A stretch of DNA of 64,000 bases. Origin: an uncultured delta proteobacterium (lineage in GTDB: Bacteria; Myxococcota_A; UBA9160; JAFDET01). Where the stretch lies: positions 62,001 through 126,000 of the forward strand of contig CAMYLJ010000026.1 of assembly GCA_947259215.1 (NCBI GenBank), read 5' to 3'. This document shows, piece after piece, positions 1 to 64,000 of this stretch (positions are counted from its first letter, which is position 1; each line of letters starts with the position of its first letter). Both the position numbers and the translations under genes were made by a program. Below the pieces are notes generated by a model that saw only the letters and a list, made by a program, of their open reading frames with translations, was not told the origin of the DNA and ran no database searches.

Positions 1-108
1 CCCCGTACCATCGACTTCATCGACGAGATGCCCCGCGACCCGAACGGCAAGCTCTACAAGCGCAAGCTCCGCGACCCCTACTGGGAAGGCCGCGACCGAC
101 AGATCTGA
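1..108 (+). CDS. AMP-dependent acyl-CoA synthetase, C-terminal end (partial)
   Basis: Only the last 35 codons are inside the window; the gene begins upstream. The tail reads PRDPNGKLYKRKLRDPYW, which matches the C-terminal PxxPxGKxxKRxLR segment of acyl/aryl-CoA synthetases. The lysine of the GK pair is the conserved residue needed for the adenylation half-reaction in this superfamily. The stop is followed after 5 bases by the start of an acyl-CoA dehydrogenase, so the two probably form one operon: activation of an acid to its CoA thioester, then alpha,beta-dehydrogenation. The substrate cannot be told from this fragment. Confidence 0.85.
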   Translation, partial: PRTIDFIDEMPRDPNGKLYKRKLRDPYWEGRDRQI

Positions 109-113
109 AAACC

Positions 114-1238
114 ATGGATTTTGCTTTCAGTGAAGAGCAGGACGAGTACCGGGAGACCCTGAGGCGCTTCCTCGAGGAGAAGTGCCCGACCGCCGAGGTG
201 TTCCGGCTGCTCGAGACCGACCTGGGCTACGACCCCGGCCTCTGGAAGCAGATGGCCGAGGAGCTGGGCCTCCAGGGCGTGGCGATCCCCGAGGTCTACG
301 GCGGCCAGGGCTTCTCCTTCCTGGAACTCGGCATCGCGCTGGAGGAGATGGGCCGCGTGCTGCTGCCGTCGCCCTTCTACGCCAGCACCTGCCTGGCGGC
401 GAGCGCCATCCTGGCCGCCGGCAGCGAGGACCAGAAGGCGGAGCTGCTGTCGGGAATCGCCGGCGGCACGTGCATCGCCAGCCTGGCCGTGGCCGAGCCG
501 GGCGCCGGCTGGGACGTGGGGGCTCTCGCCGCGGAGGCCCGGCGCGACGGCGACGCCTACCGGCTGGCCGGCAGCAAGGCCTGGGTGCCGGACGGCGCCG
601 CCGCGGACCTGCTGGTGGTGGCGGCGCGCCTGGACGGCGCCCCCGAGCTCTTCGCGCTGCCCAGCGATGCCGACGGCGTGAGCGTCACGGCCGTTGCCAG
701 CCTGGACCCGACCCGCCGCCAGGCGCAGGTCGAGCTGGCCGCTGCGCCCGCGCGCCTGCTGGGCGAGCCGGGCGCGGGGGCCGAGGCGCTGGCGGAGACC
801 CTGGAGCACGCAGCCATCGGGCTCGCCGCCGAGATGGCCGGTGGCGCGGCCCGCTGCCTGGAGATGGCCGTGGCCTACGCCAGCGAGCGGCGCCAGTTCG
901 GTCGCGTGATCGGCTCGTTCCAGGCCATCAAGCACAAGGCCGCCGAGGTGCTGCTCGAGGTGGAGTCGGCGCGCTCCGCTGCCTGGTGGGCGTGCTGGAC
1001 CGCGGCCGAGCGCAGCCCCGAGCGCCGCGAGGCCGCGCACCTGGCCAAGGCCGTCTGCGCCGACGCCTACCGGCGGGCCGCCGGCGAGAACGTCCAGATC
1101 CACGGGGGCATCGGCTTTACCTGGGAAGCCGCGCCCCATCTCTACTATCGTCGGGCCCAGGTGAGCGAAACCCTCTTCGGCGATTCGGTCCGGCACCGCG
1201 CGCTGCTGGCCCAGGAGCTCGGAATTCCGGCACGGTGA
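114..1238 (+). CDS. acyl-CoA dehydrogenase family protein
   Basis: This 374-residue FAD enzyme of the acyl-CoA dehydrogenase family begins MDFAFSEEQ, the usual N-terminal helix of the family. Internal motifs are ERRQFGRVIGSFQAIKH near residue 260 and IHGGIGFTWE near residue 330, both typical of the C-terminal flavin- and substrate-binding domain. The length fits the family. It sits between an acyl-CoA synthetase end and a KshB-like reductase whose GTG start overlaps its stop, so the three are probably co-transcribed. The sequence style is that of the mycobacterial FadE proteins acting on bulky or steroid-derived CoA esters. That substrate is inferred from context, not shown by the sequence. 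Confidence 0.9.
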   Translation: MDFAFSEEQDEYRETLRRFLEEKCPTAEVFRLLETDLGYDPGLWKQMAEELGLQGVAIPEVYGGQGFSFLELGIALEEMGRVLLPSPFYASTCLAASAILAAGSEDQKAELLSGIAGGTCIASLAVAEPGAGWDVGALAAEARRDGDAYRLAGSKAWVPDGAAADLLVVAARLDGAPELFALPSDADGVSVTAVASLDPTRRQAQVELAAAPARLLGEPGAGAEALAETLEHAAIGLAAEMAGGAARCLEMAVAYASERRQFGRVIGSFQAIKHKAAEVLLEVESARSAAWWACWTAAERSPERREAAHLAKAVCADAYRRAAGENVQIHGGIGFTWEAAPHLYYRRAQVSETLFGDSVRHRALLAQELGIPAR

Positions 1239-2311
1239 GCGGCGAGACCTACGCCCAGCAGCACCATCATTACCATCGCCTCCGCGTCGCGCGCGTCGTG
1301 GAGGAGACGGCCGACGCGCGCTCCTTCGTGATCGAGATCCCGGACGACAAGAAGGAGCTCTTCGCCTACCTCGCGGGGCAGTATCTGACGTTCCGGGTGC
1401 CCTTCGAGGGGCGCGAGCTCGTGCGCTGCTACTCGCTCGCGAGCTCCCCGGTCTGCGACGACGAGCACAAGGTCACCGTCAAGCGGATCGCCGACGGCCG
1501 CATCTCCAACTGGATGAACGACCGCCTCACGGCAGGCTCCGAGGTGGACGTGCTGCCGCCGGCCGGACGCTTCGTGCTGCGCGAGGGCGAGACCGAGCTG
1601 CCCATGCTGCTCTTCGCCGGCGGCAGCGGGATCACGCCGGTGATCTCGCTGATCAAGACGGCGCTCGCCACCACGGGCCGGCGCGTGAAGCTCGTCTACG
1701 CCAACCGCGACGAGGCGTCGATCATCTTCCGGGACGAGCTGGAGGCGTTGCGCCAGGCGAATCCGGAGCGCCTGGAGATCGTCCACAGCCTGGACGACCG
1801 GGACGGCTTCCTCGACAGCGAGCGCGCTGCCCGCTTCGCGGCCGAGACCCGGGAGGCGGAGTTCTATCTGTGCGGCCCCGGCGCCTTCATGGAGGTGGTG
1901 GAGCGCGGTCTGGAGGCGGCCGACGTGCCGCGTCCGCGCGTCTTCAAGGAGGTCTTCGTCTCGCCCGAAGAGGACGAGCCCGACGAGGAGGACCTGGCCC
2001 GCGCCGCCGCGGCCGACGCCGGCTCGACGGGCTGCCAGACCCTGGTGGTGACCCTCGAGGGCAAGACGGTCGAGATCGCCTACGAGCCCGGCAAGACGGT
2101 GCTCGAGTCGGCGCGCGGCGCCGGGCTGGAGCCGCCCTTCTCCTGCGAGGACGGCTACTGCTCCTGCTGCATGGCGAAGCTCGTCGAAGGGCAGGTGGAG
2201 ATGCGCAAGAACGACTGCCTTACCGATCGCGACCTCGGGGACGACTGGCGGCTCACCTGTCAGTCCGTGCCCCAGTCCCGGGTCGTGAAGGTGGACTGGG
2301 ACGCCAGCTGA
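1235..2311 (+). CDS. KshB-like ferredoxin reductase (FAD, NAD and 2Fe-2S domains)
   Basis: This 358-residue electron-transfer protein has a three-domain layout. An FAD-binding barrel carries RCYSLASSP (residues 64-72), an NAD(P)-binding domain carries GGSGITP (about 129-135) and LCGPGAFM, and a C-terminal plant-type 2Fe-2S domain carries CEDGYCSCC plus a distal LTCQS cysteine. The order is that of PaaE/KshB reductases. The C-terminal stretch NDCLTDRDLGDDWRLTCQS and the N-terminal VEETADARS closely resemble 3-ketosteroid 9-alpha-hydroxylase reductase KshB as I remember it. The GTG start overlaps the upstream stop. Such proteins pass electrons from NADH to a Rieske oxygenase; no oxygenase lies in the window, so the partner is unknown. 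Confidence 0.88.
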   Translation: MSGETYAQQHHHYHRLRVARVVEETADARSFVIEIPDDKKELFAYLAGQYLTFRVPFEGRELVRCYSLASSPVCDDEHKVTVKRIADGRISNWMNDRLTAGSEVDVLPPAGRFVLREGETELPMLLFAGGSGITPVISLIKTALATTGRRVKLVYANRDEASIIFRDELEALRQANPERLEIVHSLDDRDGFLDSERAARFAAETREAEFYLCGPGAFMEVVERGLEAADVPRPRVFKEVFVSPEEDEPDEEDLARAAAADAGSTGCQTLVVTLEGKTVEIAYEPGKTVLESARGAGLEPPFSCEDGYCSCCMAKLVEGQVEMRKNDCLTDRDLGDDWRLTCQSVPQSRVVKVDWDAS

Positions 2312-2313
2312 CG

Positions 2314-2958
2314 GTGTCGTCCACGTGGGGCGCCGCGCTCGTCGCCCTGGCCCTGGGCTGCGCCGCGCTCGCTGCGCCTGCGACCGATCCCCACACGATC
2401 CGCGGCGAGCGCAACTTCGTCTCGGGCTACCCGGCGTTGCGCGCCGACGGTCACCTGAACGCGGTGATCGAGATTCCGGCCGGCAGCAACGCCAAGTGGG
2501 AGACCGCCAGCTCCGGCGAGGTCATGCGCTGGGAGCGCCAGGACGGAGCGCTGCGCTTGGTGCGCTACCTGCCGTACCCTGCCAACTACGGGATGATTCC
2601 AGGAACGCTGCTTCCCGAGAGTGCCGGGGGCGACGGCGACCCGCTGGACGTGCTGGTGCTCGGTCCTTCCCTGGCGCGGGGGAGTGTGGTGGTGGCGAGA
2701 CCCGTGGGCGTGCTGCGCCTCACGGACGACGGCGAGCGTGACGACAAGATCCTGGCGGTGGTCGCCGGGGGGCCGCTCGCCGACGCCGACGACGTGCCCG
2801 ACCTCGACGACCACTACCCAGGTGTGACGGCGATCCTGGAGACCTGGTTCACGGGCTACAAGGGAGCGGGAAGGATCGAGTCGCGCGGCTTCGGCGACCG
2901 CGCCGAGGCACTGCGGGTGCTGGAGCAGGCCGCGGGCTTCTACGCCCAGGCGCCGTGA
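2314..2958 (+). CDS. inorganic pyrophosphatase with N-terminal signal peptide
   Basis: This is a family I (soluble, PpaA-type) inorganic diphosphatase of 214 residues. The signature DGDPLDVLV near residues 107-115 holds the acidic metal ligands, and YLPYPANYGMIPGT matches the family's YPxNYGxxPxT segment. Unusually it starts with a hydrophobic stretch (ALVALALGCAALAAPA) that looks like a Sec signal peptide, so the enzyme may act in the periplasm rather than the cytosol. The GTG at 2314 is the likely start; a CTG at 2308 is also in frame. It follows the reductase gene within 2 bases but is functionally unrelated to it. Confidence 0.87.
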   Translation: MSSTWGAALVALALGCAALAAPATDPHTIRGERNFVSGYPALRADGHLNAVIEIPAGSNAKWETASSGEVMRWERQDGALRLVRYLPYPANYGMIPGTLLPESAGGDGDPLDVLVLGPSLARGSVVVARPVGVLRLTDDGERDDKILAVVAGGPLADADDVPDLDDHYPGVTAILETWFTGYKGAGRIESRGFGDRAEALRVLEQAAGFYAQAP

Positions 2959-2998
2959 GCGCGGCCGGCCGCCGAGCTCGCGCGCTACCCTGAAGCCG

Positions 2999-3490
2999 GT
3001 GGACGCGTTGTCTCCGTTCCTCGTATGGGCCCTCGCCGCCGCGCTGGTGGTGGTCGGGGTGGTGGGCACGGTGATGCCGGCCCTGCCCGGCGCGCTGCTG
3101 GTCTTCGCGGGCCTCTTCCTGCTGGCGTGGGTCGACGGCTTCGCCCACGTCGGGACCGGCAGCCTGGTGCTCCTCGGCGTGCTGACGGCGTTGGTCTACG
3201 TGGTCGACTTCGCCGCCACGGCCCTCGGCGCCAAGCGCATGGGCGCGAGCCCGCGGGCGATCGTGGGCGCGGCGCTCGGCGCCCTGGTCGGGCTCTTCTT
3301 CGGCCTCCCGGGTATCCTGCTCGGCCCCTTCGCCGGCGCCGTCGTGGCCGAGTACACGGTGCGGCGCGATCTCGAGCACGCGAGCCGCGTGGGCATCGGC
3401 ACCTGGATCGGCATGGTCTTCGGCGCCGCGGTGAAGCTGGCGCTGATCTTCACCATGCTCGGCGTCTTCGCCCTGGCGCGCTTCCTGTGA
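2999..3490 (+). CDS. DUF456-family membrane protein
   Basis: A 163-residue, very hydrophobic protein with about four to five membrane segments. The opening TM is followed by VVGVVGTVMPALPGALLVFAG, and GALVGLFFGLPGILLGPFAGA occurs later. This glycine-rich hairpin pattern is typical of DUF456 proteins, whose function is not known. The start is GTG. The next gene begins at a GTG overlapping its stop, indicating translational coupling with the CxxC protein. Confidence 0.75.
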   Translation: MDALSPFLVWALAAALVVVGVVGTVMPALPGALLVFAGLFLLAWVDGFAHVGTGSLVLLGVLTALVYVVDFAATALGAKRMGASPRAIVGAALGALVGLFFGLPGILLGPFAGAVVAEYTVRRDLEHASRVGIGTWIGMVFGAAVKLALIFTMLGVFALARFL

Positions 3491-4053
3491 GCGCGGGGCC
3501 CGAGCGGAGCTGCGGCGCGTGCTCGCTCTGCTGCGTGGTGCTGCGGGTGGACGAGCTGGCGAAGCTCGGCGGCGAGCCGTGCCGGAACCTGCGCGCGGGC
3601 GGCGGCTGCGGGATCCACGAGCGCCGACCCAGCATCTGTCGCGCCTACCATTGCCTGTGGCTCGGGGGAGGCCTGGAGGACGCGGACCGGCCCGACCGCC
3701 TGGGCGCCGTGCTCGACGTGGTGGCGCTGGGCGAGACCCATCGGCTCGAGATCCGCGAGGCCGAGCCCGGCGCCTGCGACCGCTCGCCGCGCCTGCGCGC
3801 CATCGCGGAGCGCTACCGCGCGTCCATGCCCGTCCGCATCAGCGACGTGGCGGCGCCTCTCGACCCGGACGCGCCCTTCCGGGTGTTGCTCCCGGACGGG
3901 GAGGAGCAGCGCGTGCGCGGCGAGCGCGTGACGGTCTGGCGCGACGGGCGGCAGGTGTCCGAGCGGCGCCTGCCGTGGCTCGAGCGTCAGGTGCGCAGGC
4001 TCGCGCTGGCCTGGCGCCGGCGTCGGCTGGCCCGGCGGCGCGCCGCCGCCTAG
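3487..4053 (+). CDS. YkgJ-type cysteine-cluster protein
   Basis: A 188-residue protein with an N-terminal cysteine cluster: CGACSLCC (near residue 9), CRNL, CGIHERRPSICRAYHC. This matches the YkgJ (CxxCxxCC) family proposed to chelate zinc or iron. The C-terminal third is strongly basic, ending in arginine-rich WRRRRLARRRAAA, and may bind nucleic acid or membrane; that is inference. The GTG start overlaps the DUF456 stop. The exact biochemical role of the family is not established. Confidence 0.75.
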   Translation: MSAGPERSCGACSLCCVVLRVDELAKLGGEPCRNLRAGGGCGIHERRPSICRAYHCLWLGGGLEDADRPDRLGAVLDVVALGETHRLEIREAEPGACDRSPRLRAIAERYRASMPVRISDVAAPLDPDAPFRVLLPDGEEQRVRGERVTVWRDGRQVSERRLPWLERQVRRLALAWRRRRLARRRAAA

Positions 4054-4065
4054 GAGGATCTCCAT

Positions 4066-4545
4066 ATGCTTCGCCGGGTCGGAATCGGACTCGTCGGGGT
4101 CGTGGCGGCGCTCGGGGTCGTCAGCCTGGGGGCGCGCCGCTGTGACGGGCCGCTCGGCCCCATCCCGGGCGGCGTGCTGCGCTCCGGCGAGGAGGCGGCT
4201 GCGCCCGGGGACTGGTCGTTCGCGTCGGAGCTGCGCGAGATCGAGCTCCAGCTGGAGTCGCCTCCGCGCTCGCGCATCGTCTGGCTGTTGGTGCACGCCG
4301 GCGAGCTCTACATCCCCTGCGGCTTCCTGGCGGTCCCCGGTCTCAAGCAGTGGCCGTACCAGGTGGAAGCGGACGACCGGGTCGTCGTGCGCGCGCAGGG
4401 CAAGCGCTACGCTGGGCGCCTAGCGCGGGTGCGCGACCCGGAGCTCCAGGCGGCCCTCGCTCGGGCGGGCGCGGAGAAGTACGGCTTCGGCAGCAGTGAG
4501 CCGGACCCCGAGGGCACCTGGTACTTTCGCTTCCGCGGGCGCTGA
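4066..4545 (+). CDS. conserved hypothetical membrane-anchored protein
   Basis: A 159-residue protein starting at an ATG preceded by a strong AGGAGG ribosome-binding site. It has an N-terminal hydrophobic anchor (GIGLVGVVAALGVVSLGA) followed by GPLGPIPGGVL and DWSFASELREIELQLE, then a beta-rich domain with VWLLVHAGELYIP. It resembles uncharacterised proteins seen in proteobacteria that may adopt a split-barrel-like fold, but I cannot assign a family with certainty. It probably faces the periplasm. Confidence 0.6.
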   Translation: MLRRVGIGLVGVVAALGVVSLGARRCDGPLGPIPGGVLRSGEEAAAPGDWSFASELREIELQLESPPRSRIVWLLVHAGELYIPCGFLAVPGLKQWPYQVEADDRVVVRAQGKRYAGRLARVRDPELQAALARAGAEKYGFGSSEPDPEGTWYFRFRGR

Positions 4546-4602
4546 GGGCTCAAGCAGCGGCGCCAATTCGTCGAAGCGCCGGGAGTCACCCGGAGGATTC
4601 TC

Positions 4603-5196
4603 ATGCGCGTCGTACCGCTCGCCTTCTCGTTCCTGATGCTGGCTGGCTCTCCCCCGGCGGCCGAACCCGAGGAGAGCGATCTCGGTGCGGCGCTCGTGGA
4701 GGTGCCGAACGTCGGCGAAGCCGTGGTGGTCTATCCGGGTGAGTGGGAGGCGAAGACGGTCCAGCCTTCGAAGGATCTGCCGCCGACGGTCCGACTGCGC
4801 TCCGGCTCGGCCGGGAAGCCGGTGAGTCTCCAGATCACCCTGATCCCCGATCCGACCCGCAAGCTCAGCGACGAGAAGGAGCTGGCCCGGGCGGTCCTCG
4901 GCGCCGGCGAGCACTTCAAGGCCGGCTCCGTGGAGGGGAAGACGCAGCTGGTGCGTCTTCCCTCACGTTCGGGCGGCAAGGGCCTCTTCGCCAGCTTCAC
5001 CGACGCGCGCTGGCAGGGCCAGCCGCCGCCGGCCGGCGAGTACCGGCACGCGACGGTGGGTGCGGTCTCGCTCGGCGACACCGTCGCTTCCTTTACCCTG
5101 CTCTCGAACGACCTCGAGAGCCAGAACTACCAGCTGGCGCTGATCGTGCTGGCGGACGGGCTTCAGCGCGCCCCGCCGGCCGCCCCGGAGCGCTGA
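4603..5196 (+). CDS. secreted hypothetical protein
   Basis: A 197-residue protein with a short signal peptide (MRVVPLAFSFLMLAGSPPAA). The mature part is rich in beta strand and carries no motif I recognise. The start ATG follows a GGAGG ribosome-binding site at the usual spacing. It is not obviously co-transcribed with its neighbours; the gap upstream is 57 bases. Function unknown; location probably periplasm or outer-membrane associated. Confidence 0.6.
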   Translation: MRVVPLAFSFLMLAGSPPAAEPEESDLGAALVEVPNVGEAVVVYPGEWEAKTVQPSKDLPPTVRLRSGSAGKPVSLQITLIPDPTRKLSDEKELARAVLGAGEHFKAGSVEGKTQLVRLPSRSGGKGLFASFTDARWQGQPPPAGEYRHATVGAVSLGDTVASFTLLSNDLESQNYQLALIVLADGLQRAPPAAPER

Positions 5197-5221
5197 TCCG
5201 CGGCGGTTCGCTGCGCTCCCC

Positions 5222-5695
5222 TCAGATGGGGGGCTGCGAGGCGGTCGGGTCGAGCGGCATGACGCCGGACTCCTCGAACTCCACCTTGCGCTTGCTGAAG
5301 CCCTTCAGGTAGACGGTGCCCTTCAGCTCGTAGGGCATGCGGCCGTCCTTGGGTGCGTTCACGAACTGCTTGATCAGCGCCACCGAGCTGGTGGTCGTCG
5401 TCACCGGCACCACGCCGTCGCCGAGGCGCGGGATCTTCACGGACTCGTCGCTCACGCCGCGCGCGACCACCTGGTCCTGGAGCCGCAGCTCGAAGCGCAG
5501 CCCGTCGATGGGCAGGTCGAAGTCGTTCGGGTTCGAGACGCGCAGGTCGAGGCGCATGCGCTGCTCGAAGACGGTGGCTTCGAGCAGCGCCAGGTTCGAG
5601 ACGTGCACGTCCGGCGGGATCACGTCCTGGCGGTTCATGCTGGCGCAACCGAGGCCGGCCGTAGCGAGGACCAATGCGGGGATCAGGCTTCGCAC
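5222..5695 (-). CDS. LEA type 2 / WHy-domain lipoprotein
   Basis: Starting at the GTG at 5695 (ribosome-binding site GGAAGGAG just upstream) gives a 157-residue protein with a lipoprotein signal VRSLIPALVLATAGLGC. The mature part contains LRVSNPNDFDLPIDGLRFEL, the NPN motif of the water-stress/hypersensitive-response (WHy, LEA_2) domain, a small beta-sandwich found in bacterial lipoproteins. Its job is not known in bacteria; a role in envelope stress or lipid binding has been suggested for the fold. An in-frame start further upstream is less likely because it would bury the signal peptide. Confidence 0.78.
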   Translation of the reverse strand: MRSLIPALVLATAGLGCASMNRQDVIPPDVHVSNLALLEATVFEQRMRLDLRVSNPNDFDLPIDGLRFELRLQDQVVARGVSDESVKIPRLGDGVVPVTTTTSSVALIKQFVNAPKDGRMPYELKGTVYLKGFSKRKVEFEESGVMPLDPTASQPPI

Positions 5696-5841
5696 GCGAA
5701 TCTCCTTCCGGGGGCCCTTCACGGTACCGACCCCGGCGGCCGGGCGCGCCCCCGTGACCCCCATCACCCCGAAGATACGCAGCTCAAGGCCCTGATCTCG
5801 AAGGAGTTTCAGTTTCCCCGCGGGCTGCCGATACGGCCGTC

Positions 5842-7701
5842 ATGCCTCAGGCCCATCCCGCGACGCCCGGGGCCGGGGAGGGGGGCTCCGACGAGATCCG
5901 GCCGCCCCTGTCCCTGGCCGAGCTGTGTGATCTGCTGGTCGGGCGCGAGCTGCTGACCCCCGAGCAGGCCGCGGACGTCTTGGCCCGCACCGCCACCCTG
6001 CGCAGCCACGTGCTGAAGGAGCGCGTCGGCTCCGTGCGCTCCCAGGCGGCGGCGCGCTACGAGGCCACACCGGCCGAGATCGTGGCGGCCGCGAACGTCG
6101 CGCATCCGACCAAGCAGAATCGTCGCGTCGACGAGGACGCCATCGCCGAGGGCCTCGCCCAGGCCGCCGACCTTCCCTACCGCAAGATCGACCCGGTGAA
6201 GATCGAGACCGACCTCGTGGCCCGGACCCTCTCGCGGCCCTTCGCCATGCGTCACGTGGTGATTCCGCTGGCCGAGAAGGGCGACGAGCTCGAGATCGCC
6301 ATCGCCGACCCCTTCGACGGCACCCTGCGCGAGAGCCTCGAGAGCCTGCTCCAGCGCCCACTCACCTTCGTGGTGGCCGCGAAACGCGACATCCTGGCGA
6401 TCCTCGAGCGGGTCTACGGCTTCGCGTCCAGCGTCTCGCGTGCCGAGAAAGAGCTAGGCGCCGGCAGTCAGAGCGCGCTGGTGCAGCTGGTCGAGCTGAA
6501 GAGCGGCGAGGAGCTCACCTCCACCAACGACGAGTACGTGATCGCCGCCGTCGACTACCTGCTGACCTACGCCTTCGACCAGCGCGCCTCGGACATCCAC
6601 CTGGAGCCGAAGGACACCTACGCGCTGGTGCGCTTCCGCATCGACGGCATCCTGCACGACATCGAGAAGCTGCCCCTCTCGGTGCACGGAGCGGTGACCT
6701 CGCGCATCAAGGTGCTGGCGCGCATGAACATCGCCGAGCGCCGGCGACCCCAGGACGGGCGCATCAAGACCTACCGCGACAAGCGCGAGGTCGAGCTCCG
6801 GGTCTCGAGCATGGCCACGGCCTTCGGCGAGAAGATCGTGATCCGCATCTTCGACCCGAACGTGCTGTTGGCGGAGCTTCACGAGCTGGGCTTCAGCCCG
6901 GCCGAGCGCGAGCAGTACGAGCGTTGGATCACCTCGCCGAGCGGCCTGATCCTGGTGACGGGCCCCACCGGCTCGGGCAAGACCACCACCCTCTACTCGA
7001 CCCTGCGTTATCTCTCGGGCCCCGAGATCAACATCACCACCGTCGAGGATCCGATCGAGATGGTGGACCCGCACTTCAGCCAGGTGCAGGTGCAGGGCCA
7101 GATCGATGTCACCTTCGCCAGTGCGCTGCGCACCATCCTGCGCCAGGATCCGGACATCATCATGGTGGGCGAGGTGCGCGACGGCGAGACCGCCGCGATG
7201 GCGGTGCAGGCCGCGCTGACCGGCCACCTGGTCTTCTCCACCGTGCACACCCGCGACGCCTCCGGCGCCATCACGCGCCTGGTGGAGCTGGGGGTCGAGC
7301 CGTTCCTGCTCTCCAGCGTGCTGCGCGGTGTCCTGGCCCAGCGCCTGCTGCGCAAGATCTGCAGCTACTGCGCCTCCGACGGCCACCTGACGCCGGACCA
7401 GGTGGGGGCGCTCGGCATCAAGGTGCCCGTGGAGCGGCGCGAGCAGCTCCCGGCGCGCTGGGGCGAAGGCTGCGTCGAGTGTCGCCACACGGGCCTCTAC
7501 GGCCGAAGCGGCGTCTTCGAGATGCTCGACATCGGCCGCCGCGTCCGCGGCCTCATCAACCAGGGCCGCGACGCCGCCGAGATCGCAAACGCCGCGCGCA
7601 TCGAAGGCATGGAGACCCTGCGCGAGGCCGCCATCCGCAAGCTGGCCGACGGTATCAGCACCTTCGAGGAGGTGATGCGCGTGACGGCGGACGGCGAATG
7701 A
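5842..7701 (+). CDS. GspE/PilB-type secretion or pilus ATPase
   Basis: This is a 619-residue ATPase of the type II secretion / type IV pilus assembly class. It has an N-terminal GspE-like domain (about 1-190) and an ATPase core with Walker A GPTGSGKTTTLYS. It also has an aspartate box and Walker B (DPDIIMVGEVRDGETA), a histidine box (GHLVFSTVHTRDA) and a tetracysteine zinc motif (CSYC ... CVEC) as in PilB/GspE. No pilin, secretin or platform gene is nearby, so it is a detached motor subunit. The next gene, a Ycf46-like AAA protein, starts within its stop codon (ATGA), implying a linked role. Confidence 0.92.
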   Translation: MPQAHPATPGAGEGGSDEIRPPLSLAELCDLLVGRELLTPEQAADVLARTATLRSHVLKERVGSVRSQAAARYEATPAEIVAAANVAHPTKQNRRVDEDAIAEGLAQAADLPYRKIDPVKIETDLVARTLSRPFAMRHVVIPLAEKGDELEIAIADPFDGTLRESLESLLQRPLTFVVAAKRDILAILERVYGFASSVSRAEKELGAGSQSALVQLVELKSGEELTSTNDEYVIAAVDYLLTYAFDQRASDIHLEPKDTYALVRFRIDGILHDIEKLPLSVHGAVTSRIKVLARMNIAERRRPQDGRIKTYRDKREVELRVSSMATAFGEKIVIRIFDPNVLLAELHELGFSPAEREQYERWITSPSGLILVTGPTGSGKTTTLYSTLRYLSGPEINITTVEDPIEMVDPHFSQVQVQGQIDVTFASALRTILRQDPDIIMVGEVRDGETAAMAVQAALTGHLVFSTVHTRDASGAITRLVELGVEPFLLSSVLRGVLAQRLLRKICSYCASDGHLTPDQVGALGIKVPVERREQLPARWGEGCVECRHTGLYGRSGVFEMLDIGRRVRGLINQGRDAAEIANAARIEGMETLREAAIRKLADGISTFEEVMRVTADGE

Positions 7702-9167
7702 GCAAGGAGGCCGCGCGCGAGCTCGAGGTGCTGGTGCGCTCCGGCTGGCGCCTGGTGGCCTTCGAGACCTTCGAGGAAGACCGCGCGCTGCGCGTGGTGG
7801 AACGCACCGCCGAGTCCACCGAGCGCCAGGTTCTGCCCTGGTCCGTGTCCGCCGGGCTGGCGCCGAAAGGGGAGGGCGCCGGGTCGCTGGACGCGGGCCT
7901 GCGCGCCATGGCGGCGGTGGCGGAGCCCGCGCTCTTCGTGCTGCTCGACGCCCAGAGCGAGCTGGGCGACGCCCGCGCGGTGCGCCGCCTGCGCGACCTG
8001 ATGCCCCACGTGGCGAGGAAGCGTCAGACCTTCGTGCTGGTGGGCCCGGTACTCGACCTGCCGCTCGAGCTGCAGCGAGAAGCGGGCCGCGTGGCGCTGC
8101 CGCTGCCGAAGGCTGCGGAGCTCGACCCCCTCTTTCGCAAGCTGGCCGGCGACAAGGCGGAGGCCGCGAGCCTGGACGGCTGCGTGCGCGCGGCCCTGGG
8201 CCTCACGGCCAGCGAGGCCGTGCGCGTCTTCCGCAAGGCCAGCCACCTGGCGGGCGGCCACGGCGACGAAGCGGCGGCCTGGATCGTGCGCGAGAAGCGC
8301 GAGGCCCTGCGCCGCACCCCGGCGCTCACCTTCCACGATACCGAGACCGCCATGGACGAGGTGGGCGGCCTGGGCGAGCTGAAGCGCTGGCTGGGCGAGC
8401 GCCGCCGCGCCTTCGGCGACGAGGCCCGGCAGTTCGGCCTGCCGACGCCCCGCGGCCTGCTGCTGCTCGGCGTCCAGGGCTGCGGCAAGTCGCTCTCCGC
8501 CAAGGCCGTGGCGCGCGAGTGGCACTTCCCGCTGCTACGCCTCGACCTGGCCAGCGCCTTCGGCGACACGGACCGCGGCCCCGAGGTCACCATGCGCGAG
8601 GCCGTGTCGGTGGCGGAGAGCATCGCCCCGGCGGTCCTCTGGATCGACGAGATCGAGAAGGGCTTCTCCGCCTCGGGCAGCGACCCGCGCGCGAGCCGCG
8701 TCTTCGGTGCCTTCCTGACCTGGCTCTCCGAGAAGACCGCCCCCGTCTTCGTCGTCGCTACCGCCAACGACGTCACCCAGCTCCCCCCGGAGCTGCTGCG
8801 CCGCGGCCGCTTCGACGAGCTCTTCTTCGTGGACCTCCCCACCCACGAGGAGCGCGTGGAGATCCTCTCCATCCACCTGGCCAAGCGCAGCCGCGACCCG
8901 CGGCAGTTCTCGCTGGACCAGCTGGCCGGCGAGGCCGAGCGTCTCTCCGGCGCCGAGCTGGAGCAGGTGGTCGCCGCCGGCCTCTACACCGCCTTCTCCG
9001 CCGGCCGCGACCTGGCCGACAACGACCTCGCCAACGCCATCACCGAGACCGTCCCGCTCTACGAGACCTACGAAGAGCGGATCAAGGAGCTGCGCGACTG
9101 GGCCCGCACCCGCGCCCGCCCGGCGACCCTCGACGCGAAGATGGTGGACCTGTTCCAGCAAGGCTGA
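7698..9167 (+). CDS. Ycf46-like AAA+ ATPase
   Basis: A 489-residue AAA protein. The first half (about 1-200) is poorly conserved and resembles the N-terminal non-catalytic AAA-like region of Ycf46, including [12 protein letters not shown] and [16 protein letters not shown]. The second half has Walker A GVQGCGKS, Walker [15 protein letters not shown], sensor 1 VVATANDV and the arginine-finger region [14 protein letters not shown]. Ycf46-type proteins occur in plastids and many bacteria; their function is largely unknown, with links to photosynthesis and CO2 use in cyanobacteria. The ATG overlaps the stop of the PilB/GspE-type ATPase, a pairing that suggests this AAA protein remodels or regulates that machine (inference). 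Confidence 0.85.
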
Positions 9168-9306
9168 TCCGAAGCGCCGAGCCCCGCGCGCGTCCCCTGC
9201 TCGACAGGCAGCGCCCGCAAGCTGCGTTTTCACACGAACGCCGTTCGCCCCTTCCGAAGGCAAGAGCGAAGACACCTACTTACAGCCCTGCGGGCCGGAC
9301 CCCAAT

Positions 9307-10074
9307 GTGCAGAGACTGCGTAGCTCGCTGGCTTCGCAGCAGGCGGGGTATGATTGGATGCTGTTCATTACTTGTCAGGCGCCAGCACGAGTGGCAACGC
9401 AGAAAGCGCCGTTGCAGATTGAGGACGTCAGCGCCGCGGGCGTTGTGCTCACTCCATTCGTCGCCCTATATGTTCTTCTCCTTGTGACCCGCCCGCCGAC
9501 GAGCGTACAGCTGGCCGCTGCAGATCCGCTCATCCAGCTTCCGTTCGTGGCCCTTGGTCACGCCGGAATTCCGCTGCTTTCCCTGGGCGTGATCGCGGCG
9601 TGGTGCTGGGCGGTCCGTCCGTCTGCCGCCGCTCTCCGCAGAGCGGTGAGCCTTGCACTTCTGGCGCTGCTTTTCGTCGCCGTCGCGGTCCCGCTCGCCC
9701 GTCTCGTGCTTGGACCCACGCTCCCCGCGTTCGTCCCGCCCGAGGAAAGCGCCCGACCCGGCATGCTGGGCTTGGGCGCTGGCATTCTGGAGGAGACGCT
9801 CTTCCGATTGGTCCTCTTTCCTGCGCTTCTATGGGGCGCCTCGCGCGCATTGCCACGGCACTTCGCTGCGGCGACGGCGATGGTTCTTACCGGTTTCTCG
9901 TTCGCTTTCCTGCACGAGGTTGGCCCGGGGGCGCGTCCCTTCGAACTTCCCTACTTCCTCGACCGCGCGGTGTTCGCAGGGTTGACGTCCGCGCTGGCAC
10001 TCTGGCCGGGCTTCTCCTTCGTTGTGGCCGCTCATTGCGGGGCTCATGTGCTTCTTCCGCTTCTATTCCGATAG
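9307..10074 (+). CDS. CPBP-family intramembrane metalloprotease
   Basis: A membrane protein of up to 255 residues with about seven hydrophobic segments and the CPBP (Rce1/CAAX-protease-like) motifs: EETLFR (EExxxR), FAFLHEVG (FxxxH) and HCGAHVLLP near the end. These glutamate and histidine residues form the active site in the family. The start is uncertain: GTG 9307 or the in-frame ATG 9358, the latter giving a more natural N-terminus. It opens a stretch of visibly lower GC content than the genes on either side, so it may have been acquired. Its substrates are unknown; family members include bacteriocin-immunity and prenyl-protein proteases. Confidence 0.8.
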   Translation: MQRLRSSLASQQAGYDWMLFITCQAPARVATQKAPLQIEDVSAAGVVLTPFVALYVLLLVTRPPTSVQLAAADPLIQLPFVALGHAGIPLLSLGVIAAWCWAVRPSAAALRRAVSLALLALLFVAVAVPLARLVLGPTLPAFVPPEESARPGMLGLGAGILEETLFRLVLFPALLWGASRALPRHFAAATAMVLTGFSFAFLHEVGPGARPFELPYFLDRAVFAGLTSALALWPGFSFVVAAHCGAHVLLPLLFR

Positions 10075-10372
10075 ATCGCCGTGGGCTGGCGCCTAGCTTC
10101 ACATTTGAAGCGCAACGTTCTCTAGGCTGCATGGAAGCGCTCCTCCGGGGTGTCGTAGTCATACCTCTTTCGGGGCCGGGTGTTCAGCTTCTAGTCCCGC
10201 TGCGTGCGCCCCGGCTCGCTTCAAGCAGGTCGCTTCATCCCTGGTGTAGACTGGCCGCGTTCCTTCGGGCTTGGCGCGCTCCTGCCGGGTGGCCGGCCGC
10301 TGAGCGCCGATCCGTCAGCCGGCGAGAGTTGCGCACGTCCTGGGAGAAACGACGATCGACGAGTCCGAGTAG
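10075..10372. other. gene-free stretch with a nested hairpin
   Basis: No convincing coding sequence is seen here. A short reading frame at 10204-10386 has no recognisable motif and is probably spurious. A nested inverted repeat lies near the left end, 10091-10127, just after the CPBP gene. The base composition is lower in GC than the window average. Confidence 0.4.
10091..10127. repeat. nested hairpin downstream of the CPBP gene
   Basis: The outer arms GCCTAG (10091-10096) and CTAGGC (10122-10127) enclose an inner hairpin GCTTCA/TGAAGC (10096-10101 and 10106-10111) with loop CATT. It could be a transcription terminator for the CPBP gene or a relic of a mobile unit. It lacks the AAC/GTT core arrangement needed to call it an integron attC site. 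Confidence 0.4.
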
Positions 10373-10612
10373 AGTTCAATCGCTAGAGCTGGTACCTACA
10401 TCGTCGTCAAGAGGTACCTGCTGTACTGGGACTTCAACAAGAACCAGGGCACGATCGAACTCACGTTCAAGAAGCACGACAATGTGGCCTTGGTCGTATC
10501 CGATCCCGCTGAGTTTCGAGCAGCGGTTCACATCGCCCAGAGCAACTCATGGGTAGCGTACCGCCCGGACCTCAACTGGATCTTTACCGAGCGCGCCAAG
10601 CCGGGAGCCTGA
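10373..10612 (+). pseudogene. headless small conserved ORF (no start codon found)
   Basis: An open frame of 79 codons ends at TGA 10610-10612 and reads as a plausible protein, with GTYIVVKRYLLYWDFNKNQG followed by a beta-rich segment and LNWIFTERAKPGA. It resembles short uncharacterised proteins I recall with a 'WDF/N..QGTI' core. The frame is closed by a TAG at 10370-10372, and no ATG, GTG or TTG lies between that stop and the conserved region. The gene has therefore either lost its start or uses a rare one. It sits between the CPBP protease and the phosphotransferase in the low-GC patch. Confidence 0.5.
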
Positions 10613-10699
10613 GGTTCCTTGGTGATCCAGGCGTCTCAGCGCCACTACCTGGTCGTTCAGGCTCGTCAGCACAGCACACCCATTGGGTTTTCAAAGTAA

Positions 10700-11620
10700 A
10701 TGGCTCTCGTGACCTCTGGTGATACGCCTGCCACCGGGGTGAACATCACCGTCCCTCTCGTAGGCCGTTTGATCACTGCGCAATTTCCGCAATGGGCAGA
10801 TCTCGCTATCAAGCCCGTCGAGTTCGACGGGTGGGACAACCGGACGTTCCGTCTCGGCGAGGACATGTCCGTGCGACTGCCGAGCGCCGAGTGGTACGCC
10901 GGGCAAGTGGAAAAGGAACAGCGGTGGCTGCCGAGACTTGCTTCGCGCCTACCGCTTCCCATTCCGGTCCCGCTCGCGATGGGAGTCCCCGCCGACGGGT
11001 ATCCCTGGCATTGGTCCGTCTACCGGTGGCTCGAAGGCGAGAACGCGACCATTGAGCGCATCGACGATTTGCGCACGTTCGCGACCACGCTGGCCCACTT
11101 CCTCGTTGCGTTGCAGCAGATCGATTCCGCCGGCGGGCCGCCACCTGGGCAGCACAACTTCTTCCGCGGCGGGCCGTTGTCGATCTACGACACTGAAACC
11201 CGGCAGGCGATTGCAGCCTTGCACGGCAAGCTTGATACCAACGCAGTGACCGCGGTGTGGGAGGCAGCCCTTCGAGCAACGTGGCTCGGCGCACCCGTCT
11301 GGCTCCATGGGGACGTCAGTGCGGGAAACCTGCTAGTGCAGGATGGTCACTTGAGTGCCGTGATCGACTTCGGGTGTTCGGGCGTGGGCGATCCTGCATG
11401 CGATCTCACCATTGCCTGGACGCTCTTCTCAGGGGGAAGTCGGGAAGCGTTTCGCGCAGCTCTTCCGGCCGGTGATGCAACCTGGGCGCGAGGTCGCGGC
11501 TGGGCACTGTGGAAGGGCCTGATTACACTTGCCGAACGCCTGGACACCAACCCATTGGAAGCCGCTAGCGCCCGATGCACAATCGATGAAGTGCTTGCCG
11601 ATCACGGGGGTGCGGCTTGA
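10700..11620 (+). CDS. aminoglycoside phosphotransferase (APH)-family kinase
   Basis: This is a 306-residue kinase of the APH/choline-kinase fold. It has the catalytic loop WLHGDVSAGNLLV (HxDxxxxN) and the metal-binding IDFGCSGVGDPACDL (Brenner/DFG-like motif). The N-lobe contains FDGWDNRTFRLGEDMSVRLPS. Family members phosphorylate aminoglycosides, other antibiotics or small metabolites with ATP. This sequence belongs to the broad environmental branch whose substrates are mostly unknown, so calling it a resistance gene would go beyond the evidence. GC content is lower than in surrounding genes. Confidence 0.88.
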   Translation: MALVTSGDTPATGVNITVPLVGRLITAQFPQWADLAIKPVEFDGWDNRTFRLGEDMSVRLPSAEWYAGQVEKEQRWLPRLASRLPLPIPVPLAMGVPADGYPWHWSVYRWLEGENATIERIDDLRTFATTLAHFLVALQQIDSAGGPPPGQHNFFRGGPLSIYDTETRQAIAALHGKLDTNAVTAVWEAALRATWLGAPVWLHGDVSAGNLLVQDGHLSAVIDFGCSGVGDPACDLTIAWTLFSGGSREAFRAALPAGDATWARGRGWALWKGLITLAERLDTNPLEAASARCTIDEVLADHGGAA

Positions 11621-11661
11621 CGAAGCGCGGGTTCGGAATCCGCCGGATGGAGGTTGGACGA

Positions 11662-12021
11662 ATGCGATCAATGTTGGTGTTCGCGATCTGCTGGCTCACG
11701 CTCGTTCCGTTGAGTGTGAGCTGTTCGAGCGAGGCGCCTTCAGAACCCCAGGTGGGTCGGGTCAAGCTGACAGCGGCCGGGCAGATCTTCTACGAGAATG
11801 AGCGAGTTACCTTGCCTCAGCTGGAGGAGCGTCTCCGAACGCTCGCGCAGCAGAACGGAGTCGTGATGTACTATCGAGCCGACCCGGCTGGAGAACCGCC
11901 TGCAGGCGCGCAGGAAGTGTTCGAGACGCTGATGGCTGCAAGACTTCCGATATCCCTGTCGAGCAAGCCCGATTTCTCGGACTACATCGACGAGGACGGA
12001 AACTCGAGGCCGCGGGAGTGA
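11662..12021 (+). CDS. ExbD/TolR-like periplasmic-domain lipoprotein
   Basis: A 119-residue protein from the ATG at 11662, which has GGAGG about 8 bases upstream; an in-frame ATG at 11617 would overlap the previous gene. It has a lipoprotein signal (LTLVPLSVSC) in place of the usual single transmembrane helix. After it comes LTAAGQIFYENERVTLPQLE ... VVMYYRADPAGEPP ... VFETLMAARLPISLSSKPDF. That order matches the periplasmic domain of ExbD/TolR-type proteins (KIxxNGxxVxxxxLxxxL ... VxIRAD...). No ExbB/TolQ partner is adjacent. It may be a stand-alone periplasmic lipoprotein of this fold. Confidence 0.65.
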   Translation: MRSMLVFAICWLTLVPLSVSCSSEAPSEPQVGRVKLTAAGQIFYENERVTLPQLEERLRTLAQQNGVVMYYRADPAGEPPAGAQEVFETLMAARLPISLSSKPDFSDYIDEDGNSRPRE

Positions 12022-12027
12022 GCGGTG

Positions 12028-12720
12028 TCACCCGGGCTCGCCCGGCTCCGCCAGGAAGCGGTAGATCATCTCACGCGTCGCTCGCTTCACGCCACGGTTG
12101 CCGGCGCCGGGATGCAGCGCGGACCAGATCGCGAGGGTCTCGACCAGCATGTCGAGCACCCGGGCCGCGGCGAGCGGGGAGGGGACCCGACTTCTCGAGA
12201 TCGCCTTCGCGATCACCCGGGCGATGGCCTGCTGCTCGTAACGGTCGTATTGGCCTCGCAGGGCAGCGAAGGTCTCGTCCTGGTAGCTCATGGCCATGTA
12301 GGTGCGGAGCAGGTCCGGTGGGGCTCCGTGGGTCTCGCTCCAGGTCCAGTCGACCAGGCTGTCCACCACCTGGCGCAAGTCGATGGCACCGGCGTCCCAG
12401 GCCGCCTCGAACTCCGCGATCATCGCGTCCTGATGCAGGCGGTTCTGCTCGAGAAGGCGGTGCATCAGCTCGACGAAGATCTGGTGCTTGTCGCGGAAGT
12501 AGCGGTAGAGGCCGCCCACGCTCATGCCAGCCCGCTCCGCGATGTGGTAGCCCCGCTCGGCGTATAGCTCGAGGGCCGCCTCCAGGAGCTTCTCGTAGGA
12601 GGCCTGGGCGCGTGCCTGCGGAAAGCTGCGGGGGGCCGGCGGGGGCGGCGCGGAGCGGGGCCGGCGGGGCGGGGACTGGGCGCGGGTCTCGGACACGCTC
12701 CGCAGGCTAGCGCTGGACAC
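12028..12720 (-). CDS. TetR-family transcriptional regulator (abbreviated HTH)
   Basis: A 230-residue TetR-type repressor starting at GTG 12720, with a proline-rich N-terminal extension of about 40 residues. The DNA-binding region reads YAERGYHIAERAGMSVGGLYRYFRDK. Compared with the usual pattern (ERGYxxTSxxDIAxxAGxSxGxLYxYF), about 8 residues covering the helix 1-2 loop and the start of helix 2 are missing. The C-terminal ligand domain looks intact. It is divergent from a Tat-exported FMN oxidase; the 67-base gap holds two palindromes that share the half-site AAAGCGAA and are probably its operators. Whether the shortened HTH still binds is open. Confidence 0.88.
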   Translation of the reverse strand: MSSASLRSVSETRAQSPPRRPRSAPPPPAPRSFPQARAQASYEKLLEAALELYAERGYHIAERAGMSVGGLYRYFRDKHQIFVELMHRLLEQNRLHQDAMIAEFEAAWDAGAIDLRQVVDSLVDWTWSETHGAPPDLLRTYMAMSYQDETFAALRGQYDRYEQQAIARVIAKAISRSRVPSPLAAARVLDMLVETLAIWSALHPGAGNRGVKRATREMIYRFLAEPGEPG

Positions 12721-12724
12721 CAGA

Positions 12725-12746
12725 AAAGCGAATTTTTATTCGTTTT
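12725..12746. promoter_or_regulatory. imperfect palindrome, likely TetR operator 1
   Basis: Arms AAAGCGAAT (12725-12733) and ATTCGTTTT (12738-12746) are separated by TTTT, with one mismatch. The site lies directly upstream of the TetR start codon and shares its half-site with the stronger palindrome 40 bp away, centre to centre. It is therefore a good candidate for autoregulation. Confidence 0.7.
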
Positions 12747-12759
12747 TGGCTTGACCTTG

Positions 12760-12791
12760 CCATGAAAGCGAATGTATCTTCGCTTTCATGG
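12760..12791. promoter_or_regulatory. perfect 13-bp-arm palindrome, likely TetR operator 2
   Basis: Arms CCATGAAAGCGAA (12760-12772) and TTCGCTTTCATGG (12779-12791) are exact inverse complements around TGTATC. The right arm contains the ATG of the FMN oxidase gene (12788-12790). A repressor bound here would directly cover the start region of the oxidase gene. Confidence 0.8.
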
Positions 12792-14083
12792 TGGCCGGCA
12801 ACCCCACGGCGCGCCAGAGCCGTCGCGCGCTGCTCCGCTTCCTGCTCGGGAGCCCGCTCTTCCTCGCCGCGCGTCCCGTCCGGGCGCTGGAGGATCTGCT
12901 CGCCGCCGCCGCGGAATGCGCACCCGGGCTGGCCGACGCGGTGGAGGTGATCGCGTCCCCGGCCGACGCGATCAACGTCTTCGACTTCCGCGCTGCGGCC
13001 GAGGAGCGCCTGTCGCCCGCACATTGGGCCTTCCTGGCCACGGGCGTGGACCACGAGGTGGGGCTCCGCGCCAACCGCGCGGGGTTTGCCAGGTTCGGTC
13101 TGCGGCCACGGCGCCTCGTCGACGTCCGGGATCTCGATACCCGGACGGAGATCCTGGGCACGAAGCTCGCGTGCCCCATCGCGCTGGCACCTGCTGGCGG
13201 CCAGCGCGCCTTCCATCCCCAGGGAGAAGTCGCGGTCGCGCGCGCGGCGAAGGCTCGCGACCATCTCATGATCCTCTCCACGGGCTCCCATCAGCCGCTG
13301 CACGACGTGGTGGAGGCGCGCGGGGCGCCGATCTGGTTCCAGCTCTACACACCGGGCGCGTGGCCCATCACGCGCTGGCAGCTCCGGCGGGCGGAGGAGG
13401 CCGGGTGCCCGGTCGTCGTGCTGACCGTGGACCTGCCGGGCTTCGGCAGCCAGGATCGGCTGCGCCGCTTCCGCGGGCCGGGCAACCCCTTCCGCAGCCG
13501 GGACGATCCCGCCTGCTATGCCTGCCACGGCTCGACCCGGAGGGTCGCGCAGGGGTTGCGCCTGATGACGTCCCTGGGGCTCGACCCGCTCGAGCTGGCC
13601 TCCGATGCGTTCACCCTCGACTGGGACTACGTGGATCGCATCCGCGACGCCACCTCCATGAAGCTCGTGCTGAAGGGGATCCTGACCCACGAGGACGCCC
13701 GCCTCTGCGTCGAGCACGGCGTCGACGGGCTCGTCGTCTCGAACCACGGTGCGCGCCAGATGGACAACGCCCTCTCCACGGTGGAGGTGCTGCCGGGGAT
13801 CGTTCGGGCCGTCGACGGCCGGATCCCGATCCTGATCGACGGCGGCTTCCGACGCGGCACGGACTTCTTCACCGCCCTCGCGCTCGGCGCGTCCGCGGTC
13901 TGCGTGGGGCGCCCCTACCTATGGGGGCTCTCCGCCTTCGGACAGGAGGGGGTCGAGGCGGTGCTCGCGCTGCTGCGCACCGAGCTCGAGACCGTGATGC
14001 GCCACATGGGCACCCGCGACCGGACGTCCATCACAGCCGCGCACGTCCAGGCGCTGGCGCCGGGGCTCTTGCCGATCCCGTGA
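12788..14083 (+). CDS. Tat-exported FMN-dependent alpha-hydroxyacid oxidase/dehydrogenase with CXXCH
   Basis: A 431-residue member of the lactate/glycolate oxidase family. The N-terminus SRRALLRFLLGSPLFLAARP looks like a twin-arginine signal, so the enzyme is probably exported. The family core is present: LACPIALAPAGG, IWFQLYTPG, VVLTVDLPG, LKGILTHEDA, the catalytic SNHGARQMD (His and Arg for substrate), IPILIDGGFRRGTD and the FMN phosphate-binding region GASAVCVGRPYLWG. Residues 243-247 read CYACH, a CXXCH heme-c-type motif inside the variable loop after the fourth strand, which is unusual for this family. The start codon lies inside a strong palindrome next to a divergent TetR gene, so expression is probably repressed by it. 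Confidence 0.88.
   Translation: MVAGNPTARQSRRALLRFLLGSPLFLAARPVRALEDLLAAAAECAPGLADAVEVIASPADAINVFDFRAAAEERLSPAHWAFLATGVDHEVGLRANRAGFARFGLRPRRLVDVRDLDTRTEILGTKLACPIALAPAGGQRAFHPQGEVAVARAAKARDHLMILSTGSHQPLHDVVEARGAPIWFQLYTPGAWPITRWQLRRAEEAGCPVVVLTVDLPGFGSQDRLRRFRGPGNPFRSRDDPACYACHGSTRRVAQGLRLMTSLGLDPLELASDAFTLDWDYVDRIRDATSMKLVLKGILTHEDARLCVEHGVDGLVVSNHGARQMDNALSTVEVLPGIVRAVDGRIPILIDGGFRRGTDFFTALALGASAVCVGRPYLWGLSAFGQEGVEAVLALLRTELETVMRHMGTRDRTSITAAHVQALAPGLLPIP
13514..13528 (+). other. CXXCH (possible heme-c) motif inside the FMN oxidase
   Basis: Codons TGC TAT GCC TGC CAC encode CYACH at residues 243-247 of the oxidase, in the variable loop region. In exported proteins CXXCH commonly anchors a covalently bound heme. 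Chance occurrence or a metal-binding role are alternatives. Confidence 0.45.
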
Positions 14084-14152
14084 TACCGTCTCGCAGCGAA
14101 GCCCGTGACGCGGCCGGCCCGGCGGCGTCGCTCGCCAGGCAGAGGGGGATCA

Positions 14153-14494
14153 GTGCTTCAAGCTACGATCGGGCGGATCGACCACGACGACGTTTCGGAG
14201 CTGCGCGACTGGCTCGCCTCGTTGTCCGCTCGTCGCGCCGAGCTCCAGGAGAGCTACCGCACCCACGGGACACGGCACGAGCTCTTCCTGCTGATCCGGA
14301 CCCGTCAGCGGCCGATCCTGGTCGTGGTCGCCGAGGTGGAGGACGACGAGCAGGCCAAGGAATCGTTCCTGCGCTCGAACCTCCCGATCGACGTGGAGTT
14401 CAAGACGCTGGTCCAGCAGATCTCGCCCGAGGAGGCGGAGGTGGAGCTCCTGTACGATTCGTCCCTCTACGTGGGCGGCCCTGTCGACGCATGA
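14153..14494 (+). CDS. small hypothetical protein (DUF6176-like)
   Basis: From the GTG at 14153, preceded by an AGAGGGGGA ribosome-binding site, this is a 113-residue soluble protein. The N-terminal helix IDHDDVSELRDWLASLSARR is followed by ELQESYRTHGTRHELFLLI and ILVVVAEVEDDEQAKESFL. The pattern resembles small ferredoxin-like (dabb/DUF6176) proteins, but I am not certain. No signal peptide. Function unknown. Confidence 0.5.
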   Translation: MLQATIGRIDHDDVSELRDWLASLSARRAELQESYRTHGTRHELFLLIRTRQRPILVVVAEVEDDEQAKESFLRSNLPIDVEFKTLVQQISPEEAEVELLYDSSLYVGGPVDA

Positions 14495-14583
14495 AGTACG
14501 GAAATCCGCCTCCGGTCGGGCTTCGGATCCCGGCCCGGGTGGTAGAGTCTGGCAGGGCTCACGGAGCCCGGCGGCGAGGAGCC

Positions 14584-14940
14584 ATGCCCATGGAGTTCGC
14601 GATCAAGGCCATCGTCTCCGGAGTCGTCATCGCCTTCGCCTCCTGGCTGTCGGGTCGTTCGCCGCTGCTGGCCGGCTTCTTCGTGGCGCTCCCCATCTCG
14701 ACGGCCATCGTGCTGCCCATGTCCTACATCGAGCACGGGAGCCTGACCAATACGGTGCTCCTCGCGAAGAGCATCGCGGTCGCCGTGCCCCTGACGCTCG
14801 CCTTCTTCCTGCCCTTCGTGGTCGGAGACCGGTTCGGCCTCGCGTTCTGGCCGGCCTACGCGCTGGCATTCGTCTGCCTCGGCGGGGCCTACGGTCTGCA
14901 TCGCCTGGCCATGCACGTGCTGTTCCAGGCCTCCGCCTGA
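14584..14940 (+). CDS. small multi-pass membrane protein
   Basis: A 118-residue protein with four predicted membrane helices, starting at an ATG preceded by GGCGAGGAG. It includes ASWLSGRSPLLAGFFVALPI, reminiscent of DUF3147-type inner-membrane proteins. No catalytic motif is visible. It is followed 25 bases later by another membrane protein in the same direction. Confidence 0.6.
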   Translation: MPMEFAIKAIVSGVVIAFASWLSGRSPLLAGFFVALPISTAIVLPMSYIEHGSLTNTVLLAKSIAVAVPLTLAFFLPFVVGDRFGLAFWPAYALAFVCLGGAYGLHRLAMHVLFQASA

Positions 14941-14965
14941 CGAAGCGCACCGGACGGAGGCCAGC

Positions 14966-15682
14966 ATGGACTCTCCTTCGGTTCCGTTCCTGGTCGCGGC
15001 CGTCTTCGGCCTCTGCATCGCTGCCGTCCGCCGCGCCCGGGTGCACGCGGCGATCGCGGGCTCCGAGGAGCGCGCCTGCTGGATCGTGATCGGCGTGCTT
15101 GCGGGCTGGGTGCTCGCCTCGGCGGTCTTCGCGGCGCGGGGCGGGTATCTGGACCCGCGCGCACTCCGCTTCCTCCCACTTCTCTGCGGCTTCCTGATCC
15201 CGACGGGCTTCGTGGCGGGCGGCCTGTGGGGCTGGCCCCGCTTTCGGAGCGCGATCGCCCGTGTGCTGGCGTCGATTCCGCTGGCCTGGCTCGTGGCGGT
15301 GCAGGCGATCCGCATCACCGCCATCGGGACGATCCTCCAGTACGCCTCCGGCAAGCTCCCGGCGCACTTCATCTTCACGGTCGCCGTACCGGACTTCCTC
15401 GTCGGTGCGACGGCGCTGCCGATGGCGGTTCTCGCAGCCCGCAGCCCGGAGCGCGTCCGCCGAGGGCTCGTTGCCTGGAATCTCGCCGGCAGCGCGATCT
15501 TCCTGCTGGCGGGGCTGCTGCTCCACGTCTCGATGCCGGGTCCCATCCACTTCTTCACCTCCGGTCCGACGACGGAGCCCATCTTCCGCTTCCCGCTGGC
15601 GCTCGTGCCCACGTTCCTGGTGCCGTTCTTCGTGGGCGTGCACTGCGCCTGCCTCTGGCGCCTCTCCCGGGGTGCCGCCTGA
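14966..15682 (+). CDS. multi-pass membrane protein of unknown function
   Basis: A 238-residue protein with about seven hydrophobic segments. Polar motifs are sparse; LQYASGKLPAHFIFTVAVPD and PTFLVPFFVGVHCACLWRL are the most distinctive stretches. Start ATG with a weak GGAGG upstream. I do not recognise the family. Nearby genes give no clear hint of its role. Confidence 0.6.
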   Translation: MDSPSVPFLVAAVFGLCIAAVRRARVHAAIAGSEERACWIVIGVLAGWVLASAVFAARGGYLDPRALRFLPLLCGFLIPTGFVAGGLWGWPRFRSAIARVLASIPLAWLVAVQAIRITAIGTILQYASGKLPAHFIFTVAVPDFLVGATALPMAVLAARSPERVRRGLVAWNLAGSAIFLLAGLLLHVSMPGPIHFFTSGPTTEPIFRFPLALVPTFLVPFFVGVHCACLWRLSRGAA

Positions 15683-15732
15683 GCGAAGCCGGGTGATAGA
15701 CTGCCTGGGGCGCTCGGGAGGCGCCGGCTTCC

Positions 15733-16254
15733 ATGGCGAGCTGGTCCGAGTTCGAAGGCGCCGCGCCCGACTTCGCGGCGGCGGCCCGTCGCCTGCTGGT
15801 CGGCGCGGACGGGGTCGCCATCGGCTTCCTGGCCACGGCGGGCGCCGGAACGCCGCACCTCTCGCCCGTGTGTCCCATCCTCTGCGGGGATCACCTGTAC
15901 CTGATCGCGAGTGCTCGGACTCCGAAGGTCCGCGACCTGCGCGCCGGGGGCGGTTTCGCGCTGCACGCATTCCTGGGCGGGGCCGACGAGGAGTTCCAGG
16001 TCGCCGGGTCGTCCTCCGAGGTGGTGGATCCGGCGGAGCGCTCGGCGGTGCACGAGGTCGTCCCGTATCCTTCGTTTCGCACGCACGACCCGATCTTCCG
16101 CCTGCGCGTGGAGCGCGCGCTCTGGGTCCACTGGGAAGGTCTCGGGACGCCGGATGCCCGGGCGGTCCGCAGGCGCTGGCCGCCGAGGCAGGCGGGCGCC
16201 GGAGGTCGGAGCTGGAACGGCCCGCCACGGGCGAACCCGGGCGTGGTACCGTGA
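15733..16254 (+). CDS. pyridoxamine 5'-phosphate oxidase-like flavin split-barrel protein
   Basis: A 173-residue protein with the order expected for the flavin-binding split barrel: VAIGFLATAGAGTPHLSPVCPILCGDHLYLIAS, then TPKVRDLRAGGGFALH. Related proteins bind FMN or F420 and reduce small substrates, or use heme or biliverdin. The C-terminus is rich in Gly, Arg and Pro and probably disordered. The substrate is unknown. Confidence 0.75.
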   Translation: MASWSEFEGAAPDFAAAARRLLVGADGVAIGFLATAGAGTPHLSPVCPILCGDHLYLIASARTPKVRDLRAGGGFALHAFLGGADEEFQVAGSSSEVVDPAERSAVHEVVPYPSFRTHDPIFRLRVERALWVHWEGLGTPDARAVRRRWPPRQAGAGGRSWNGPPRANPGVVP

Positions 16255-16255
16255 G

Positions 16256-16627
16256 GTGTCGGATCTGGGAGTCTCATTGGGGCTCGGAGAGGCCGGGCCG
16301 CGCAGCGGGAGCCCGGTCCGCGAGGCGGGCGCCGTGCCGGGCGAAGACGACCGGACCCCGAGTCCCACAGAACGGAGCGCCTCCCAGCTCGAGCGGCTGC
16401 TCTTCTGGCTCCCGGCCGTGCTCGCTGCGGCGGCCTTCGTGCTGACGGCGACCGGACTCTGGGGCAGCATGCTGGGAGGCGAGTGCGCGGGCGTGCTGGG
16501 GATGGTCTTGCGGGCGGGGCTGATCCTCCTCCTGGCCTTCACCGCCGCGGGGTTCGCCGCGGCCCTGGGCTTCGCGGTCGTGTTCGGGATCAGCCAGCTG
16601 GCGGAACGCGGCGAGGACGACCGCTGA
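16256..16627 (+). CDS. small two-helix membrane protein
   Basis: Starting at GTG 16256, immediately after the flavin-barrel gene, this gives 123 residues. A polar N-terminal 45 residues is followed by two membrane helices (LPAVLAAAAFVLTATGLWG and a second near FTAAGFAAALGFAVVFG). No known motif. Tight spacing suggests co-transcription with the upstream gene. Confidence 0.5.
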   Translation: MSDLGVSLGLGEAGPRSGSPVREAGAVPGEDDRTPSPTERSASQLERLLFWLPAVLAAAAFVLTATGLWGSMLGGECAGVLGMVLRAGLILLLAFTAAGFAAALGFAVVFGISQLAERGEDDR

Positions 16628-16676
16628 GCTCATCCCGGATGTCGCACGGGTGCGCTCGGGCGCAGGAGGAGCAGGA

Positions 16677-17108
16677 ATGGGATGCGTGGAGCCGAGCCGG
16701 GAGCAGCTGCGGTCGTTCATCGAAGCGGACGGCGACGACGGGCCCGTCGTGATGATCAACCTGCTGCGCTACCGGGAGCGCGCTGACTACCCGCCCGGCT
16801 TCGACGCGGAGCCGTGCTCCGGGCGCGAGGCGTACCAGCGCTACGGCGCCCTGGTGGGTTCGCACCTGGCGTCCGTCGGCGGACGCATGCTCTGGCTGGG
16901 AAGTGTGCAGGCCAGCGTGATCGCTCCGGATCAGGAGCGCTGGGACGATGCGATCCTGGTGGAGTACCCCTCGCGCAAGGCGTTCCTCCAGATGGCGACC
17001 AACCCCGAGTACCTCCAGGTGGCGCGCCATCGCACGGCGGCCCTCGACGACTCGAGGCTCATCGCCACCACCACGGCGGTCAGCCTGCTCGGCACCGACG
17101 GCGACTGA
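16677..17108 (+). CDS. DUF1330-like ferredoxin-fold protein
   Basis: A 143-residue protein from ATG 16677, preceded by a clear GGAGGAG. The core DDGPVVMINLLRYRERADYPP and ILVEYPSRKAFLQMATNPEYLQVARHR match the DUF1330/dabb-like dimeric alpha-beta barrel family of unknown function. It is followed 19 bases later by a 2Fe-2S ferredoxin. Confidence 0.72.
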   Translation: MGCVEPSREQLRSFIEADGDDGPVVMINLLRYRERADYPPGFDAEPCSGREAYQRYGALVGSHLASVGGRMLWLGSVQASVIAPDQERWDDAILVEYPSRKAFLQMATNPEYLQVARHRTAALDDSRLIATTTAVSLLGTDGD

Positions 17109-17127
17109 TGGGAAGGAGACGCGCAGC

Positions 17128-17475
17128 ATGCCCACCGTCCACTTCGCGGGAAAGTCCGTCGAGGCTCCCCTCGGCGCCAACCTCCGGCTGGTGCTGATCC
17201 GGGCGCGCCTGCCGCTCTACAACAGCGCCGCCCGGGCGCTGAACTGCCGTGGCCGGGGCACCTGCGGCACCTGCGCCGTGCGGATCGAGGGCAAGGTGTC
17301 CGAGCCGACCCGCGCCGAGCGCTGGCGCCTGCGCTTTCCGCCGCACACGCCCGACTCCGGTCTGCGGCTCGCGTGCCAGTGCGCGATCCAGGGCGACCTC
17401 AGCGTCACGAAGCAGCCCGGCATGTGGGGACAGCACGAAGGCGACGACGCCGAAACCCCCGGCGACACCCGCTAG
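17128..17475 (+). CDS. 2Fe-2S ferredoxin
   Basis: A 115-residue plant-type ferredoxin with the cluster ligands NCRGRGTCGTC (C-x5-C-x2-C) and the distal cysteine in LACQCAIQGD. The x5 spacing is typical of the shorter branch that also shows NCGGRGxCGTC. It probably carries electrons for an oxygenase or reductase elsewhere. ATG start with GGAAGGAG upstream. Confidence 0.85.
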   Translation: MPTVHFAGKSVEAPLGANLRLVLIRARLPLYNSAARALNCRGRGTCGTCAVRIEGKVSEPTRAERWRLRFPPHTPDSGLRLACQCAIQGDLSVTKQPGMWGQHEGDDAETPGDTR

Positions 17476-17478
17476 CCC

Positions 17479-18222
17479 GTGGCGCTGGGTGGCCTCGAGT
17501 GGGCGCGGGCCTCCTCCGGCCGGCTCTCGGCGTCGGAGCGCCGCGCGCTCCTCGCGCCGATTCTGGCCACCACGCTTCGCTACACCCGCGATCGACTGCG
17601 TCTGGACCTGGGCCTGAGGCGGGATGCGATCCCGGGCCTGGATCCGGATGCGATCGCCATCCCCGACTCGCGTCTGGTGCAGGAGGCGGAGCGCGAGTGC
17701 CGGGAGACCCTCACGCCCGCGACGGCGAACCACTCGTACCGCACCTTTCTCTTCGGGCTGGCGCTCGCGAGCCTGGATCGGGTCGAGCTCGACGTGGAGC
17801 ACCTGTATACCGCCTGCCTGCTGCACGACATCGCGCTCGAATCTCCGAGCTCCGAGCGCTGCTTCGCCGTCGCCGGAGCCGAGCGCGTGCTCGAGGTGGC
17901 GGGGCTGGATGCGAAGACCGGCGAGTCGCTGGCCGAGGCGGTGGCCCTGCACATCACGCCCGGAATCGGCTACGAGCGCGGTCCGCTCGCTCCCACCATC
18001 GCCGCCGGTGCCATGGTCGACCTGCTCGGCCTGCGCCTCTGCGACGTGCCGGCGGACTACGTGGAGCGCGCGCTCGCCCGGCATCCCCGGCGCGGCTGTA
18101 CGCGCCAGCTGGCGGCGTGCTGGCGGCGCGAGACGGAGACCTTCCCGGCCGGCCGTGCGGCATTCGTCGAGCGCTACGCGGGCTTCAGCTTCTTTCTGCT
18201 GCTCTCTCCGTTCCCCGAATAG
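17479..18222 (+). CDS. HD-domain phosphohydrolase-like protein
   Basis: A 247-residue protein with a metal-binding HD domain: NHSYRTFLFG, then TACLLHDIALE (the HD pair) and a downstream ALHITPGIGY histidine. The layout resembles the cyanamide-hydratase-like subset of HD proteins. It starts with GTG 3 bases after the ferredoxin stop, so it is likely in the same transcript. Substrate unknown. Confidence 0.75.
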   Translation: MALGGLEWARASSGRLSASERRALLAPILATTLRYTRDRLRLDLGLRRDAIPGLDPDAIAIPDSRLVQEAERECRETLTPATANHSYRTFLFGLALASLDRVELDVEHLYTACLLHDIALESPSSERCFAVAGAERVLEVAGLDAKTGESLAEAVALHITPGIGYERGPLAPTIAAGAMVDLLGLRLCDVPADYVERALARHPRRGCTRQLAACWRRETETFPAGRAAFVERYAGFSFFLLLSPFPE

Positions 18223-18271
18223 GCAGCGGACGCCGCAAGCCCCGGCCGCGCGCCGTGATACCCTGCGCAGG

Positions 18272-18778
18272 ATGAAGCGCCACAACGCCTGGATCTTTGC
18301 CGCGATGCTCGTCGGCTGCGCGGGTTGCGATCACGCGACGAAACAGATCGCCCAGGACGCCCTCTCAGGCTCGTCCCCGATCTCGCTGGCGGGCGACACG
18401 CTGCGGCTCGAGCTCGCCTCGAACCCTGGCGGCTTCCTCAGCCTCGGTGCCGGGCTTCCGGCGGGCGTGCGCGGCGTCCTCTTCTTCGTCCTGGTCCCGC
18501 TGGGGCTCGCCGTGCTGTGCGGGCTGGTGCTGCGTGCGAGCGTCGGCTCCGCCGCGTCGCTCCTCGGGCTCGGCATGCTGGCGGGCGGTGGCGTCGGAAA
18601 CTGGCTCGACCGGCTGGCCCACGACGGCGCGGTGACGGACTTCGTGAGTCTCGGCTGGGGTCCGCTCCAAACGGGCATCTTCAACCTCGCCGACGTGACC
18701 ATCGTGGCCGGCGTAGCCCTGCTCCTCCTCGGCGAGCGGGGACGTTCCTCGAGATTTGCGTCAAGGGACACTCCTTGA
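18272..18778 (+). CDS. lspA: lipoprotein signal peptidase (signal peptidase II)
   Basis: This 168-residue inner-membrane aspartic protease cleaves the signal peptide of prolipoproteins after diacylglycerol is attached to the +1 cysteine. Four membrane helices carry the family motifs: DHATKQIAQ (D-x-x-T/K), NPGGFLSLG, GNWLDRLAHDGAVTDFV and FNLADVTI. The last two hold the two catalytic aspartates. The N-terminus is slightly shorter than average. The window encodes many lipoproteins that would be its substrates. Confidence 0.85.
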   Translation: MKRHNAWIFAAMLVGCAGCDHATKQIAQDALSGSSPISLAGDTLRLELASNPGGFLSLGAGLPAGVRGVLFFVLVPLGLAVLCGLVLRASVGSAASLLGLGMLAGGGVGNWLDRLAHDGAVTDFVSLGWGPLQTGIFNLADVTIVAGVALLLLGERGRSSRFASRDTP

Positions 18779-18797
18779 ATCGCGGAAGGAGATCGCG

Positions 18798-19229
18798 ATG
18801 GCCGAGAATGCGACCGAGACGCGCGCGGGCGTGATCCCCACCCTGCGCTACCGGGACGGGGCCGCCGCCGTCGACTGGCTGTGCCGGGCCTTCGGGTTCG
18901 AGCGCCACCGGGTGGTGCCGGACGAAGCGGGCGGCGTCGTCCACGCACAGCGGTCCTTCGGCAACGGGATGGTGATGCTCGGCACGGCCCGCGACGACGC
19001 GTTCGACGCGCTCGTGAAACCGCCGGGCGACGTCGGCGGGGTCGGCACCCAGAGCCCGTACGTCGTCGTCGAGGACGCCGACAAGCACCATGCGCGGGCC
19101 GTCGAAGCCGGCGCCGAGATCGTGATGCCGCTCGAGGACGCGGACTACGGCGGGCGCGGCTACTCGTGCCGCGATCCCGAAGGCCACGTCTGGAACTTCG
19201 GCAGCTACGATCCGTGGGTGGACCGCTAG
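18798..19229 (+). CDS. VOC-superfamily (glyoxalase/bleomycin-resistance-like) protein
   Basis: A 143-residue protein with two beta-alpha-beta-beta-beta modules, including IPTLRYRDGAAAVDWLCRAF at the start and YSCRDPEGHVWNFGSYDP near the end. The pattern is that of the PhnB/bleomycin-resistance branch of VOC proteins. The ATG has AAGGAG upstream. An enzymatic substrate cannot be inferred. Confidence 0.8.
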   Translation: MAENATETRAGVIPTLRYRDGAAAVDWLCRAFGFERHRVVPDEAGGVVHAQRSFGNGMVMLGTARDDAFDALVKPPGDVGGVGTQSPYVVVEDADKHHARAVEAGAEIVMPLEDADYGGRGYSCRDPEGHVWNFGSYDPWVDR

Positions 19230-19399
19230 GGTCGGGACGCCCGGCCGGGGATCTTCGAGGAGGTGACCGTCTTCTTCCTCGACCGGCCCGACGCGGATCC
19301 CCAGCCCGCTGGGCCAGCCGACGGGGGAGCCGGGCCCGACTGAGCGCCCTCTTCAAGACCGCTCGGCGTCCTGCCGATCGGACGCCGGGAGGTGCCAGC

Positions 19400-19891
19400 A
19401 TGGCGGCGTGCAATACCTGCGGCTCGACGATCCTCTTCGGCGGTGAGCGCCACGGGAATCTGCGCTTCTGCAACGCGGCTTGTCTCGAGAAGGGCGCTGC
19501 CCTCACGGTGGCCGAGCAGATCGCGCCGGAGACCGTGCTCCAGGCAGCCCGGGAAGTGCACCAGGGGCTCTGCCCCCTCTGCGGCGGGAGCGGTCCGGTG
19601 GACGTCCACACCGGCTACAAGGTCTGGTCGCTGCTGGTCTTCACTTCCTGGCGGAACGTCCCGCGCATCTCGTGCCGCTCGTGCGGCCTGCGGCACCAGT
19701 TCGAGGGGCTCTTCTTCTCGCTCTTCTGCGGCTGGTGGGGCTTTCCGTGGGGGATCGTGATGACGCCGGTCCAGGTGGCCCGGAACCTGACGGCGATGGT
19801 GCGACCGCCGGATCCGATGCACCCGTCCGACGAGCTCCGGACCTTCATGCGCATCGCCCTGGCCGAGGGCGCCCTCGACGAAGAGGCCTAG
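19400..19891 (+). CDS. zinc-ribbon membrane-associated hypothetical protein
   Basis: A 163-residue protein with paired cysteine motifs suggesting two zinc ribbons: CNTCG with RFCNAAC, and CPLCG with CRSCG. A hydrophobic segment (LFFSLFCGWWGFPWGIVMTP) follows. Start ATG with GGAGG upstream. Function unknown. Confidence 0.65.
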   Translation: MAACNTCGSTILFGGERHGNLRFCNAACLEKGAALTVAEQIAPETVLQAAREVHQGLCPLCGGSGPVDVHTGYKVWSLLVFTSWRNVPRISCRSCGLRHQFEGLFFSLFCGWWGFPWGIVMTPVQVARNLTAMVRPPDPMHPSDELRTFMRIALAEGALDEEA

Positions 19892-19971
19892 CGGGGCCTC
19901 GCTCGCGGCGCGCTTGTGCCGCCGGCCTGGAGCGGCCATCCTGCTGCGTGCGCCCACGAGGAGGAGTCCCG

Positions 19972-20343
19972 ATGCTCCCGATTCGCGGCGTCTACGAGGT
20001 GGTGATCCGGGTGCGGGATCTGCGCCGCGCCGAGGCCTTCTACTGCGATGTCCTGGGCCTCGAAGAGGGCCTGCGCGTGGAAGAACGCGGCATGCTCTTC
20101 CTGCGCGCCGGCGGCGATGCGGGCATGCTCGTGCTCCAGCGCGACGACGGCGGGTTCCCCAAGCAGCACTTCGCCTTCTCGGTCGCCGCCTCCGAGATCG
20201 ACGCCGCGGCCGAGAAGCTCCGCAGCCACGGCGTGGAGATCCGCGGCCCGGTGGTCCACGACTGGATGCCCGCGAAGTCCGTCTACTTCTCCGACCCGGA
20301 CGGCCACGACGCCGAGCTCTGCGCGCCTCTCCCCCGCCACTGA
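19972..20343 (+). CDS. VOC-superfamily (glyoxalase-like) protein
   Basis: A 123-residue protein with the paired VOC modules: VVIRVRDLRRAEAFYCDVLGL at the N-terminus and VYFSDPDGHDAELCAP at the C-terminus. The latter contains the DPDGHxxEL metal-ligand segment typical of glyoxalase I and dioxygenase-like VOC members. GAGGAG precedes the ATG. Substrate unknown. Confidence 0.82.
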   Translation: MLPIRGVYEVVIRVRDLRRAEAFYCDVLGLEEGLRVEERGMLFLRAGGDAGMLVLQRDDGGFPKQHFAFSVAASEIDAAAEKLRSHGVEIRGPVVHDWMPAKSVYFSDPDGHDAELCAPLPRH

Positions 20344-20372
20344 GAAGTCGCAGGGCGGGAGTTCCCCCGCAG

Positions 20373-20390
20373 TGGGCCCCGAGGGGCCTA
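20373..20390 (+). terminator. hairpin after VOC gene, possible terminator
   Basis: Seven-base-pair stem TGGGCCC/GGGCCTA with loop CGAG, starting 30 bases after the VOC stop and followed by ATCGTGTTT. The T-run is weak, so factor-independent termination is only suggested. Confidence 0.35.
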
Positions 20391-20562
20391 ATCGTGTTTG
20401 TGCGGCCGATCCGGCCTGCGCTAGCCTGCTCGGCGAGAGGCCCCTAGTACGATCGAATCGAGCCTCGGTCACAACACGCCCAAGTCTTGCGTTCCTCGTC
20501 ACAGAGCGCCTTTCCCGTCGATCCGTCGCAGCAGTGGCGGTGGCGGTGTTTGTTGCATGGGA

Positions 20563-20592
20563 CTCCCGCGTTCGCACGGTGCGGAGTGGGAG
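20563..20592 (+). other. nested hairpin in the leader of the RRM gene
   Basis: Outer arms CTCCC and GGGAG flank inner arms CGCAC and GTGCG. The structure lies about 55 bases upstream of the GTG start of the RRM protein and could influence its translation; this is inference. Confidence 0.3.
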
Positions 20593-20647
20593 CCCGCGCA
20601 GACCGCAGCCGGCCGGATGGGTCCGGGGGCGGACGAGGTAATGGATA

Positions 20648-20935
20648 GTGGGCAAGCGCCTGTACGTTGGAAATATCTCTTTCTCGACCACCGAGGAAGA
20701 CTTGCGCGAGATGTTCGAGCGCCACGGTACGGTCAGCTCGGTGAGCGTGATCACCGATCGGGAGACCGGTCGCTCGCGCGGCTTCGCGTTCGTCGAGCTC
20801 GAAGACCCGGGCGCTGCGGATGAGGCGATCCGCAGCCTGGACGGGAGCGAAATGGATGGCCGCAGCCTGCGCGTGAACGAGGCGCAGGAGCGCCGCCCCC
20901 GCGGCGGCGGTGGCGGCGGCGGCGGCCGCTACTAG
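20648..20935 (+). CDS. RRM-type RNA-binding protein
   Basis: A 95-residue single-RRM protein. RNP2 is LYVGNI near residue 5, and RNP1 is RSRGFAFVEL near residue 43, with the aromatic residues that stack on RNA. The C-terminus ends in a run of glycines (GGGGGGGGRY), as in bacterial glycine-rich cold-regulated RRM proteins of cyanobacteria and proteobacteria. Start is GTG. Probably binds single-stranded RNA in stress or cold response. Confidence 0.88.
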   Translation: MGKRLYVGNISFSTTEEDLREMFERHGTVSSVSVITDRETGRSRGFAFVELEDPGAADEAIRSLDGSEMDGRSLRVNEAQERRPRGGGGGGGGRY

Positions 20936-20963
20936 CGGTCCGCACGGCACCCCAGCGATCGGC

Positions 20964-20991
20964 GGGGGCTCGGGGGAGACCCCGGGCCCCC
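20964..20991 (+). terminator. strong GC hairpin after the RRM gene
   Basis: Arms GGGGGCTCGGGG (20964-20975) and CCCCGGGCCCCC (20980-20991) pair along 12 positions, with one G-T wobble and loop GAGA, 29 bases after the stop. No U-run follows, so it may stabilise the 3' end rather than terminate. Confidence 0.45.
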
Positions 20992-21078
20992 GCGCTTCGC
21001 GCGCCGCCTCCCGGCGCGCCCCCAACTTCCCACCCCCTGCGTCCCCTCGCCGTGTAGACTGGGCGCGAGGAGACGACC

Positions 21079-21597
21079 ATGGCGAAGTTCACCCCCGAAG
21101 AGCTCGAGCGCGCGTTCCGCACCTACTGGGAGACGGGCGCCGTCGGCGAGCGCTGGGAGGAGTGGAGCGGCCTCTTCACCGAGGACGCCGCCTACCACGA
21201 GCGCATCCTCGGCAGCATGCAGGGACGCCAGGCCATCCGGGACTGGATCGTTCCGATCATGGCTGAGTACGGCGAGCTCTACACCGGCTACGAGTGGCAC
21301 AGCGTCGACGCCGGGCTCGGCAAGGTGATGGTCTACATGCAGAACCGCCGCGACCACCCGAGCGGCGAGGGGACCATCGACTTCCCCGGCATCACGATCC
21401 TGGACTACGCCGGCGACGGTCGCTGGAGCCAGGAAGAGGACTACTGGGCCCTTCCGGCGGCGCGCCGCGCGCAGAAGGAGTACGAGCAGGCGTGCGAGAA
21501 GTTCGATCCGGAGCACCCGGCGAAGCGCACGCGGCACCACTGGGGAAACGGCCCGGACTGGACCCGGGGCGCCCGGACGTACTTCGACCGCCCGTGA
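21079..21597 (+). CDS. NTF2-like (SnoaL/ketosteroid-isomerase-fold) protein
   Basis: A 172-residue protein of the nuclear-transport-factor-2 fold: LERAFRTYWETGAVGERWEEW, FTEDAAYHERILGSMQGRQA and ITILDYAGDGRWSQEEDYW are the typical blocks. Such proteins include polyketide cyclases, delta-5-3-ketosteroid isomerases and scaffold subunits. The start ATG has GAGGAGA upstream. Although KSI shares this fold, I see no evidence to call it one. Confidence 0.78.
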   Translation: MAKFTPEELERAFRTYWETGAVGERWEEWSGLFTEDAAYHERILGSMQGRQAIRDWIVPIMAEYGELYTGYEWHSVDAGLGKVMVYMQNRRDHPSGEGTIDFPGITILDYAGDGRWSQEEDYWALPAARRAQKEYEQACEKFDPEHPAKRTRHHWGNGPDWTRGARTYFDRP

Positions 21598-21703
21598 TTT
21601 CGGCGACGCGGGCCAGGAGCTGGCGGCGGTCTTCCTCCCACAGCTGAAATCCGCTTCCGCTCGCCGCGTAGCCCGTGGCCGTGCGTCGGATGATCACGTC
21701 CAT
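21392..21703 (-). CDS. possible small protein, uncertain
   Basis: An ATG at 21703 opens a minus-strand frame whose first 41 codons read like a small globular protein (MDVIIRRTATGYAASGSGFQ, then LWEEDRRQLLARVAEITGGR). The rest overlaps the NTF2-like gene and is low-complexity. A real gene may have lost its own 3' end here. Weakly supported. Confidence 0.2.
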   Translation of the reverse strand: MDVIIRRTATGYAASGSGFQLWEEDRRQLLARVAEITGGRSTSGRPGSSPGRFPSGAACASPGAPDRTSRTPARTPSARGAPPEGPSSPLPGSSDRRRRSPGS

Positions 21704-21789
21704 GCGCCGGGAAGGATCGGCGCGACCTGTGCCGGCGCGGTGACGTGCCGGTGGGAATCCGGCGAAATCGACGCCGGGTCCCTGACGCG

Positions 21790-21903
21790 TCAGAGCTTCG
21801 GGTCGGACTGGAACCAGCGCTCGACCCGGTCGGCCACGGCGCCCGGACCGCGGCGCGCGTCGCCCAGCCAGAACTCGAGCACCTCCCGGGCCGCGGGGTC
21901 CAC
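21790..21903 (-). pseudogene. truncated DUF924 gene, N-terminal fragment
   Basis: A GTG overlapping the stop of the GNAT-DUF427 gene opens a 37-codon frame: VDPAAREVLEFWLG ... RVERWFQSDPKL, then TGA. This is the N-terminal signature of DUF924 (xxVLxFWxG ... WFxxDPxF), whose members are usually around 180-200 residues. Nothing resembling the remainder of DUF924 follows in any frame. The gene has lost its 3' part. Confidence 0.7.
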
Positions 21904-22925
21904 TACCAGCCCTCGGTTCCCGGCTCGCCCTTGAAGGGACCGACCACGTCGTCGGTGACCCAGCCCCCGTAGAAGCCACCCGGCTGGGGCCGCACGCGCT
22001 CGTCGCCGAGGAAGCAGGCGTCGACCCGGCCCACGAAGAAGGCCAGGTGATCGCGCAGGCCGGCGAACGCGGGCGTCGGATCCGGATAGCTCCAGGCGGC
22101 GTCCGGTACGGTCCTCCCGTCCAGGTCGAGCGTCCAGTAGCGGGCGCTGCCCTTCCATTCGCAGAAGCTGCGGCTGCGGCTCGGGGTGAGCAGCTCGCGG
22201 CGCACGTCCTCCGGCGGCAAGTAGTAGGTCGGCGGGCTCGCCGTCTCGCATACGCGCAGCGCGCGGGCGCTCTCGGCGACGACCTGACCGGCGTGCTCCA
22301 CTCGCACCGGCCGGCGCGCCGGCTCGAGGAGCGGCGGTCGCGGGTAGTCCCACACGGACTCCTGGCCCGCCGACGGCACGACCGTGCGCGCCGGGCGCCC
22401 TCGCGGCAGGGAGCGCCAGAGCGCGGGGTCGAGCAGGTCGAGGACCAGGGTGGCGTCGCCGTCGTCGCGGGCGTGCTCGCGGTAGCCGGCACGCTCGTAG
22501 AGGCGGCGCGCCGGGTTGGCGTGCTCCACGGAGAGCGAGAGCCGCGGGTGCCCGTCCTCGGATGCCACCACGGCCAGCGCCCGCAGCAGCTGCAGCCCGA
22601 TGCCCTGGCCGCGCAGCTCCGGCAGCACACCGATGGCGAGCTCGGGCGTCTGCGCGTCGACGAACCCGTAGGAGTGCTCGGCGGGTGTCCACAGCCGGCA
22701 CCAGGCGGCACCGGCGGGACGCCCGTCGCGTTCGGCGACGACGCCCAGGTCGCCCGTCCGTTTGCCGAAGCCGCGCAGGAGCTTCGCCAGGTCCGGGCGC
22801 GCCAGCCCCTCGTCCTGCGGCGGCCGAGGCTCGCCGGGGCGCCAGAACGCGGCCTCGAAGAGCATGGCGCGCAGGAAGGGCAGGTCTTCCGGAGCGCTGC
22901 GGCGCACGCGGCTGGAATCGCTCAT
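21903..22925 (-). CDS. GNAT acetyltransferase-DUF427 fusion protein
   Basis: A 340-residue two-domain protein. Residues about 1-170 are a GNAT domain with the acetyl-CoA loop LPELRGQGIGLQLL and the ARRLYERAGYREHA C-terminal block. Residues about 185-340 form a complete DUF427 domain: VRVEHAGQVVAESARALRV, TYYLPPEDVRRELL, CEWKGSARYW and AWSYPDPTP. DUF427 proteins are normally stand-alone and of unknown function. The start is ATG 22925; upstream in-frame starts would overlap the divergent membrane-protein gene 28 bases away. Confidence 0.82.
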   Translation of the reverse strand: MSDSSRVRRSAPEDLPFLRAMLFEAAFWRPGEPRPPQDEGLARPDLAKLLRGFGKRTGDLGVVAERDGRPAGAAWCRLWTPAEHSYGFVDAQTPELAIGVLPELRGQGIGLQLLRALAVVASEDGHPRLSLSVEHANPARRLYERAGYREHARDDGDATLVLDLLDPALWRSLPRGRPARTVVPSAGQESVWDYPRPPLLEPARRPVRVEHAGQVVAESARALRVCETASPPTYYLPPEDVRRELLTPSRSRSFCEWKGSARYWTLDLDGRTVPDAAWSYPDPTPAFAGLRDHLAFFVGRVDACFLGDERVRPQPGGFYGGWVTDDVVGPFKGEPGTEGW

Positions 22926-22953
22926 CGGGTCCGCAGGAGCGTAGACTACGGGG

Positions 22954-24000
22954 GTGAGCGCTGCCTCGCTGGCCCTGCCGCCGTCGACCCCGTGGAGCCT
23001 GCGGCTGATCGAACGCGCGCGCCTGGCGCCCATCTGGACCGGGCTGCTGGTGTCGGCGGCCTGGTTCGGTCTGTACCTCGTCTACAGCGCCCTCTTCGGC
23101 GCCGGGCCCGGCCGCTTCGACCAGCTCGGTGGCGCGACCTGGCAGTGGGAGATCTTCTGGTCGCTCCTGATCGGCATGCCGCCCGTCGTGACGGCCTACA
23201 CGTTGCGCGGTGGGGCGCGCGATCTGGAGGACCTGGCGCCCGCCCTGGGGGCCGGGCCTGCGGAGATCGCGCAGCTGCGGCGCGAGATCGCGACGGTGCC
23301 GCGCGCGTGGGTAACCGGCGTGGGCGTCGGGGCCCTCTGCTTCTCGTTCGTGGCCAACGCCTTCAATCCCTCGCTCTGGCCCGACGGCCGCATCCCGGAG
23401 CCGGGCGATCCTGCGCTCACCTGGCTCGTGGCACGCAACCTGCTGAACGCCTGGTTGATCGCGCGGGCGGTGATGCTCGAGCTGCTGCTGGCGCGCGCGT
23501 TCTCCCGCCTGGGCGATCGCCTGGTGGAGATCGACCTGCTGGACCGAGCGCCGCTCGCCCCGTTCGGACGCCGCGGACTCCGCAGCGTGCTGCTCTCGAT
23601 GCTGCTGCTGTCGCTCTTCGCGCCGCTCTGGGCCACCGGGGCCGCGGAGCCGGTGCTGCTGGTGGCGCTCCTGGGTGCGGTGGGGTTCGCGCTGGCGGCC
23701 TTCCTGCTGCCGGTCTGGGGTGCACACCGCCGGATCCGCGCCGCCAAGGAGGCGGAGCTGGCCCGGGTGCGCGGCGTTCTCGGCGGAGCCCGTGAGCGCG
23801 CCCTCGCGGCGCCCGGCGACGACCCGCGCGGCGGCCGCGTCGCGGACCTCGTGGCCTGGGAAGGGCGCGTCGCGGCCGCCAGCGAGTGGCCCTTCGGCGC
23901 CACCACCGTCGCGCGCTTCGGGCTCTACCTCGCGATCGGCCTGGGCTCCTGGATCGGCGCCGCGCTGGTGGAGCGCGCACTCGAGACGGCCTTCCGCTAG
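22954..24000 (+). CDS. multi-pass membrane protein of unknown function
   Basis: A 348-residue protein with six or so membrane segments (around 25-50, 65-85, 120-140, 160-185, 210-250, 300-325) separated by polar loops rich in Arg and Glu. No recognised motif. The GTG start is divergent from the GNAT-DUF427 gene. Its role is unknown. Confidence 0.6.
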   Translation: MSAASLALPPSTPWSLRLIERARLAPIWTGLLVSAAWFGLYLVYSALFGAGPGRFDQLGGATWQWEIFWSLLIGMPPVVTAYTLRGGARDLEDLAPALGAGPAEIAQLRREIATVPRAWVTGVGVGALCFSFVANAFNPSLWPDGRIPEPGDPALTWLVARNLLNAWLIARAVMLELLLARAFSRLGDRLVEIDLLDRAPLAPFGRRGLRSVLLSMLLLSLFAPLWATGAAEPVLLVALLGAVGFALAAFLLPVWGAHRRIRAAKEAELARVRGVLGGARERALAAPGDDPRGGRVADLVAWEGRVAAASEWPFGATTVARFGLYLAIGLGSWIGAALVERALETAFR

Positions 24001-24060
24001 GAGGGCGACCCGCGAGTTGCCCTCCGCGCAGCGAGCCAAAGGCGAGCGAAGTGCATCGGG

Positions 24061-24609
24061 TTAGTCGCGGCGAAACGCGAAGAAGAGTCTCGCCTCCTGC
24101 TCCACGGCGATCTCGCCGCCGTGCGCCTCGATGGCCCGGCGCACCTCAGCGAGCAGCGCCTCGCGCGTCGCCTCGGGCAGGGACGCGTGATCCGAGTGGG
24201 TGCGGAGCAGTCGCGTGTACGCGTCGGCGCTGCGCCGGTCCGTCCACGGGTGCACGCTCTCGACCCGATCCCGGAAGCAGCCGGAAGCCTCGATCCGCTC
24301 CTCGAGCGGCCAATCCTCGAAGCGGGCGATCTCGATCTGGACCGCGGGCCAGGCCCGGCAGTGCTTGGCCGCGAGTGTGGCCATGCGCGGGCCCGGCTCG
24401 ACGGCGGTGATGCGGTGGCCGCGGGCGGCGAAGAGCCGCGTGGCCTTGCCGGTGCCGCAGCCGACCTCGAGGATCGCAGCGGGTGCGAGGAGCCGCGCGC
24501 GCTCGTGGATCTCGTCCACCAGGCTCGCCGGGTAGCTCGGGCGCACCTCGTCGTAGAGCTCGGCCAGGCCGTCGAAGATCTCCGCGCGGCCGGGCGGCGC
24601 CGCGGACAC
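24061..24609 (-). pseudogene. class I SAM methyltransferase with internal deletion
   Basis: An in-frame 182-codon gene of the Rossmann methyltransferase family. Motif I is intact (AILEVGCGTGKATRLFA) and motif II region AVEPGPRMATLAA is present. After FEDWPLEER the sequence jumps to IEASGCFRDRVESVHPWTDR. In relatives, about 70 residues lie between these blocks, including strands 4-5 (DLVxSAQAFHW ... RPGG). The C-terminus (YTRLLRTHSDHASLPEATRE) is normal. An in-frame internal deletion has therefore removed part of the substrate domain and the enzyme is probably inactive. Confidence 0.7.
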
Positions 24610-24611
24610 GC

Positions 24612-25235
24612 TCAGCCTCCGGCGGCGAACACCAGGAAGCTCTGGCGATCGAGGAAGTCGTGCTCGGCCGCCAGCCGGTAGCCGGCCGACTCCATCTCAC
24701 TCCGGATCACGTCCGCATCGGTGTAGTGCCCGAACCAGCGCCGGAACCAGCTGCCGTCGTCGAGCTCGATGATCGCGACCCGGCCGCCCGGGCGCAGGGA
24801 TCCGGCCAGCTGGCGGAAGTACACGGGGCGGTCGGAGATGTGGTGGTAGGTGTTTACTGTGAGCACGAGGTCGGCGCCGCTCTCGGGAATCCGCGCGTCG
24901 TCGTAGGCCGCCTCGACCACCTTCACGTTGGCGATGCCCTCGTCGCGCACGCGCTCCTCCAGGTACTCGAGCATGTTCGGGTCCACGTCGATGGCGAAGA
25001 CCAGGCCGTCGGGGCCGACCGCGTCGGCCAGGCGGAAGGTGAAGTAGCCGCCGCCCGCGCCGAGGTCCGCCACCCGTGCGCCGGGCGCCACGGCCAGCGC
25101 CTCCACCACGCGGTCCGGCTGCTGCCAGCCGTCGCGCCCGGGGCCCGCGTACAGGAAGCGGCGGAAGCTGCCGCCGCACGAGACGATCGCGATCGTCGAG
25201 ACGAGCAGGAGTGCGAGCGCGACATGTCGCCGCAT
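24612..25235 (-). CDS. class I SAM-dependent methyltransferase lipoprotein
   Basis: A 207-residue protein with a lipoprotein signal (LALLLVSTIAIVSC). The mature part is a Rossmann methyltransferase with motif I RVADLGAGGGYFTFRLADAV, IDVDPNMLEYLEER and TVNTYHHISDRPVYF. Periplasmic methyltransferases of this type are found in several proteobacteria, but the substrate is unknown. The stop lies 2 bases before the start of the deleted methyltransferase, so the two form an operon. Confidence 0.8.
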   Translation of the reverse strand: MRRHVALALLLVSTIAIVSCGGSFRRFLYAGPGRDGWQQPDRVVEALAVAPGARVADLGAGGGYFTFRLADAVGPDGLVFAIDVDPNMLEYLEERVRDEGIANVKVVEAAYDDARIPESGADLVLTVNTYHHISDRPVYFRQLAGSLRPGGRVAIIELDDGSWFRRWFGHYTDADVIRSEMESAGYRLAAEHDFLDRQSFLVFAAGG

Positions 25236-25326
25236 GCGTTCCTCCGACGCTACCCCACGGCCAGCCTACCACGCCGCGGCGCAGGAGATCCCCTGCACGG
25301 GACGATCGGCGCTAGACTCTGCGGCC

Positions 25327-26169
25327 GTGGCTGAACCCCGACGCGCGCTGCGCCAGGCCCTCGACGCCGGCGAGTTCGTACTGGCCCCGTTCGTGTACGA
25401 CGGGCTCCAGGCGAAGCTCGCCGAGGCGGTGGGCTTCGATGCCGTCTACATGACCGGCTTCGGGACCGCCGCCGCCCGCGGGCTGCCGGACCTGGGCCTG
25501 CTCGGCATGCGCGAGATGGCCGACAACGTGGGCGCGCTCGCCCGCGCGGTGTCGATCCCGGTGATCGCCGACGCCGACACCGGCTACGGGAACGCCCTGA
25601 ACGTGATCCGCACCGTGCAGAGCTACGAGGACGCCGGCGCTGCGGCGCTCCACATCGAGGACCAGGTCTGGCCGAAGCGCTGCGGATTCATGGCGGGCAA
25701 GCAGGTGATCCCGGACGAGGAGATGCTCCCCAAGGTCCGCGCGGCCTGCGAGGCGCGCCGGGATCCGGACCTGGTGCTGATCGCTCGGACCGACGCGCTG
25801 GGCGTCGAAGGCTGGGACGGCGCCGAACGGCGCGCGCGCGCCTACCGCGAGGCGGGCGCGGACGTCGTCTTCGTGGACGGCATCCGCACCCTCGAGGACC
25901 TGGACGCCTGCGGCGAGCGCCTGGGCGATCTGCCGCTCCTCTACAACGGACAGCTCGTGCGCCCCGACGAGGCGGCGCGGCGCGGCTTCCGCATCCACAT
26001 CCACACCGCCACCCTCGCGGTGGCCTTCCGCGCCTTCCGCGACGCCCTGGACGAGCTGCACGAGACCGGCGCCATCGCGTCGGCCGAGGACCCCCGCACC
26101 TTCGGCGAGCTGCTCGAGCTGCTGGGCGTGGAACAGGCTCTCGCCCGCGCCAAGCGCTACGAGGACTAG
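25327..26169 (+). CDS. isocitrate lyase/PEP mutase-family enzyme
   Basis: A 280-residue TIM-barrel enzyme of the PEP mutase/isocitrate lyase superfamily: DAVYMTGFGTAAARGLPDLG, VIADADTGYGNALNV, AAALHIEDQVWPKRCG (metal- and substrate-binding), LIARTDALGVEGWD. The catalytic-loop signature reads KRCGF where 2-methylisocitrate lyases have KRCGH, so the exact reaction may differ. Candidates include carboxyphosphonoenolpyruvate mutase, dimethylmalate lyase or oxaloacetate decarboxylase. Start GTG 25327; no obvious operon partners. Confidence 0.85.
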   Translation: MAEPRRALRQALDAGEFVLAPFVYDGLQAKLAEAVGFDAVYMTGFGTAAARGLPDLGLLGMREMADNVGALARAVSIPVIADADTGYGNALNVIRTVQSYEDAGAAALHIEDQVWPKRCGFMAGKQVIPDEEMLPKVRAACEARRDPDLVLIARTDALGVEGWDGAERRARAYREAGADVVFVDGIRTLEDLDACGERLGDLPLLYNGQLVRPDEAARRGFRIHIHTATLAVAFRAFRDALDELHETGAIASAEDPRTFGELLELLGVEQALARAKRYED

Positions 26170-26191
26170 GCGGAGGATCGCCCCGACGCCC

Positions 26192-26869
26192 TCACAGACC
26201 GAGGCCGGTCGCCCAGGCGTCGACCGACTCCGCCAGCTCGTCCAGAGCCTCGGCGTCCGTTCGGCCCGAGCGCTTGAGCACGTGGAACGAGTGGTCGCCG
26301 CCTTCCACCACGTGGAGCGTCGCCTCGTCGAGCTTGGAGACGAGCGGGCCGAGCAGGCTCAGGTCCGCCAGGGAGTCGCGGGTGCCCTGGAGGAAGAGCA
26401 TGGGGAGTCCCACGTCCGCCAGGTGCTCGCCGCGCTCGTTGCCCGGCTTGCCGGCGGCGTGGAGCGGGAAGCCCAGGAAGACCAGCCCGCGCACGCCGGG
26501 CAGCGCTTCCTGCGAGGCCAGCAGCGAGGTCATGCGGCCGCCCATGGACTTGCCGTCCGCTACCAGTGGCAGGCCGCGGGTCGCCTCGCCGGCGGCGTGG
26601 ACGGCGGCGCGCACGCTCGCCAGCAGGACCGGTCGCGGACTCGGCGCACGCCGCCCCTGCTGCATGTAGGGGAACTGGAAGCGGAAGCTCGCCAGCTTGC
26701 GCTCGGTGAGGCGCTCGCAGATCGCGTCCATGAAGGCGTGGCGCATACCGGCGCCGGCGCCGTGGGCGAGCACCAGGCAGGCGCGGGCGCCGCGAGGGGA
26801 GAGGAGGAGCGCGTCCACCCCGCCGGTCCGCTCGCCCACCGGCACGCGGAGCTCCCGGGGAGCGGCCAT
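26192..26869 (-). CDS. alpha/beta hydrolase (TEX30/KANL3-like)
   Basis: A 225-residue hydrolase with the nucleophile elbow GKSMGGRM (Ser), the oxyanion-region [14 protein letters not shown], an aspartate region [12 protein letters not shown] and a terminal [15 protein letters not shown] histidine. The order matches bacterial homologues of TEX30/KANL3. The start ATG follows the lipoprotein gene stop at once, so it is probably the third gene of that minus-strand unit. Substrate unknown. Confidence 0.82.
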
Positions 26870-27160
26870 CTAGGGGATCCGCACGGCGTCGCCGCGCACC
26901 ACCAGGCAGAAGTTCTGGAAGGTGAAGGTGGCGTTCACGAGCGCGTTGGCGCCGGGAGCGCTGGCGATGGCCTCCTCCACGGCTTCGGACTGGCGGCGGT
27001 CAAGCCACTCGTCGCAGTCGCGGCCCTCGACGCCCTCGGCGATGAGCTCGCTCTCCAGCGCGGGCATCACGTGGGAGGCCATGCCCAGGGTGCCGCGCGG
27101 GTAGGTGACGCACGCGCTGGTGGAGAGCGCCAGGGCCACGAGCAGGATGACGCGGCTCAC
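26870..27160 (-). CDS. small lipoprotein (paralogue of the upstream gene)
   Basis: A 96-residue lipoprotein with signal VSRVILLVALALSTSAC. The C-terminal half shows APGANALVNATFTFQNFCLV and GDAVRIP, which line up with VPGADVLLNVDTYV and GDAGKLP in the next gene upstream, so the two are tandem paralogues. The GTG start overlaps that gene's stop. The pattern recalls small TRL-like envelope lipoproteins. Function unknown. Confidence 0.6.
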   Translation of the reverse strand: MSRVILLVALALSTSACVTYPRGTLGMASHVMPALESELIAEGVEGRDCDEWLDRRQSEAVEEAIASAPGANALVNATFTFQNFCLVVRGDAVRIP

Positions 27161-27507
27161 GGGAGCTTCCCTGCGTCGCCCACCACCTGGGCGCAGATGC
27201 GCTGGAAGAGCCCGTACTGCTCGACGCGCACGTAGGTGTCCACGTTCAGCAGGACGTCGGCGCCCGGGACCCGGTCGATGGCCAGCCCGATGGCCCTGCC
27301 GTGGTCCGCCAGCCGCGCGCGCCAGGGGGGGCGCAGGGTCACGGAGATCAGGTTCTCCGTGAAGCACCACGCGGCCTCGACGTCGTGGGCCAGGATCTCG
27401 GCTCGAACGGTCGGGCGGACGCTCACCAGGGCCAGCCGGGCCATGGGGGGCGGCTTGCCACACCCAACGGCGAGCACGAGAAGCAGGGCGGCGGACGGGC
27501 GTCGCAT
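27157..27507 (-). CDS. small lipoprotein
   Basis: A 116-residue lipoprotein starting at ATG 27507 (MRRPSAALLLVLAVGC). It is paralogous to the following gene through the C-terminal 'PGAxxLxN ... C ... GDAxxxP' pattern. It is divergent, with a 28-base gap, from the gene at 27536. Function unknown. Confidence 0.6.
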   Translation of the reverse strand: MRRPSAALLLVLAVGCGKPPPMARLALVSVRPTVRAEILAHDVEAAWCFTENLISVTLRPPWRARLADHGRAIGLAIDRVPGADVLLNVDTYVRVEQYGLFQRICAQVVGDAGKLP

Positions 27508-27535
27508 GCGGCCGCAGATGGTACCTTCTGCCGCC

Positions 27536-28831
27536 GTGAGGCGCGCCCGTTCCATCCTCGTCCTCGTCGCGGCCCTGGCCTGCGCAAAGCCCGACGTCGT
27601 ACAGACCTCGCTTCCCATCCTTTCCGGACTGGGTGGCGACGGGTTCGAGTCGCCGCCGGTGGAGCGCGCGGCGGACCTGTTGCCGCCGGAGCTGCTGGCG
27701 GGCGAGCACCATCGCGTCGCCGACGACGTGAAGAGCGACGGCTTCCGCCGCGTCTACCGCATCGAGTCCGACTTCGGGGAGTTCGAGGCGGTGGGCGACG
27801 ACATGGTGGCCGAGCGGGTGCGTGAGGTCGAAGCGCTGGTCGCGCTGGAGGCCATGAGCGGCTCGGCGGAGTTCGCCCAGTCCACCGCCAAGGGGCTGGC
27901 GGTGCCGTTCGTGGCGGCCTGGAACCTGGTCCGGCACCCGGTGGACACGCTCACGGGGCTGCCGGTGGCGGCCTGGGAGCAGGTGAAGCGCATCGACTCC
28001 ATCTCCAGCAACGAGCGCAGCGAGTACGAGGAGAACGCCTGGCGGGCCTTCATCGGCTTCGCGGGCAAGAAGCGCGAGCTGGCGGCGGGGCTGGGCGTCG
28101 ATCCCTACAGCTCGAACCCGGTGCTCCAGCGCGAGCTGAACCGCGCGGCCTGGGCGGAGTTCTCGGGCGGCGCGGTCTTCCAGCTGATCCCGTTCCAGAC
28201 CCGCCTCAGCGAGCGTGACGATCAGGCACCGGACCTGAGCCTGGTGGCGCCCGATCGCCTCGACGAACTGCTGCTGAGCTACCCGCCCCAGGACCTGGAG
28301 CGCTTCAACCGCATCGAGCTGGCCGTGATGGGGATCTCCGAGGAGCAGCGCAAGAGCTTCCTCGGCCACCGCTGGTACTCGCCGCGTCACGAGACGATCC
28401 TGATCCTCTCGCTGGCGGCGCTGGATCCCGCCCTCCAGCGGGGCGAGTTCCTGGAGGTGGCCGCCACGGCCGTGTCCGAGGGGGACGCCCGCTACTACCA
28501 GCACGCGGCCCAGCTCCTGCGCGCCTATCACGAGGGCGCCGCGCCCATCGAGCGCATCTTCGTCGTCGACGACTGGGTGGCTGGCTACAGCTATGAGGGC
28601 ACGCTGGTGATTCCCCTGCCTGCGGACTACGCGGTGTGGACGCGGCCCGTCTCCGAGGCGGCCGACGCCATCGTGGGGGCCGTGGTGGACTCCCCCGAGG
28701 CCGGCGAAGCCGAGCTGGTGGTGTCGGGCAGTCTGTCCGAGCGGGCGCGCGAGGGCTTCCGCAGCCGCGAGATCGCCGTCGTCGAGAACGCCTTCGAGCG
28801 CCTGCGCCCCGAGCCGGTGGCGACCCGGTGA
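27536..28831 (+). CDS. large lipoprotein of unknown function
   Basis: A 431-residue protein with a lipoprotein signal (RSILVLVAALAC). Its middle section contains VAAWNLVRHPVDTLTGLP and LGVDPYSSNPVLQRELNRAAW, a pattern I recall from uncharacterised deltaproteobacterial and other proteobacterial envelope proteins. No catalytic motif is visible. It is translationally coupled to the M48 protease gene (overlapping GTGA), suggesting a shared envelope function. Confidence 0.7.
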   Translation: MRRARSILVLVAALACAKPDVVQTSLPILSGLGGDGFESPPVERAADLLPPELLAGEHHRVADDVKSDGFRRVYRIESDFGEFEAVGDDMVAERVREVEALVALEAMSGSAEFAQSTAKGLAVPFVAAWNLVRHPVDTLTGLPVAAWEQVKRIDSISSNERSEYEENAWRAFIGFAGKKRELAAGLGVDPYSSNPVLQRELNRAAWAEFSGGAVFQLIPFQTRLSERDDQAPDLSLVAPDRLDELLLSYPPQDLERFNRIELAVMGISEEQRKSFLGHRWYSPRHETILILSLAALDPALQRGEFLEVAATAVSEGDARYYQHAAQLLRAYHEGAAPIERIFVVDDWVAGYSYEGTLVIPLPADYAVWTRPVSEAADAIVGAVVDSPEAGEAELVVSGSLSERAREGFRSREIAVVENAFERLRPEPVATR

Positions 28832-30342
28832 GCCGAGTCCTCGCCTGCCTGCTGGCTCTCTGCTTCAGCGTCGCCGTGGCGCTCGGATCCGTCCGCGCCC
28901 GGGCGGCGGACGACGAGAAGCCGGCGCAGGAGACCTCGGAGCCGAAGGACGAGGACCCCAAGGAGAAGGAAGAGAAGGAGAAGCAGGCAGAGGAGGAGCG
29001 GAGCCGCAAGCAGCCGCGGCTCTCGACCCCCTACGACGACACGCGCGTGGGCAAGGAGGCCGCCGAGCAGGCCCGGGCCGCGATGGGCCTGATCGAAGAC
29101 GAGGAGATGGTCGAGTACGTGCGGGAGATCGGTGCGCGCCTCGCGCGGCACGCGCCCGGCCCCCGCTTCGACTACGAGTTCGATGTCGTCGATCAGGAGG
29201 TGCCGAACGCCTTCGCGCTCCCGGGCGGATCCATCTTCATCTCGCGCGGGCTGCTCCAGCTGGCCAACTCCGAGGACGAGCTGGCCTGCGTGATCGGGCA
29301 CGAAATCGTGCACGCCGCCTCGCGCCACGCGGCCGCGCGCCAGCAGATGGTCCAGCAGGTGCCTGGCATCTTCCAGTTCATGCAGCAACCGAGCCTGGCC
29401 GCCTACGGGCGCGACCAGGAGCGCGCCGCCGACCGCCTGGGCCAGGGGCTGGCGGGCCTGTCCGGCTACGACCCCAAGGGCATGGCCACCTTCCTGAAGC
29501 AGCTCGAGTTCATGGAGCGGCTGCGCCGGGGGGCGTCACGGATTCCGGGCTTCATGGACACCCACCCGGGTACACGCGAGCGCGTCTCCCTGGCGTCGAC
29601 GCGCGCCTCGAACATCTCGTGGACGCCCCAGCCCTCGATCGCGGGCAGCCCCGACGCCTACCTGCGCATGCTGGACGGCATGCCCCTCGGCGTCCCCGCC
29701 CGGGAGGGCGTGTTCCGGCGCGACCGCTTCCTGCACGCGGACCTGGGCTTCAGCCTGCGCTTTCCCACGGGCTGGGAGACCATGAACAGCCATACCGCCG
29801 TGGCCGCGATCTCCCGCGAGCGGGACGCTCAGCTGGTGCTCGAGGGAAGCGGTGGCGGCGAGGACGCGCGCGCGGCCGCGGAGGAGTTCCTGGAGGGGCC
29901 CGAGATGCGTCCCCTGAACGTCGAGCGCCAGGAGCCGGTGCAGGTGGCTGGAGAGCAGGCCTGGCGCGTGACGGGTCACGTCAGCTCGGGTCGCGGAGGC
30001 ATGCACGTCATGATCACCTTCATCCCCTGGCGCGGCTCGGTCTTCCGGCTCACGGGCATCGCGCTCAACAAGCGCTACGAGGGCGTCTTCGTGCAGGCGG
30101 CGCGGAGCTTCCGGCCCATGACGCCCGCGCTGCTGGCCCAGGTGACCGAGCGCAAGCTGCGGGTGGTGGAGGCCGAGCCGGGGGAGACCCTGGAGGCGCT
30201 CTCCCGGCGCACCCAGAACCAGTGGAAGCCCAACGAGACGGCCGTGATGAACGCCCTGTTCACCAACGCCACCCTGGAAGGCGGCCAGCTGGTCAAGATC
30301 ATGCGCGAGGAGAAGTACGTGCCCCAGGCCGCGGACGGCTGA
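28828..30342 (+). CDS. M48-family metalloprotease with C-terminal extension
   Basis: A 504-residue exported peptidase. The signal peptide (LACLLALCFSVAVALGSVRA) is followed by a charged Glu/Lys-rich linker to about residue 70. The M48 domain has VPNAFALPGGSIFISRGLL, the zinc motif GHEIVHAASRH (HExxH) and third ligand ERAADRLG, as in BepA/YfgC-like proteases. After about residue 300 comes an extra beta-rich domain, then a short LysM-like C-terminus (KLRVVEAEPGETLEALSRRT). It likely acts in the periplasm on outer-membrane proteins. Confidence 0.85.
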   Translation: MSRVLACLLALCFSVAVALGSVRARAADDEKPAQETSEPKDEDPKEKEEKEKQAEEERSRKQPRLSTPYDDTRVGKEAAEQARAAMGLIEDEEMVEYVREIGARLARHAPGPRFDYEFDVVDQEVPNAFALPGGSIFISRGLLQLANSEDELACVIGHEIVHAASRHAAARQQMVQQVPGIFQFMQQPSLAAYGRDQERAADRLGQGLAGLSGYDPKGMATFLKQLEFMERLRRGASRIPGFMDTHPGTRERVSLASTRASNISWTPQPSIAGSPDAYLRMLDGMPLGVPAREGVFRRDRFLHADLGFSLRFPTGWETMNSHTAVAAISRERDAQLVLEGSGGGEDARAAAEEFLEGPEMRPLNVERQEPVQVAGEQAWRVTGHVSSGRGGMHVMITFIPWRGSVFRLTGIALNKRYEGVFVQAARSFRPMTPALLAQVTERKLRVVEAEPGETLEALSRRTQNQWKPNETAVMNALFTNATLEGGQLVKIMREEKYVPQAADG

Positions 30343-30389
30343 GCCGCTCCCGGGCCCGGGGTCGCGTATAATGCCCCGAGGAGGCCCCC

Positions 30390-31220
30390 ATGTTCAACGG
30401 CACCCGCCTCGTGATCGACGCCTTCGTGGACCAGCTCATGCAGGCCTACCACCGCAACTACGGCACCTTCGAGCCCGCGTACGGCGAGATCCTGGGCTGG
30501 GCCGGGCGCATGGCGCTGGAGCGCATCGCACAGACCACCGCCCTCTATCACGACGTCGAGCACACCATCATGGTCACCCTCGTCGGGCAGGAGATCCTGC
30601 GCGGCAAGCACATCCGCGAGGGTGGCGTCACGCCCAGCGACTGGCTGCACTTCGTGATCGCGCTGCTGTGCCATGACATCGGCTACGTGCGCGGCGTCTG
30701 CCGCGCGGACCGTGGGGACGTGTGCAGCACCGGCAAGGGCGACGAGGTGGTGAGGGTGCCGCCCGGCGCGACCGATGCCTTCCTCACGCCCTACCACGTG
30801 GACCGGGGCATGCTCTTCATCCAGGAGCGCTTCGGCGGGCACCAGGTGCTCGACACGGACCTCATCAACCAGAGCATCTCGTTGACCCGCTTCCCGGTTC
30901 CGGAAACGGGGGACGCTCCGGAGACCACCGACTTCCGGGGCCTCGTGCGCGCCGCGGACCTGATCGGGCAGCTCGCGGATCCGGACTACCTGCGCAAGCA
31001 GCCCCGGCTCTTCTGGGAGTTCGAGGAGACCGGAATCAACCAGAAGCTCGGCTACAAGACGCCGGCGGACCTGCGCGCCGGCTACCCGAGCTTCTTCTGG
31101 GACACCGTCCATCCCTACATCGAGGAGGGGCTCCTATACCTGCGGGTGACCCAGGAGGGGCGCGCCTGGATCGCGAACCTGCATGCCCACGTCTTCGCAA
31201 CGGAGCACGAGCACAGCTGA
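30390..31220 (+). CDS. HD-domain metalloprotein (Npun_R2479-like)
   Basis: A 276-residue HD-superfamily phosphodiesterase-like protein. Metal ligands are TALYHDVEHTIMV (His ... His), IALLCHDIGYVRG (HD) and a later VRAADLIGQLADPDY aspartate. The order matches the Npun_R2479 family named from cyanobacteria. Start ATG with GAGGAGG upstream. Substrate not known. Confidence 0.8.
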   Translation: MFNGTRLVIDAFVDQLMQAYHRNYGTFEPAYGEILGWAGRMALERIAQTTALYHDVEHTIMVTLVGQEILRGKHIREGGVTPSDWLHFVIALLCHDIGYVRGVCRADRGDVCSTGKGDEVVRVPPGATDAFLTPYHVDRGMLFIQERFGGHQVLDTDLINQSISLTRFPVPETGDAPETTDFRGLVRAADLIGQLADPDYLRKQPRLFWEFEETGINQKLGYKTPADLRAGYPSFFWDTVHPYIEEGLLYLRVTQEGRAWIANLHAHVFATEHEHS

Positions 31221-31239
31221 GGTTCGTCCGCGCTGCGGA

Positions 31240-32430
31240 TCAGCCGCGGGGGAGCTGATCGAAGGGCAGGTCGCGGTCGGGACCCGGCTCGCGCGGCAGG
31301 CCCAGCACCCGCTCGGCGGCCTGGTTCTTCTGGATCTCGTCGGTGCCGCCGGCGATGTGGAAGGACGGCGCCATCAGGAAGATGTCCTGCCACATGCCGT
31401 CCTTGCCGGCGGCGTCGGCGCCGAGGAGACGCAGCCCGGCTTCGCCGCCCCCGGTCACGATCCGCGCCATGGCGAGCTTCATGACCGACGCTTCGGCGGC
31501 GGGCATCTCGCCGCGGCCGAGCTTCGTGATCATGCGCGCGTTCAGCAGCTCGAGGCTCTTCACCCAGGTGTAGAGCCGCGCCACGTCGTCGCGCAGCACG
31601 TCGTCCAGGCGCTCGGCGTTCTGGCGCACGTGGGCCAGGAAGTCCTCCCAGCGGAAGGACATCAGCTCGATCCCACCGATCGCCATGCGCTCGTGCATCA
31701 AGGTCGTCTTGGCCACCGCCCAGCCCCCACCCTCGGGACCCAGCCGGCAGTGATCGGGGATGCGCACTTCGTTCAGGAAGATCTCGTTGAAGTGCTCGCT
31801 GCCCGTCATCTGGCGCAGGGGGCGCACCTCGACGCCCGGTGTCTTCATGTCGAGCAGGAAGAAGCTGATGCCCTGGTGCTTGGGCAGGCTTGGATCGCTG
31901 CGCGCCAGCAGGATGCCCCAGTCGCCGTAGTGTCCGCCGGAGCACCAGGTCTTCTGGCCCGAGAGCACCCAGTCGTCGCCGTCGCGATCCGCGCGGCAGG
32001 CGACCCCCGCCAGGTCCGAGCCGGCGCCGGGCTCGCTGAAGAGCTGGCACCAGATCTCCTCGCCGCGCAGCATGGGCGCGAGGAAGCGCGCCTTCTGGGC
32101 ATCGCTTCCGTGGGCGATGATCGTCGGGCCCGCCATCCCGATCCCCACCACGAACACCGACTCGCCGAGGCCGGCCCGGGCCAGCTCCTGGTTCCAGACG
32201 ATCTGCTCGATGGGGCCGAGGCCGCGGCCGCCGAACTCGCGCGGCCAGGTGAGGGCGGCCCAGCCGTGTTCGTAGAGGGTGCGCTGCCAGGCCCGGTTGC
32301 TGCGCACCAGGGCCTCGTCGTCCACGTTCTGGGCGAAGGCGTGGACGTACTCCTTGGGCCCGTGCGCCTCTAGGAACGCACGCGCCTCGCTGCGAAAGGC
32401 CGCTTCCTGGGGAGAGTCTCGAAAGTCCAC
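31240..32430 (-). CDS. acyl-CoA dehydrogenase (FadE26/FadE17-like)
   Basis: A 396-residue FAD acyl-CoA dehydrogenase starting MDFRDSPQEAAFR. Features: WPREFGGRGLGPIEQ, SEPGAGSDLAGVACRA (FAD binding), LSGQKTWCSGGHYGDWGILL, and C-terminal FHIAGGTDEIQKNQAAERVLG. Length fits the family. Its promoter region holds a palindrome of the TnnAACnnGTTnnA type 24 bases before the start, the same type as upstream of the TetR gene at 36069. It is probably part of that regulon, and the likely substrate is a bulky or steroid-derived acyl-CoA (inference). Confidence 0.9.
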   Translation of the reverse strand: MDFRDSPQEAAFRSEARAFLEAHGPKEYVHAFAQNVDDEALVRSNRAWQRTLYEHGWAALTWPREFGGRGLGPIEQIVWNQELARAGLGESVFVVGIGMAGPTIIAHGSDAQKARFLAPMLRGEEIWCQLFSEPGAGSDLAGVACRADRDGDDWVLSGQKTWCSGGHYGDWGILLARSDPSLPKHQGISFFLLDMKTPGVEVRPLRQMTGSEHFNEIFLNEVRIPDHCRLGPEGGGWAVAKTTLMHERMAIGGIELMSFRWEDFLAHVRQNAERLDDVLRDDVARLYTWVKSLELLNARMITKLGRGEMPAAEASVMKLAMARIVTGGGEAGLRLLGADAAGKDGMWQDIFLMAPSFHIAGGTDEIQKNQAAERVLGLPREPGPDRDLPFDQLPRG

Positions 32431-32453
32431 TACCGGGCCCTTGACCGCGGGAG

Positions 32454-32467
32454 TAGAACACGTTTCA
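32454..32467. promoter_or_regulatory. KstR-type palindrome upstream of acyl-CoA dehydrogenase
   Basis: TAGAACACGTTTCA fits TnnAACnnGTTnnA, the form reported for mycobacterial KstR sites. Partial symmetry extends outward (GAGT...ACTC). It lies 24 bases upstream of the ATG of the minus-strand acyl-CoA dehydrogenase and shares AACACGTTTCA with the site at 36656-36669. Confidence 0.65.
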
Positions 32468-32525
32468 CTCTAGCAGGCAACCCCCGCCCCTGGGCGGGGG
32501 CGTGGGAGAAGCCGGAGCCGTGGAC

Positions 32526-32717
32526 CTACTCCTCGATGGAGATCGCCTGCTTGGGGCAGAGGCGCACCGCCTCTTCGACCTTGGCGCGCATGTCCGCGGG
32601 CGGATTCTCCTGAAGAATGGTGAGAGTGTCGTCTTCCTCGACGCGGAAGATCTCGGGGGCGACGCCCATGCAGACGGCGTTTGCCTCGCACAGGTCCCAG
32701 TCGACGACGACCTTCAT
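32526..32717 (-). CDS. small ferredoxin, 3Fe-4S or 4Fe-4S type
   Basis: A 63-residue ferredoxin: MKVVVDWDLCEANAVCMGVA with cysteines 9 and 15, then a C-terminal AVRLCPKQAI cysteine-proline. The three-cysteine pattern is that of the short 3Fe-4S ferredoxins which donate electrons to bacterial cytochromes P450 or other oxygenases. Start is ATG 32717; a longer start would overlap the divergent gene. It lies between three acyl-CoA dehydrogenase genes. Confidence 0.85.
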   Translation of the reverse strand: MKVVVDWDLCEANAVCMGVAPEIFRVEEDDTLTILQENPPADMRAKVEEAVRLCPKQAISIEE

Positions 32718-32776
32718 CGCACGCTCCTTGGCTGAGTGGGGCTCAAGGCATAGCACGCCGAAGGGAGAGCGGCAGC

Positions 32777-33952
32777 ATGTACGTGGACCTGACCTCCGAA
32801 CAGAAGCGCTTCCGCGACGAGCTGCGCGAGTACTTCGGCGCCATGATGACTCCGGAGCTCGTGGACGAGATCCGGGGTAGCGAGGGCGGTGGCCCGCTGT
32901 ACCGCGCGGCGCTGAAGCAGATGGGGAAGGACGGCCTGCTCGGCGTCGGCTGGCCGAAGGAGTACGGCGGGCGCGGCCTGACCTCGGTCGAGCAGTTCAT
33001 CTACTCCGACGAGGTGCAGCGGGCGGGCTACCCCCTGCCGTTCCTGACCCTGAACACCGTCGGTCCCACGCTCATGCACTTCGGGACCGACGACCAGAAG
33101 CAGGAGTTCCTGCCCCGGATCCTGGCCGGCGACGTCCACTTCTGCATCGGCTACTCGGAGCCCAGCGCGGGGACCGACCTGGCGTCGCTCCAGACGCGGG
33201 CCGTGCGCGAGGGCGACGAGTGGGTGATCAACGGCCAGAAGATCTGGACCAGCCTCGCCGACTTCGCGGACTACGTCTGGCTGGCCGCCCGCACCGACCC
33301 GGACGCCAAGAAGCACCGCGGCATCTCCATGTTCATCGTGCCGACCTCGTCGGAAGGCTTCAAGCTGACCCCGATCACCACCATGAGCGGGGTCCGCACC
33401 AACGCCACCTACTACGAGGACGTGCGCGTCCCGCATGCGGCGCTGGTCGGCGGCGAGAACCAGGGCTGGGGCCTGATCGTGAGCCAGCTCAACCACGAGC
33501 GCGTCTCGCTCGTGAACATCGGTCCCTCGGAGCGCCTCTACGACGAGGTGGTGGCCTGGGCGCGGGACGCCAAGATGGCCGACGGCGGCCGCGTGATCGA
33601 CGAGGCCTGGGTGAAGCTCAACCTGGCGCGCTTCAAGGCCAAGCTCGAGGCGCTGCGGCTCATGAACTGGAAGCAGGCCTGGTGCATGACCCAGGGTGCG
33701 CTGCATCCCGCCGACTCGTCCGCCGCCAAGGTGTTCGGCAGCGAGTTCTACATCGAGGGCTACAACCTGCTGCTCGAGGTGCTCGGCGCCCGCGGCATGC
33801 TCAAGGGCGATTCGCCGGAGGTCGCGCTCCGTGGCCAGCTCGAGATGCGGTACCTGTCGTCGCTGATCCTGACCTTCGGCGGCGGCACCAACGAAGTGCA
33901 GCGGGACATCATCGCCATGGCCGGGCTGCAGCTCCCCCACTACAAGGACTGA
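32777..33952 (+). CDS. acyl-CoA dehydrogenase, FadE29-like subunit
   Basis: A 391-residue acyl-CoA dehydrogenase beginning MYVDLTSEQKRFRDELREYF. Segments such as GVGWPKEYGGRG, FCIGYSEPSAGTDLASLQTR, TNATYYEDVRVP and LILTFGGGTNEVQRDIIAMAGL closely follow the mycobacterial FadE29 (ChsE2) sequence as I recall it. It is followed 3 bases later by a second, shorter dehydrogenase resembling FadE28. In mycobacteria FadE28 and FadE29 form an alpha2-beta2 heterotetramer that oxidises the three-carbon steroid side chain. Start ATG 32777 has AAGGGAGA upstream. Confidence 0.88.
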   Translation: MYVDLTSEQKRFRDELREYFGAMMTPELVDEIRGSEGGGPLYRAALKQMGKDGLLGVGWPKEYGGRGLTSVEQFIYSDEVQRAGYPLPFLTLNTVGPTLMHFGTDDQKQEFLPRILAGDVHFCIGYSEPSAGTDLASLQTRAVREGDEWVINGQKIWTSLADFADYVWLAARTDPDAKKHRGISMFIVPTSSEGFKLTPITTMSGVRTNATYYEDVRVPHAALVGGENQGWGLIVSQLNHERVSLVNIGPSERLYDEVVAWARDAKMADGGRVIDEAWVKLNLARFKAKLEALRLMNWKQAWCMTQGALHPADSSAAKVFGSEFYIEGYNLLLEVLGARGMLKGDSPEVALRGQLEMRYLSSLILTFGGGTNEVQRDIIAMAGLQLPHYKD

Positions 33953-33955
33953 GCC

Positions 33956-35032
33956 ATGGACTTCAGCTTCACCGAAGAGCAGGAGGCGCTGCGCGAGCTG
34001 GCGCGAAAGATCCTGGGCGATTTGGCCTCCCCGGAGCGCCTGCGCGAGATCGAGGGCAGCGACGAGTTCTTCGACCGCAATCTCTGGAGCGAGCTCGCCA
34101 AGGCCAACCTGCTCGGCGCTTCCCTGCCCGAGGCGCACGGCGGAAGCGACCAGGGCTTCTTCGAAGTGTGCCTGCTGCTCCAGGAGCAGGGCCGCAGCGT
34201 GGCGCCGCTTCCGCTGCACGGCACCCTGATCGCGGCCCAGGCCCTGGCGCGCTTCGGAAGCGACGCCCAGCAGGCCGCGTGGTTGCCCAAGGTGGTGAGC
34301 GGCGACGCAGTGCTGGCGCTGGCCCTCGAGGAGGAGGGCAACGACGACCTGCTGGCGCCCACCACCAGCGCCCGCCGCGACGGCGATGCCTGGCGCCTGG
34401 ACGGCACCAAGGTGGCCGTGGCCGCGGCCGGTGTCGCCGACCGCCTGCTGGTCACCGCCGGCGACGGCGCCTTCCTGGTGGATCCGGCGGGCGCCGGCGT
34501 GAGCCTCTCGAAGCAGACCGGAACCAGCCGCGAGCCCGTCTGGTGGCTGACGCTCGAAGGCGCGGCGGGCGAGCGGCTCGAGGGTGCAGAGCTCGCCTGG
34601 ATCACGCACCGCGCGGTCACGGGCCTGTGCGCGATCCAGCTCGGCGTCTCCGAGCGCGCCCTCGAGATGACGGCTCAGTACGGGCGGGAGCGCGAGCAGT
34701 TCGATCGGCCCATCGGGAGCTTCCAGGCCTTCCACCAGCGCGCCGCCGACGCCTTCATCAACGTGGAGGCCATCCGCCTCACCGTGTGGGAGACGGCGTT
34801 CCTGCTCGACGAGGGCCGCGACGCCAGCCAGGCCGTGGACGTCGCCAAGTACTGGGCCTGCGAGGGCGGCCAGTCCGCGGGCTACGCCTGCCAGCACCTG
34901 CACGGCGGCATCGGCATGGACGTGGACTACCCGCTGCACCGCTACTACATGTGGGCCAAGCAGCTGGAGCTCTCGCTCGGCTCCGCGCACCGCGCCCTCA
35001 CGCGCCTGGGCGCCGCCGAAGCGCGTCCCTAG
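33956..35032 (+). CDS. acyl-CoA dehydrogenase, FadE28-like subunit
   Basis: A 358-residue acyl-CoA dehydrogenase-fold protein starting MDFSFTEEQEALRELA. The C-terminal block CQHLHGGIGMDVDYPLHRYY matches the FadE28 (ChsE1) type, which pairs with FadE29. The central flavin region is shortened relative to homotetrameric enzymes. It directly follows the FadE29-like gene (3-base gap), so the two likely form an obligate heteromer on a branched or steroid side-chain CoA ester. Its 3' end lies within the left copy of the 53-bp repeat that flanks the transposon. Confidence 0.87.
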   Translation: MDFSFTEEQEALRELARKILGDLASPERLREIEGSDEFFDRNLWSELAKANLLGASLPEAHGGSDQGFFEVCLLLQEQGRSVAPLPLHGTLIAAQALARFGSDAQQAAWLPKVVSGDAVLALALEEEGNDDLLAPTTSARRDGDAWRLDGTKVAVAAAGVADRLLVTAGDGAFLVDPAGAGVSLSKQTGTSREPVWWLTLEGAAGERLEGAELAWITHRAVTGLCAIQLGVSERALEMTAQYGREREQFDRPIGSFQAFHQRAADAFINVEAIRLTVWETAFLLDEGRDASQAVDVAKYWACEGGQSAGYACQHLHGGIGMDVDYPLHRYYMWAKQLELSLGSAHRALTRLGAAEARP

Positions 35033-35059
35033 CCGTCGCCGTTCTTCAGCAGCAGCCCG
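35007..35059. repeat. 53-bp direct repeat, left copy, flanking the HUH element
   Basis: It matches 36047-36099 at 50 of 53 positions. It contains the last codons of the FadE28-like gene and, on the other strand, a copy of the last codons of the TetR gene (GLLLKNGD). The empty site therefore held one copy where the two genes converge. Confidence 0.85.
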
Positions 35060-35091
35060 TAAGAAACGGGGACGGTCCTTAGAAACGCTTC
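35060..35091. repeat. left terminal inverted repeat of the HUH element
   Basis: 32 bp, starting TAAGAAACGGGGACGGTCCT; 31 of 32 positions match the inverse of the right end. It carries two nested GAAACG half-sites in direct orientation. Confidence 0.8.
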
Positions 35092-35954
35092 CTGCGGGGG
35101 AGCGCCATCCGTTTGCGCTTTAGCGCTTGGCTCAGGGCAGCTGGCGTGACGCCGAGGGTGGGTGCGATCGACTCCAGGCTCAGGCCGCGCGCGACGGCGG
35201 CTGCGCATATCCGAACCCGCGCTTCGCAGACCGCAGATCGTCGGCTGCCCGCCGCGAGCTGCCGCGCCTCGACGCGGAGCTCGTCGCAGATCTTGCGCAC
35301 CAGCGCGGGTAGCTCGCCGTTGCCGATGCGTACATCGCTTCGGCATCGCGAGATGGCAGGGTTGCTGGGGTTGAACTCCAGCTCCGGCGGCTCGTCATCA
35401 ACGACTGCCAATAGCCCGCGCCGCAGCGTCGCCCGAACTCGCGCCGGATCCGAACCCATCAGTGCCAGCGCATCGCGCGTCGTGTGGAAGCTGCGCGCCG
35501 GCTGGTGCCCGAGCAGTGCTCCGTGCCCAACCCATGGGAACCGCTCCAACGCGGCCAGGTCGCTCACGACGCCGTGCTTCCACGGGTTCCGGTGCACGTA
35601 CAGGATCGTGCCGAGAAGGTCTGCATCGTCGTCGAGGGGACGGGAGCGGTAGCGGCTCTGGAAGAGATGGCCGACCCGTCCATGTCGGCGGTTGAAATGC
35701 ATCGCGTAGCTTGTGTTCAGCGACGCCATCACCCGGTCGAGTGGGATCTGGCGCGTCTGCACGACCAAGTGCACGTGATTCGGGATCAGCGCCCAGGCGA
35801 AGCACGGCATTCCGGCTGCCGGGAACGTGCGGTCGAGCCGGGACAGCAGCTCTTCTCGATCCCGATCGTCCGCAAAGATGCGCCGCCTCTCGACGCCGCG
35901 AAGGATGATGTGGTGGATCATCCCCGGCTCGTCGATCCGAGGTCCTCGGGGCAT
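35079..35954 (-). CDS. REP-associated tyrosine (Y1) transposase
   Basis: A 291-residue protein with an N-terminal Y1/HUH domain: GMIHHIILRGVERRRIF, the HUH pair in LIPNHVHLVVQT, and SYAMHFNRRHGRVGHLFQSR with YVHRNPWKHG downstream, near the usual catalytic tyrosine. The C-terminal 100 residues contain a helix-turn-helix-like region (LSLESIAPTLGVTPAALSQA), as in TnpA-REP proteins. It nicks single-stranded DNA at structured ends. Its stop codon lies inside the left terminal repeat. Confidence 0.9.
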   Translation of the reverse strand: MPRGPRIDEPGMIHHIILRGVERRRIFADDRDREELLSRLDRTFPAAGMPCFAWALIPNHVHLVVQTRQIPLDRVMASLNTSYAMHFNRRHGRVGHLFQSRYRSRPLDDDADLLGTILYVHRNPWKHGVVSDLAALERFPWVGHGALLGHQPARSFHTTRDALALMGSDPARVRATLRRGLLAVVDDEPPELEFNPSNPAISRCRSDVRIGNGELPALVRKICDELRVEARQLAAGSRRSAVCEARVRICAAAVARGLSLESIAPTLGVTPAALSQALKRKRMALPRRKRF

Positions 35955-36012
35955 TTGTTCACTCCGCGGGACCTGCGGGGCACTCGAAGGGTAGCGCGTC
36001 GGCCGCGACCTC

Positions 36013-36044
36013 GAAGCGTTTCTTAGGACCGTCCCCGTTTCTTA
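36013..36044. repeat. right terminal inverted repeat of the HUH element
   Basis: Inverse of the left end with one mismatch; ends CCGTCCCCGTTTCTTA before the right flanking repeat. Confidence 0.8.
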
Positions 36045-36046
36045 GG

Positions 36047-36099
36047 TGGGCGCGGCGGAAGCGCGTCCCTAGCGGTCGCCGTTCTTCAGCAGCAGCCCG
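36047..36099. repeat. 53-bp direct repeat, right copy
   Basis: 50 of 53 bases match 35007-35059. It includes the true 3' end of the TetR gene (stop 36069-36071) and a copy of the FadE28-like gene's last codons. Confidence 0.85.
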
Positions 36100-36644
36100 G
36101 CGGTCGACTTCATCTGGTCGATGATGCCGGCCTGCGTGTGCAGCCCGCCGGACCAGCCGACCAGGCACGAGAACCAGACGTGCTCCAGCACCAGGGCCAG
36201 GGCGCGCTCGTCCTCGCTCGGCGGACGCTCGCTGGCGTCGCGCTCGCCGCGGATGGCGGCGGTGATGAGCCGCGCCATGCGGTCGTGGAAGCTCGACACC
36301 TTCTCGGCGATCTCGGGATCGCCGGACGTCATGGCGCGCAGCACGGCGCGTGTCAGGTTGGGGCGCCGGCACAGCCCGCGGGTGCCGGCGGCGAAGAAAG
36401 CGGTGAGCCGTTCCGCCGCGCTGTCGCCCCGCGGCGGGCGCGCCAGGCTCCGGCGCTCCAGCTCCTCGGCCTCCTGCTCCAGGGCCGCCACCAGCAGGTC
36501 TTCCTTGCTGCGGAAGCGTCGGTAGAGGGTCCCGAGGGCGACGCCGGCCTGGTCCGCCACGTCGCGGAGGCGGACCGCCTCGAAGCCACCCTGCTCGGCC
36601 AGCTCCACGGCCGTCTCGACGATGCGGCGGGCGCGCTCCTCCAT
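36069..36644 (-). CDS. TetR-family regulator, KstR-like
   Basis: A 191-residue repressor with a normal TetR HTH: AVELAEQGGFEAVRLRDVAD then QAGVALGTLYRRFRSKEDLL. The downstream LCRRPNLTRAVLRAMTSGDPE and the SKEDLLVAALEQE block resemble KstR, the steroid-catabolism repressor of mycobacteria. A near-perfect operator TGAAACACGTTTCA lies 12 bases before the ATG, so it probably represses itself. The matching site in front of the acyl-CoA dehydrogenase at 32430 indicates a local regulon. The natural ligand is probably a CoA thioester (by analogy). Confidence 0.87.
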   Translation of the reverse strand: MEERARRIVETAVELAEQGGFEAVRLRDVADQAGVALGTLYRRFRSKEDLLVAALEQEAEELERRSLARPPRGDSAAERLTAFFAAGTRGLCRRPNLTRAVLRAMTSGDPEIAEKVSSFHDRMARLITAAIRGERDASERPPSEDERALALVLEHVWFSCLVGWSGGLHTQAGIIDQMKSTAGLLLKNGDR

Positions 36645-36655
36645 GCCGCTGGAAT

Positions 36656-36669
36656 TGAAACACGTTTCA
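36656..36669. promoter_or_regulatory. KstR-type palindromic operator in the TetR promoter
   Basis: TGAAAC-AC-GTTTCA: perfect 6-bp arms with a 2-base spacer, matching TnnAACnnGTTnnA. Outer bases AA/TT extend the symmetry with one mismatch. It sits between the TetR start and the upstream enoyl-CoA hydratase stop. Confidence 0.75.
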
Positions 36670-36719
36670 GTTTGGGGGTCCAGTCCGTCTGAGCCCGGGC
36701 TTCAGGGCTACTCGAGTGC

Positions 36720-37490
36720 CTAGCTTCCCTGGTAGACGGGATCGCGGCGCTCCACCATGGCGGCGATCCCTTCCATTGCATCCTTGCTGTTGAAGAGAAG
36801 GGCGCCGTCGGCGCGGAGGCGTGCCGCCGCGGCGTCGCGTGCGGGGCGCTCCGCGGCGCGCTGGCCCGCCAGGGCCGACTGGACTGCGAGCGGTGCGTTC
36901 GCGGCGATGGCTTGCGCCACGCCGAGGGCGCGTTCGAGCTGCTCGCCGGCAGGGACCACCTCGGAGACCAGCCCGGCAGCAAGCGCCTGCTCGGCGTCGA
37001 AGGTCTCTGCGCCCAGGAGCCAGCGCGTTCCGCGCGCGCCGAGGCGAGCCCCGAGACGGAAGGTCGCTCCGCCGAGGGGAACGATCCCCCGTGCGACCTC
37101 GAGCTGAGCGAACGTCGTGTTCGCAGATGCGATGACGGCTTGCGAAGCCAGCGCCAGCTCGATGCCGAGCGTGAAGCAGCGGCCCTGCACGGCCACGACG
37201 ATCGGCTTCGGGCACGGTTCTCCCACGAAGTCCCAGGGATCGCAGAGGTCTGCGGGAAGGATCGAGGTCGCGTCGCCCTGGGCCAGGGCCGGTGCCACGT
37301 TCATCAGGTCGAGACCTGCCGTGAAGTCGGGCCCGTGCCCGAACACCAGACCGACCCGAAGGGTTGGATCGTTGGCGAGATCCGTGTACGCCTGGGCGAC
37401 GGCCTGGATGATCTCGATGTTCCAGGCGTTGCGCTTCTCCGGGCGGTTGACGCCGATCCGCAGAACGGCTCCTTCACGGTCGATGGTCAC
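36720..37490 (-). CDS. enoyl-CoA hydratase/isomerase family protein
   Basis: A 256-residue crotonase-fold enzyme. Family blocks: RPEKRNAWNIEIIQAV near the N-terminus, FGHGPDFTAGLDL (oxyanion hole 1), VVAVQGRCFTLGIELALASQ (oxyanion hole 2) and TTFAQLEVARGIVPLGGATF. The usual catalytic glutamate positions are only partly evident, so hydratase, isomerase or hydrolase are all possible. GTG 37490 is the best start, with CAGGAGAG about 25 bases upstream. It is last in the minus-strand unit acyl-CoA dehydrogenase-pyrE-GH172-ligase-hydratase. Confidence 0.85.
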   Translation of the reverse strand: MTIDREGAVLRIGVNRPEKRNAWNIEIIQAVAQAYTDLANDPTLRVGLVFGHGPDFTAGLDLMNVAPALAQGDATSILPADLCDPWDFVGEPCPKPIVVAVQGRCFTLGIELALASQAVIASANTTFAQLEVARGIVPLGGATFRLGARLGARGTRWLLGAETFDAEQALAAGLVSEVVPAGEQLERALGVAQAIAANAPLAVQSALAGQRAAERPARDAAAARLRADGALLFNSKDAMEGIAAMVERRDPVYQGS

Positions 37491-37528
37491 GAGGTCTGAA
37501 ATCGCTGGATGCTCTCCTGGATTGACAG

Positions 37529-39022
37529 CTACTTCTTGAGCTCCCGCTTCAGGATCTTGCCCGTCGGCCCCTTGGGCAGCTCGTCGAGGAACTCGACGAT
37601 GCGGGGGTACTTGTAGGCGGCCAGGCGCTGCTTGGCCCAGGTGATCAGCTCCTCGGCGGTGACGCTCTTGCCGGCGCCCAGGGCCACGATGGCCTTCACC
37701 TCTTCGCCGTGGCTCTCGTGCTCCACGCCGATCACCGCGGCCTCGATCACGGCTTCGTGCTCGTAGAGCACCTCTTCGATCTCGCGCGGATAGACGTTGA
37801 AGCCGCCGCGCAGGATCATGTCCTTCTTGCGGTCCACGATCGTGTAGCAGCCGTCCTCGTCGCGCACGCCGACGTCTCCGCTGTGGAACCAGCCGTCGCG
37901 GAGGGTTTCGGCGTTGGCCTCGGGGCGCTTCCAGTAGCCCTTCATGATGTTGTGGCCGCGGATGCAGATCTCGCCGGGCTCGCCGTCGGGGAGCGGGTTG
38001 TCGTCGGCGTCGAGGATCGCCATCTCGACGCCCCAGACCGGGTAGCCGATGGAGCCCACCTTGCGCGGGCGGTCCAGCATGTTGAAGCTCGCCACCGGCG
38101 AGGTCTCCGAGAGGCCGTAGCCCTCCAGGATCGGGACGGCGTACTTCTCCTCGAAGGACTTCATCACCTCCACCGGCATGGGCGCGCCACCGCACATGCA
38201 GAAGCGCAGGCTCGAGAGGTCGAAAGCGTCGCCGCCCTCGTGGTGGAGCAGGGCGAAGTACATGGTGGGGACGCCGGCGAAGAGGGTCACCTGGTCGCGC
38301 TGCATGATCTCGAAGGCCAGCTCCGGGGTGAAGCGCGGCAGCAGGGTGAAGGTGCCGCCGGCCGCGATGGTGGCGTTCTGGATGCAGGTCTGTCCGAAGG
38401 AGTGGAAGAGAGGCAGGGTGGCGAGCGCCACCTGGTCGCCGTCTACGGGCAGGAGCTTCGGGACGACGATGGCGCAGTTGATCAGCAGGTTGGAGTGGCT
38501 GAGCTCGGCGCCCTTGGGCTTGCCGGTGGTGCCGGAGGTGTAGAGGATCACCGCGGTGTCGTCGGGACTCGTCGGGTGCAGCGCCTCGATCGGGTCCGCG
38601 GCCGCCAGGTCCCAGACGGTCTCGCCCTCTCCGCCGCCGGCCCACACGACGGGCACGCCCGCCGCCGCGGCGCCTTCCGTCGCCGGCTGGGCGAAGAGCG
38701 GGTGCGCGAAGAGCAGCGTCGCCTCGGAGTCCTGGAGGTGGTAGGTCACCTCCGGCGCCGAGAGCAGCACGTTCAGCGGCACCGCGGCGCCACCGGCGTA
38801 GAGGATCCCGAAGTAGGCGATGGTGAAGTCCGGGACGTTCGGGATCATGATCCCGACCTTCTGCCCGGGCTCGAGCCCGCGCTGGCGCAGGGCGCTGGCC
38901 ACGCCGCGGGCGGCGCGGTCGAGCTGCGCGTAGGTCAGCGCGAAGTCGTTGATCTTGACGGCCACATGCTCGGGCCGCTGGCTGGCGCTGCCCTGGAGGA
39001 TCGTGCCGAGGTTCAGGCTCAT
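37529..39022 (-). CDS. long-chain-fatty-acid-CoA ligase (AMP-binding)
   Basis: A 497-residue acyl-CoA synthetase of the ANL family. AMP-binding P-loop AVILYTSGTTGKPKGAELSH, then LPLFHSFGQTC, ILEGYGLSETSPV, GWFHSGDVGVRDEDG, DRKKDMILRGGFNVYPREIE and the C-terminal LPKGPTGKILKREL with the catalytic lysine. It activates a carboxylate to acyl-CoA using ATP. It is 23 bases after the GH172 gene in the same direction. Substrate chain length cannot be told, though context favours lipid or steroid breakdown. Confidence 0.92.
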   Translation of the reverse strand: MSLNLGTILQGSASQRPEHVAVKINDFALTYAQLDRAARGVASALRQRGLEPGQKVGIMIPNVPDFTIAYFGILYAGGAAVPLNVLLSAPEVTYHLQDSEATLLFAHPLFAQPATEGAAAAGVPVVWAGGGEGETVWDLAAADPIEALHPTSPDDTAVILYTSGTTGKPKGAELSHSNLLINCAIVVPKLLPVDGDQVALATLPLFHSFGQTCIQNATIAAGGTFTLLPRFTPELAFEIMQRDQVTLFAGVPTMYFALLHHEGGDAFDLSSLRFCMCGGAPMPVEVMKSFEEKYAVPILEGYGLSETSPVASFNMLDRPRKVGSIGYPVWGVEMAILDADDNPLPDGEPGEICIRGHNIMKGYWKRPEANAETLRDGWFHSGDVGVRDEDGCYTIVDRKKDMILRGGFNVYPREIEEVLYEHEAVIEAAVIGVEHESHGEEVKAIVALGAGKSVTAEELITWAKQRLAAYKYPRIVEFLDELPKGPTGKILKRELKK

Positions 39023-39045
39023 GGGGTCTCTCCTCTTGCGAGCGA

Positions 39046-40110
39046 TCAGGTTACCTCGCAGGCGTCCTGGTCGGGTAGCTCCGGAAACGGGGCGGTGGGG
39101 AGGGTCTGGTACCAGAAGGCCACCGACGCCAGGTCGTCGCGCAGGGGCAGGTAGCGGCGGCCGCTGCGCCAGCCGAGGGCCTGGATCGTGACCCGCAGGT
39201 CCTGCCCGAAGCGCACGGGGTCGGTGACGTGCCAGCGGTAGAGGCCGAAGCGCTGCTGGGAGCGGTAGAGGCCGTCGGGCCGCAGCACCTGGTGCAGCCC
39301 GGCGTAAGGCGTGCAGAACTCCTCGTAGCGCTTCGTCTGCTGGTTCTCGAAGTTGTACGAGCCGCAGAAATAGTCCTCGGTGCCGGTGCCGCAGATGGTC
39401 GGGTACTCGCCGTCGCCGTCGAGGAAGAACTTGATCTCGCCCTCGCCCCACCAGCCGCTCGAGTTGGAGCCCCAGGCCATGCTGGTGCCGGCGTAGTGGC
39501 CGCGCCCGCGCACGCCGTCGAGCAGGGTGAAGACCTCCTTCTCGGGCAGCGGATTCACGCGCCGGAACTGGGCGTGCAGGTAGGCGGCGTCGTCGGGGAC
39601 GGCGCCCAGGGCGTAGTCGATCTGGAAGAAGAGGATCTTGGGCTTCTCGCCCCGATTCTCCAGCGTGATCCGGCAGCGGCGCCGGAACGGCATCGGCCAG
39701 TAGCAGTTGAAGGCGTTGCCGGGGTTGACGCAGACCGCCAGGGACGAGAGCGGCGCGTACTCGCCCCAGCCCATGCCGAAGAAGTCGCCCGCCGGGCACT
39801 CGACGCTCGGCTGCTCCTGGTCGTCCCAGTAGATGCGCAGGATGCAGGAGCGCCAGCGCGGCGTCAGGGTCATCCAGATGTGCTGGATCGCGCCGGGGCC
39901 CTCGATGTCCGCCAGGGTCGCCGTCTCACCGGGCTGGATCGGGATCCAGGGGTTGATCTTCCAGCCCGGTCCGAGGTCGCGCGCGGGCCCGGCGCCGGTG
40001 CCCTCGGTCGCCATGCCGCCGCGGCCCTTCTCGCCGCTGGGGTTCTCCGGGCTGATCGAGCGCGACTGCGCGTCGGACAGCAGGTGGAGATTGCCAAAGT
40101 GCGAGAACAT
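39046..40110 (-). CDS. DUF2961 / GH172-like protein
   Basis: A 354-residue protein of the DUF2961 family, now classed as GH172 glycoside hydrolases. It carries IQHIWMTLTPRWRSCILRIY, ECPAGDFFGMGWGEY, AWGSNSSGWWGEGEIKFFLD and the acidic GTGTEDYFCGSYNF motif. GH172 members described so far cleave alpha-D-fructofuranosides or arabinofuranosides, including D-arabinan of mycobacterial cell walls. Its ATG overlaps the pyrE stop (TGATG), an odd neighbour for a glycosidase. No signal peptide is visible, so it may be cytosolic. Confidence 0.82.
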   Translation of the reverse strand: MFSHFGNLHLLSDAQSRSISPENPSGEKGRGGMATEGTGAGPARDLGPGWKINPWIPIQPGETATLADIEGPGAIQHIWMTLTPRWRSCILRIYWDDQEQPSVECPAGDFFGMGWGEYAPLSSLAVCVNPGNAFNCYWPMPFRRRCRITLENRGEKPKILFFQIDYALGAVPDDAAYLHAQFRRVNPLPEKEVFTLLDGVRGRGHYAGTSMAWGSNSSGWWGEGEIKFFLDGDGEYPTICGTGTEDYFCGSYNFENQQTKRYEEFCTPYAGLHQVLRPDGLYRSQQRFGLYRWHVTDPVRFGQDLRVTIQALGWRSGRRYLPLRDDLASVAFWYQTLPTAPFPELPDQDACEVT

Positions 40111-40661
40111 CAGACGGGCAGGTCGTCCCGGGTGTAGAGGGCCTCGAGTTGGATGCCGCGCGCGCGGAAGGCCTCGGCCGCCCCCTCGCCGCGATCGACG
40201 ATGCAGAGCACGCGCGCCACCTTGCCGCCCGCCTCTTGCACCCGATCGAGCGCTTCGAGGGTGGAGCCGCCGGTGGTGGTGGTGTCTTCGACCAGCGCCA
40301 CCGTCTGCCCCGGGGAGAACCCGCCCTCGATCTGGCGACCCAGGCCGTGGGCCTTGGCTTGCTTGCGTACGAAGAAGCCGAGCAGCGCCGACGGCGGCTC
40401 CGCCTGGGCGGCGGCCGCCAGCACGGCCGTGACGAGCGGGACGGCGCCCACCGCCATGCCGCCGACGGCCTCGACCGCGGGCCCGGCCACCAGGGCGTCG
40501 TGCACCAGCCGCCCGGCCAGCGCCACGCCCCGCGGCCGCATCAGGGTGGTGCGCAGGTCCAGGTAGAAGTCGCTCTCGCGCCCGCTCGAGAGCGTGACCC
40601 GGCGGCGCTCGAACGAGTGCTCGACGATCAGGTCCAGCAGCTCCCGGCGCGGGTCGCTCAC
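40110..40661 (-). CDS. pyrE: orotate phosphoribosyltransferase
   Basis: A 183-residue type I phosphoribosyltransferase. It has the PRPP-binding loop VALVEDTTTTGGSTLEAL, the N-terminal LIVEHSFERRRVTLSSGRESDFYLDLR that binds orotate, and FFVRKQAKAHGLGRQIEG. It converts orotate and PRPP to OMP in pyrimidine synthesis. GTG start overlapping the acyl-CoA dehydrogenase stop; its own stop overlaps the GH172 start. The other pyr genes are not in the window. Confidence 0.92.
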   Translation of the reverse strand: MSDPRRELLDLIVEHSFERRRVTLSSGRESDFYLDLRTTLMRPRGVALAGRLVHDALVAGPAVEAVGGMAVGAVPLVTAVLAAAAQAEPPSALLGFFVRKQAKAHGLGRQIEGGFSPGQTVALVEDTTTTGGSTLEALDRVQEAGGKVARVLCIVDRGEGAAEAFRARGIQLEALYTRDDLPV

Positions 40662-41836
40662 TGCTTGCGGATCCCGAGCGCGAACTCGGCGATGAGCTTG
40701 CGGTGCAGCTCGCTCGTGCCCTCGCCGAACTCGAGCGCCTTGGCCTCGAGCAGCAGGCGGCCCACCTCGTACTCGGCGGACAGGCCGTAGCCGCCGTGGA
40801 TCTGGATCGCGTCGAGCGCGTTCTGGGTGGCGGCCTCGCTGGCGCTGAGCTTGGCCAGGGACGATTCCAGGGAGGCGCGCCCCGCGTCGGCATCCAGCAT
40901 GCGCCCGAGGCGGTAGACCACGGCCCGCGCCTGCTCGGTGCGCGCCACCATGTCGGCGATCTTCTGCTGGATCATCTGGAACTCGCCGATCTTCTGGCCG
41001 AAGGCCTCGCGCTCGGTGGCGTACGGGATCGCCAAGTCGAGGCAGCGCTGCGCCTGGCCGACGCAGCGGATCGCCACCGAGAAGCGGCCCATGTCGAGTG
41101 CGGCGCCGAGCACCGGGAATCCCTTGCCCGGCTCGCCCAGCAGGGCCGCGTCCGGCACGAAGGCGTCCTGGAAGTGCACCTCGGCCAGGTTGTCGCGCTT
41201 GAGGGTGCGCATGGGGAACTCGCCGATCGTGATGCCGTCGGTCGTGTGCGGGTCCACCACGAAGGCGGTCACGCCCTTGTGCTTCTGGGCGCGATCGACG
41301 CTCGCCACCACCAGGAAGACGCCGGCATGGGCGGCGTGGGAGATGAAGACCTTGGTGCCGTTCAGGCGCCAGCCGCCGTCGGCCCGGCTGGCGGTGGTCT
41401 GCATGTTGCCCAGGTCGGTGCCGCCGCCCGGCTCGGTCAGGCAGGCGGAGGAGAGGCATTCGCCCCGCGCCATCCGCGGCAGCCAGTGCTCCTTCTGGGC
41501 CTCGCTCCCGAAGCGCAGCAGCGACTTCGCCACCAGCGAGTTCGTCACCGAGACCACCGACGCCACCACCCAGTCCACCCGCGCCAGCTCCTCGCAGATG
41601 ATCCCGTAGGTCATGACGTCCAGGAACGAGCCCCCGTACTCCTCGGGGATCATGGGCGCGAAGAACCCCAGCGGGACGAGCTTCTGGATCAGCTCCAGCG
41701 GGTAGCGCTCCTCCCGCTCGTAGCGCTCCACGTGGGGCAGGATCTCCTTCTCGGCGAACTCGCGCACGGTCCGGCGCACCAGCCGCTGCTCCGGGGTGAG
41801 GTCGAAATCGGCCATCCGCAGGAGGGCGTCGCTCAT
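40658..41836 (-). CDS. acyl-CoA dehydrogenase
   Basis: A 392-residue acyl-CoA dehydrogenase. RTVREFAEKEILPHVERYER at the start, CLTEPGGGTDLGNMQTTA (FAD), LNGTKVFISHAAHAGVFLVV, YATEREAFGQKIGEFQMIQQ and IHGGYGLSAEYEVGRLLLEAKALEFGEGTSELHRKLIAEF. The last block includes the conserved EGTSE glutamate that acts as the base in short/medium-chain enzymes (MCAD-like). First gene of a five-gene minus-strand unit. Confidence 0.92.
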   Translation of the reverse strand: MSDALLRMADFDLTPEQRLVRRTVREFAEKEILPHVERYEREERYPLELIQKLVPLGFFAPMIPEEYGGSFLDVMTYGIICEELARVDWVVASVVSVTNSLVAKSLLRFGSEAQKEHWLPRMARGECLSSACLTEPGGGTDLGNMQTTASRADGGWRLNGTKVFISHAAHAGVFLVVASVDRAQKHKGVTAFVVDPHTTDGITIGEFPMRTLKRDNLAEVHFQDAFVPDAALLGEPGKGFPVLGAALDMGRFSVAIRCVGQAQRCLDLAIPYATEREAFGQKIGEFQMIQQKIADMVARTEQARAVVYRLGRMLDADAGRASLESSLAKLSASEAATQNALDAIQIHGGYGLSAEYEVGRLLLEAKALEFGEGTSELHRKLIAEFALGIRKQ

Positions 41837-41936
41837 GGTTTTCAGGGTAGCGAAGGGGCCCCGGCGGGCCGGAAGGGCGGGCGTGGACGGGGGCCCCCGG
41901 CTCCTCTAGATTCCCGCCCCGACCCGGGGAGACGCC

Positions 41937-42065
41937 ATGAAGAAGGCCAAGCCGCTGCCGCATCGCAATCGAGGGCGTTCCGCACGCCTCCGCGCGCGCC
42001 TCAAGGCCAAGATCCGCCGGGTCCGCCTGCGGCGGAGCCGCGGCGGGCGCAAGACCTATCGCTAG
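41937..42065 (+). CDS. 42-residue highly basic protein, unknown
   Basis: An ATG with GGGGAGA upstream opens a 42-codon frame ending TAG 42063-42065. The product has about 20 Lys/Arg residues (MKKAKPLPHRNRGRSARLRA and RRVRLRRSRGGRKTYR) and no acidic residues. Such a composition suggests RNA binding, as in small ribosome-associated proteins, but it is not bL34 by sequence. It ends 21 bases before tgt, so the two are probably co-transcribed. Confidence 0.55.
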   Translation: MKKAKPLPHRNRGRSARLRARLKAKIRRVRLRRSRGGRKTYR

Positions 42066-42086
42066 TCCAGGCCCGCCCGGCCACCC

Positions 42087-43199
42087 ATGCCCATCCGCTT
42101 CGAGGTGCAGGCCCGCTCGGGCCGCGCCCGCGCCGGCCGGCTGGAGACGCCCCACGGCCCCGTCGACACCCCGGCCTTCATGCCGGTGGGAACCCAGGGT
42201 GCCGTGCGCGCCCTCACCCCGGCCCAGGTGCGCGCCACCGGGGCCCAGATGGTGCTCGGCAACACCTACCACCTCTCGCTCCGCCCGGGCGAGGGCCTGG
42301 TGTCCAAGCTCGGCGGCCTGCACCGCTTCATGCGCTGGGAGGGGCCGCTGCTGACCGACAGCGGCGGCTTCCAGGTCTTCTCTCTCCCCAACAAGCGCAT
42401 CGACGACCGCGGCGTGCGCTTCAAGAACGAGCTCGACGGCTCGGAGGTGGACCTCACGCCCGAGCGCTCGATCCAGATCCAGAACGCGCTCGGCGCGGAC
42501 GTCATCATGGCCTTCGACGAGTGCACGCCGTACCCGGCGGAGCGGAAGCTGGCGGAGACCGGCGTGCGCCGCACGCTCTCCTGGATGGAGCGCTGCGTCC
42601 AGGCCCACGTCCGCCCAAACGACCAGGCGCTTTTCGGGATCGTGCAGGGCAGCACGTACCTCGACCTGCGCGAGTCCTGCGCGAGGACCCTCGTGGACCT
42701 CGACCTGCCCGGCTACGCGATCGGCGGCGTCTCGGTGGGCGAGGGGTACGAAGAGATGTGCCGCATCACCGAGCACACGGCGCCCCTCCTGCCCGAGGAG
42801 AAGCCCCGCTACCTGATGGGCGTGGGTATGCCGGAGGACCTGCTGGCGGCCATCGACTACGGCATGGATCTCTTCGACTGCGTGATCCCCACTCGCTACG
42901 CGCGCTCGGCCAGCGTCTTCACCGCCCGCGGGCGTATCCGCCTCACGAACCGCCGCTACCGCCGGGACGCCTACCCGATCGACCCGTCCTGCGACTGCGA
43001 GGCCTGCCTCGGTGGCTTCACCCGCGCGTACCTGCACCATCTCTTCCAGGCCAACGAGATCCTCTCGGCGGTGCTCGCGTCGGTGCACAACCTGCGCTTC
43101 TACCAGCGCCTGGTGGCCGGGGCGCGCGAGGCCGTGCGCGCTGGCGCCTACGCCGAGTACCGCCGCGGCTTCCTGGAGGAATTCGGGCGGGGCCGCTAG
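42087..43199 (+). CDS. tgt: queuine/preQ1 tRNA-guanine transglycosylase
   Basis: A 370-residue tRNA-guanine transglycosylase. GNTYHLSLRPGEGLVSKLGG, TDSGGFQVFSL (catalytic and base-binding region), FDECTPYPAERKLAE, GIVQGSTYLDLRESCA, GGVSVGEGYEEM, MGVGMPEDLLAAIDYGMDLFDCVIPTR and the zinc ligands CDCEAC with a following HH. The enzyme exchanges guanine 34 of GU(N) tRNAs for preQ1. Normal length, ATG start. Confidence 0.95.
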   Translation: MPIRFEVQARSGRARAGRLETPHGPVDTPAFMPVGTQGAVRALTPAQVRATGAQMVLGNTYHLSLRPGEGLVSKLGGLHRFMRWEGPLLTDSGGFQVFSLPNKRIDDRGVRFKNELDGSEVDLTPERSIQIQNALGADVIMAFDECTPYPAERKLAETGVRRTLSWMERCVQAHVRPNDQALFGIVQGSTYLDLRESCARTLVDLDLPGYAIGGVSVGEGYEEMCRITEHTAPLLPEEKPRYLMGVGMPEDLLAAIDYGMDLFDCVIPTRYARSASVFTARGRIRLTNRRYRRDAYPIDPSCDCEACLGGFTRAYLHHLFQANEILSAVLASVHNLRFYQRLVAGAREAVRAGAYAEYRRGFLEEFGRGR

Positions 43200-43211
43200 C
43201 TTCCGGTCCCC

Positions 43212-44306
43212 ATGGCACTCCGCTGCGGCATCGTCGGCCTGCCCAACGTGGGCAAGAGCACGATCTTCAACGCGCTGACCGCGGCGGAGATCGCGGCCGA
43301 GAACTATCCGTTCTGCACCGTGGATCCCAACACGGGTGTGGTGGCGGTGCCGGACCCGCGGCTCGCGGCCCTCGATGCGTTCGTCGGCGCGGCCCAGGTG
43401 ATCCCCACCGCGGTGGAGCTGGTGGACATCGCGGGTCTCGTGCGCGGGGCGTCCAAGGGCGAGGGCCTGGGCAACCAGTTCCTGGCGCACATCCGAGAGG
43501 TCCACGCGATCTGCCACGTGGTGCGCTGCTTCGACGACACGGGCGTGGTGCACGTGGACGGCGCGGTCGAGCCGCTCCGCGACGTCGAGACCATCGACGT
43601 CGAGCTCGGCCTGGCGGACCTCGAGACCGTGGGCCGCCGGCTCGAGCGCGCGCAAAAGGCCGCCAAGAGCGGCGACAAGGACGCGCGGGCCGAGGCGGAG
43701 TTCTTCGCCGCGCTGGAGGCCCACCTGGGCGACGGGAAGCCCGCGCGCTCGTTCGACGTGCCCGACGAGCTGGCGGCCGCCTACCGCGGCTCGCACCTGC
43801 TCACCGCCAAGCCCGTCCTCTACGTGGCCAACGTGGACGAGGCGGGCCTCGGCGAGGGCAACGAGCACAGCCGCGCCGTCGAGGCGCGCGCCTCCGAGCA
43901 GGGGGCCGAGGCCATCGTGCTCTGCGGCAAGATCGAGTCCGAGCTGGCGCAGCTCGACCCCGAGGAGCGCCTGGCCTTCCTGGAGGAGCTCGGCCTGAAG
44001 GAGCCGGGCCTGAACCGGCTGGTGCGCTCGGTCTACCGGCTGCTCGACCTGGTCACCTTCTTCACGGTCGGTCCGAAGGAGACCCGCGCCTGGACCACGC
44101 AGCGGGGCTCCCGCGCGCCGGAAGCCGCCGGCGAGATCCACAGCGACTTCGAGAAGCACTTCATTCGCGCCGAGGTGATCGCCTTCGACGACTTCGTCGC
44201 CGCTGGGGGCGAGGCCGCCGCCAAGGCCGAGGGCAAGCTGCGGATCGAGGGCAAGGACTACGTGGTTGCCGACGGCGACGTGATGCACTTCCGGGTGGGC
44301 GCGTGA
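43212..44306 (+). CDS. ychF: YchF/OLA1-type redox-regulated ATPase
   Basis: A 364-residue Obg-related P-loop protein: G1 [15 protein letters not shown]3 [32 protein letters not shown] and a C-terminal TGS domain ([13 protein letters not shown] ... [21 protein letters not shown]). YchF prefers ATP, binds ribosomes and affects stress responses. Length fits the family (E. coli 363). The RNase H gene starts in its stop codon. Confidence 0.95.
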
Positions 44307-44815
44307 GCCGAGGCGGCAGCCGCGCGACGGTGCTCACTCCTGACGAGGTCCTGGCCAGGTTCCGGGACGGTCCCAAGACCGGCGTCTTCACCGACGGCTC
44401 GTGCGAGGGCAACCCGGGGCCCGGCGGCTGGGCCTTCGTGTGGGTGGAGGACGACCGGATCGTGGCCGAGGAGCGCGGCACGGATCCGGAGACCACCAAC
44501 AACCGCATGGAGCTCACCGCGCTGATCCACGCCTTCCGGCACCTGCCGGAGGACGCGCGGGTCGAGGTCTTCTCGGACAGCCAGCTCTGCGTGAAGACGG
44601 TGAACGAGTGGGCGGCGGGCTGGGAGGCGCGGGGCTGGCGCCGCAAGTCGGGCCCGATCGCCAACCTGGAGCTGGTGCAGGAGCTGTGGCGGCTGGCTCA
44701 AGCGCGGCCCGGCGTGCGACTGACCTGGATCCGCGCCCACGACGGCTCGCGCTGGAACGAGTACGTGGACGCCGTCGCGACCACCTACCTGCGCGAGTCC
44801 GCCGCCGCGTCGTAG
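44303..44815 (+). CDS. rnhA: ribonuclease H (type I)
   Basis: A 170-residue RNase HI. Catalytic acidic residues: GVFTDGSCEGNPGPGGW (first Asp), NNRMELTALIHAF (Glu), VEVFSDSQLCVKTV (Asp) and RAHDGSRWNEYVDAVAT (His and last Asp region). The enzyme degrades the RNA strand of RNA-DNA hybrids. It has an N-terminal extension of about 20 residues. GTG start overlaps the ychF stop; its last 31 bases overlap the convergent nitroreductase gene. Confidence 0.92.
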   Translation: MSRGGSRATVLTPDEVLARFRDGPKTGVFTDGSCEGNPGPGGWAFVWVEDDRIVAEERGTDPETTNNRMELTALIHAFRHLPEDARVEVFSDSQLCVKTVNEWAAGWEARGWRRKSGPIANLELVQELWRLAQARPGVRLTWIRAHDGSRWNEYVDAVATTYLRESAAAS

Positions 44816-45432
44816 CGCTCCCAAAAGAGGCACTCGTCCACCGAGCGCCGCGGCGGCCGGCCGTAGCGGCCCACCGGCCAGCCGAGCGGTAGCAGCGCGC
44901 AGCTCGGCGTCTCCGGGGAGAGGCCGAGGTACGCGTCGATCTCGTCGCCGAAGGCGCGGTGCACGGTGGTGAGCGAGGCGCCGAGCCCGACGGCGCGACA
45001 GGCGAGCAGCAGGTTCTGGATGCACGGGAAGAGCGCCTGGAGCTGGGGCTCGCTGCGCCGCGTCCAGCCCGCGACGAACAGATGTACGGGCGCTTCGTGC
45101 AGGTGGTCGGCCAGGTGCAGCGCGCCGCGGATGTTGCGGACCGTGGCGTCGGGGAGTTCGCCGCGCTCGGCCCGCTCGCGGGCCGGCGCGATGTAGTCGC
45201 GAAAGGCGCGCCGGTAGCGCTCGGCCACGAAGGCGCGGCGCTCGGGCTCGCTCACCGCCACGAAGATCCAGGGCTGGCGGTTTCCGCCGCTCGGCGCGAA
45301 GGTGCCGGCCTCGCACACCTTGCGCACCAGCTCCGGCGGCACCGGGTCCGGGCGCAGGCGCCGGATCGCGCGGCACGTGCGGATCCCTTCCAGGAGCGGG
45401 ACGTCCTCGCCCAGCGTCGCCACGTCGCTCAC
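44785..45432 (-). CDS. nitroreductase-family FMN enzyme
   Basis: A 215-residue flavoprotein: RTCRAIRRLRPDPVPPELV, GTFAPSGGNRQPWIFV (FMN phosphate region), YRRAFRDYIAPARERAERG, LLLACRAVGLGASLTTVHR and a C-terminal LGWPVGRYGRPPRR. NAD(P)H-dependent reduction of nitro, quinone or unsaturated substrates is typical. Last gene of a minus-strand unit, GTG start overlapping the lipoprotein stop. Confidence 0.87.
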   Translation of the reverse strand: MSDVATLGEDVPLLEGIRTCRAIRRLRPDPVPPELVRKVCEAGTFAPSGGNRQPWIFVAVSEPERRAFVAERYRRAFRDYIAPARERAERGELPDATVRNIRGALHLADHLHEAPVHLFVAGWTRRSEPQLQALFPCIQNLLLACRAVGLGASLTTVHRAFGDEIDAYLGLSPETPSCALLPLGWPVGRYGRPPRRSVDECLFWERYDAAADSRR

Positions 45433-45899
45433 AGCATCTCCCCGGGCGCGGCGGGCCGCCAGTCGGCGCGGGTGACGCGCCAGGTGTCGTCGTCCTCGAG
45501 CGCCACGTCGATCTCGAAGCGATAGAGATCGGCGGCCAATCCGGCCAGCTCGCCGGGGTCCGCCACCGGGGCGCCCGTCAGCGCCGACACCGCCACCAGC
45601 GTCGCGCTCGTTCCGGATGGGTCGAGCTCGAGGGAGCGGATGCGCGAGATGACGTAGATGGCCTCGTTGCGCAGGAAGTAGCCGGCCACCAGGCCCTTCA
45701 CGGCCTGCCGGTCTCGACCGCTGCTGTCGCGATAGGACTCGGACACGAGGTCGAGCGCCATGCCGATGTCGCGGCGCGCCGCCGCCTCTTCGAACTGGGC
45801 CACCACGGCGCGGACCTGCTCCTCGGGGCTCAGCGGATCGCCGCCGCAGGCCAGCGCTGCGGCCAGCGCCAGCAGGGCCAGGCCGCAGCGCGTCCTCAC
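45429..45899 (-). CDS. lipoprotein with NTF2-like domain
   Basis: A 156-residue lipoprotein (signal CGLALLALAAALAC). The mature part begins EEQVRAVVAQFEEAAARRDIGMALDL and continues with a cone-shaped NTF2-like pattern including WRVTRADWRP. This combination is often a periplasmic ligand-binding or scaffold protein. The GTG start overlaps the thioesterase stop. Confidence 0.65.
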   Translation of the reverse strand: MRTRCGLALLALAAALACGGDPLSPEEQVRAVVAQFEEAAARRDIGMALDLVSESYRDSSGRDRQAVKGLVAGYFLRNEAIYVISRIRSLELDPSGTSATLVAVSALTGAPVADPGELAGLAADLYRFEIDVALEDDDTWRVTRADWRPAAPGEML

Positions 45900-46768
45900 G
45901 CCTTCCCGCGCGGCGGGCGGATCAGCCCTTCCTGGGCTACGGACACCACGAGCCGGCCGTCCTGCGTGTAGAAGCGTCCAGTGGCGAAGCCCCGGGCGCC
46001 GGACGCCGACGGGCTCTCCATGGCGTAGAGCAGCCACTCGTCGGCCCGGAAGTCGCGGTGGAACCACATGGCGTGGTCGAGGCTCGCCAGCATGCCGCCG
46101 TGGTCCGCCACCGACGACGTGTGGGGCCGCAACGCCGTGTCGAGCAGCATCATGTCCGACGCGTAGGCGACCATCACGTCGTGCAGCATCGGGTCGTCGG
46201 GCAGCTTGCCGAGGGCGCGGATCCAGACCATCCGCCATGGGTCGAGGGCCCGCCGGTCGGTCCAGTCGGGCTTGCCCACGAAGCGCATGTCGAAGGGACG
46301 CTCGCGCAGCACCCACTTGCGCAGGCCCTCGGGCGCATCCTCCAGCAGCGGCGCCATGCTCTCGCTCCAGGTGGGCAGGCCCTCCGGGTCCGGCGCCTCG
46401 GGCATCGGAAGCTGGTGCTCGTAGCCCGGCTCGCGTCTGTGGAACGAGGCCGAGAGCGTGAAGATGATCTTGCCGTGCTGGATCGCCGTCACGCGGCGGG
46501 TGGTGAAGCTGCGGCCGTCCCGGGTGCGGTCCACCTGGTAGAGGATCGGGACCGTCACGTCGCCCGGGCGCAGGAAGTACGCGTGCAGCGAGTGCACGCC
46601 GCGCTCCTCGTCTTCGATCGTGCGCACGGCCGCCACCAGCGCCTGGGCGGCGACCTGACCGCCGAAGGCGCGCTGGCGGTCCTCCTTCGGGCTGCGGCCG
46701 CGGAAGAGGTTCACCTCCAGGGATTCGAGATCGAGGATCTCGAGCAGCTCGTCGAACGGAGTGGCCAC
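45896..46768 (-). CDS. acyl-CoA thioesterase II (TesB-like)
   Basis: A 290-residue double-hotdog thioesterase: LEVNLFRGRSPKEDRQRAFGG, SLHAYFLRPGDVTVPILYQVDRTRDGRSF, LRPHTSSVADHGGMLASLDHAMWFH and FRADEWLLYAMESPSASGARG. These match TesB, which hydrolyses acyl-CoA thioesters. Start GTG 46768; the EVE gene ends 2 bases upstream. Confidence 0.9.
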   Translation of the reverse strand: MATPFDELLEILDLESLEVNLFRGRSPKEDRQRAFGGQVAAQALVAAVRTIEDEERGVHSLHAYFLRPGDVTVPILYQVDRTRDGRSFTTRRVTAIQHGKIIFTLSASFHRREPGYEHQLPMPEAPDPEGLPTWSESMAPLLEDAPEGLRKWVLRERPFDMRFVGKPDWTDRRALDPWRMVWIRALGKLPDDPMLHDVMVAYASDMMLLDTALRPHTSSVADHGGMLASLDHAMWFHRDFRADEWLLYAMESPSASGARGFATGRFYTQDGRLVVSVAQEGLIRPPRGKA

Positions 46769-46770
46769 GC

Positions 46771-47202
46771 TCAGGCCTTTTTCGGGAGCGTGGTCCCGCC
46801 CAGCTTCAGAATGCGGTCGAACGCCTTCTTGTCCAGAGGCATCACCGAGAGGCGCGACTGGCGCACGAGCGGGATCTCCGCCAGCGCGGCGTCGGCCTTG
46901 ATCTCGGCCAGGCCGACCGGCTGCTTCAGCGCCTTCACGGGCTTCAGGTCCACCACCAGCCAACGCTCGTCGTCGCTGGTGGGGTCGGGGTAGTGCTCGC
47001 GGGTCACCCGGGCGACGCCCACTACCTCCTTGCCCTCGTTCGAGTGGTAGTAGAACACCAGGTCGCCCTTCTGCATGGCGCGCAGGTTGTTGCGCGCCAG
47101 CGCGTTGCGGACGCCGTCCCAGTAGGTAGAGCCGTCGCGGACGAACTGGTCCCACGAGTACTTGAACGGCTCGGACTTCACGAGCCAGTGGCGGCGCGGC
47201 AT
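46771..47202 (-). CDS. EVE-domain protein (modified nucleobase binding)
   Basis: A 143-residue EVE-domain protein: HWLVKSEPFKYSWDQFVRD, GVRNALARNNLRAMQKGDLV, FYYHSNEGKEVVGVARVTRE and PLVRQSRLSVMPLD. EVE/PUA-like domains read modified bases in DNA or RNA. Here it is not next to restriction genes, so a tRNA- or housekeeping-related role is more likely. ATG start. Confidence 0.88.
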   Translation of the reverse strand: MPRRHWLVKSEPFKYSWDQFVRDGSTYWDGVRNALARNNLRAMQKGDLVFYYHSNEGKEVVGVARVTREHYPDPTSDDERWLVVDLKPVKALKQPVGLAEIKADAALAEIPLVRQSRLSVMPLDKKAFDRILKLGGTTLPKKA

Positions 47203-47211
47203 GGGCCGAGC

Positions 47212-47754
47212 TTACCGGCTGCGGGCCAGGGCCGCCGCCCGGTCGAAGCCGACGACGTCGCCCGGCGCCAGGCCCAGCTCGTCCAGCACGCCGCCGCTCA
47301 CCTCGATGGCGAAGCGGGCGGGTGCGCCGCTCGGGTAGCGCGGCAGTCGTTGCTCGTAGGCGAGCCGCGATTCGTCGGCGCGTCGTGGCGGCTCGAGCGT
47401 CATCGCGTGCACCGCCAGCACCCGGCCCGCGTGGTCGAGGTAGGCGATGTCGATGGGCACCAGGCAGTCGCGCATCACGAAGTTCTGCGGCGCCGACTCG
47501 GGGAAGGCGAAGAGCATGCCCGAGTTCCCGGGGATGTGGGCGCGATTGCTGAGGCCGCGGTAGCGGGTGGCCGGATCGGCGACCAGCTCCAGGTGGAAGC
47601 GCCGGCCGGCCATCTCCACGGGCACCGAGATCGGCGCGCGCGCTTCCGCCGGCGGCGCCGCCGACGCCGCGGGCGGCGGCTCGGAGCGGTCGCAGGCGAA
47701 CGCCGCCGCGACGAGCGCGGCGGCTAGGAGGCGGCGCGCGGTCTCGCCCGCCAC
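47212..47754 (-). CDS. DUF192-family lipoprotein
   Basis: A 180-residue lipoprotein (signal LLAAALVAAAFAC). The mature domain matches DUF192: VEMAGRRFHLELVADPATRYRGLSNR, GMLFAFPESAPQNFVMRDCLVPIDIAYLD and LELGLAPGDVV-type terminal blocks. DUF192 proteins are small secreted proteins of unknown function. Start GTG 47754, overlapping the upstream membrane-protein gene. Confidence 0.82.
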   Translation of the reverse strand: MAGETARRLLAAALVAAAFACDRSEPPPAASAAPPAEARAPISVPVEMAGRRFHLELVADPATRYRGLSNRAHIPGNSGMLFAFPESAPQNFVMRDCLVPIDIAYLDHAGRVLAVHAMTLEPPRRADESRLAYEQRLPRYPSGAPARFAIEVSGGVLDELGLAPGDVVGFDRAAALARSR

Positions 47755-48146
47755 AGGCTCACGGAGAGGGCGGCGAAGATCGCAAAGGCGCCGAGCCCCA
47801 TGATCCAGCCGCCGCCGTCCTCCTCGCGCAGGTTCCAGACCAGCATGGCGACCGCGACCTGCGCCACGTAGATCGTGGCCAGGGGCCAGACCCACGTGCG
47901 CTCCTTCCAGAAGCCCCAGGCCAGCACCGCGTAGACCGCCCAGTGCAGCGGCTCGGTGAGCTTGGCCTGCATGCCGCGCAGCTCGAAGCCGAACCAGACG
48001 TCCTCCGCCAGCGCGATGTCCTGGTAGAGCGGCTTGATCAGGATATCGAAGGGCGAGTAGATGAGCGCCATGAAGGCGCAGAAGAGGAAGGTGGCGCCCA
48101 CGTACCAGGGGTGCCGGCCGAGCCACGCGCGCAGGCTGTCGATCAT
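47724..48146 (-). CDS. small multi-pass membrane protein
   Basis: A 140-residue protein with four membrane helices (ATFLFCAFMALIYSP, AVYAVLAWGFWKERTW, TIYVAQVAVAMLVWNL, GLGAFAIFAALSVSLW). Its stop lies inside the DUF192 gene. No known family recognised. Confidence 0.6.
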   Translation of the reverse strand: MIDSLRAWLGRHPWYVGATFLFCAFMALIYSPFDILIKPLYQDIALAEDVWFGFELRGMQAKLTEPLHWAVYAVLAWGFWKERTWVWPLATIYVAQVAVAMLVWNLREEDGGGWIMGLGAFAIFAALSVSLWRARPRAAS

Positions 48147-48174
48147 GCAGCCAGTCTACCCGAACGGGCTCGGC

Positions 48175-49419
48175 TCAGGCGTCGCCCGTCCAGCGCGCGC
48201 GGGGCCGCACCAGGAAGCCGGCCTCGAGCTGCTCCAGCACGTGGGCGATCCAGCCCGCGCAACGGCCCACGGCGAAGAGGCCCGCCGCCGCGCCGGGCGC
48301 GAGCCCGAGGGACGCGCAGACGGCCACCAGGCCGACGTCGATGTTGGGGGACGGCCGGCCCGCCCGGGCCGCGGCGTCCACCAGCCCGAGCAGCGCGCGG
48401 GCCGAGCGGGTGCGCGAGTCGCGGGCGCAGGCGAGGAGGGGCGGCGTGCGCGGGTCGCCGCCTCCCCGGTAGAGGGGATGACCGAAGCCGGGAATGAGCT
48501 CGCCGCGCCGCAGGCGCTCGTGCATCACCCGCTCGGCCTGCTCGGGGCTACCGATCTCCTCGACGATGGCCTCGACCTGCTCCGTCCCGCCGCCGTGGAG
48601 CGGTCCGGAGAGTGCGCCCAGCGCCGCACTGACGCAGGCGTAGAGGTCGGCGCGCGTCGAGGCCGTCACCCGGGCGGCGAACGTCGACGCGTTCAGCTCG
48701 TGATCTGCGCAGGCGACGAGGGCGACCTCCAGGGCCTCGAGGGTGCGCGGGCCCGGACGCGCACCGAGCGCGACCGCCACCGCGTGGGCGGTGCTCGGCG
48801 CGCCGAGCGCGTCGGCCACCCGCCCCGGGTCGAGGGGCAGCGCCAGGGCCGCGGCCAGACGTCGGACGAGCGTGCGGCCGCGGGGAAGCAGCGCTTCCGG
48901 TCGCACGTCGTAGCGGCCCGCGTCGGCCAGGGCGAGGGCCGGGACCGCCAGGCGCAGGGCGGCCAGGGGGCGCGAGCCCGGGGGCAGGAGGCGCAGCAGG
49001 TCGGCTTGGCGAACCCCGAGGTCTACCGGGTCCCAGCCGGGCGCCGGCGGGGCGTCGCGCTCCGGGAGGCTCCCCGTCCAGAGCAGCTCCGCCACGGGCT
49101 CGAACCCGTAGCCGTCCTCCAGCAGGTCGCCCAGCGGGAGGCCGCGGTACTCCGGGCCCCGCTCGCCGATCCGCGTCACCGACGACTCGAGGACCGGCTC
49201 GCCGAAACGGAGCGCGGAGCCCGGGCCGGTCGCCGCGCGGCCCCGGCGCCGGGCCAGCAGGCGCTCCACCTCGCTGCGCGGGTAGCGCCGCGCGCGTCCG
49301 CCCTCGCCCGGCGCGCTCTGGAGCAGGCCGCGGCTCACGTAGGCGTAGAGGGTGGGGAGCTTCACGCCCAGCAGGCGGGCGGCCTCGGCGGCGCTCAGGG
49401 TCTCGGCGAGGGCAGGCAT
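48175..49419 (-). CDS. citrate synthase-family enzyme with N-terminal HTH
   Basis: A 414-residue protein. Residues 1-60 form a helix-turn-helix of the excisionase/MerR type (LSAAEAARLLGVKLPTLYAYVSRG ... RYPRSEVERLL). The rest is a citrate synthase: SALRFGEPVLESSVTRI, DHELNASTFAARVTAST, GPLHGGGTEQVE, GFGHPLYRGGGDPR (catalytic His) and NIDVGLVAVCASLG with the catalytic Asp. It is divergent from a second citrate synthase; a perfect palindrome lies between them. Confidence 0.85.
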   Translation of the reverse strand: MPALAETLSAAEAARLLGVKLPTLYAYVSRGLLQSAPGEGGRARRYPRSEVERLLARRRGRAATGPGSALRFGEPVLESSVTRIGERGPEYRGLPLGDLLEDGYGFEPVAELLWTGSLPERDAPPAPGWDPVDLGVRQADLLRLLPPGSRPLAALRLAVPALALADAGRYDVRPEALLPRGRTLVRRLAAALALPLDPGRVADALGAPSTAHAVAVALGARPGPRTLEALEVALVACADHELNASTFAARVTASTRADLYACVSAALGALSGPLHGGGTEQVEAIVEEIGSPEQAERVMHERLRRGELIPGFGHPLYRGGGDPRTPPLLACARDSRTRSARALLGLVDAAARAGRPSPNIDVGLVAVCASLGLAPGAAAGLFAVGRCAGWIAHVLEQLEAGFLVRPRARWTGDA

Positions 49420-49430
49420 GGATTGATTAC

Positions 49431-49444
49431 TATCAACATTGATA
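49431..49444. promoter_or_regulatory. palindromic operator between the divergent citrate synthases
   Basis: TATCAA-CA-TTGATA has perfect 6-bp arms in an AT-rich gap of about 80 bases. It lies 12-25 bases from the ATG of the HTH-citrate synthase. Its right arm could also serve as a -35 element for the rightward gene. Confidence 0.65.
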
Positions 49445-49465
49445 CATTTTGTAAAGTCATATAGC
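49439..49465 (+). promoter_or_regulatory. possible promoter for the rightward citrate synthase
   Basis: TTGATA (49439-49444) and TATAGC (49460-49465) resemble -35/-10 boxes with a short 15-base spacing. The operator covers the -35 half. Confidence 0.35.
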
Positions 49466-49500
49466 ATCCGCGCCGACCCGAGACCCCGAAGGAGGGACCC

Positions 49501-50586
49501 ATGGCGAGCGGAGGACTCGAGGGCGTGGTGGTGGCCGAGACCCGGCTGTCCCAGCTGGACGGTGCGGCCGGCCGGCTGGTGATCCGCGGGCGGTCGATCG
49601 AGGAGCTGACCGGCCGCATCGGCTACGAGGAGATGTGTGCCCTGCTGTGGCACGAAGACCTGGCTGCGGCCGAGGCGCTGCGACATCGGCTGGGCGGCGC
49701 GCGCCGGCGGGCCTACGCGCGCCTCGGCGACCTGGGCCAGGCGCTGGCCACGCCGAGCGGCATGGACGCCCTGCGGGCCGCCATGGCCCACCTCTCCGGC
49801 GCTGCCGCCGAGGACCCGGTGGAGATCACCGCGGCGGTGGGGGTCTTCGCGGCCGCCTGGGTGCGCCGGGCGCGCGGCTTCGAGCCGCTCCCGCCGGACC
49901 CGGCGCGGGGCCACGCCGAGGACGTCCTGCGCATGATCCACGCGCGCGTGGTCGAGCCCGCGCGGGTGGCGGCCCTGGACGCCTACCTGGTCACCGCCGC
50001 CGAGCACGGCATGAACGCCTCCACCTTCACCGCCCGGGTGGTGGCCTCCACCGGCTCCGACAGGGCCTCCGCCGTAGTCGCCGCCATCGGCGCCCTCAAG
50101 GGCCCGCTCCACGGCGGCGCGCCGGGCCCAGTGCTCGACATGCTCGACGCGATCGGCGCTCCGGAGCACGCGGAGGCGTGGCTGTTGGAGGAGCTGGCCG
50201 CGGGCCGGCGGGTCATGGGCCTCGGCCACCGCGTCTACCGGGTGCGCGATCCGCGCGCGGCGGTCTTCGAGCGGGCGGTCGAGCGCCTTCGCAAGGAGGG
50301 CGTGCACTCGGAACGCTTGGAGCTGGCGCAGGCCGTGGAACGGATCGCCGTCGACGTGCTGCGCAAGCGCCATCCCGGCCGGAACCTCGACGCGAACGTC
50401 GAGTTCTACACCGCGGTTCTGCTGGATGCGGTCGGGCTCCCCCGCGCGCTCTTCACGCCCATCTTCGCGGTGGCTCGGGTGGCGGGCTGGCTGGCGCACG
50501 TCGCCGAGCAGCGCGAGAGCGGGCGGCTCATCCGGCCGACCTGCCGCTACGTGGGTCCGCTTCCCCCTACGCGCGAGGTGGCCTGA
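49501..50586 (+). CDS. citrate synthase-family protein
   Basis: A 361-residue citrate (or methylcitrate) synthase. It has GLEGVVVAETRLSQLDGAAG, the RGRSIEELTGRIGYEEMCALLWH block, EHGMNASTFTARVVAST (His), GPLHGGAPGPVLDML, MGLGHRVYRVRDPRA (catalytic His) and ANVEFYTAVLLDAVGLP. In the last motif Glu stands where citrate synthases usually have the catalytic Asp (NVDF). It condenses acetyl- or propionyl-CoA with oxaloacetate, if still active. ATG start with AGGAGGGA upstream; the following TauE/SafE gene starts in its stop. Confidence 0.88.
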   Translation: MASGGLEGVVVAETRLSQLDGAAGRLVIRGRSIEELTGRIGYEEMCALLWHEDLAAAEALRHRLGGARRRAYARLGDLGQALATPSGMDALRAAMAHLSGAAAEDPVEITAAVGVFAAAWVRRARGFEPLPPDPARGHAEDVLRMIHARVVEPARVAALDAYLVTAAEHGMNASTFTARVVASTGSDRASAVVAAIGALKGPLHGGAPGPVLDMLDAIGAPEHAEAWLLEELAAGRRVMGLGHRVYRVRDPRAAVFERAVERLRKEGVHSERLELAQAVERIAVDVLRKRHPGRNLDANVEFYTAVLLDAVGLPRALFTPIFAVARVAGWLAHVAEQRESGRLIRPTCRYVGPLPPTREVA

Positions 50587-51247
50587 TGGACCCGGGCGCC
50601 CTCGGCGTACTCGCCGTGGGCGCCCTCGTCACCTCCGCCTTCACGGCGGCCGTCGGGCTCGGCGGCGGCATCGTCCTGCTGGCGCTGATGCTGCTCTACC
50701 TGGAGCCGCTGGTCGCGATCCCGATCCACGGCGCGGTGCAGCTGGCGTCGAACGCGACCCGCACCGCGATCCAGCGCGAGCACGTGCGCTGGCCGCTGGT
50801 GGCGCGCTTCGCGCCCGGCCTGGTTCCGGCCGGCGTGCTCGGGATCTGGCTGCTCCAGGACGTGCCCCCGACCGCCGCGCGCGCGGTCATCGGCGTCTTC
50901 GTGCTGGCGGCGCTGTGGGCGCCGCGCCTGCTGTTCCTGGGACTCGATCCGGCGGAGGCACACCCGACCCGGCGCTTCGTGTGGCTCGGGTTCGGTGTCG
51001 GGTTCCTGAACACCACCGTCGGTGCCACGGGTCCCGTGCAGGGGCCCTTCTATCGCGGCATCGGGCTCTCGCGCCCTGGGCGCTGCCCCTCGCGGTGCTG
51101 GTCGTCTGCGTGTGGGCCGGGACCTGGCTCGGGAGCCACCTGCTGGAGCGTCTCGACGAGCGGACCTTTCAGTGGCTCTACCGGATCACGCTCACCGCGG
51201 TGGCCCTGCGGCTCGCGGTCTGGGAACCGTGGCTCGCGCTGCGCTGA
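50586..51247 (+). pseudogene. TauE/SafE-family exporter, frameshifted by an internal deletion
   Basis: The first part, from ATG 50586, encodes a TauE/SafE membrane protein: SAFTAAVGLGGGIVLLALML, HGAVQLASNATRTAIQREHV, VWLGFGVGFLNTTVGATGPV. After GIGLSR near 51070 the frame breaks. The expected C-terminus (ALPLAVLVVCVWAGTWLGSH ... YRITLTAVALRLAVW) continues in another frame to the stop at 51247. About 35-40 residues typical of the family are missing at the junction, so a deletion rather than a single-base error is likely. Confidence 0.8.
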
Positions 51248-51260
51248 GAGCGCGAGGCGG

Positions 51261-51335
51261 CTAGCAGGCCGACCCAAGACGAAGTCTTGAGTCGGCTTGC
51301 GCCGCAAACGGAGTCCTTCGGGCTCCGTCAGCTAG
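51261..51335. repeat. 75-bp two-hairpin repeat, copy 1
   Basis: 73 of 75 bases match 63150-63224. It contains CCGACCCAAGAC/GTCTTGAGTCGG around GAA, and ACGGAGTCC/GGGCTCCGT around TTC, with CTAGC/GCTAG at the two ends. It lies between the broken TauE/SafE gene and the convergent Coq4-like gene, whose TAG stop is in the right end. Likely a REP-like element or bidirectional terminator. Confidence 0.8.
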
Positions 51336-52072
51336 CTGTTCTGGAGGGCGGGAGCGCCGTCGGAGCGGAGCTGCTCGTAGGTGTCCACGGGCTCGACACG
51401 CAGGCGTCGTCGCACCTCTTCCAACGGAAGCGGAAGCAGCGCCTCCCAGTCGGCGGCGGGCAGGAAGGCCGCGCCGCGACCGCGCCGGTAGCCGCCGCGC
51501 ACCGTTGCCACCGCCTCGTGGGCGCCGCCGCGCCAGAGACGGTAGAGCCCGTAGGCCACGATCAGACCGATGCCCCGGTTGCGGGTCTGCGCGTAGGTGA
51601 AGGCGAGGAGCGCCGCCTCGCCGATGAGATCGCGCTGGTAGCCGGTCACCACGTGCCAGAGGTCGTGCATGTCGCGCAGGCGCTCGGACAGGACCGTGGC
51701 CTCGGGTCCCAGGGGATGGACCTCTTCGCGTGCGCTCTCGTCGCTGGCCTCCACCAGGCCGTCCGCCGAGATCTTCTCCGCATCCATGAAGCCTGCGTAG
51801 CTCCAGCCGAGGCTGCCCTCGGGGAGCGCGCGCAGGCCGTCGCGGTCGCCGAGCACGGGCAGCAGGCTGCGGCGCTCGCGCAGGATGCGGGCCCCCTCCG
51901 GATCGGCCTGGACGCGGCGCAGAACGCCGCGAAACGACGTGCCCGAGGCCGCGCGGATCACCTGGAACACCTGCCCCGTGTCGTCGGGGTTGGCCGACAG
52001 GGCGCGCAGCGCGCGGATCGCCTCGAGCGGGCGGAAGCGATCCGGGGGAGGGGCGTCGGGGCTCGGGTTCAC
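51332..52072 (-). CDS. Coq4-like ubiquinone-biosynthesis protein
   Basis: A 246-residue protein with the Coq4 zinc motif HDLWHVVTGYQRDLIGE (HDxxH-x11-E) and the surrounding LRDMHDLWH and ALLAFTYAQTRNRGIGLIVA blocks. Coq4 organises the CoQ-synthesis complex in mitochondria, and a C1 oxidative decarboxylation role has been described. GTG 52072 is the most credible start. Its stop codon lies in the right end of repeat copy 1. Confidence 0.8.
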   Translation of the reverse strand: MNPSPDAPPPDRFRPLEAIRALRALSANPDDTGQVFQVIRAASGTSFRGVLRRVQADPEGARILRERRSLLPVLGDRDGLRALPEGSLGWSYAGFMDAEKISADGLVEASDESAREEVHPLGPEATVLSERLRDMHDLWHVVTGYQRDLIGEAALLAFTYAQTRNRGIGLIVAYGLYRLWRGGAHEAVATVRGGYRRGRGAAFLPAADWEALLPLPLEEVRRRLRVEPVDTYEQLRSDGAPALQNS

Positions 52073-52145
52073 GACCCGAAAGGTGACACACGGCTCGGGA
52101 GCCCGCCCGTTGACAGCAGCCGGGGCGGGGGCTTTGCTCGGATGC

Positions 52146-53207
52146 ATGCGGCGCGCGCTCGCAGCACCCTTCCTGCTGGTCGCCGTCGGCTGCTCCCCGC
52201 CGGCGTGGACGCCGCCCGCCCCGCCGGCCTTCGATCCCACCACCCTGTACGCGCCCCACGAGCGCGACGGCCGCTTCTTCACCCCCTGGGCGGCCTTCCC
52301 GGTGCGCTTCGGCGACGGCCTGCGCTGGTGGCTCTCCCGCAACCCCTACGACAAGTCGAAGACCCCCGAGGCCCCGCGCGTCGTCGCCAACGACGGCACC
52401 AGCCTGGCGGGCCGCGAGGCCTCCGCGTCCGTCACCTGGGTGGGCCACGCCACCCTGGCCGTCCACGACGACGACGACGTCTTCCTCACCGATCCGCACT
52501 GGGGCAAGCGCGCCTTCTGGCCCCGCCGCCAGGTCCCGCCGGGCATCCCGATCGAGGCGGTGCCCGACGACGCCTTCGCGGTCATCTCTCACAACCACTA
52601 CGACCACCTGGACGAGTGGACCGTGGAGCACCTGCCGCCGACCATGACCTGGTTCGTGCCCCTGGGCTACGCGGAGTGGTTCCGCGACCGCGGCCAGGAG
52701 AACGTGGTCGAGCTCGACTGGTGGCAGAGCGCGCAGCACGGCCGCTGGACGGTGACCTGCCTGCCGTCCCAGCACTGGACCCGCCGCGTCGGGATGGGAC
52801 ACAACGAGGTGCTCTGGTGCTCGTGGCTCATCGACTCCGGCGAGCGCCGCTACTACTTCGCCGGTGACACCGGCTACTTCCACGGTTTCAAGGAGTTCGG
52901 CCGCCGCTACGGCCCGATCGACGTGGCCATGCTCCCGATCGGCGCCTACGAGCCCCGCTGGTTCATGCACTACCAGCACGTGGACCCGGCCGACGCCTGG
53001 CGCGCCTTCCAGGACCTCGACGCCCGCTGGATGCTGCCCATGCACTGGGGGACCTTCGACCTGACCGACGAGCCGCTGGATCTTCCGCCGCGGGAGCTGC
53101 GTGAGGCGGTCGAAGCGGCCGGTGGCGATCAGGAGCGCGTGCGCGTGCTCGACATCGGTGAGAGATGGCACGTGCCGGAGCCGGAGGTTGCTGACCGCAT
53201 CCCGTGA
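52146..53207 (+). CDS. metallo-beta-lactamase-fold lipoprotein (NAPE-PLD/RomA-like)
   Basis: A 353-residue MBL-fold hydrolase with a lipoprotein signal (ALAAPFLLVAVGC). Metal ligands: VISHNHYDHLD (HxHxDH), LPSQHWTRR, YYFAGDTGYFHG and the terminal MLPMHWGTFDLTDEPL. The layout matches the UlaG/NAPE-PLD-like group, including RomA. Substrate may be a phospholipid or a related ester. ATG 52146 preferred because it gives the signal peptide. Confidence 0.85.
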   Translation: MRRALAAPFLLVAVGCSPPAWTPPAPPAFDPTTLYAPHERDGRFFTPWAAFPVRFGDGLRWWLSRNPYDKSKTPEAPRVVANDGTSLAGREASASVTWVGHATLAVHDDDDVFLTDPHWGKRAFWPRRQVPPGIPIEAVPDDAFAVISHNHYDHLDEWTVEHLPPTMTWFVPLGYAEWFRDRGQENVVELDWWQSAQHGRWTVTCLPSQHWTRRVGMGHNEVLWCSWLIDSGERRYYFAGDTGYFHGFKEFGRRYGPIDVAMLPIGAYEPRWFMHYQHVDPADAWRAFQDLDARWMLPMHWGTFDLTDEPLDLPPRELREAVEAAGGDQERVRVLDIGERWHVPEPEVADRIP

Positions 53208-53228
53208 GGACGGTTCCGTCTCGCGAGA

Positions 53229-54245
53229 TCACGCCTGTCGTCGATGCCGAGGACCGGCGAGCACGAACAGCGCGATGCTCAATGCGAGTAGCGGTACGCT
53301 GCTGGGTTCGGGAATCACGGCCGCGGTGTGGAAGAACCCGAGCGTCCGGAAGATCGATTGCACGTTGGAGTCGGAGGGATCGATCACGACGGCTTCGCTG
53401 AACCCGGGCGTCTTGGCGATCGCTGCGAGTAGCCGGCCGTCCGGCAGGAAATCGACGTCCATCCCCTCGCAGAGCGAGGTCGCCCCCTGGCAGTCGGCGG
53501 GGAATTCGTCCACGAAGGATCCGGCATCGTCGAAGAGCGCCACCCCGCCGTCGACGGCTCCAGCGATGCGGCCTGCGGCGTCGACGTCGAAGGCCAGGAC
53601 TCCCCGATCGAGAAGGATGGTCTCGGAGAAGGCCAGGCTGGATGCGTCGTAGACATCCACGAACGTGGATGGCAGGGAGAACCCACCCGCGTCCTCGACG
53701 AGACGCAGCCCGAAGACCCGCCCGTCCGATGTCACCGCCGCGTCGGTATAGCCTATAGGCACCGCCGGAGAGCTACCCGGAAGCGTTTCCGCGAAACGCT
53801 CGGAGAAATCGTCACTCCGACGGATGCGGATGAGCCCGCTGCCCATCGCCGGCCGGTTCGTCTCCTGATCGGGCGCGAAGATGTAGGTGTCGTTGACCGC
53901 TATGCCGCCGTGCGAGGCTACCGCCCGGCTCGTCCAACCGGGATGCGTTGAGTGGCTCCACTGATCGGTTGCGGGGTCGTAGGTGCTGGCCCAGGCGGGG
54001 GAGACTTCGTTGAACACGGTCATCCTCCCGGAGCCGTCCACGGCGGCGTCGTATCCGGACGGGAAGAACTCTCCAGGAGGGGGATCGATCGGGATCTGCT
54101 GCACGAAGGAGCCGTTGGCGAGGGTGATCTCCATGATCGTGTCCCATTCCACGATGAGGACGTTGCCCGGTGTGAGAGGAGCAGCGCTGGCGCCGAGAGG
54201 CAGCGCCACCGCGACGCAAGACAGCAAGCAGAATCGCACGTTCAC
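53229..54245 (-). CDS. PEP-CTERM-anchored exported protein
   Basis: A 338-residue secreted protein. The signal (FCLLSCVAVALPLGASAAP) is followed by a beta-propeller-like series with repeated 'V...DGRVFGL', 'DVDAAGRIAGAVDGGVALFD' and 'DVDFLPDGRLLAAI' units. The C-terminus VIPEPSSVPLLALSIALFVL plus GPRHRRQA is a PEP-CTERM sorting signal: a PEP motif, a hydrophobic helix and basic residues, cut by exosortase. Start GTG 54245 has AAGGAAAG upstream. No exosortase gene is in the window. Confidence 0.85.
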   Translation of the reverse strand: MNVRFCLLSCVAVALPLGASAAPLTPGNVLIVEWDTIMEITLANGSFVQQIPIDPPPGEFFPSGYDAAVDGSGRMTVFNEVSPAWASTYDPATDQWSHSTHPGWTSRAVASHGGIAVNDTYIFAPDQETNRPAMGSGLIRIRRSDDFSERFAETLPGSSPAVPIGYTDAAVTSDGRVFGLRLVEDAGGFSLPSTFVDVYDASSLAFSETILLDRGVLAFDVDAAGRIAGAVDGGVALFDDAGSFVDEFPADCQGATSLCEGMDVDFLPDGRLLAAIAKTPGFSEAVVIDPSDSNVQSIFRTLGFFHTAAVIPEPSSVPLLALSIALFVLAGPRHRRQA

Positions 54246-54408
54246 GTTCTTTCCTTGCAAGCGCCGACGTTGATTCGAAGGGCGTTGGGCAGGAGGTGGG
54301 CGCAATGCGGGCACGCGTGGCGGATGCACGCTCAGGCGCGGAATTTCCCCCAGGGGGCTCCGGGCGCACCGAGGACAGTGAAGGCTGATCAAGACCAAGG
54401 CATGATTG

Positions 54409-55245
54409 TCAGAACCAGCGCAGCCCAGCCAGCGCGAACCCTACGCCCACCACCAGCAGCAGTCCCCCCGCCGCCGCCCGCGGCGCGTCGAAGGACTGCC
54501 GCCGCAGGCGCGCCACGAGGCCGCCGCCGAAGGCGCCGGCCAGGAAGACGAGCAGCGTGTAGCCGAGCGCGAAGGCGACCATGGAGACTACGGACAGGCC
54601 CGGGATGGCGGGCGCCGCAGACGCCGCCAGCACCGCGGCCAGCAGCGGGCTCGCGCACGGCGTGGTCACCACCGAGAACGCCGCGCCGGCGCCGACGGGT
54701 CCGAGGCGTCGGCCTCCACCGGCCGTGCGCCCGGCGAAGGGCACCGGCGCCAGCTCCAGGGACGCGAGCCCGAAGTAGACGAGTGCGATGCCCACCGCGA
54801 GGAGCATCGGCCCGCGCTGCTCGATCAGCACGAAGCCGGCCAGGTCGCCGACCAGGCCGAGCACCGCCAGCGCCAGCGCCGCGCCCAGCACGAAGCGTCC
54901 CGAGATCGCCAGCGCGCGCGAGCCGCTCGCGTCGGCCGCGCCGATGTAGGCCACGTTGAGCGGCACCAGCGGCAGGATGCAGGGCGAGAGGCTCGCCAAC
55001 AGTCCCGCGGCGAAGCCGATCCCCGGCAGCAGGAACCAGGCGGCGCCCGCGATGGTGTCCTCGGGCCGGACCCCGGCGACGGCGAACTCGCGGCGGGTGA
55101 GACCCGCCGAGAGCGGCTCCCACCAGAGCGCCGCCGTCGCCGCCCCCAGCCCCGCCACTAGCAGCGTCCAGCGGAAGGCCGCGTGGCGCCACGGGGGGAC
55201 GGGGCCGGCAGGGGCGGCGGTGGGGCTCTCGGCGGAGGCGCTCAC
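54409..55245 (-). CDS. CcdA/DsbD-like thiol-disulfide membrane transporter
   Basis: A 278-residue polytopic protein with the two redox cysteines in LASLSPCILPLVPLNVAYIG and VVTTPCASPLLAAV, in pseudo-symmetric halves, as in CcdA and the DsbD beta-domain. It passes reducing equivalents across the inner membrane, likely to the thioredoxin-like protein encoded immediately upstream (overlapping GTGA). Confidence 0.85.
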   Translation of the reverse strand: MSASAESPTAAPAGPVPPWRHAAFRWTLLVAGLGAATAALWWEPLSAGLTRREFAVAGVRPEDTIAGAAWFLLPGIGFAAGLLASLSPCILPLVPLNVAYIGAADASGSRALAISGRFVLGAALALAVLGLVGDLAGFVLIEQRGPMLLAVGIALVYFGLASLELAPVPFAGRTAGGGRRLGPVGAGAAFSVVTTPCASPLLAAVLAASAAPAIPGLSVVSMVAFALGYTLLVFLAGAFGGGLVARLRRQSFDAPRAAAGGLLLVVGVGFALAGLRWF

Positions 55246-55661
55246 GACTTCTCTGCCAGCGCCTCGTTCAGTGCCTGCTCGTACTTGCTGATGTCGGTCT
55301 CGCCCTTCAGGACGGCGACCGGCTCGCGCTTGGCGTCGAGGACCCCGATGGTGCCGGTCTGCGACTTGTACTCCTCGAAGAAGGGCATGAGGCCCATCTT
55401 CTCGGCGGTGGCGCGGGCCGCGGTGATGGTGTCCTTGTTGGTCACGTCCAGGACCACCAGGTCGGCGCGGCCGTCGAACTCGCTCTCGAGCTGCTTCCAG
55501 GTGGGGTTCAGGCGTGTGCAGGTTCCGCACCAGTCGGCGTGGACCTTCACGACGACGGGCTTGGCGTCCGAGGCCGCGCGGCCGCTGGACGCTGCGACGC
55601 CCAGGGTGAAGGCGGCCGCCAGCGCGACCATCAGGAACGTTCGGGTGGACCGGTGGCCCAT
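55242..55661 (-). CDS. exported thioredoxin-family protein
   Basis: A 139-residue thioredoxin-fold protein with a signal peptide (FLMVALAAAFTLGVAASSGRA) and the active site HADWCGTCTRLNP. It probably works in the periplasm with the CcdA-like protein encoded next. Short C-terminal half but all fold elements are visible. Confidence 0.85.
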   Translation of the reverse strand: MGHRSTRTFLMVALAAAFTLGVAASSGRAASDAKPVVVKVHADWCGTCTRLNPTWKQLESEFDGRADLVVLDVTNKDTITAARATAEKMGLMPFFEEYKSQTGTIGVLDAKREPVAVLKGETDISKYEQALNEALAEKS

Positions 55662-55736
55662 GGGTTCTCCTCCTCTGCGGATTGAAGCTCGGATGTCGGG
55701 TCTGCCCCGAAGGATACGCGTCCGCGACGGGCTCGG

Positions 55737-56984
55737 TTACCCCGCCCCGGCGGGCAGCAAGAGGCCGGCAACGCAGCCCGTCATGAGGGTGGCGAGGGTG
55801 CCCGCCAGGATGGAGCGCAGCCCCAGCTCGGCCAGGTCGGGGCGCCGCTCGGGGGCGATGGAGCCCACGCCGCCCAGCAGGATGGCGAGGGAGCCGAAGT
55901 TCGCGAAGCCGCAGAGGGCGTAGCTGGCGACGACGGCCGAGCGCGGCGCCACGGCGCCGGCGTCCATCAGGCCGCGCAGCTCCTGGTAGGCCAGGAACTC
56001 GTTCAGCACGGTCTTTACCCCCAGCACGGGACCGATCTGGGTGGCGTCCTCCCAGGGCACGCCCATCAGCCACGCCAGCGGCACGAAGGGCAGGCCGAGG
56101 ACGCTCTGGATCGTCAGGCCCTCCAGGCCCACCCAGCCGCCGACGATGCCGAACCAGTCGTTCAGCATCGCCACCAGCGCCACGAAGGCCACCAGCATGG
56201 CGCCCACGTAGGCGGCGAGCCGCATTCCGTCGGCGGCGCCGCGGGCGGCGGCGTCGATCACGTTGACCGACGTGCGCTCCACCACCGCGTGGCCCGCGGT
56301 CGCGGTGTCCGGCTCCTCGGTCTCCGGGACCATCACCTTCGCCAGCAGCACGGCGGCCGGGGCCGAGAGGAGGCTCGCCGTCACCAGGTGTCCGGCGAAG
56401 TCCCCGCCGCCGAGGATCAGCACGTAGGTCACCAGCACCGAGCCGGCGACGGTGGCCATGCCCGTCGTCATCAGGGTGAAGAGCTCGGAGCGGGTCATGT
56501 GCGCGACGAAAGGCTTCACGACCAGCGCGGCCTCGGTCATGCCGATGAAGACGTTGGCCACGGCCGCCAGGCTCTCCGCGCCCGAGGTCTTCATGGTGCG
56601 CGCGAGCCCGAGGGCCAGCACGTCCACGACCCGTTGCATGATGCCCATGTGGTAGAGGACGGCGAAGACGCTCCCCATGAAGACGAGGATCGGGAGCACG
56701 TCCACGACGAAGGAGAACTCGGTCTCGGCCAGGCCGCCGAAGACGAAGCGGACGCCCGCCTGGGTGTAGCCGATGAAGGCGGCGACGGCGGCGTTCAGGC
56801 CCACGAAGAAGCCGCGCCCGATCGGGCTCCGCAGAAGCACCAGGCCGAGCGCGAGCTGGACGCCGACGCCCCACGCCACCGTGCGCCAGGGCATGCGGCT
56901 GCGATCCGACGAGCAGGCCCAGGCGATCGCGACCATCGTCACCAGTCCGACGAGCGAGATGGCGCGGGCTGCGGCGTCGCTCAC
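55737..56984 (-). CDS. NupC-type concentrative nucleoside transporter
   Basis: A 415-residue CNT-family transporter with about ten membrane segments: VVDVLPILVFMGSVFAVLYHMGIMQ, SLAAVANVFIGMTEAALVVKPF, LFTLMTTGMATVAGSVLVTYVLIL, FVALVAMLNDWFGIVGGWVG, TVLNEFLAYQEL and YALCGFANFGSLAILLGGVGS. It couples nucleoside uptake to H+ or Na+. Its GTG overlaps the thiE stop, so it is the last gene of the ntr/thiE operon. Confidence 0.9.
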   Translation of the reverse strand: MSDAAARAISLVGLVTMVAIAWACSSDRSRMPWRTVAWGVGVQLALGLVLLRSPIGRGFFVGLNAAVAAFIGYTQAGVRFVFGGLAETEFSFVVDVLPILVFMGSVFAVLYHMGIMQRVVDVLALGLARTMKTSGAESLAAVANVFIGMTEAALVVKPFVAHMTRSELFTLMTTGMATVAGSVLVTYVLILGGGDFAGHLVTASLLSAPAAVLLAKVMVPETEEPDTATAGHAVVERTSVNVIDAAARGAADGMRLAAYVGAMLVAFVALVAMLNDWFGIVGGWVGLEGLTIQSVLGLPFVPLAWLMGVPWEDATQIGPVLGVKTVLNEFLAYQELRGLMDAGAVAPRSAVVASYALCGFANFGSLAILLGGVGSIAPERRPDLAELGLRSILAGTLATLMTGCVAGLLLPAGAG

Positions 56985-57624
56985 GCGCCGGCCTCCAGGG
57001 TGGCCACCAGCTCGCGCACCGCGGCCACGGCGTCGTCGGCCGCCGCCACCGCGGAGACGACGGCCCCGCCGGCGGCACCGGCGCTGGCCACCTGCGCGGC
57101 CCCCGCGGCATCGATGCCGCCGATGGCGATCAGCGGGCGCGGCGACGCCAGCGCCACCGCCTCGCCCAGGGCCTCGAGGCCGCGGGCCGCGTAGGCGGAG
57201 GCCTTCGAGGTGGTGCCGAAGACCGGCCCGAACGCCAGGTAGTCGATTGGCTCCTGCTGCGCGGCACGGACCTGCTCCAGGGTGTGGGTCGAGCGGCCGA
57301 CCGCCAGCTCGCTCCGCCAGCGTGCGGGGATGCGATCCGGCGGCAGGTCCTCCTGGCCCAGGTGCACCGCGTCCGCCTCGGCCAGCAGCGCCAGGTCGAA
57401 GCGGTCGTTCACCACGAAGGCGATGCCGGCCGCGCGGGTGAGGGAGCGGATCTCGCGCGCCCAGTCCAGCGTCTCGCGGTCCGTGGCGTGCTTCGCGCGC
57501 AGCTGCACCACGGCGGCGCCGCCCTCGCAGGCCGCGCGGGCCTGTTCCAGCGGGTCGCGCTTCCAGCGCGGGTGGTCGTCGGCCAGGACGTGGAGCCCGC
57601 GGAAGCGTTCGCCCGACGCGGGGC

Positions 57625-57628
<4 letters not shown>
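56981..57628 (-). CDS. thiE: thiamine phosphate synthase
   Basis: A 215-residue TIM-barrel enzyme: GGAAVVQLRAKHATDRETL, FVVNDRFDLALLAEADAVHLGQEDLP, VGRSTHTLEQVRAAQ, DYLAFGPVFGTTSKAS and IAIGGIDAAGAAQVASAGAAGGAVVSAV. It joins the pyrimidine and thiazole halves of thiamine. It stands alone among unrelated genes, coupled to ntrC upstream by an overlapping GTGA. Confidence 0.92.
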
Positions 57629-59054
<1,426 letters not shown>

Positions 59055-59058
<4 letters not shown>

Positions 59059-60134
59059 TCGATCCTCCGCAGGGGCAGGTAGACGCGGGCCGCGGTCCCG
59101 CCGGTCGCGGCATTCTTCAGGCGCAGGCGCCCGCCGTGTCGGGTCACCCAGTGATCCGCCAGCGGCAGGCCGAGGCCCGTGCCCTCCTTGCGCGTCGTGA
59201 AGAAGGGCGTCGCCACCTTGTCCATCACCTCGTCGGCGATTCCCGGACCGGCGTCCAGGAACTCCACGCACAGGGTCGGGATGGGGCTGCCGTCGGGGGT
59301 GGTGATGCGCTGCTCCAGGCTCATGCGCGTGGTGACGGTGAGCTGGCCGCCCTCGGGCGCCATGGACTCGAGCGCGTTCCGCGCCAGGTTCAGGAACACC
59401 TGGAGCAGGCGCGGAGGATCGGCGGGCAGGTTCGGGATCGAGGGATCGAAGACCCGCTTCACCGTCGAGGGCTGGCTCATGGCGTCGTGGGCCAGCACGT
59501 CGAGCGCCTCGTCGAGCACCTGGTGGATGTTGGTGTCCTGGAGTTGGAGCTCCTCGTCCCGGGCCAGGACCATGAAGTCGTCCACCAGCCGGGCGATGCG
59601 GTCCACCTCGCGCACGATCAGCTCGGCCGTGGTGCGGGTCTTCTCGGTCGTGGCGCGGCGGGCGATCAGCTCGCCGGCCCCGCGGATGCCGCCGAGCGGG
59701 TTCTTCACCTCGTGGGCGATGCCGAGCGCGATGCGTCCGGACCAGTCGAGGCGCTCGCGCTCCGCCGCGTCCTCCTCGATGGCGCTGCGCAGGGTGCGGT
59801 CGCGCAGGACCACGAGCACATTCTCCACGTTGCCCTGCTCGTCGAAGACCGGCGCCGCGGACAGGTCCACGGCCACGTCGGACTCGAGGCGGCGCTCGAT
59901 CTTCACGTCGGACTGGATCGCCGCGCGGGCGGTGTTCAGCGCCTTGCGGGTCAGACGGGCCAGGGCGTGGTCCTCGCCGTGGATCTGCTCCACGGGCTGG
60001 TCCACCAGGGCGTCCGGCGAGGACTCGAGGATGCGGCAGGCCTCGTCGTTTATCCGGCGCACGATCCCCCACTCGTCCAGCACCAGCACGCCGTCGAGGA
60101 GGGCGTCGAGGATGGCGGCGACGTCGCGGACCAC
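59055..60134 (-). CDS. NtrB-type sensor histidine kinase
   Basis: A 359-residue soluble kinase. It has an N-terminal PAS domain (ILDALLDGVLVLDEWGIVRRIN), an H-box GIAHEVKNPLGGIRGAGEL with the phospho-His, and an ATPase domain with FLNLARNALESM (N box), EFLDAGPGIADE (G1) and KEGTGLGLPL (G2). No transmembrane segment, as expected for NtrB/GlnL. Confidence 0.92.
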
Positions 60135-60137
60135 GGC

Positions 60138-61199
60138 TCAGGCCGCCGCCTGTGCGCCGTCGAAGAAGCGACGGGTGCGGTCGAGAAGGATGCCGAGCTC
60201 GTCCGTCTCCACCACCTCGCGCCGAAAGCGCGCGCTCCCCGGCAGACCCTTGGCGTAGGCGACGACGTACTTCTTCAGGTTGTTCGCGAGCGCCCCGTCG
60301 TCGTCGAAGCAGCGGCGCATCAGCTCGATGTGGCGCTGCACGGTGTTCCAGCGCTGCCCGTGGCTCGGTCGCTGCGCCGGGCTGCCCTGCGCCAGCGCCA
60401 GGGTCTCGGCGAAGATCCACGGGTTGCCCATGGCGCCGCGGCCGATCATCACGCCCGCGGCGCCCGTCTCGTGCAGCACGTCGAAGACGTCGGCCGGCTG
60501 GGTGACGTCGCCGTTGCCGAGGACGGGGGTCCCGGGCACCGCCTCCACCACGCGCCGGATGACGTCCCGATCGGAGCGCCCGGTGTACTGCTGGCTGCGG
60601 GTGCGGCCGTGCACGGACAGCAGGTCCGCGCCCTCGGCCACGGCCACGCGGGCCACCTCGGGGGCGTTCACGCTCTGGTCGTCCCAGCCGCTGCGCATCT
60701 TCACGGACAGCACGCCCGCGAAGGCCGCGCGCATGGCGCGCACGATCGCCGCCACGCGCCGGGGCTCGCGCAGCAGGGCGGAGCCCGCGCCGTTGCGGAT
60801 GAACTTCTTGACCGGGCAGCCCAGGTTCAGGTCGATCCACACCGCGCCGTCGTCCGCCACCAGCCGACACGCCTCGGCCAGGAACTCCGGCTCGGCGCCG
60901 AAGAGCTGGAAGGCCACCGGGGCCTCCCGGGCGCTGGTGCGGAGCAGGCGGCGGCTCTTGGCGCCACCGTTCACGAGGCCCTTCGCGGAAACGGTCTCCG
61001 TGAAGGCCAGACCGGCGCCCGCCTCGCGCGCGATGAGGCGGAAGGGCAGGTTCGAGACCCCCGCCATGGGGGCCACCACCAGGTTGTTGGCCAGCGTCTC
61101 CCCGGCCACCGAAAGCGGCCGGATCGCTCCGGGATCCACCCGGGCGGGGAGTCGCCCCTCGGAGCCGAACTCCCCGGAGCCAAAGACGTTCTTGCCCAT
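60138..61199 (-). CDS. dusB: tRNA-dihydrouridine synthase
   Basis: A 353-residue Dus enzyme: VVAPMAGVSNLPFRLIAREA, FQLFGAEPEFLAEACRL, WIDLNLGCPVKKFIRNGAGS with the catalytic Cys, LSVHGRTRSQQYTG, LGNGDVTQPADVF and GVMIGRGAMGNPWIF. It reduces uridines in the tRNA D-loop using FMN and NADPH. It precedes ntrBC, as in many proteobacteria where dusB lies near fis or ntr genes. ATG 61199 preferred over an upstream in-frame TTG at 61220. Confidence 0.92.
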   Translation of the reverse strand: MGKNVFGSGEFGSEGRLPARVDPGAIRPLSVAGETLANNLVVAPMAGVSNLPFRLIAREAGAGLAFTETVSAKGLVNGGAKSRRLLRTSAREAPVAFQLFGAEPEFLAEACRLVADDGAVWIDLNLGCPVKKFIRNGAGSALLREPRRVAAIVRAMRAAFAGVLSVKMRSGWDDQSVNAPEVARVAVAEGADLLSVHGRTRSQQYTGRSDRDVIRRVVEAVPGTPVLGNGDVTQPADVFDVLHETGAAGVMIGRGAMGNPWIFAETLALAQGSPAQRPSHGQRWNTVQRHIELMRRCFDDDGALANNLKKYVVAYAKGLPGSARFRREVVETDELGILLDRTRRFFDGAQAAA

Positions 61200-61213
61200 G
61201 AAGCCCCGCGGAC

Positions 61214-61230
61214 TGCCCAATTGTTGGGCA
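61214..61230. promoter_or_regulatory. perfect inverted repeat upstream of dusB
   Basis: TGCCCAA-TTG-TTGGGCA, 7-bp arms, 14 bases upstream of the dusB ATG and 58 bases from the divergent moeA. Could be an operator or a 5'-leader hairpin for the dusB-ntrBC operon. Confidence 0.45.
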
Positions 61231-61288
61231 CCGTAGCGGGCGGGCTCGGCCGCGTCGAGGCGGAGCCTCCTGCGGTACCGTCGGCGGC

Positions 61289-62545
61289 ATGCGGACGGGA
61301 CTCAGCGTGGCCGAGGCCCTGGCCGTGGTTCTGGACGCCGCCGGACGCCTGGCCCCGGAGACGGCGCCCGCCGCGGACGCGCTCGGTCGGGTGCTGGCCG
61401 AGCCGGTGGCCTCGGACCGGGCGCTTCCGCCGGCCGACAACTCCGCCATGGACGGCTACGCGGTGCGCGCGCGCGACTGCGCCGGCGCCCGCTCCGGATC
61501 CCCGGTATCGCTCGCGCTGGCCTTCGAGGTGGCGGCGGGCGGGAGTGCGGAGCGCGCGCTCGCCGCCGGCGAGGCCGCGCGCATCTTCACCGGTGCGCCG
61601 ATCCCGCCCGGCGCCGATGCGGTGGTGCGGCAGGAGGACACGGATCGCGACGGCGACGCAGTGCGGGTGAACGTCACGCCCGGCGAGGGCGAGCACATCC
61701 GCCGCCGTGGCGAAGACGTGGACGAGGGCGAGACCGTGCTGGTCCCGGGTACGTGCCTCGGCCCCGCGCACCTCGGGATGCTGGCGTCCCTGGGGCGGAC
61801 GGGGGTGTCGGTCGTGCAGCGTCCCCGCGTGGCGATCCTCTCCGGGGGCGACGAACTGGTGGAGCCCGACGCCGACGTGGCCGGCGGCCGGATCGTGGCC
61901 TCCAACTCCTACTCGCTGGCCGCCCAGTGCCGCGAGGTGGGGGCGGAGCCTACCTACCTGGGGATCGCCCGGGACACGCCCGCGGACATCGAGGCGCGCT
62001 TCCGCGCAGGCCTCGCGGCCGACGTGCTGGTGAGCTCGGCGGGCGTGTCGGTGGGCGACCGCGACCACGTACGCGGCGTGCTCGCGAAGCTCGGCGCGGG
62101 CATGGTCTTCTGGGGCGTGCAGATGAAGCCCGGCTACCCGCTCGTCTTCGCGCGCTTCGATCCGGGGCCGCTGGTCTTCGGGCTGCCGGGGAACCCGGTC
62201 TCCGCCATGGTGACCTTCGAACAGTTCGTGCGGCCCGTGCTGCTCAAGCTGGCCGGTCGCACGCGCCTCTTCCGCCCGCGGGTGCGGGCGCGGCTGGCGA
62301 CGCCGCTGCGCAAGCAGCCCGGCCGGCTGCACTTCGTGCGCGTGGTGCTCGAGCGGGGCGACGCAGGGCTCGTGGCCCGGGAGACGGGGAACCAGAGCTC
62401 GGGGGTGCTGCGTTCCATGTGCGAGGCCCAGGGCCTGCTGATCTTCCCCGCCGAGGCCAGCGAGCTTCCGGCAGGGAGCGAGGCGGAGGTGCAGGTGCTC
62501 GACGAGAGCATCCTCCGCGAGGAGGCGTCGGGCCTCGAGGCGTGA
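61289..62545 (+). CDS. moeA: molybdopterin molybdotransferase
   Basis: A 418-residue MoeA: ADNSAMDGYAVRARDCAG, ARIFTGAPIPPGADAVVRQED, EGEHIRRRGEDVDEGE, VAILSGGDELVEPD, LVSSAGVSVGDRDHVRGVL and FGLPGNPVSAMVTFEQFVRP. It inserts molybdate into adenylylated molybdopterin. The mobA gene begins in its stop codon, forming a small cofactor operon. Confidence 0.95.
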   Translation: MRTGLSVAEALAVVLDAAGRLAPETAPAADALGRVLAEPVASDRALPPADNSAMDGYAVRARDCAGARSGSPVSLALAFEVAAGGSAERALAAGEAARIFTGAPIPPGADAVVRQEDTDRDGDAVRVNVTPGEGEHIRRRGEDVDEGETVLVPGTCLGPAHLGMLASLGRTGVSVVQRPRVAILSGGDELVEPDADVAGGRIVASNSYSLAAQCREVGAEPTYLGIARDTPADIEARFRAGLAADVLVSSAGVSVGDRDHVRGVLAKLGAGMVFWGVQMKPGYPLVFARFDPGPLVFGLPGNPVSAMVTFEQFVRPVLLKLAGRTRLFRPRVRARLATPLRKQPGRLHFVRVVLERGDAGLVARETGNQSSGVLRSMCEAQGLLIFPAEASELPAGSEAEVQVLDESILREEASGLEA

Positions 62546-63153
62546 GCGGCTCTTCCCCCCACGAAGGCCGGCTGGCGGACGTGGTCGGCGCACTGCTCCT
62601 CGGTGGCGCCTCCCAGCGCATGGGCCGGGACAAGGCGTCGCTGCGCTTCGGTCCGGCGAGCCTGGCGGAGCGCGCCGCGGCGCTGCTCGGGTCGCTGTGC
62701 GAGGAGGTGCTGCTGGTGGGCGGCGAGCCGCCGGACGGGACGCTCGGGCGTCGCGTGCCGGACGTGGAGGGGCCGCAGTCGGCGTTGCGCGGCCTGGTCT
62801 CGGCGCTCGACGCGACGCAGGTTTCCCAGCTGTTGGTCCTGGCCACCGACCTGCCGCTCGTGACGCCCGACCTGCTCTGCGCCCTGCTGGCCTGGCCGGC
62901 GTGCGACGCCGTGATCCCGCGCACGCCCGACGGCGCCCATCCTCTCTGTGCGCGTTACCGGCGCGAGCCCGTGCTCACCGCGGCGCGCGCCAACCTCGCG
63001 GCCGGACGCCTCAAGCTGACGGACTGCCTGGAGGGTCTCGACGTCGCCTGGCTCGAGGGTGCTGCCTTGCGCGCCATCGATCCGGAAGGGATGGCGCTCA
63101 CCAACGTGAACAGCGAGGCCGAGCTGGCGCGGGCGCTGGAGCGGATCCCCTAG
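62542..63153 (+). CDS. mobA: molybdenum cofactor guanylyltransferase
   Basis: A 203-residue nucleotidyltransferase: GALLLGGASQRMGRDKASL (GTP-binding LAGGxSxRMGxDK-type motif), VLATDLPLVTPDLL and HPLCARYRREPVL. It adds GMP to Mo-molybdopterin. The GTG start overlaps the moeA stop. Its TAG stop lies in the left end of repeat copy 2. Confidence 0.9.
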   Translation: MSGSSPHEGRLADVVGALLLGGASQRMGRDKASLRFGPASLAERAAALLGSLCEEVLLVGGEPPDGTLGRRVPDVEGPQSALRGLVSALDATQVSQLLVLATDLPLVTPDLLCALLAWPACDAVIPRTPDGAHPLCARYRREPVLTAARANLAAGRLKLTDCLEGLDVAWLEGAALRAIDPEGMALTNVNSEAELARALERIP

Positions 63154-63224
63154 CAGGCCGACCCAAGACGAAGTCTTGGGTCGGCTTGCGCCGCAAACGG
63201 AGCCCTTCGGGCTCCGTCAGCTAG
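63150..63224. repeat. 75-bp two-hairpin repeat, copy 2
   Basis: Same unit as 51261-51335 (73/75). Hairpins CCGACCCAAGAC-GAA-GTCTTGGGTCGG and ACGGAGCCC-TTC-GGGCTCCGT are both perfect here. It provides the stop codons of mobA (left CTAG) and of the convergent esterase (right CTAG). Confidence 0.85.
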
Positions 63225-64000
63225 GCGTCGCGCCGATCCGCGCAGCGCACGGTCTCGGCGCCCACCTGGAGCATGCGCAGGTCGCCGAAGGGCGTGCCCG
63301 CCACCCGGTTCACCACCAGGGCCACCGCCAGCTCGCGGCTGGGATCGGCCCAGGCGCCGGACCCGCCGTAGCCGAAGTGGCCGAAGCCCTCGGGCAGGAT
63401 GCCGCGGGTGGTGCCTGCCATGTGGTAGCCGAGCCGCCAGCGCATCGGGAGCGGCACCACCAGGTCCAGGCGCCGGTTCTGGATGGTCGTGGCGCGCTCC
63501 AGGGTGGCGCGCGAGAGGAGCCGGACGCCGTCGAGCTCGCCGCCGCCCGCGAGCGCGGCGTACAGCCGCGCCAGGGAGCGCGCCGTGAAGACGCCGTTCA
63601 CCGCGGGCATGGGTGCGTCGTGCACGCGCTCGGAGAAGAGCACCTCGAAGATGCCCCTCGGCATGAGCGCGTTGGCGATGTGGTCCGGGTCGATCGGGAG
63701 CCGGAAGGTGCGGGTCAGGTTGCGCGCCAGGCGCGCCAGCGGCTCGAGGGCCTCGGGCGGCGGCGACGGGGGCGACAGCAGCTCGGCCACGCGCGAGCGC
63801 ACCTCCGGCGGCGCGCCGACGAAGACCCCGTCCAGCTCCAGGGGCTTCACCAGCTCCTCCTCCAGCACCTGGTGCAACGGACGGCCGGCGATGCACTGGA
63901 TGAGCTCGCCCACCAGCCAGCCGAAGCTGAGCCCGTGATAGGCGTTGTGGTTTCCCGGCCGGTGCGCCGGGATCATGTCCTCCATGACCTCGCGCATGTA
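63221..64000 (-). CDS. beta-lactamase-family serine hydrolase/esterase (5' end beyond window)
   Basis: The visible 259 codons are the C-terminal two-thirds of a class-C-type serine hydrolase (EstB-like). They include NAYHGLSFGWLVGELIQCIA with the conserved tyrosine of the YxN position, RPLHQVLEEELVKPLELDGV, PMPAVNGVFTARSLARLYAAL and FGYGGSGAWADPSRELAVALV. The frame continues to the window edge, and the SxxK nucleophile lies upstream. Activity on esters rather than beta-lactams is the more common role. Confidence 0.85.
   Translation of the reverse strand, partial: YMREVMEDMIPAHRPGNHNAYHGLSFGWLVGELIQCIAGRPLHQVLEEELVKPLELDGVFVGAPPEVRSRVAELLSPPSPPPEALEPLARLARNLTRTFRLPIDPDHIANALMPRGIFEVLFSERVHDAPMPAVNGVFTARSLARLYAALAGGGELDGVRLLSRATLERATTIQNRRLDLVVPLPMRWRLGYHMAGTTRGILPEGFGHFGYGGSGAWADPSRELAVALVVNRVAGTPFGDLRMLQVGAETVRCADRRDA

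Follow-up and report, generated by a model that had tools for sequence, protein, structure and literature searches.

A KstR-like regulator and a predicted steroid-type regulon in uncultured Myxococcota

A KstR-like autorepressor probably controls genes for steroid breakdown in an uncultured member of the Myxococcota. We assign a probability of roughly 0.8 to the reading that the TetR-family protein P0001 acts through a short palindrome to repress its own gene together with side-chain, EchA19-like, dehydrogenase/ferredoxin, and C/D-ring genes. KstR has so far been studied as an actinobacterial regulator, and we found no report of a KstR-type regulon outside Actinobacteria in the open literature. 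As a repressor of this kind is present here and in dozens of relatives, with its putative switches in front of steroid-breakdown genes, this steroid control system does not seem to be confined to Actinobacteria. The original prediction of a KstR-like regulon outside that group, made from the TetR gene and one acyl-CoA dehydrogenase gene, is supported by sites in front of steroid-type genes, although the regulon extends well past those two members. The host, described then as proteobacterium-like, belongs to a "Deltaproteobacteria" lineage affiliated with Myxococcota.

The window, i.e., the whole 64,000-nucleotide stretch of DNA analyzed, contains both of the palindromes that had been proposed to tie the TetR gene to the dehydrogenase gene (Table 1). 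Both fit the published KstR motif (Kendall 2007, PMC1995591). The gaps to the start codons had been given as 12 and 24 bases, one too many in each case; the start codons are an ATG at 36644 (TetR) and a GTG at 32430 (dehydrogenase), both on the minus strand. That no further site lies in the window had been correctly observed: the motif TnnAACnnGTTnnA occurs twice against an expectation of 0.05, none of 100 shuffles contained two sites, and TNNAACNNGTTNNA matches only the same two operators. Operator 2 is the reverse complement of TGAAACGTGTTCTA, the KstR site of Mycobacterium tuberculosis Rv3545c/Rv3546, and M. tuberculosis KstR binds a probe with an identical 14-mer in a gel shift (PMC1995591). 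The site is kept at the equivalent place in three relatives (G001, G002, and G003), and in four others (G017, G026, G045, and G071), an operator lies directly before the ChsE-type dehydrogenase pair. For the large subunit of this pair in the window, the best dehydrogenase beyond the 4x28/6wy8 group scores 146 bits.

Table 1. Operators and genes around the TetR gene in the window
Feature	Coordinates	Strand	Remarks
Acyl-CoA dehydrogenase whose gene comes first after operator 2	31240..32430	-	Best PDB match is the steroid-type dehydrogenase Tcur3483 (6wy9), 1.7e-48
Operator 2, TAGAACACGTTTCA	32454..32467		23 bp before the acyl-CoA dehydrogenase GTG
Small ferredoxin, beside the TetR/dehydrogenase cluster	32526..32717	-	71-86% identical neighbours in G001, G002, G003, G017, G026, G045, G071
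Acyl-CoA dehydrogenase, ChsE-type pair, large subunit	32777..33952	+	4x28_A, 2.2e-142, 478 bits
Acyl-CoA dehydrogenase, partner subunit	33956..35032	+	Adjoins the large subunit; pair conserved
KstR-like TetR-family regulator, P0001	36069..36644	-	191 aa; assigned from NCBIfam, PDB, Foldseek, and tree
Operator 1, TGAAACACGTTTCA	36656..36669		Palindrome perfect except for two central bases; 11 bp upstream of the TetR ATG
Enoyl-CoA hydratase, upstream of TetR, same strand	36720..37490	-	NF005126, 294.8 bits (cut-off, 261)
Acyl-CoA synthetase (FadD type), upstream of TetR, same strand	37529..39022	-	Conserved beside TetR in G001, G002, G003, G004

The regulator resembles KstR in sequence and predicted fold. 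The NCBIfam KstR model (NF033703) matches it over its full length (2.3e-38; 131.6 bits), below the equivalog cut-off of 280 bits, and the orthologues of relatives score 123 to 130 bits. KstR is also the best match in a PDB sequence search, in which KstR2 structures align to residues 4 to 57 only. An AlphaFold2 model (pLDDT, 92.9) predicts a KstR fold, with M. tuberculosis KstR (Rv3574) and Rhodococcus 3bjb chains making up the top 23 Foldseek matches (TM-score, 0.78 to 0.93). The likeness of the TetR fold to KstR runs over the full length, and the recognition region, VALGTLYRRFRSK, is near-identical to its M. tuberculosis counterpart, VAVGTLYRYFPSK. Overall identity to KstR is 31 to 33%.

For the phylogeny, we used a second build that left out the long-branch outgroups that had disturbed the first tree. 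The regulator falls on the KstR side of this tree, within a superclade set apart from other TetRs with 100/100 support, though there it is a sister lineage of actinobacterial KstR. The Myxococcota clade to which it belongs (42 rows; support, 95/91) stands beside the actinobacterial KstR rows and is not nested among them; the superclade further includes a small group of paralogues from Myxococcota. The enzymes and the operator closely resemble actinobacterial ones, as a recent transfer of the system from Actinobacteria would predict, but the position of the clade and the spread of orthologues across a dozen families speak against such an event, which the TetR tree leaves unsupported and which we consider improbable. 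An ancient transfer between the phyla, in either direction, may have taken place. Because the protein scores below the equivalog cut-off and belongs to a Myxococcota clade of its own, we call it KstR-like rather than KstR.

Genome-wide, the loose form of the motif has 23 sites, whereas its reversed control has 4. Seven sites fit the tight form, TRRAACRYGTTYYA, about 70-fold more than the ∼0.1 expected from base composition, and all seven are intergenic, 10 to 39 bp before a gene start; among the 16 looser sites, two are intergenic and upstream, within 51 bp of a gene start. Tight sites in 10 relatives number 60, against one for the reversed pattern, which is absent from nine of these genomes. 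Almost all of the examined sites in relatives are intergenic (53/54, with 15% expected at random positions) and near a gene start (51/54, with 20% expected). In 26 of 29 relatives, a KstR-type operator lies 8 to 77 bp ahead of the start of the orthologous TetR gene. The ChsE-ChsH2, EchA19-like, nitronate-monooxygenase-like, LLM/PQQ-IpdA, oxidoreductase, and dehydrogenase orthologues of several relatives are likewise preceded by a conserved operator. Short palindromes do recur, and 14 of the 23 loose matches lie inside called genes, but a chance origin of the window sites is refuted by the excess of tight sites and their conservation at orthologous promoters across families. Three one-mismatch sites (C10:191578, C35:18688, and C29:89371) have no clear target gene in front of them.

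The gene analysis covered the stretches around the sites and a few steroid-gene candidates. One operator-bearing operon encodes ChsE/ChsH-type side-chain enzymes and a steroid 3-ketoacyl-CoA thiolase (574.7 bits; cut-off, 515). Further operators precede the gene of an EchA19-like hydratase and, one base off the tight consensus (TAGAACATGTTGCA), a C/D-ring cluster of the IpdABC/EchA20/FadA6-like kind. The ChsE-type targets match structures 4x28/6wy8, the ChsH2 target matches 4wnb and 6ok1, and the IpdA target matches 6co6 at 6.5e-107; the FadA6-type and EchA20-type models score 702 bits (cut-off, 591) and 368 bits (cut-off, 260), respectively. TetR and ChsH2 genes lie at most 12 kb apart in 21 relatives, and their presence is correlated (P = 2e-6 by Fisher's test; 6e-4 within order and class), with kinship uncorrected in these values; some relatives, e.g., G071, have the TetR gene without ChsH2 or IpdA. 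The P450 of the side-chain operon was tried as CYP125, but CYP130 is its best match (481 bits), with CYP125 and CYP142 much weaker, and we therefore refer to it simply as a P450. Another regulon member, of 1,164 aa, is of the indolepyruvate:ferredoxin oxidoreductase type, without a known steroid role.

Regulators of the PsrA, FadR, and FadP type recognize a motif of the GAAAC...GTTTC form. They are also TetR-family proteins with acyl-CoA ligands and somewhat similar palindromes, and TGAAACACGTTTCA fits the PsrA-form palindrome GAAACnnGTTTC as well. A general fatty-acid or acyl-CoA regulator, with the steroid-like enzymes acting on other branched or cyclic acyl-CoAs, would suit the many generic acyl-CoA enzymes in the regulon and the missing HsaC. 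It is nevertheless an unlikely explanation. The regulator scores 19.1 bits of 300 against the PsrA model and 39.6 of 200 against FadR, compared with 131.6 for KstR; the Foldseek match to Thermus FadR (2e-5) is far weaker than that to KstR (1e-9); and the target enzymes hit models and structures that are specific to steroids, several of them above cut-off.

The regulon differs from that of KstR in the genes for opening rings A and B. HsaC was not found in the source genome, an assembly 95.7% complete (best score, 40.8 bits of 450), and no convincing KstD was found there (best score, 255 bits of 788, far from any tight site); hence, we do not claim a complete 9,10-seco (A/B-ring) pathway. KshA-like Rieske oxygenases, with KshA as their best PDB match, are present, with no operator site near their loci. 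On the proposed check for enrichment, the motif is far above background and precedes genes of the fadE, echA, chs, and ipd types; ksh, hsa, and kstD genes are without a site. The lack of HsaC and the weak KstD would also agree with a regulon devoted to partial breakdown, of the side chain and C/D rings only, with self-made sterols, hopanoids, or similar sterol-like compounds in place of cholesterol; Myxococcota are known to produce sterols (PMC12004948). However, IpdABC-type C/D-ring genes would need prior removal of rings A and B, the KshA-like oxygenases are present, and the relative G045 has both HsaC-like (231.7 bits) and KstD-like (600 bits) genes. We regard this reading as a minority possibility.

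Much of the arrangement otherwise parallels KstR (PMC1995591): the shared 14-bp palindrome with an A two bases before and a T two bases after it, an autoregulatory site, one operator identical letter for letter, and ChsE/ChsH/Ltp2/FadA5/EchA19-type side-chain enzymes as targets. In Actinobacteria, the C/D-ring cluster (ipdAB, ipdC, echA20, fadA6, ipdF, and dehydrogenases) is instead under KstR2 (Rv3557c) (Kendall 2010, PMC3068626). The same kind of cluster here carries a KstR-type operator in place of the KstR2 motif AnCAAGnnCTTGnT, which has one match in 228 loci and none at the Ipd cluster.

The sequences themselves show the sites with their placement and conservation, the families to which the enzymes belong, and the predicted fold; from these, we infer DNA binding, repression, an inducer, and steroid as the substrate. 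The KstR-like repressor would act as a dimer on the palindrome T(A/G)(A/G)AAC(A/G)(C/T)GTT(C/T)(C/T)A, at or just past the promoter of the TetR gene and those of scattered operons, blocking them when steroid is absent; a CoA thioester from early side-chain breakdown would most likely release it. The regulon would then comprise an operon for beta-oxidation of the side chain (ChsE-type dehydrogenases, ChsH1/ChsH2, Ltp2, FadA5-type thiolase, SDR, MaoC, and P450), the EchA19-like hydratase, the dehydrogenase/ferredoxin cluster of the window, and the C/D-ring cluster of IpdA-IpdB-IpdC/EchA20/FadA6/IpdF-like genes. More tentatively, a single KstR-like repressor may govern both the side-chain and C/D-ring halves in a deep Myxococcota lineage that would open rings A and B without HsaC, with an operator nearly unchanged across two phyla.

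If the single-repressor reading is true, one regulator covers tasks that are split between KstR and KstR2 in Actinobacteria. The regulon makes it possible to ask whether control by one repressor or by two arose first. Conservation of a KstR-type regulon among uncultured Myxococcota suggests that they are another group of likely steroid degraders, in which the operator offers a ready handle for picking out steroid genes. The same phylum may thus both make and break sterols.

Two KstR-type operators had been predicted in the window, one before a TetR gene and one before an acyl-CoA dehydrogenase gene, and both palindromes were confirmed in its sequence; they are its only matches to TNNAACNNGTTNNA in 64 kb, where 0.05 is expected. 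The gaps, originally put at 12 and 24 bases, measure 11 bp from the TetR ATG (36644, minus strand) and 23 bp from the dehydrogenase GTG (32430). The dehydrogenase site is the exact reverse complement of TGAAACGTGTTCTA, a 14-mer that recurs at C17:119658 and C43:6648 (contig:position in the source assembly) and is carried by a probe that Mycobacterium tuberculosis KstR binds (Rv3545c/Rv3546; PMC1995591). Within the stretch 35034-36099, a Y1/REP-type transposase gene (35079-35954, minus strand) flanked by inverted AAGAAACGGGGACGGTCC-like ends adjoins the end of the TetR gene, whose last ~25 bases (GTCGCCGTTCTTCAGCAGCAGCCCG) occur on either side; no such gene was called at the corresponding place in relatives G002 and G003.

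We scanned the whole assembly (5.70 Mb, 128 contigs, 95.7% complete; the window is C26:62001-126000) for the motif, which proved far above background. The loose, published form occurred 23 times, against 4 for the same pattern read backwards, and the tight form TRRAACRYGTTYYA 7 times, against 0.097 predicted by base composition (P ~1e-11). All seven tight sites are intergenic, 10 to 39 bp ahead of a gene start, while 14 of the 16 looser sites overlap coding sequence and two lie upstream of genes (L005:8091 and L007:4067 in the fetched stretches). Across ten relatives the tight form turned up 60 times in total and its reversed control once. Of the tight sites examined in fetched stretches, 53/54 were intergenic (15% of random positions) and 51/54 near a gene start (20%). 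Flanking bases are also kept, with A two bases 5′ of the 14-mer in 42 and T two bases 3′ in 44 of 61 distinct sites, the same outer flanks as in many of the mycobacterial operators printed in PMC1995591.

The NCBIfam KstR model is by far the best match to the window TetR, at 131.6 bits against a cut-off of 280; as this equivalog cut-off is not reached, we call the protein KstR-like and do not equate it with KstR. KstR heads its PDB sequence matches, and the 23 best fold matches of its confident predicted structure (pLDDT, 92.9) are KstR-DNA and KstR-ligand complexes and the Rhodococcus homologue 3bjb. In a 71-row tree, the window protein belongs to a separate Myxococcota clade (support 95/91) that lies next to actinobacterial KstR, and together they are set apart from other TetRs at 100/100. 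The window TetR probably works like KstR; its binding, repression and inducer would follow those of KstR, whose ligands are reviewed in PMC8228715 and PMC6678751. A second, smaller Myxococcota clade (L210, L211, L212, L214, L216, L219, L220, L226) falls on the actinobacterial side, which makes the branching order tentative, and is possibly a paralogue with its own regulon.

Of the 98 genomes examined, 67 encode a full-length TetR orthologue (41 to 78% identity), the window's own included; they span the order and class, and the presence of the TetR goes with that of ChsH2 and IpdA, uncorrected for kinship. The two genes TetR and ChsH2 lie <12 kb apart in 21 relatives, mostly <2.5 kb. Among the best 29 relatives read, 26 have the operator ahead of the TetR start codon, and several have two copies 22 bp apart. 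It also precedes the ChsE-ChsH2 operon in four relatives (G001-G004) and recurs before the EchA19-like, flavoprotein, LLM/PQQ-IpdA and oxidoreductase genes and the window's dehydrogenase/ferredoxin cluster; for the 1,164-aa oxidoreductase this holds in three genomes (L003, L060, L090). Ahead of remoter Myxococcota TetRs of the same clade it was mostly not found, and a 46% identical member from cultured Paraliomyxa miuraensis SMH-27-4 (L132) has none upstream.

Predicted operators and the genes behind them (bits, model score and cut-off).
Site	Genes	Remarks
Window 36656-36669	TetR, 36069..36644 (-)	
Window 32454-32467	Acyl-CoA dehydrogenase, 31240..32430 (-)	
C5:40902	ChsE-type dehydrogenase, ChsH2 (MaoC+DUF35), second dehydrogenase, ChsH1-like MaoC, lipid-transfer thiolase (Ltp2 type), steroid 3-ketoacyl-CoA thiolase, SDR, MaoC, P450 (one operon)	Ltp2 type, 599 bits over 469; 3-ketoacyl-CoA thiolase, 574.7 over 515
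C17:119658	EchA19-like hydratase; two divergent glutathione-transferase-like genes	Hydratase, 336 of 400 bits, under cut-off; transferases named by eye
C43:6648	Nitronate-monooxygenase/FabK-like flavoprotein; divergent kinase-like gene	
C5:149533	Indolepyruvate:ferredoxin oxidoreductase-type protein, 1,164 aa, L003:511-4005	
C5:57696	Short operon containing SDR	Somewhat divergent palindrome, TGGAACGCGTTCCA
C34:7666	One side, LLM/SDR pair; other side, PQQ dehydrogenase-like, IpdA, IpdB, IpdC-like, EchA20-type, dehydrogenases, DUF35, thiolases, SDR	TAGAACATGTTGCA, one base off tight form

IpdA matches its M. tuberculosis counterpart at 6.5e-107; the names IpdB, IpdC and IpdF follow from position and kind alone, and "ChsE-type" is a type-level label with no exact actinobacterial counterpart fixed. 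About 3 kb past the end of the side-chain operon (L196:1920-4491 on C5) lies another group of lipid-transfer thiolase/MaoC/ChsH2-like genes, which lacks a separate operator. The expectation of sites upstream of steroid genes held for the ChsE-type dehydrogenase and the EchA19-like hydratase and failed for the KshA-like oxygenases, which are present but lack sites, and for HsaC, which was not found in this genome. Since KstD also matched only weakly, ring A/B opening is not well supported. Support is good for side-chain and C/D-ring breakdown, and the presumed substrate is a steroid. HsaC-like (232 bits) and KstD-like (600 bits) genes do occur in a relative from another family (G045; L172, L179, L229, L234), so the distribution of ring A/B genes within the order may be patchy.

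We found nothing relevant on KstR in Deltaproteobacteria or Myxococcota in the open-access literature, and surveys confine the 9,10-seco pathway to Actinobacteria and Proteobacteria. In Actinobacteria the Ipd cluster is governed by KstR2, whereas here a predicted KstR-type site stands at that cluster, and this is the most distinct feature of the system.
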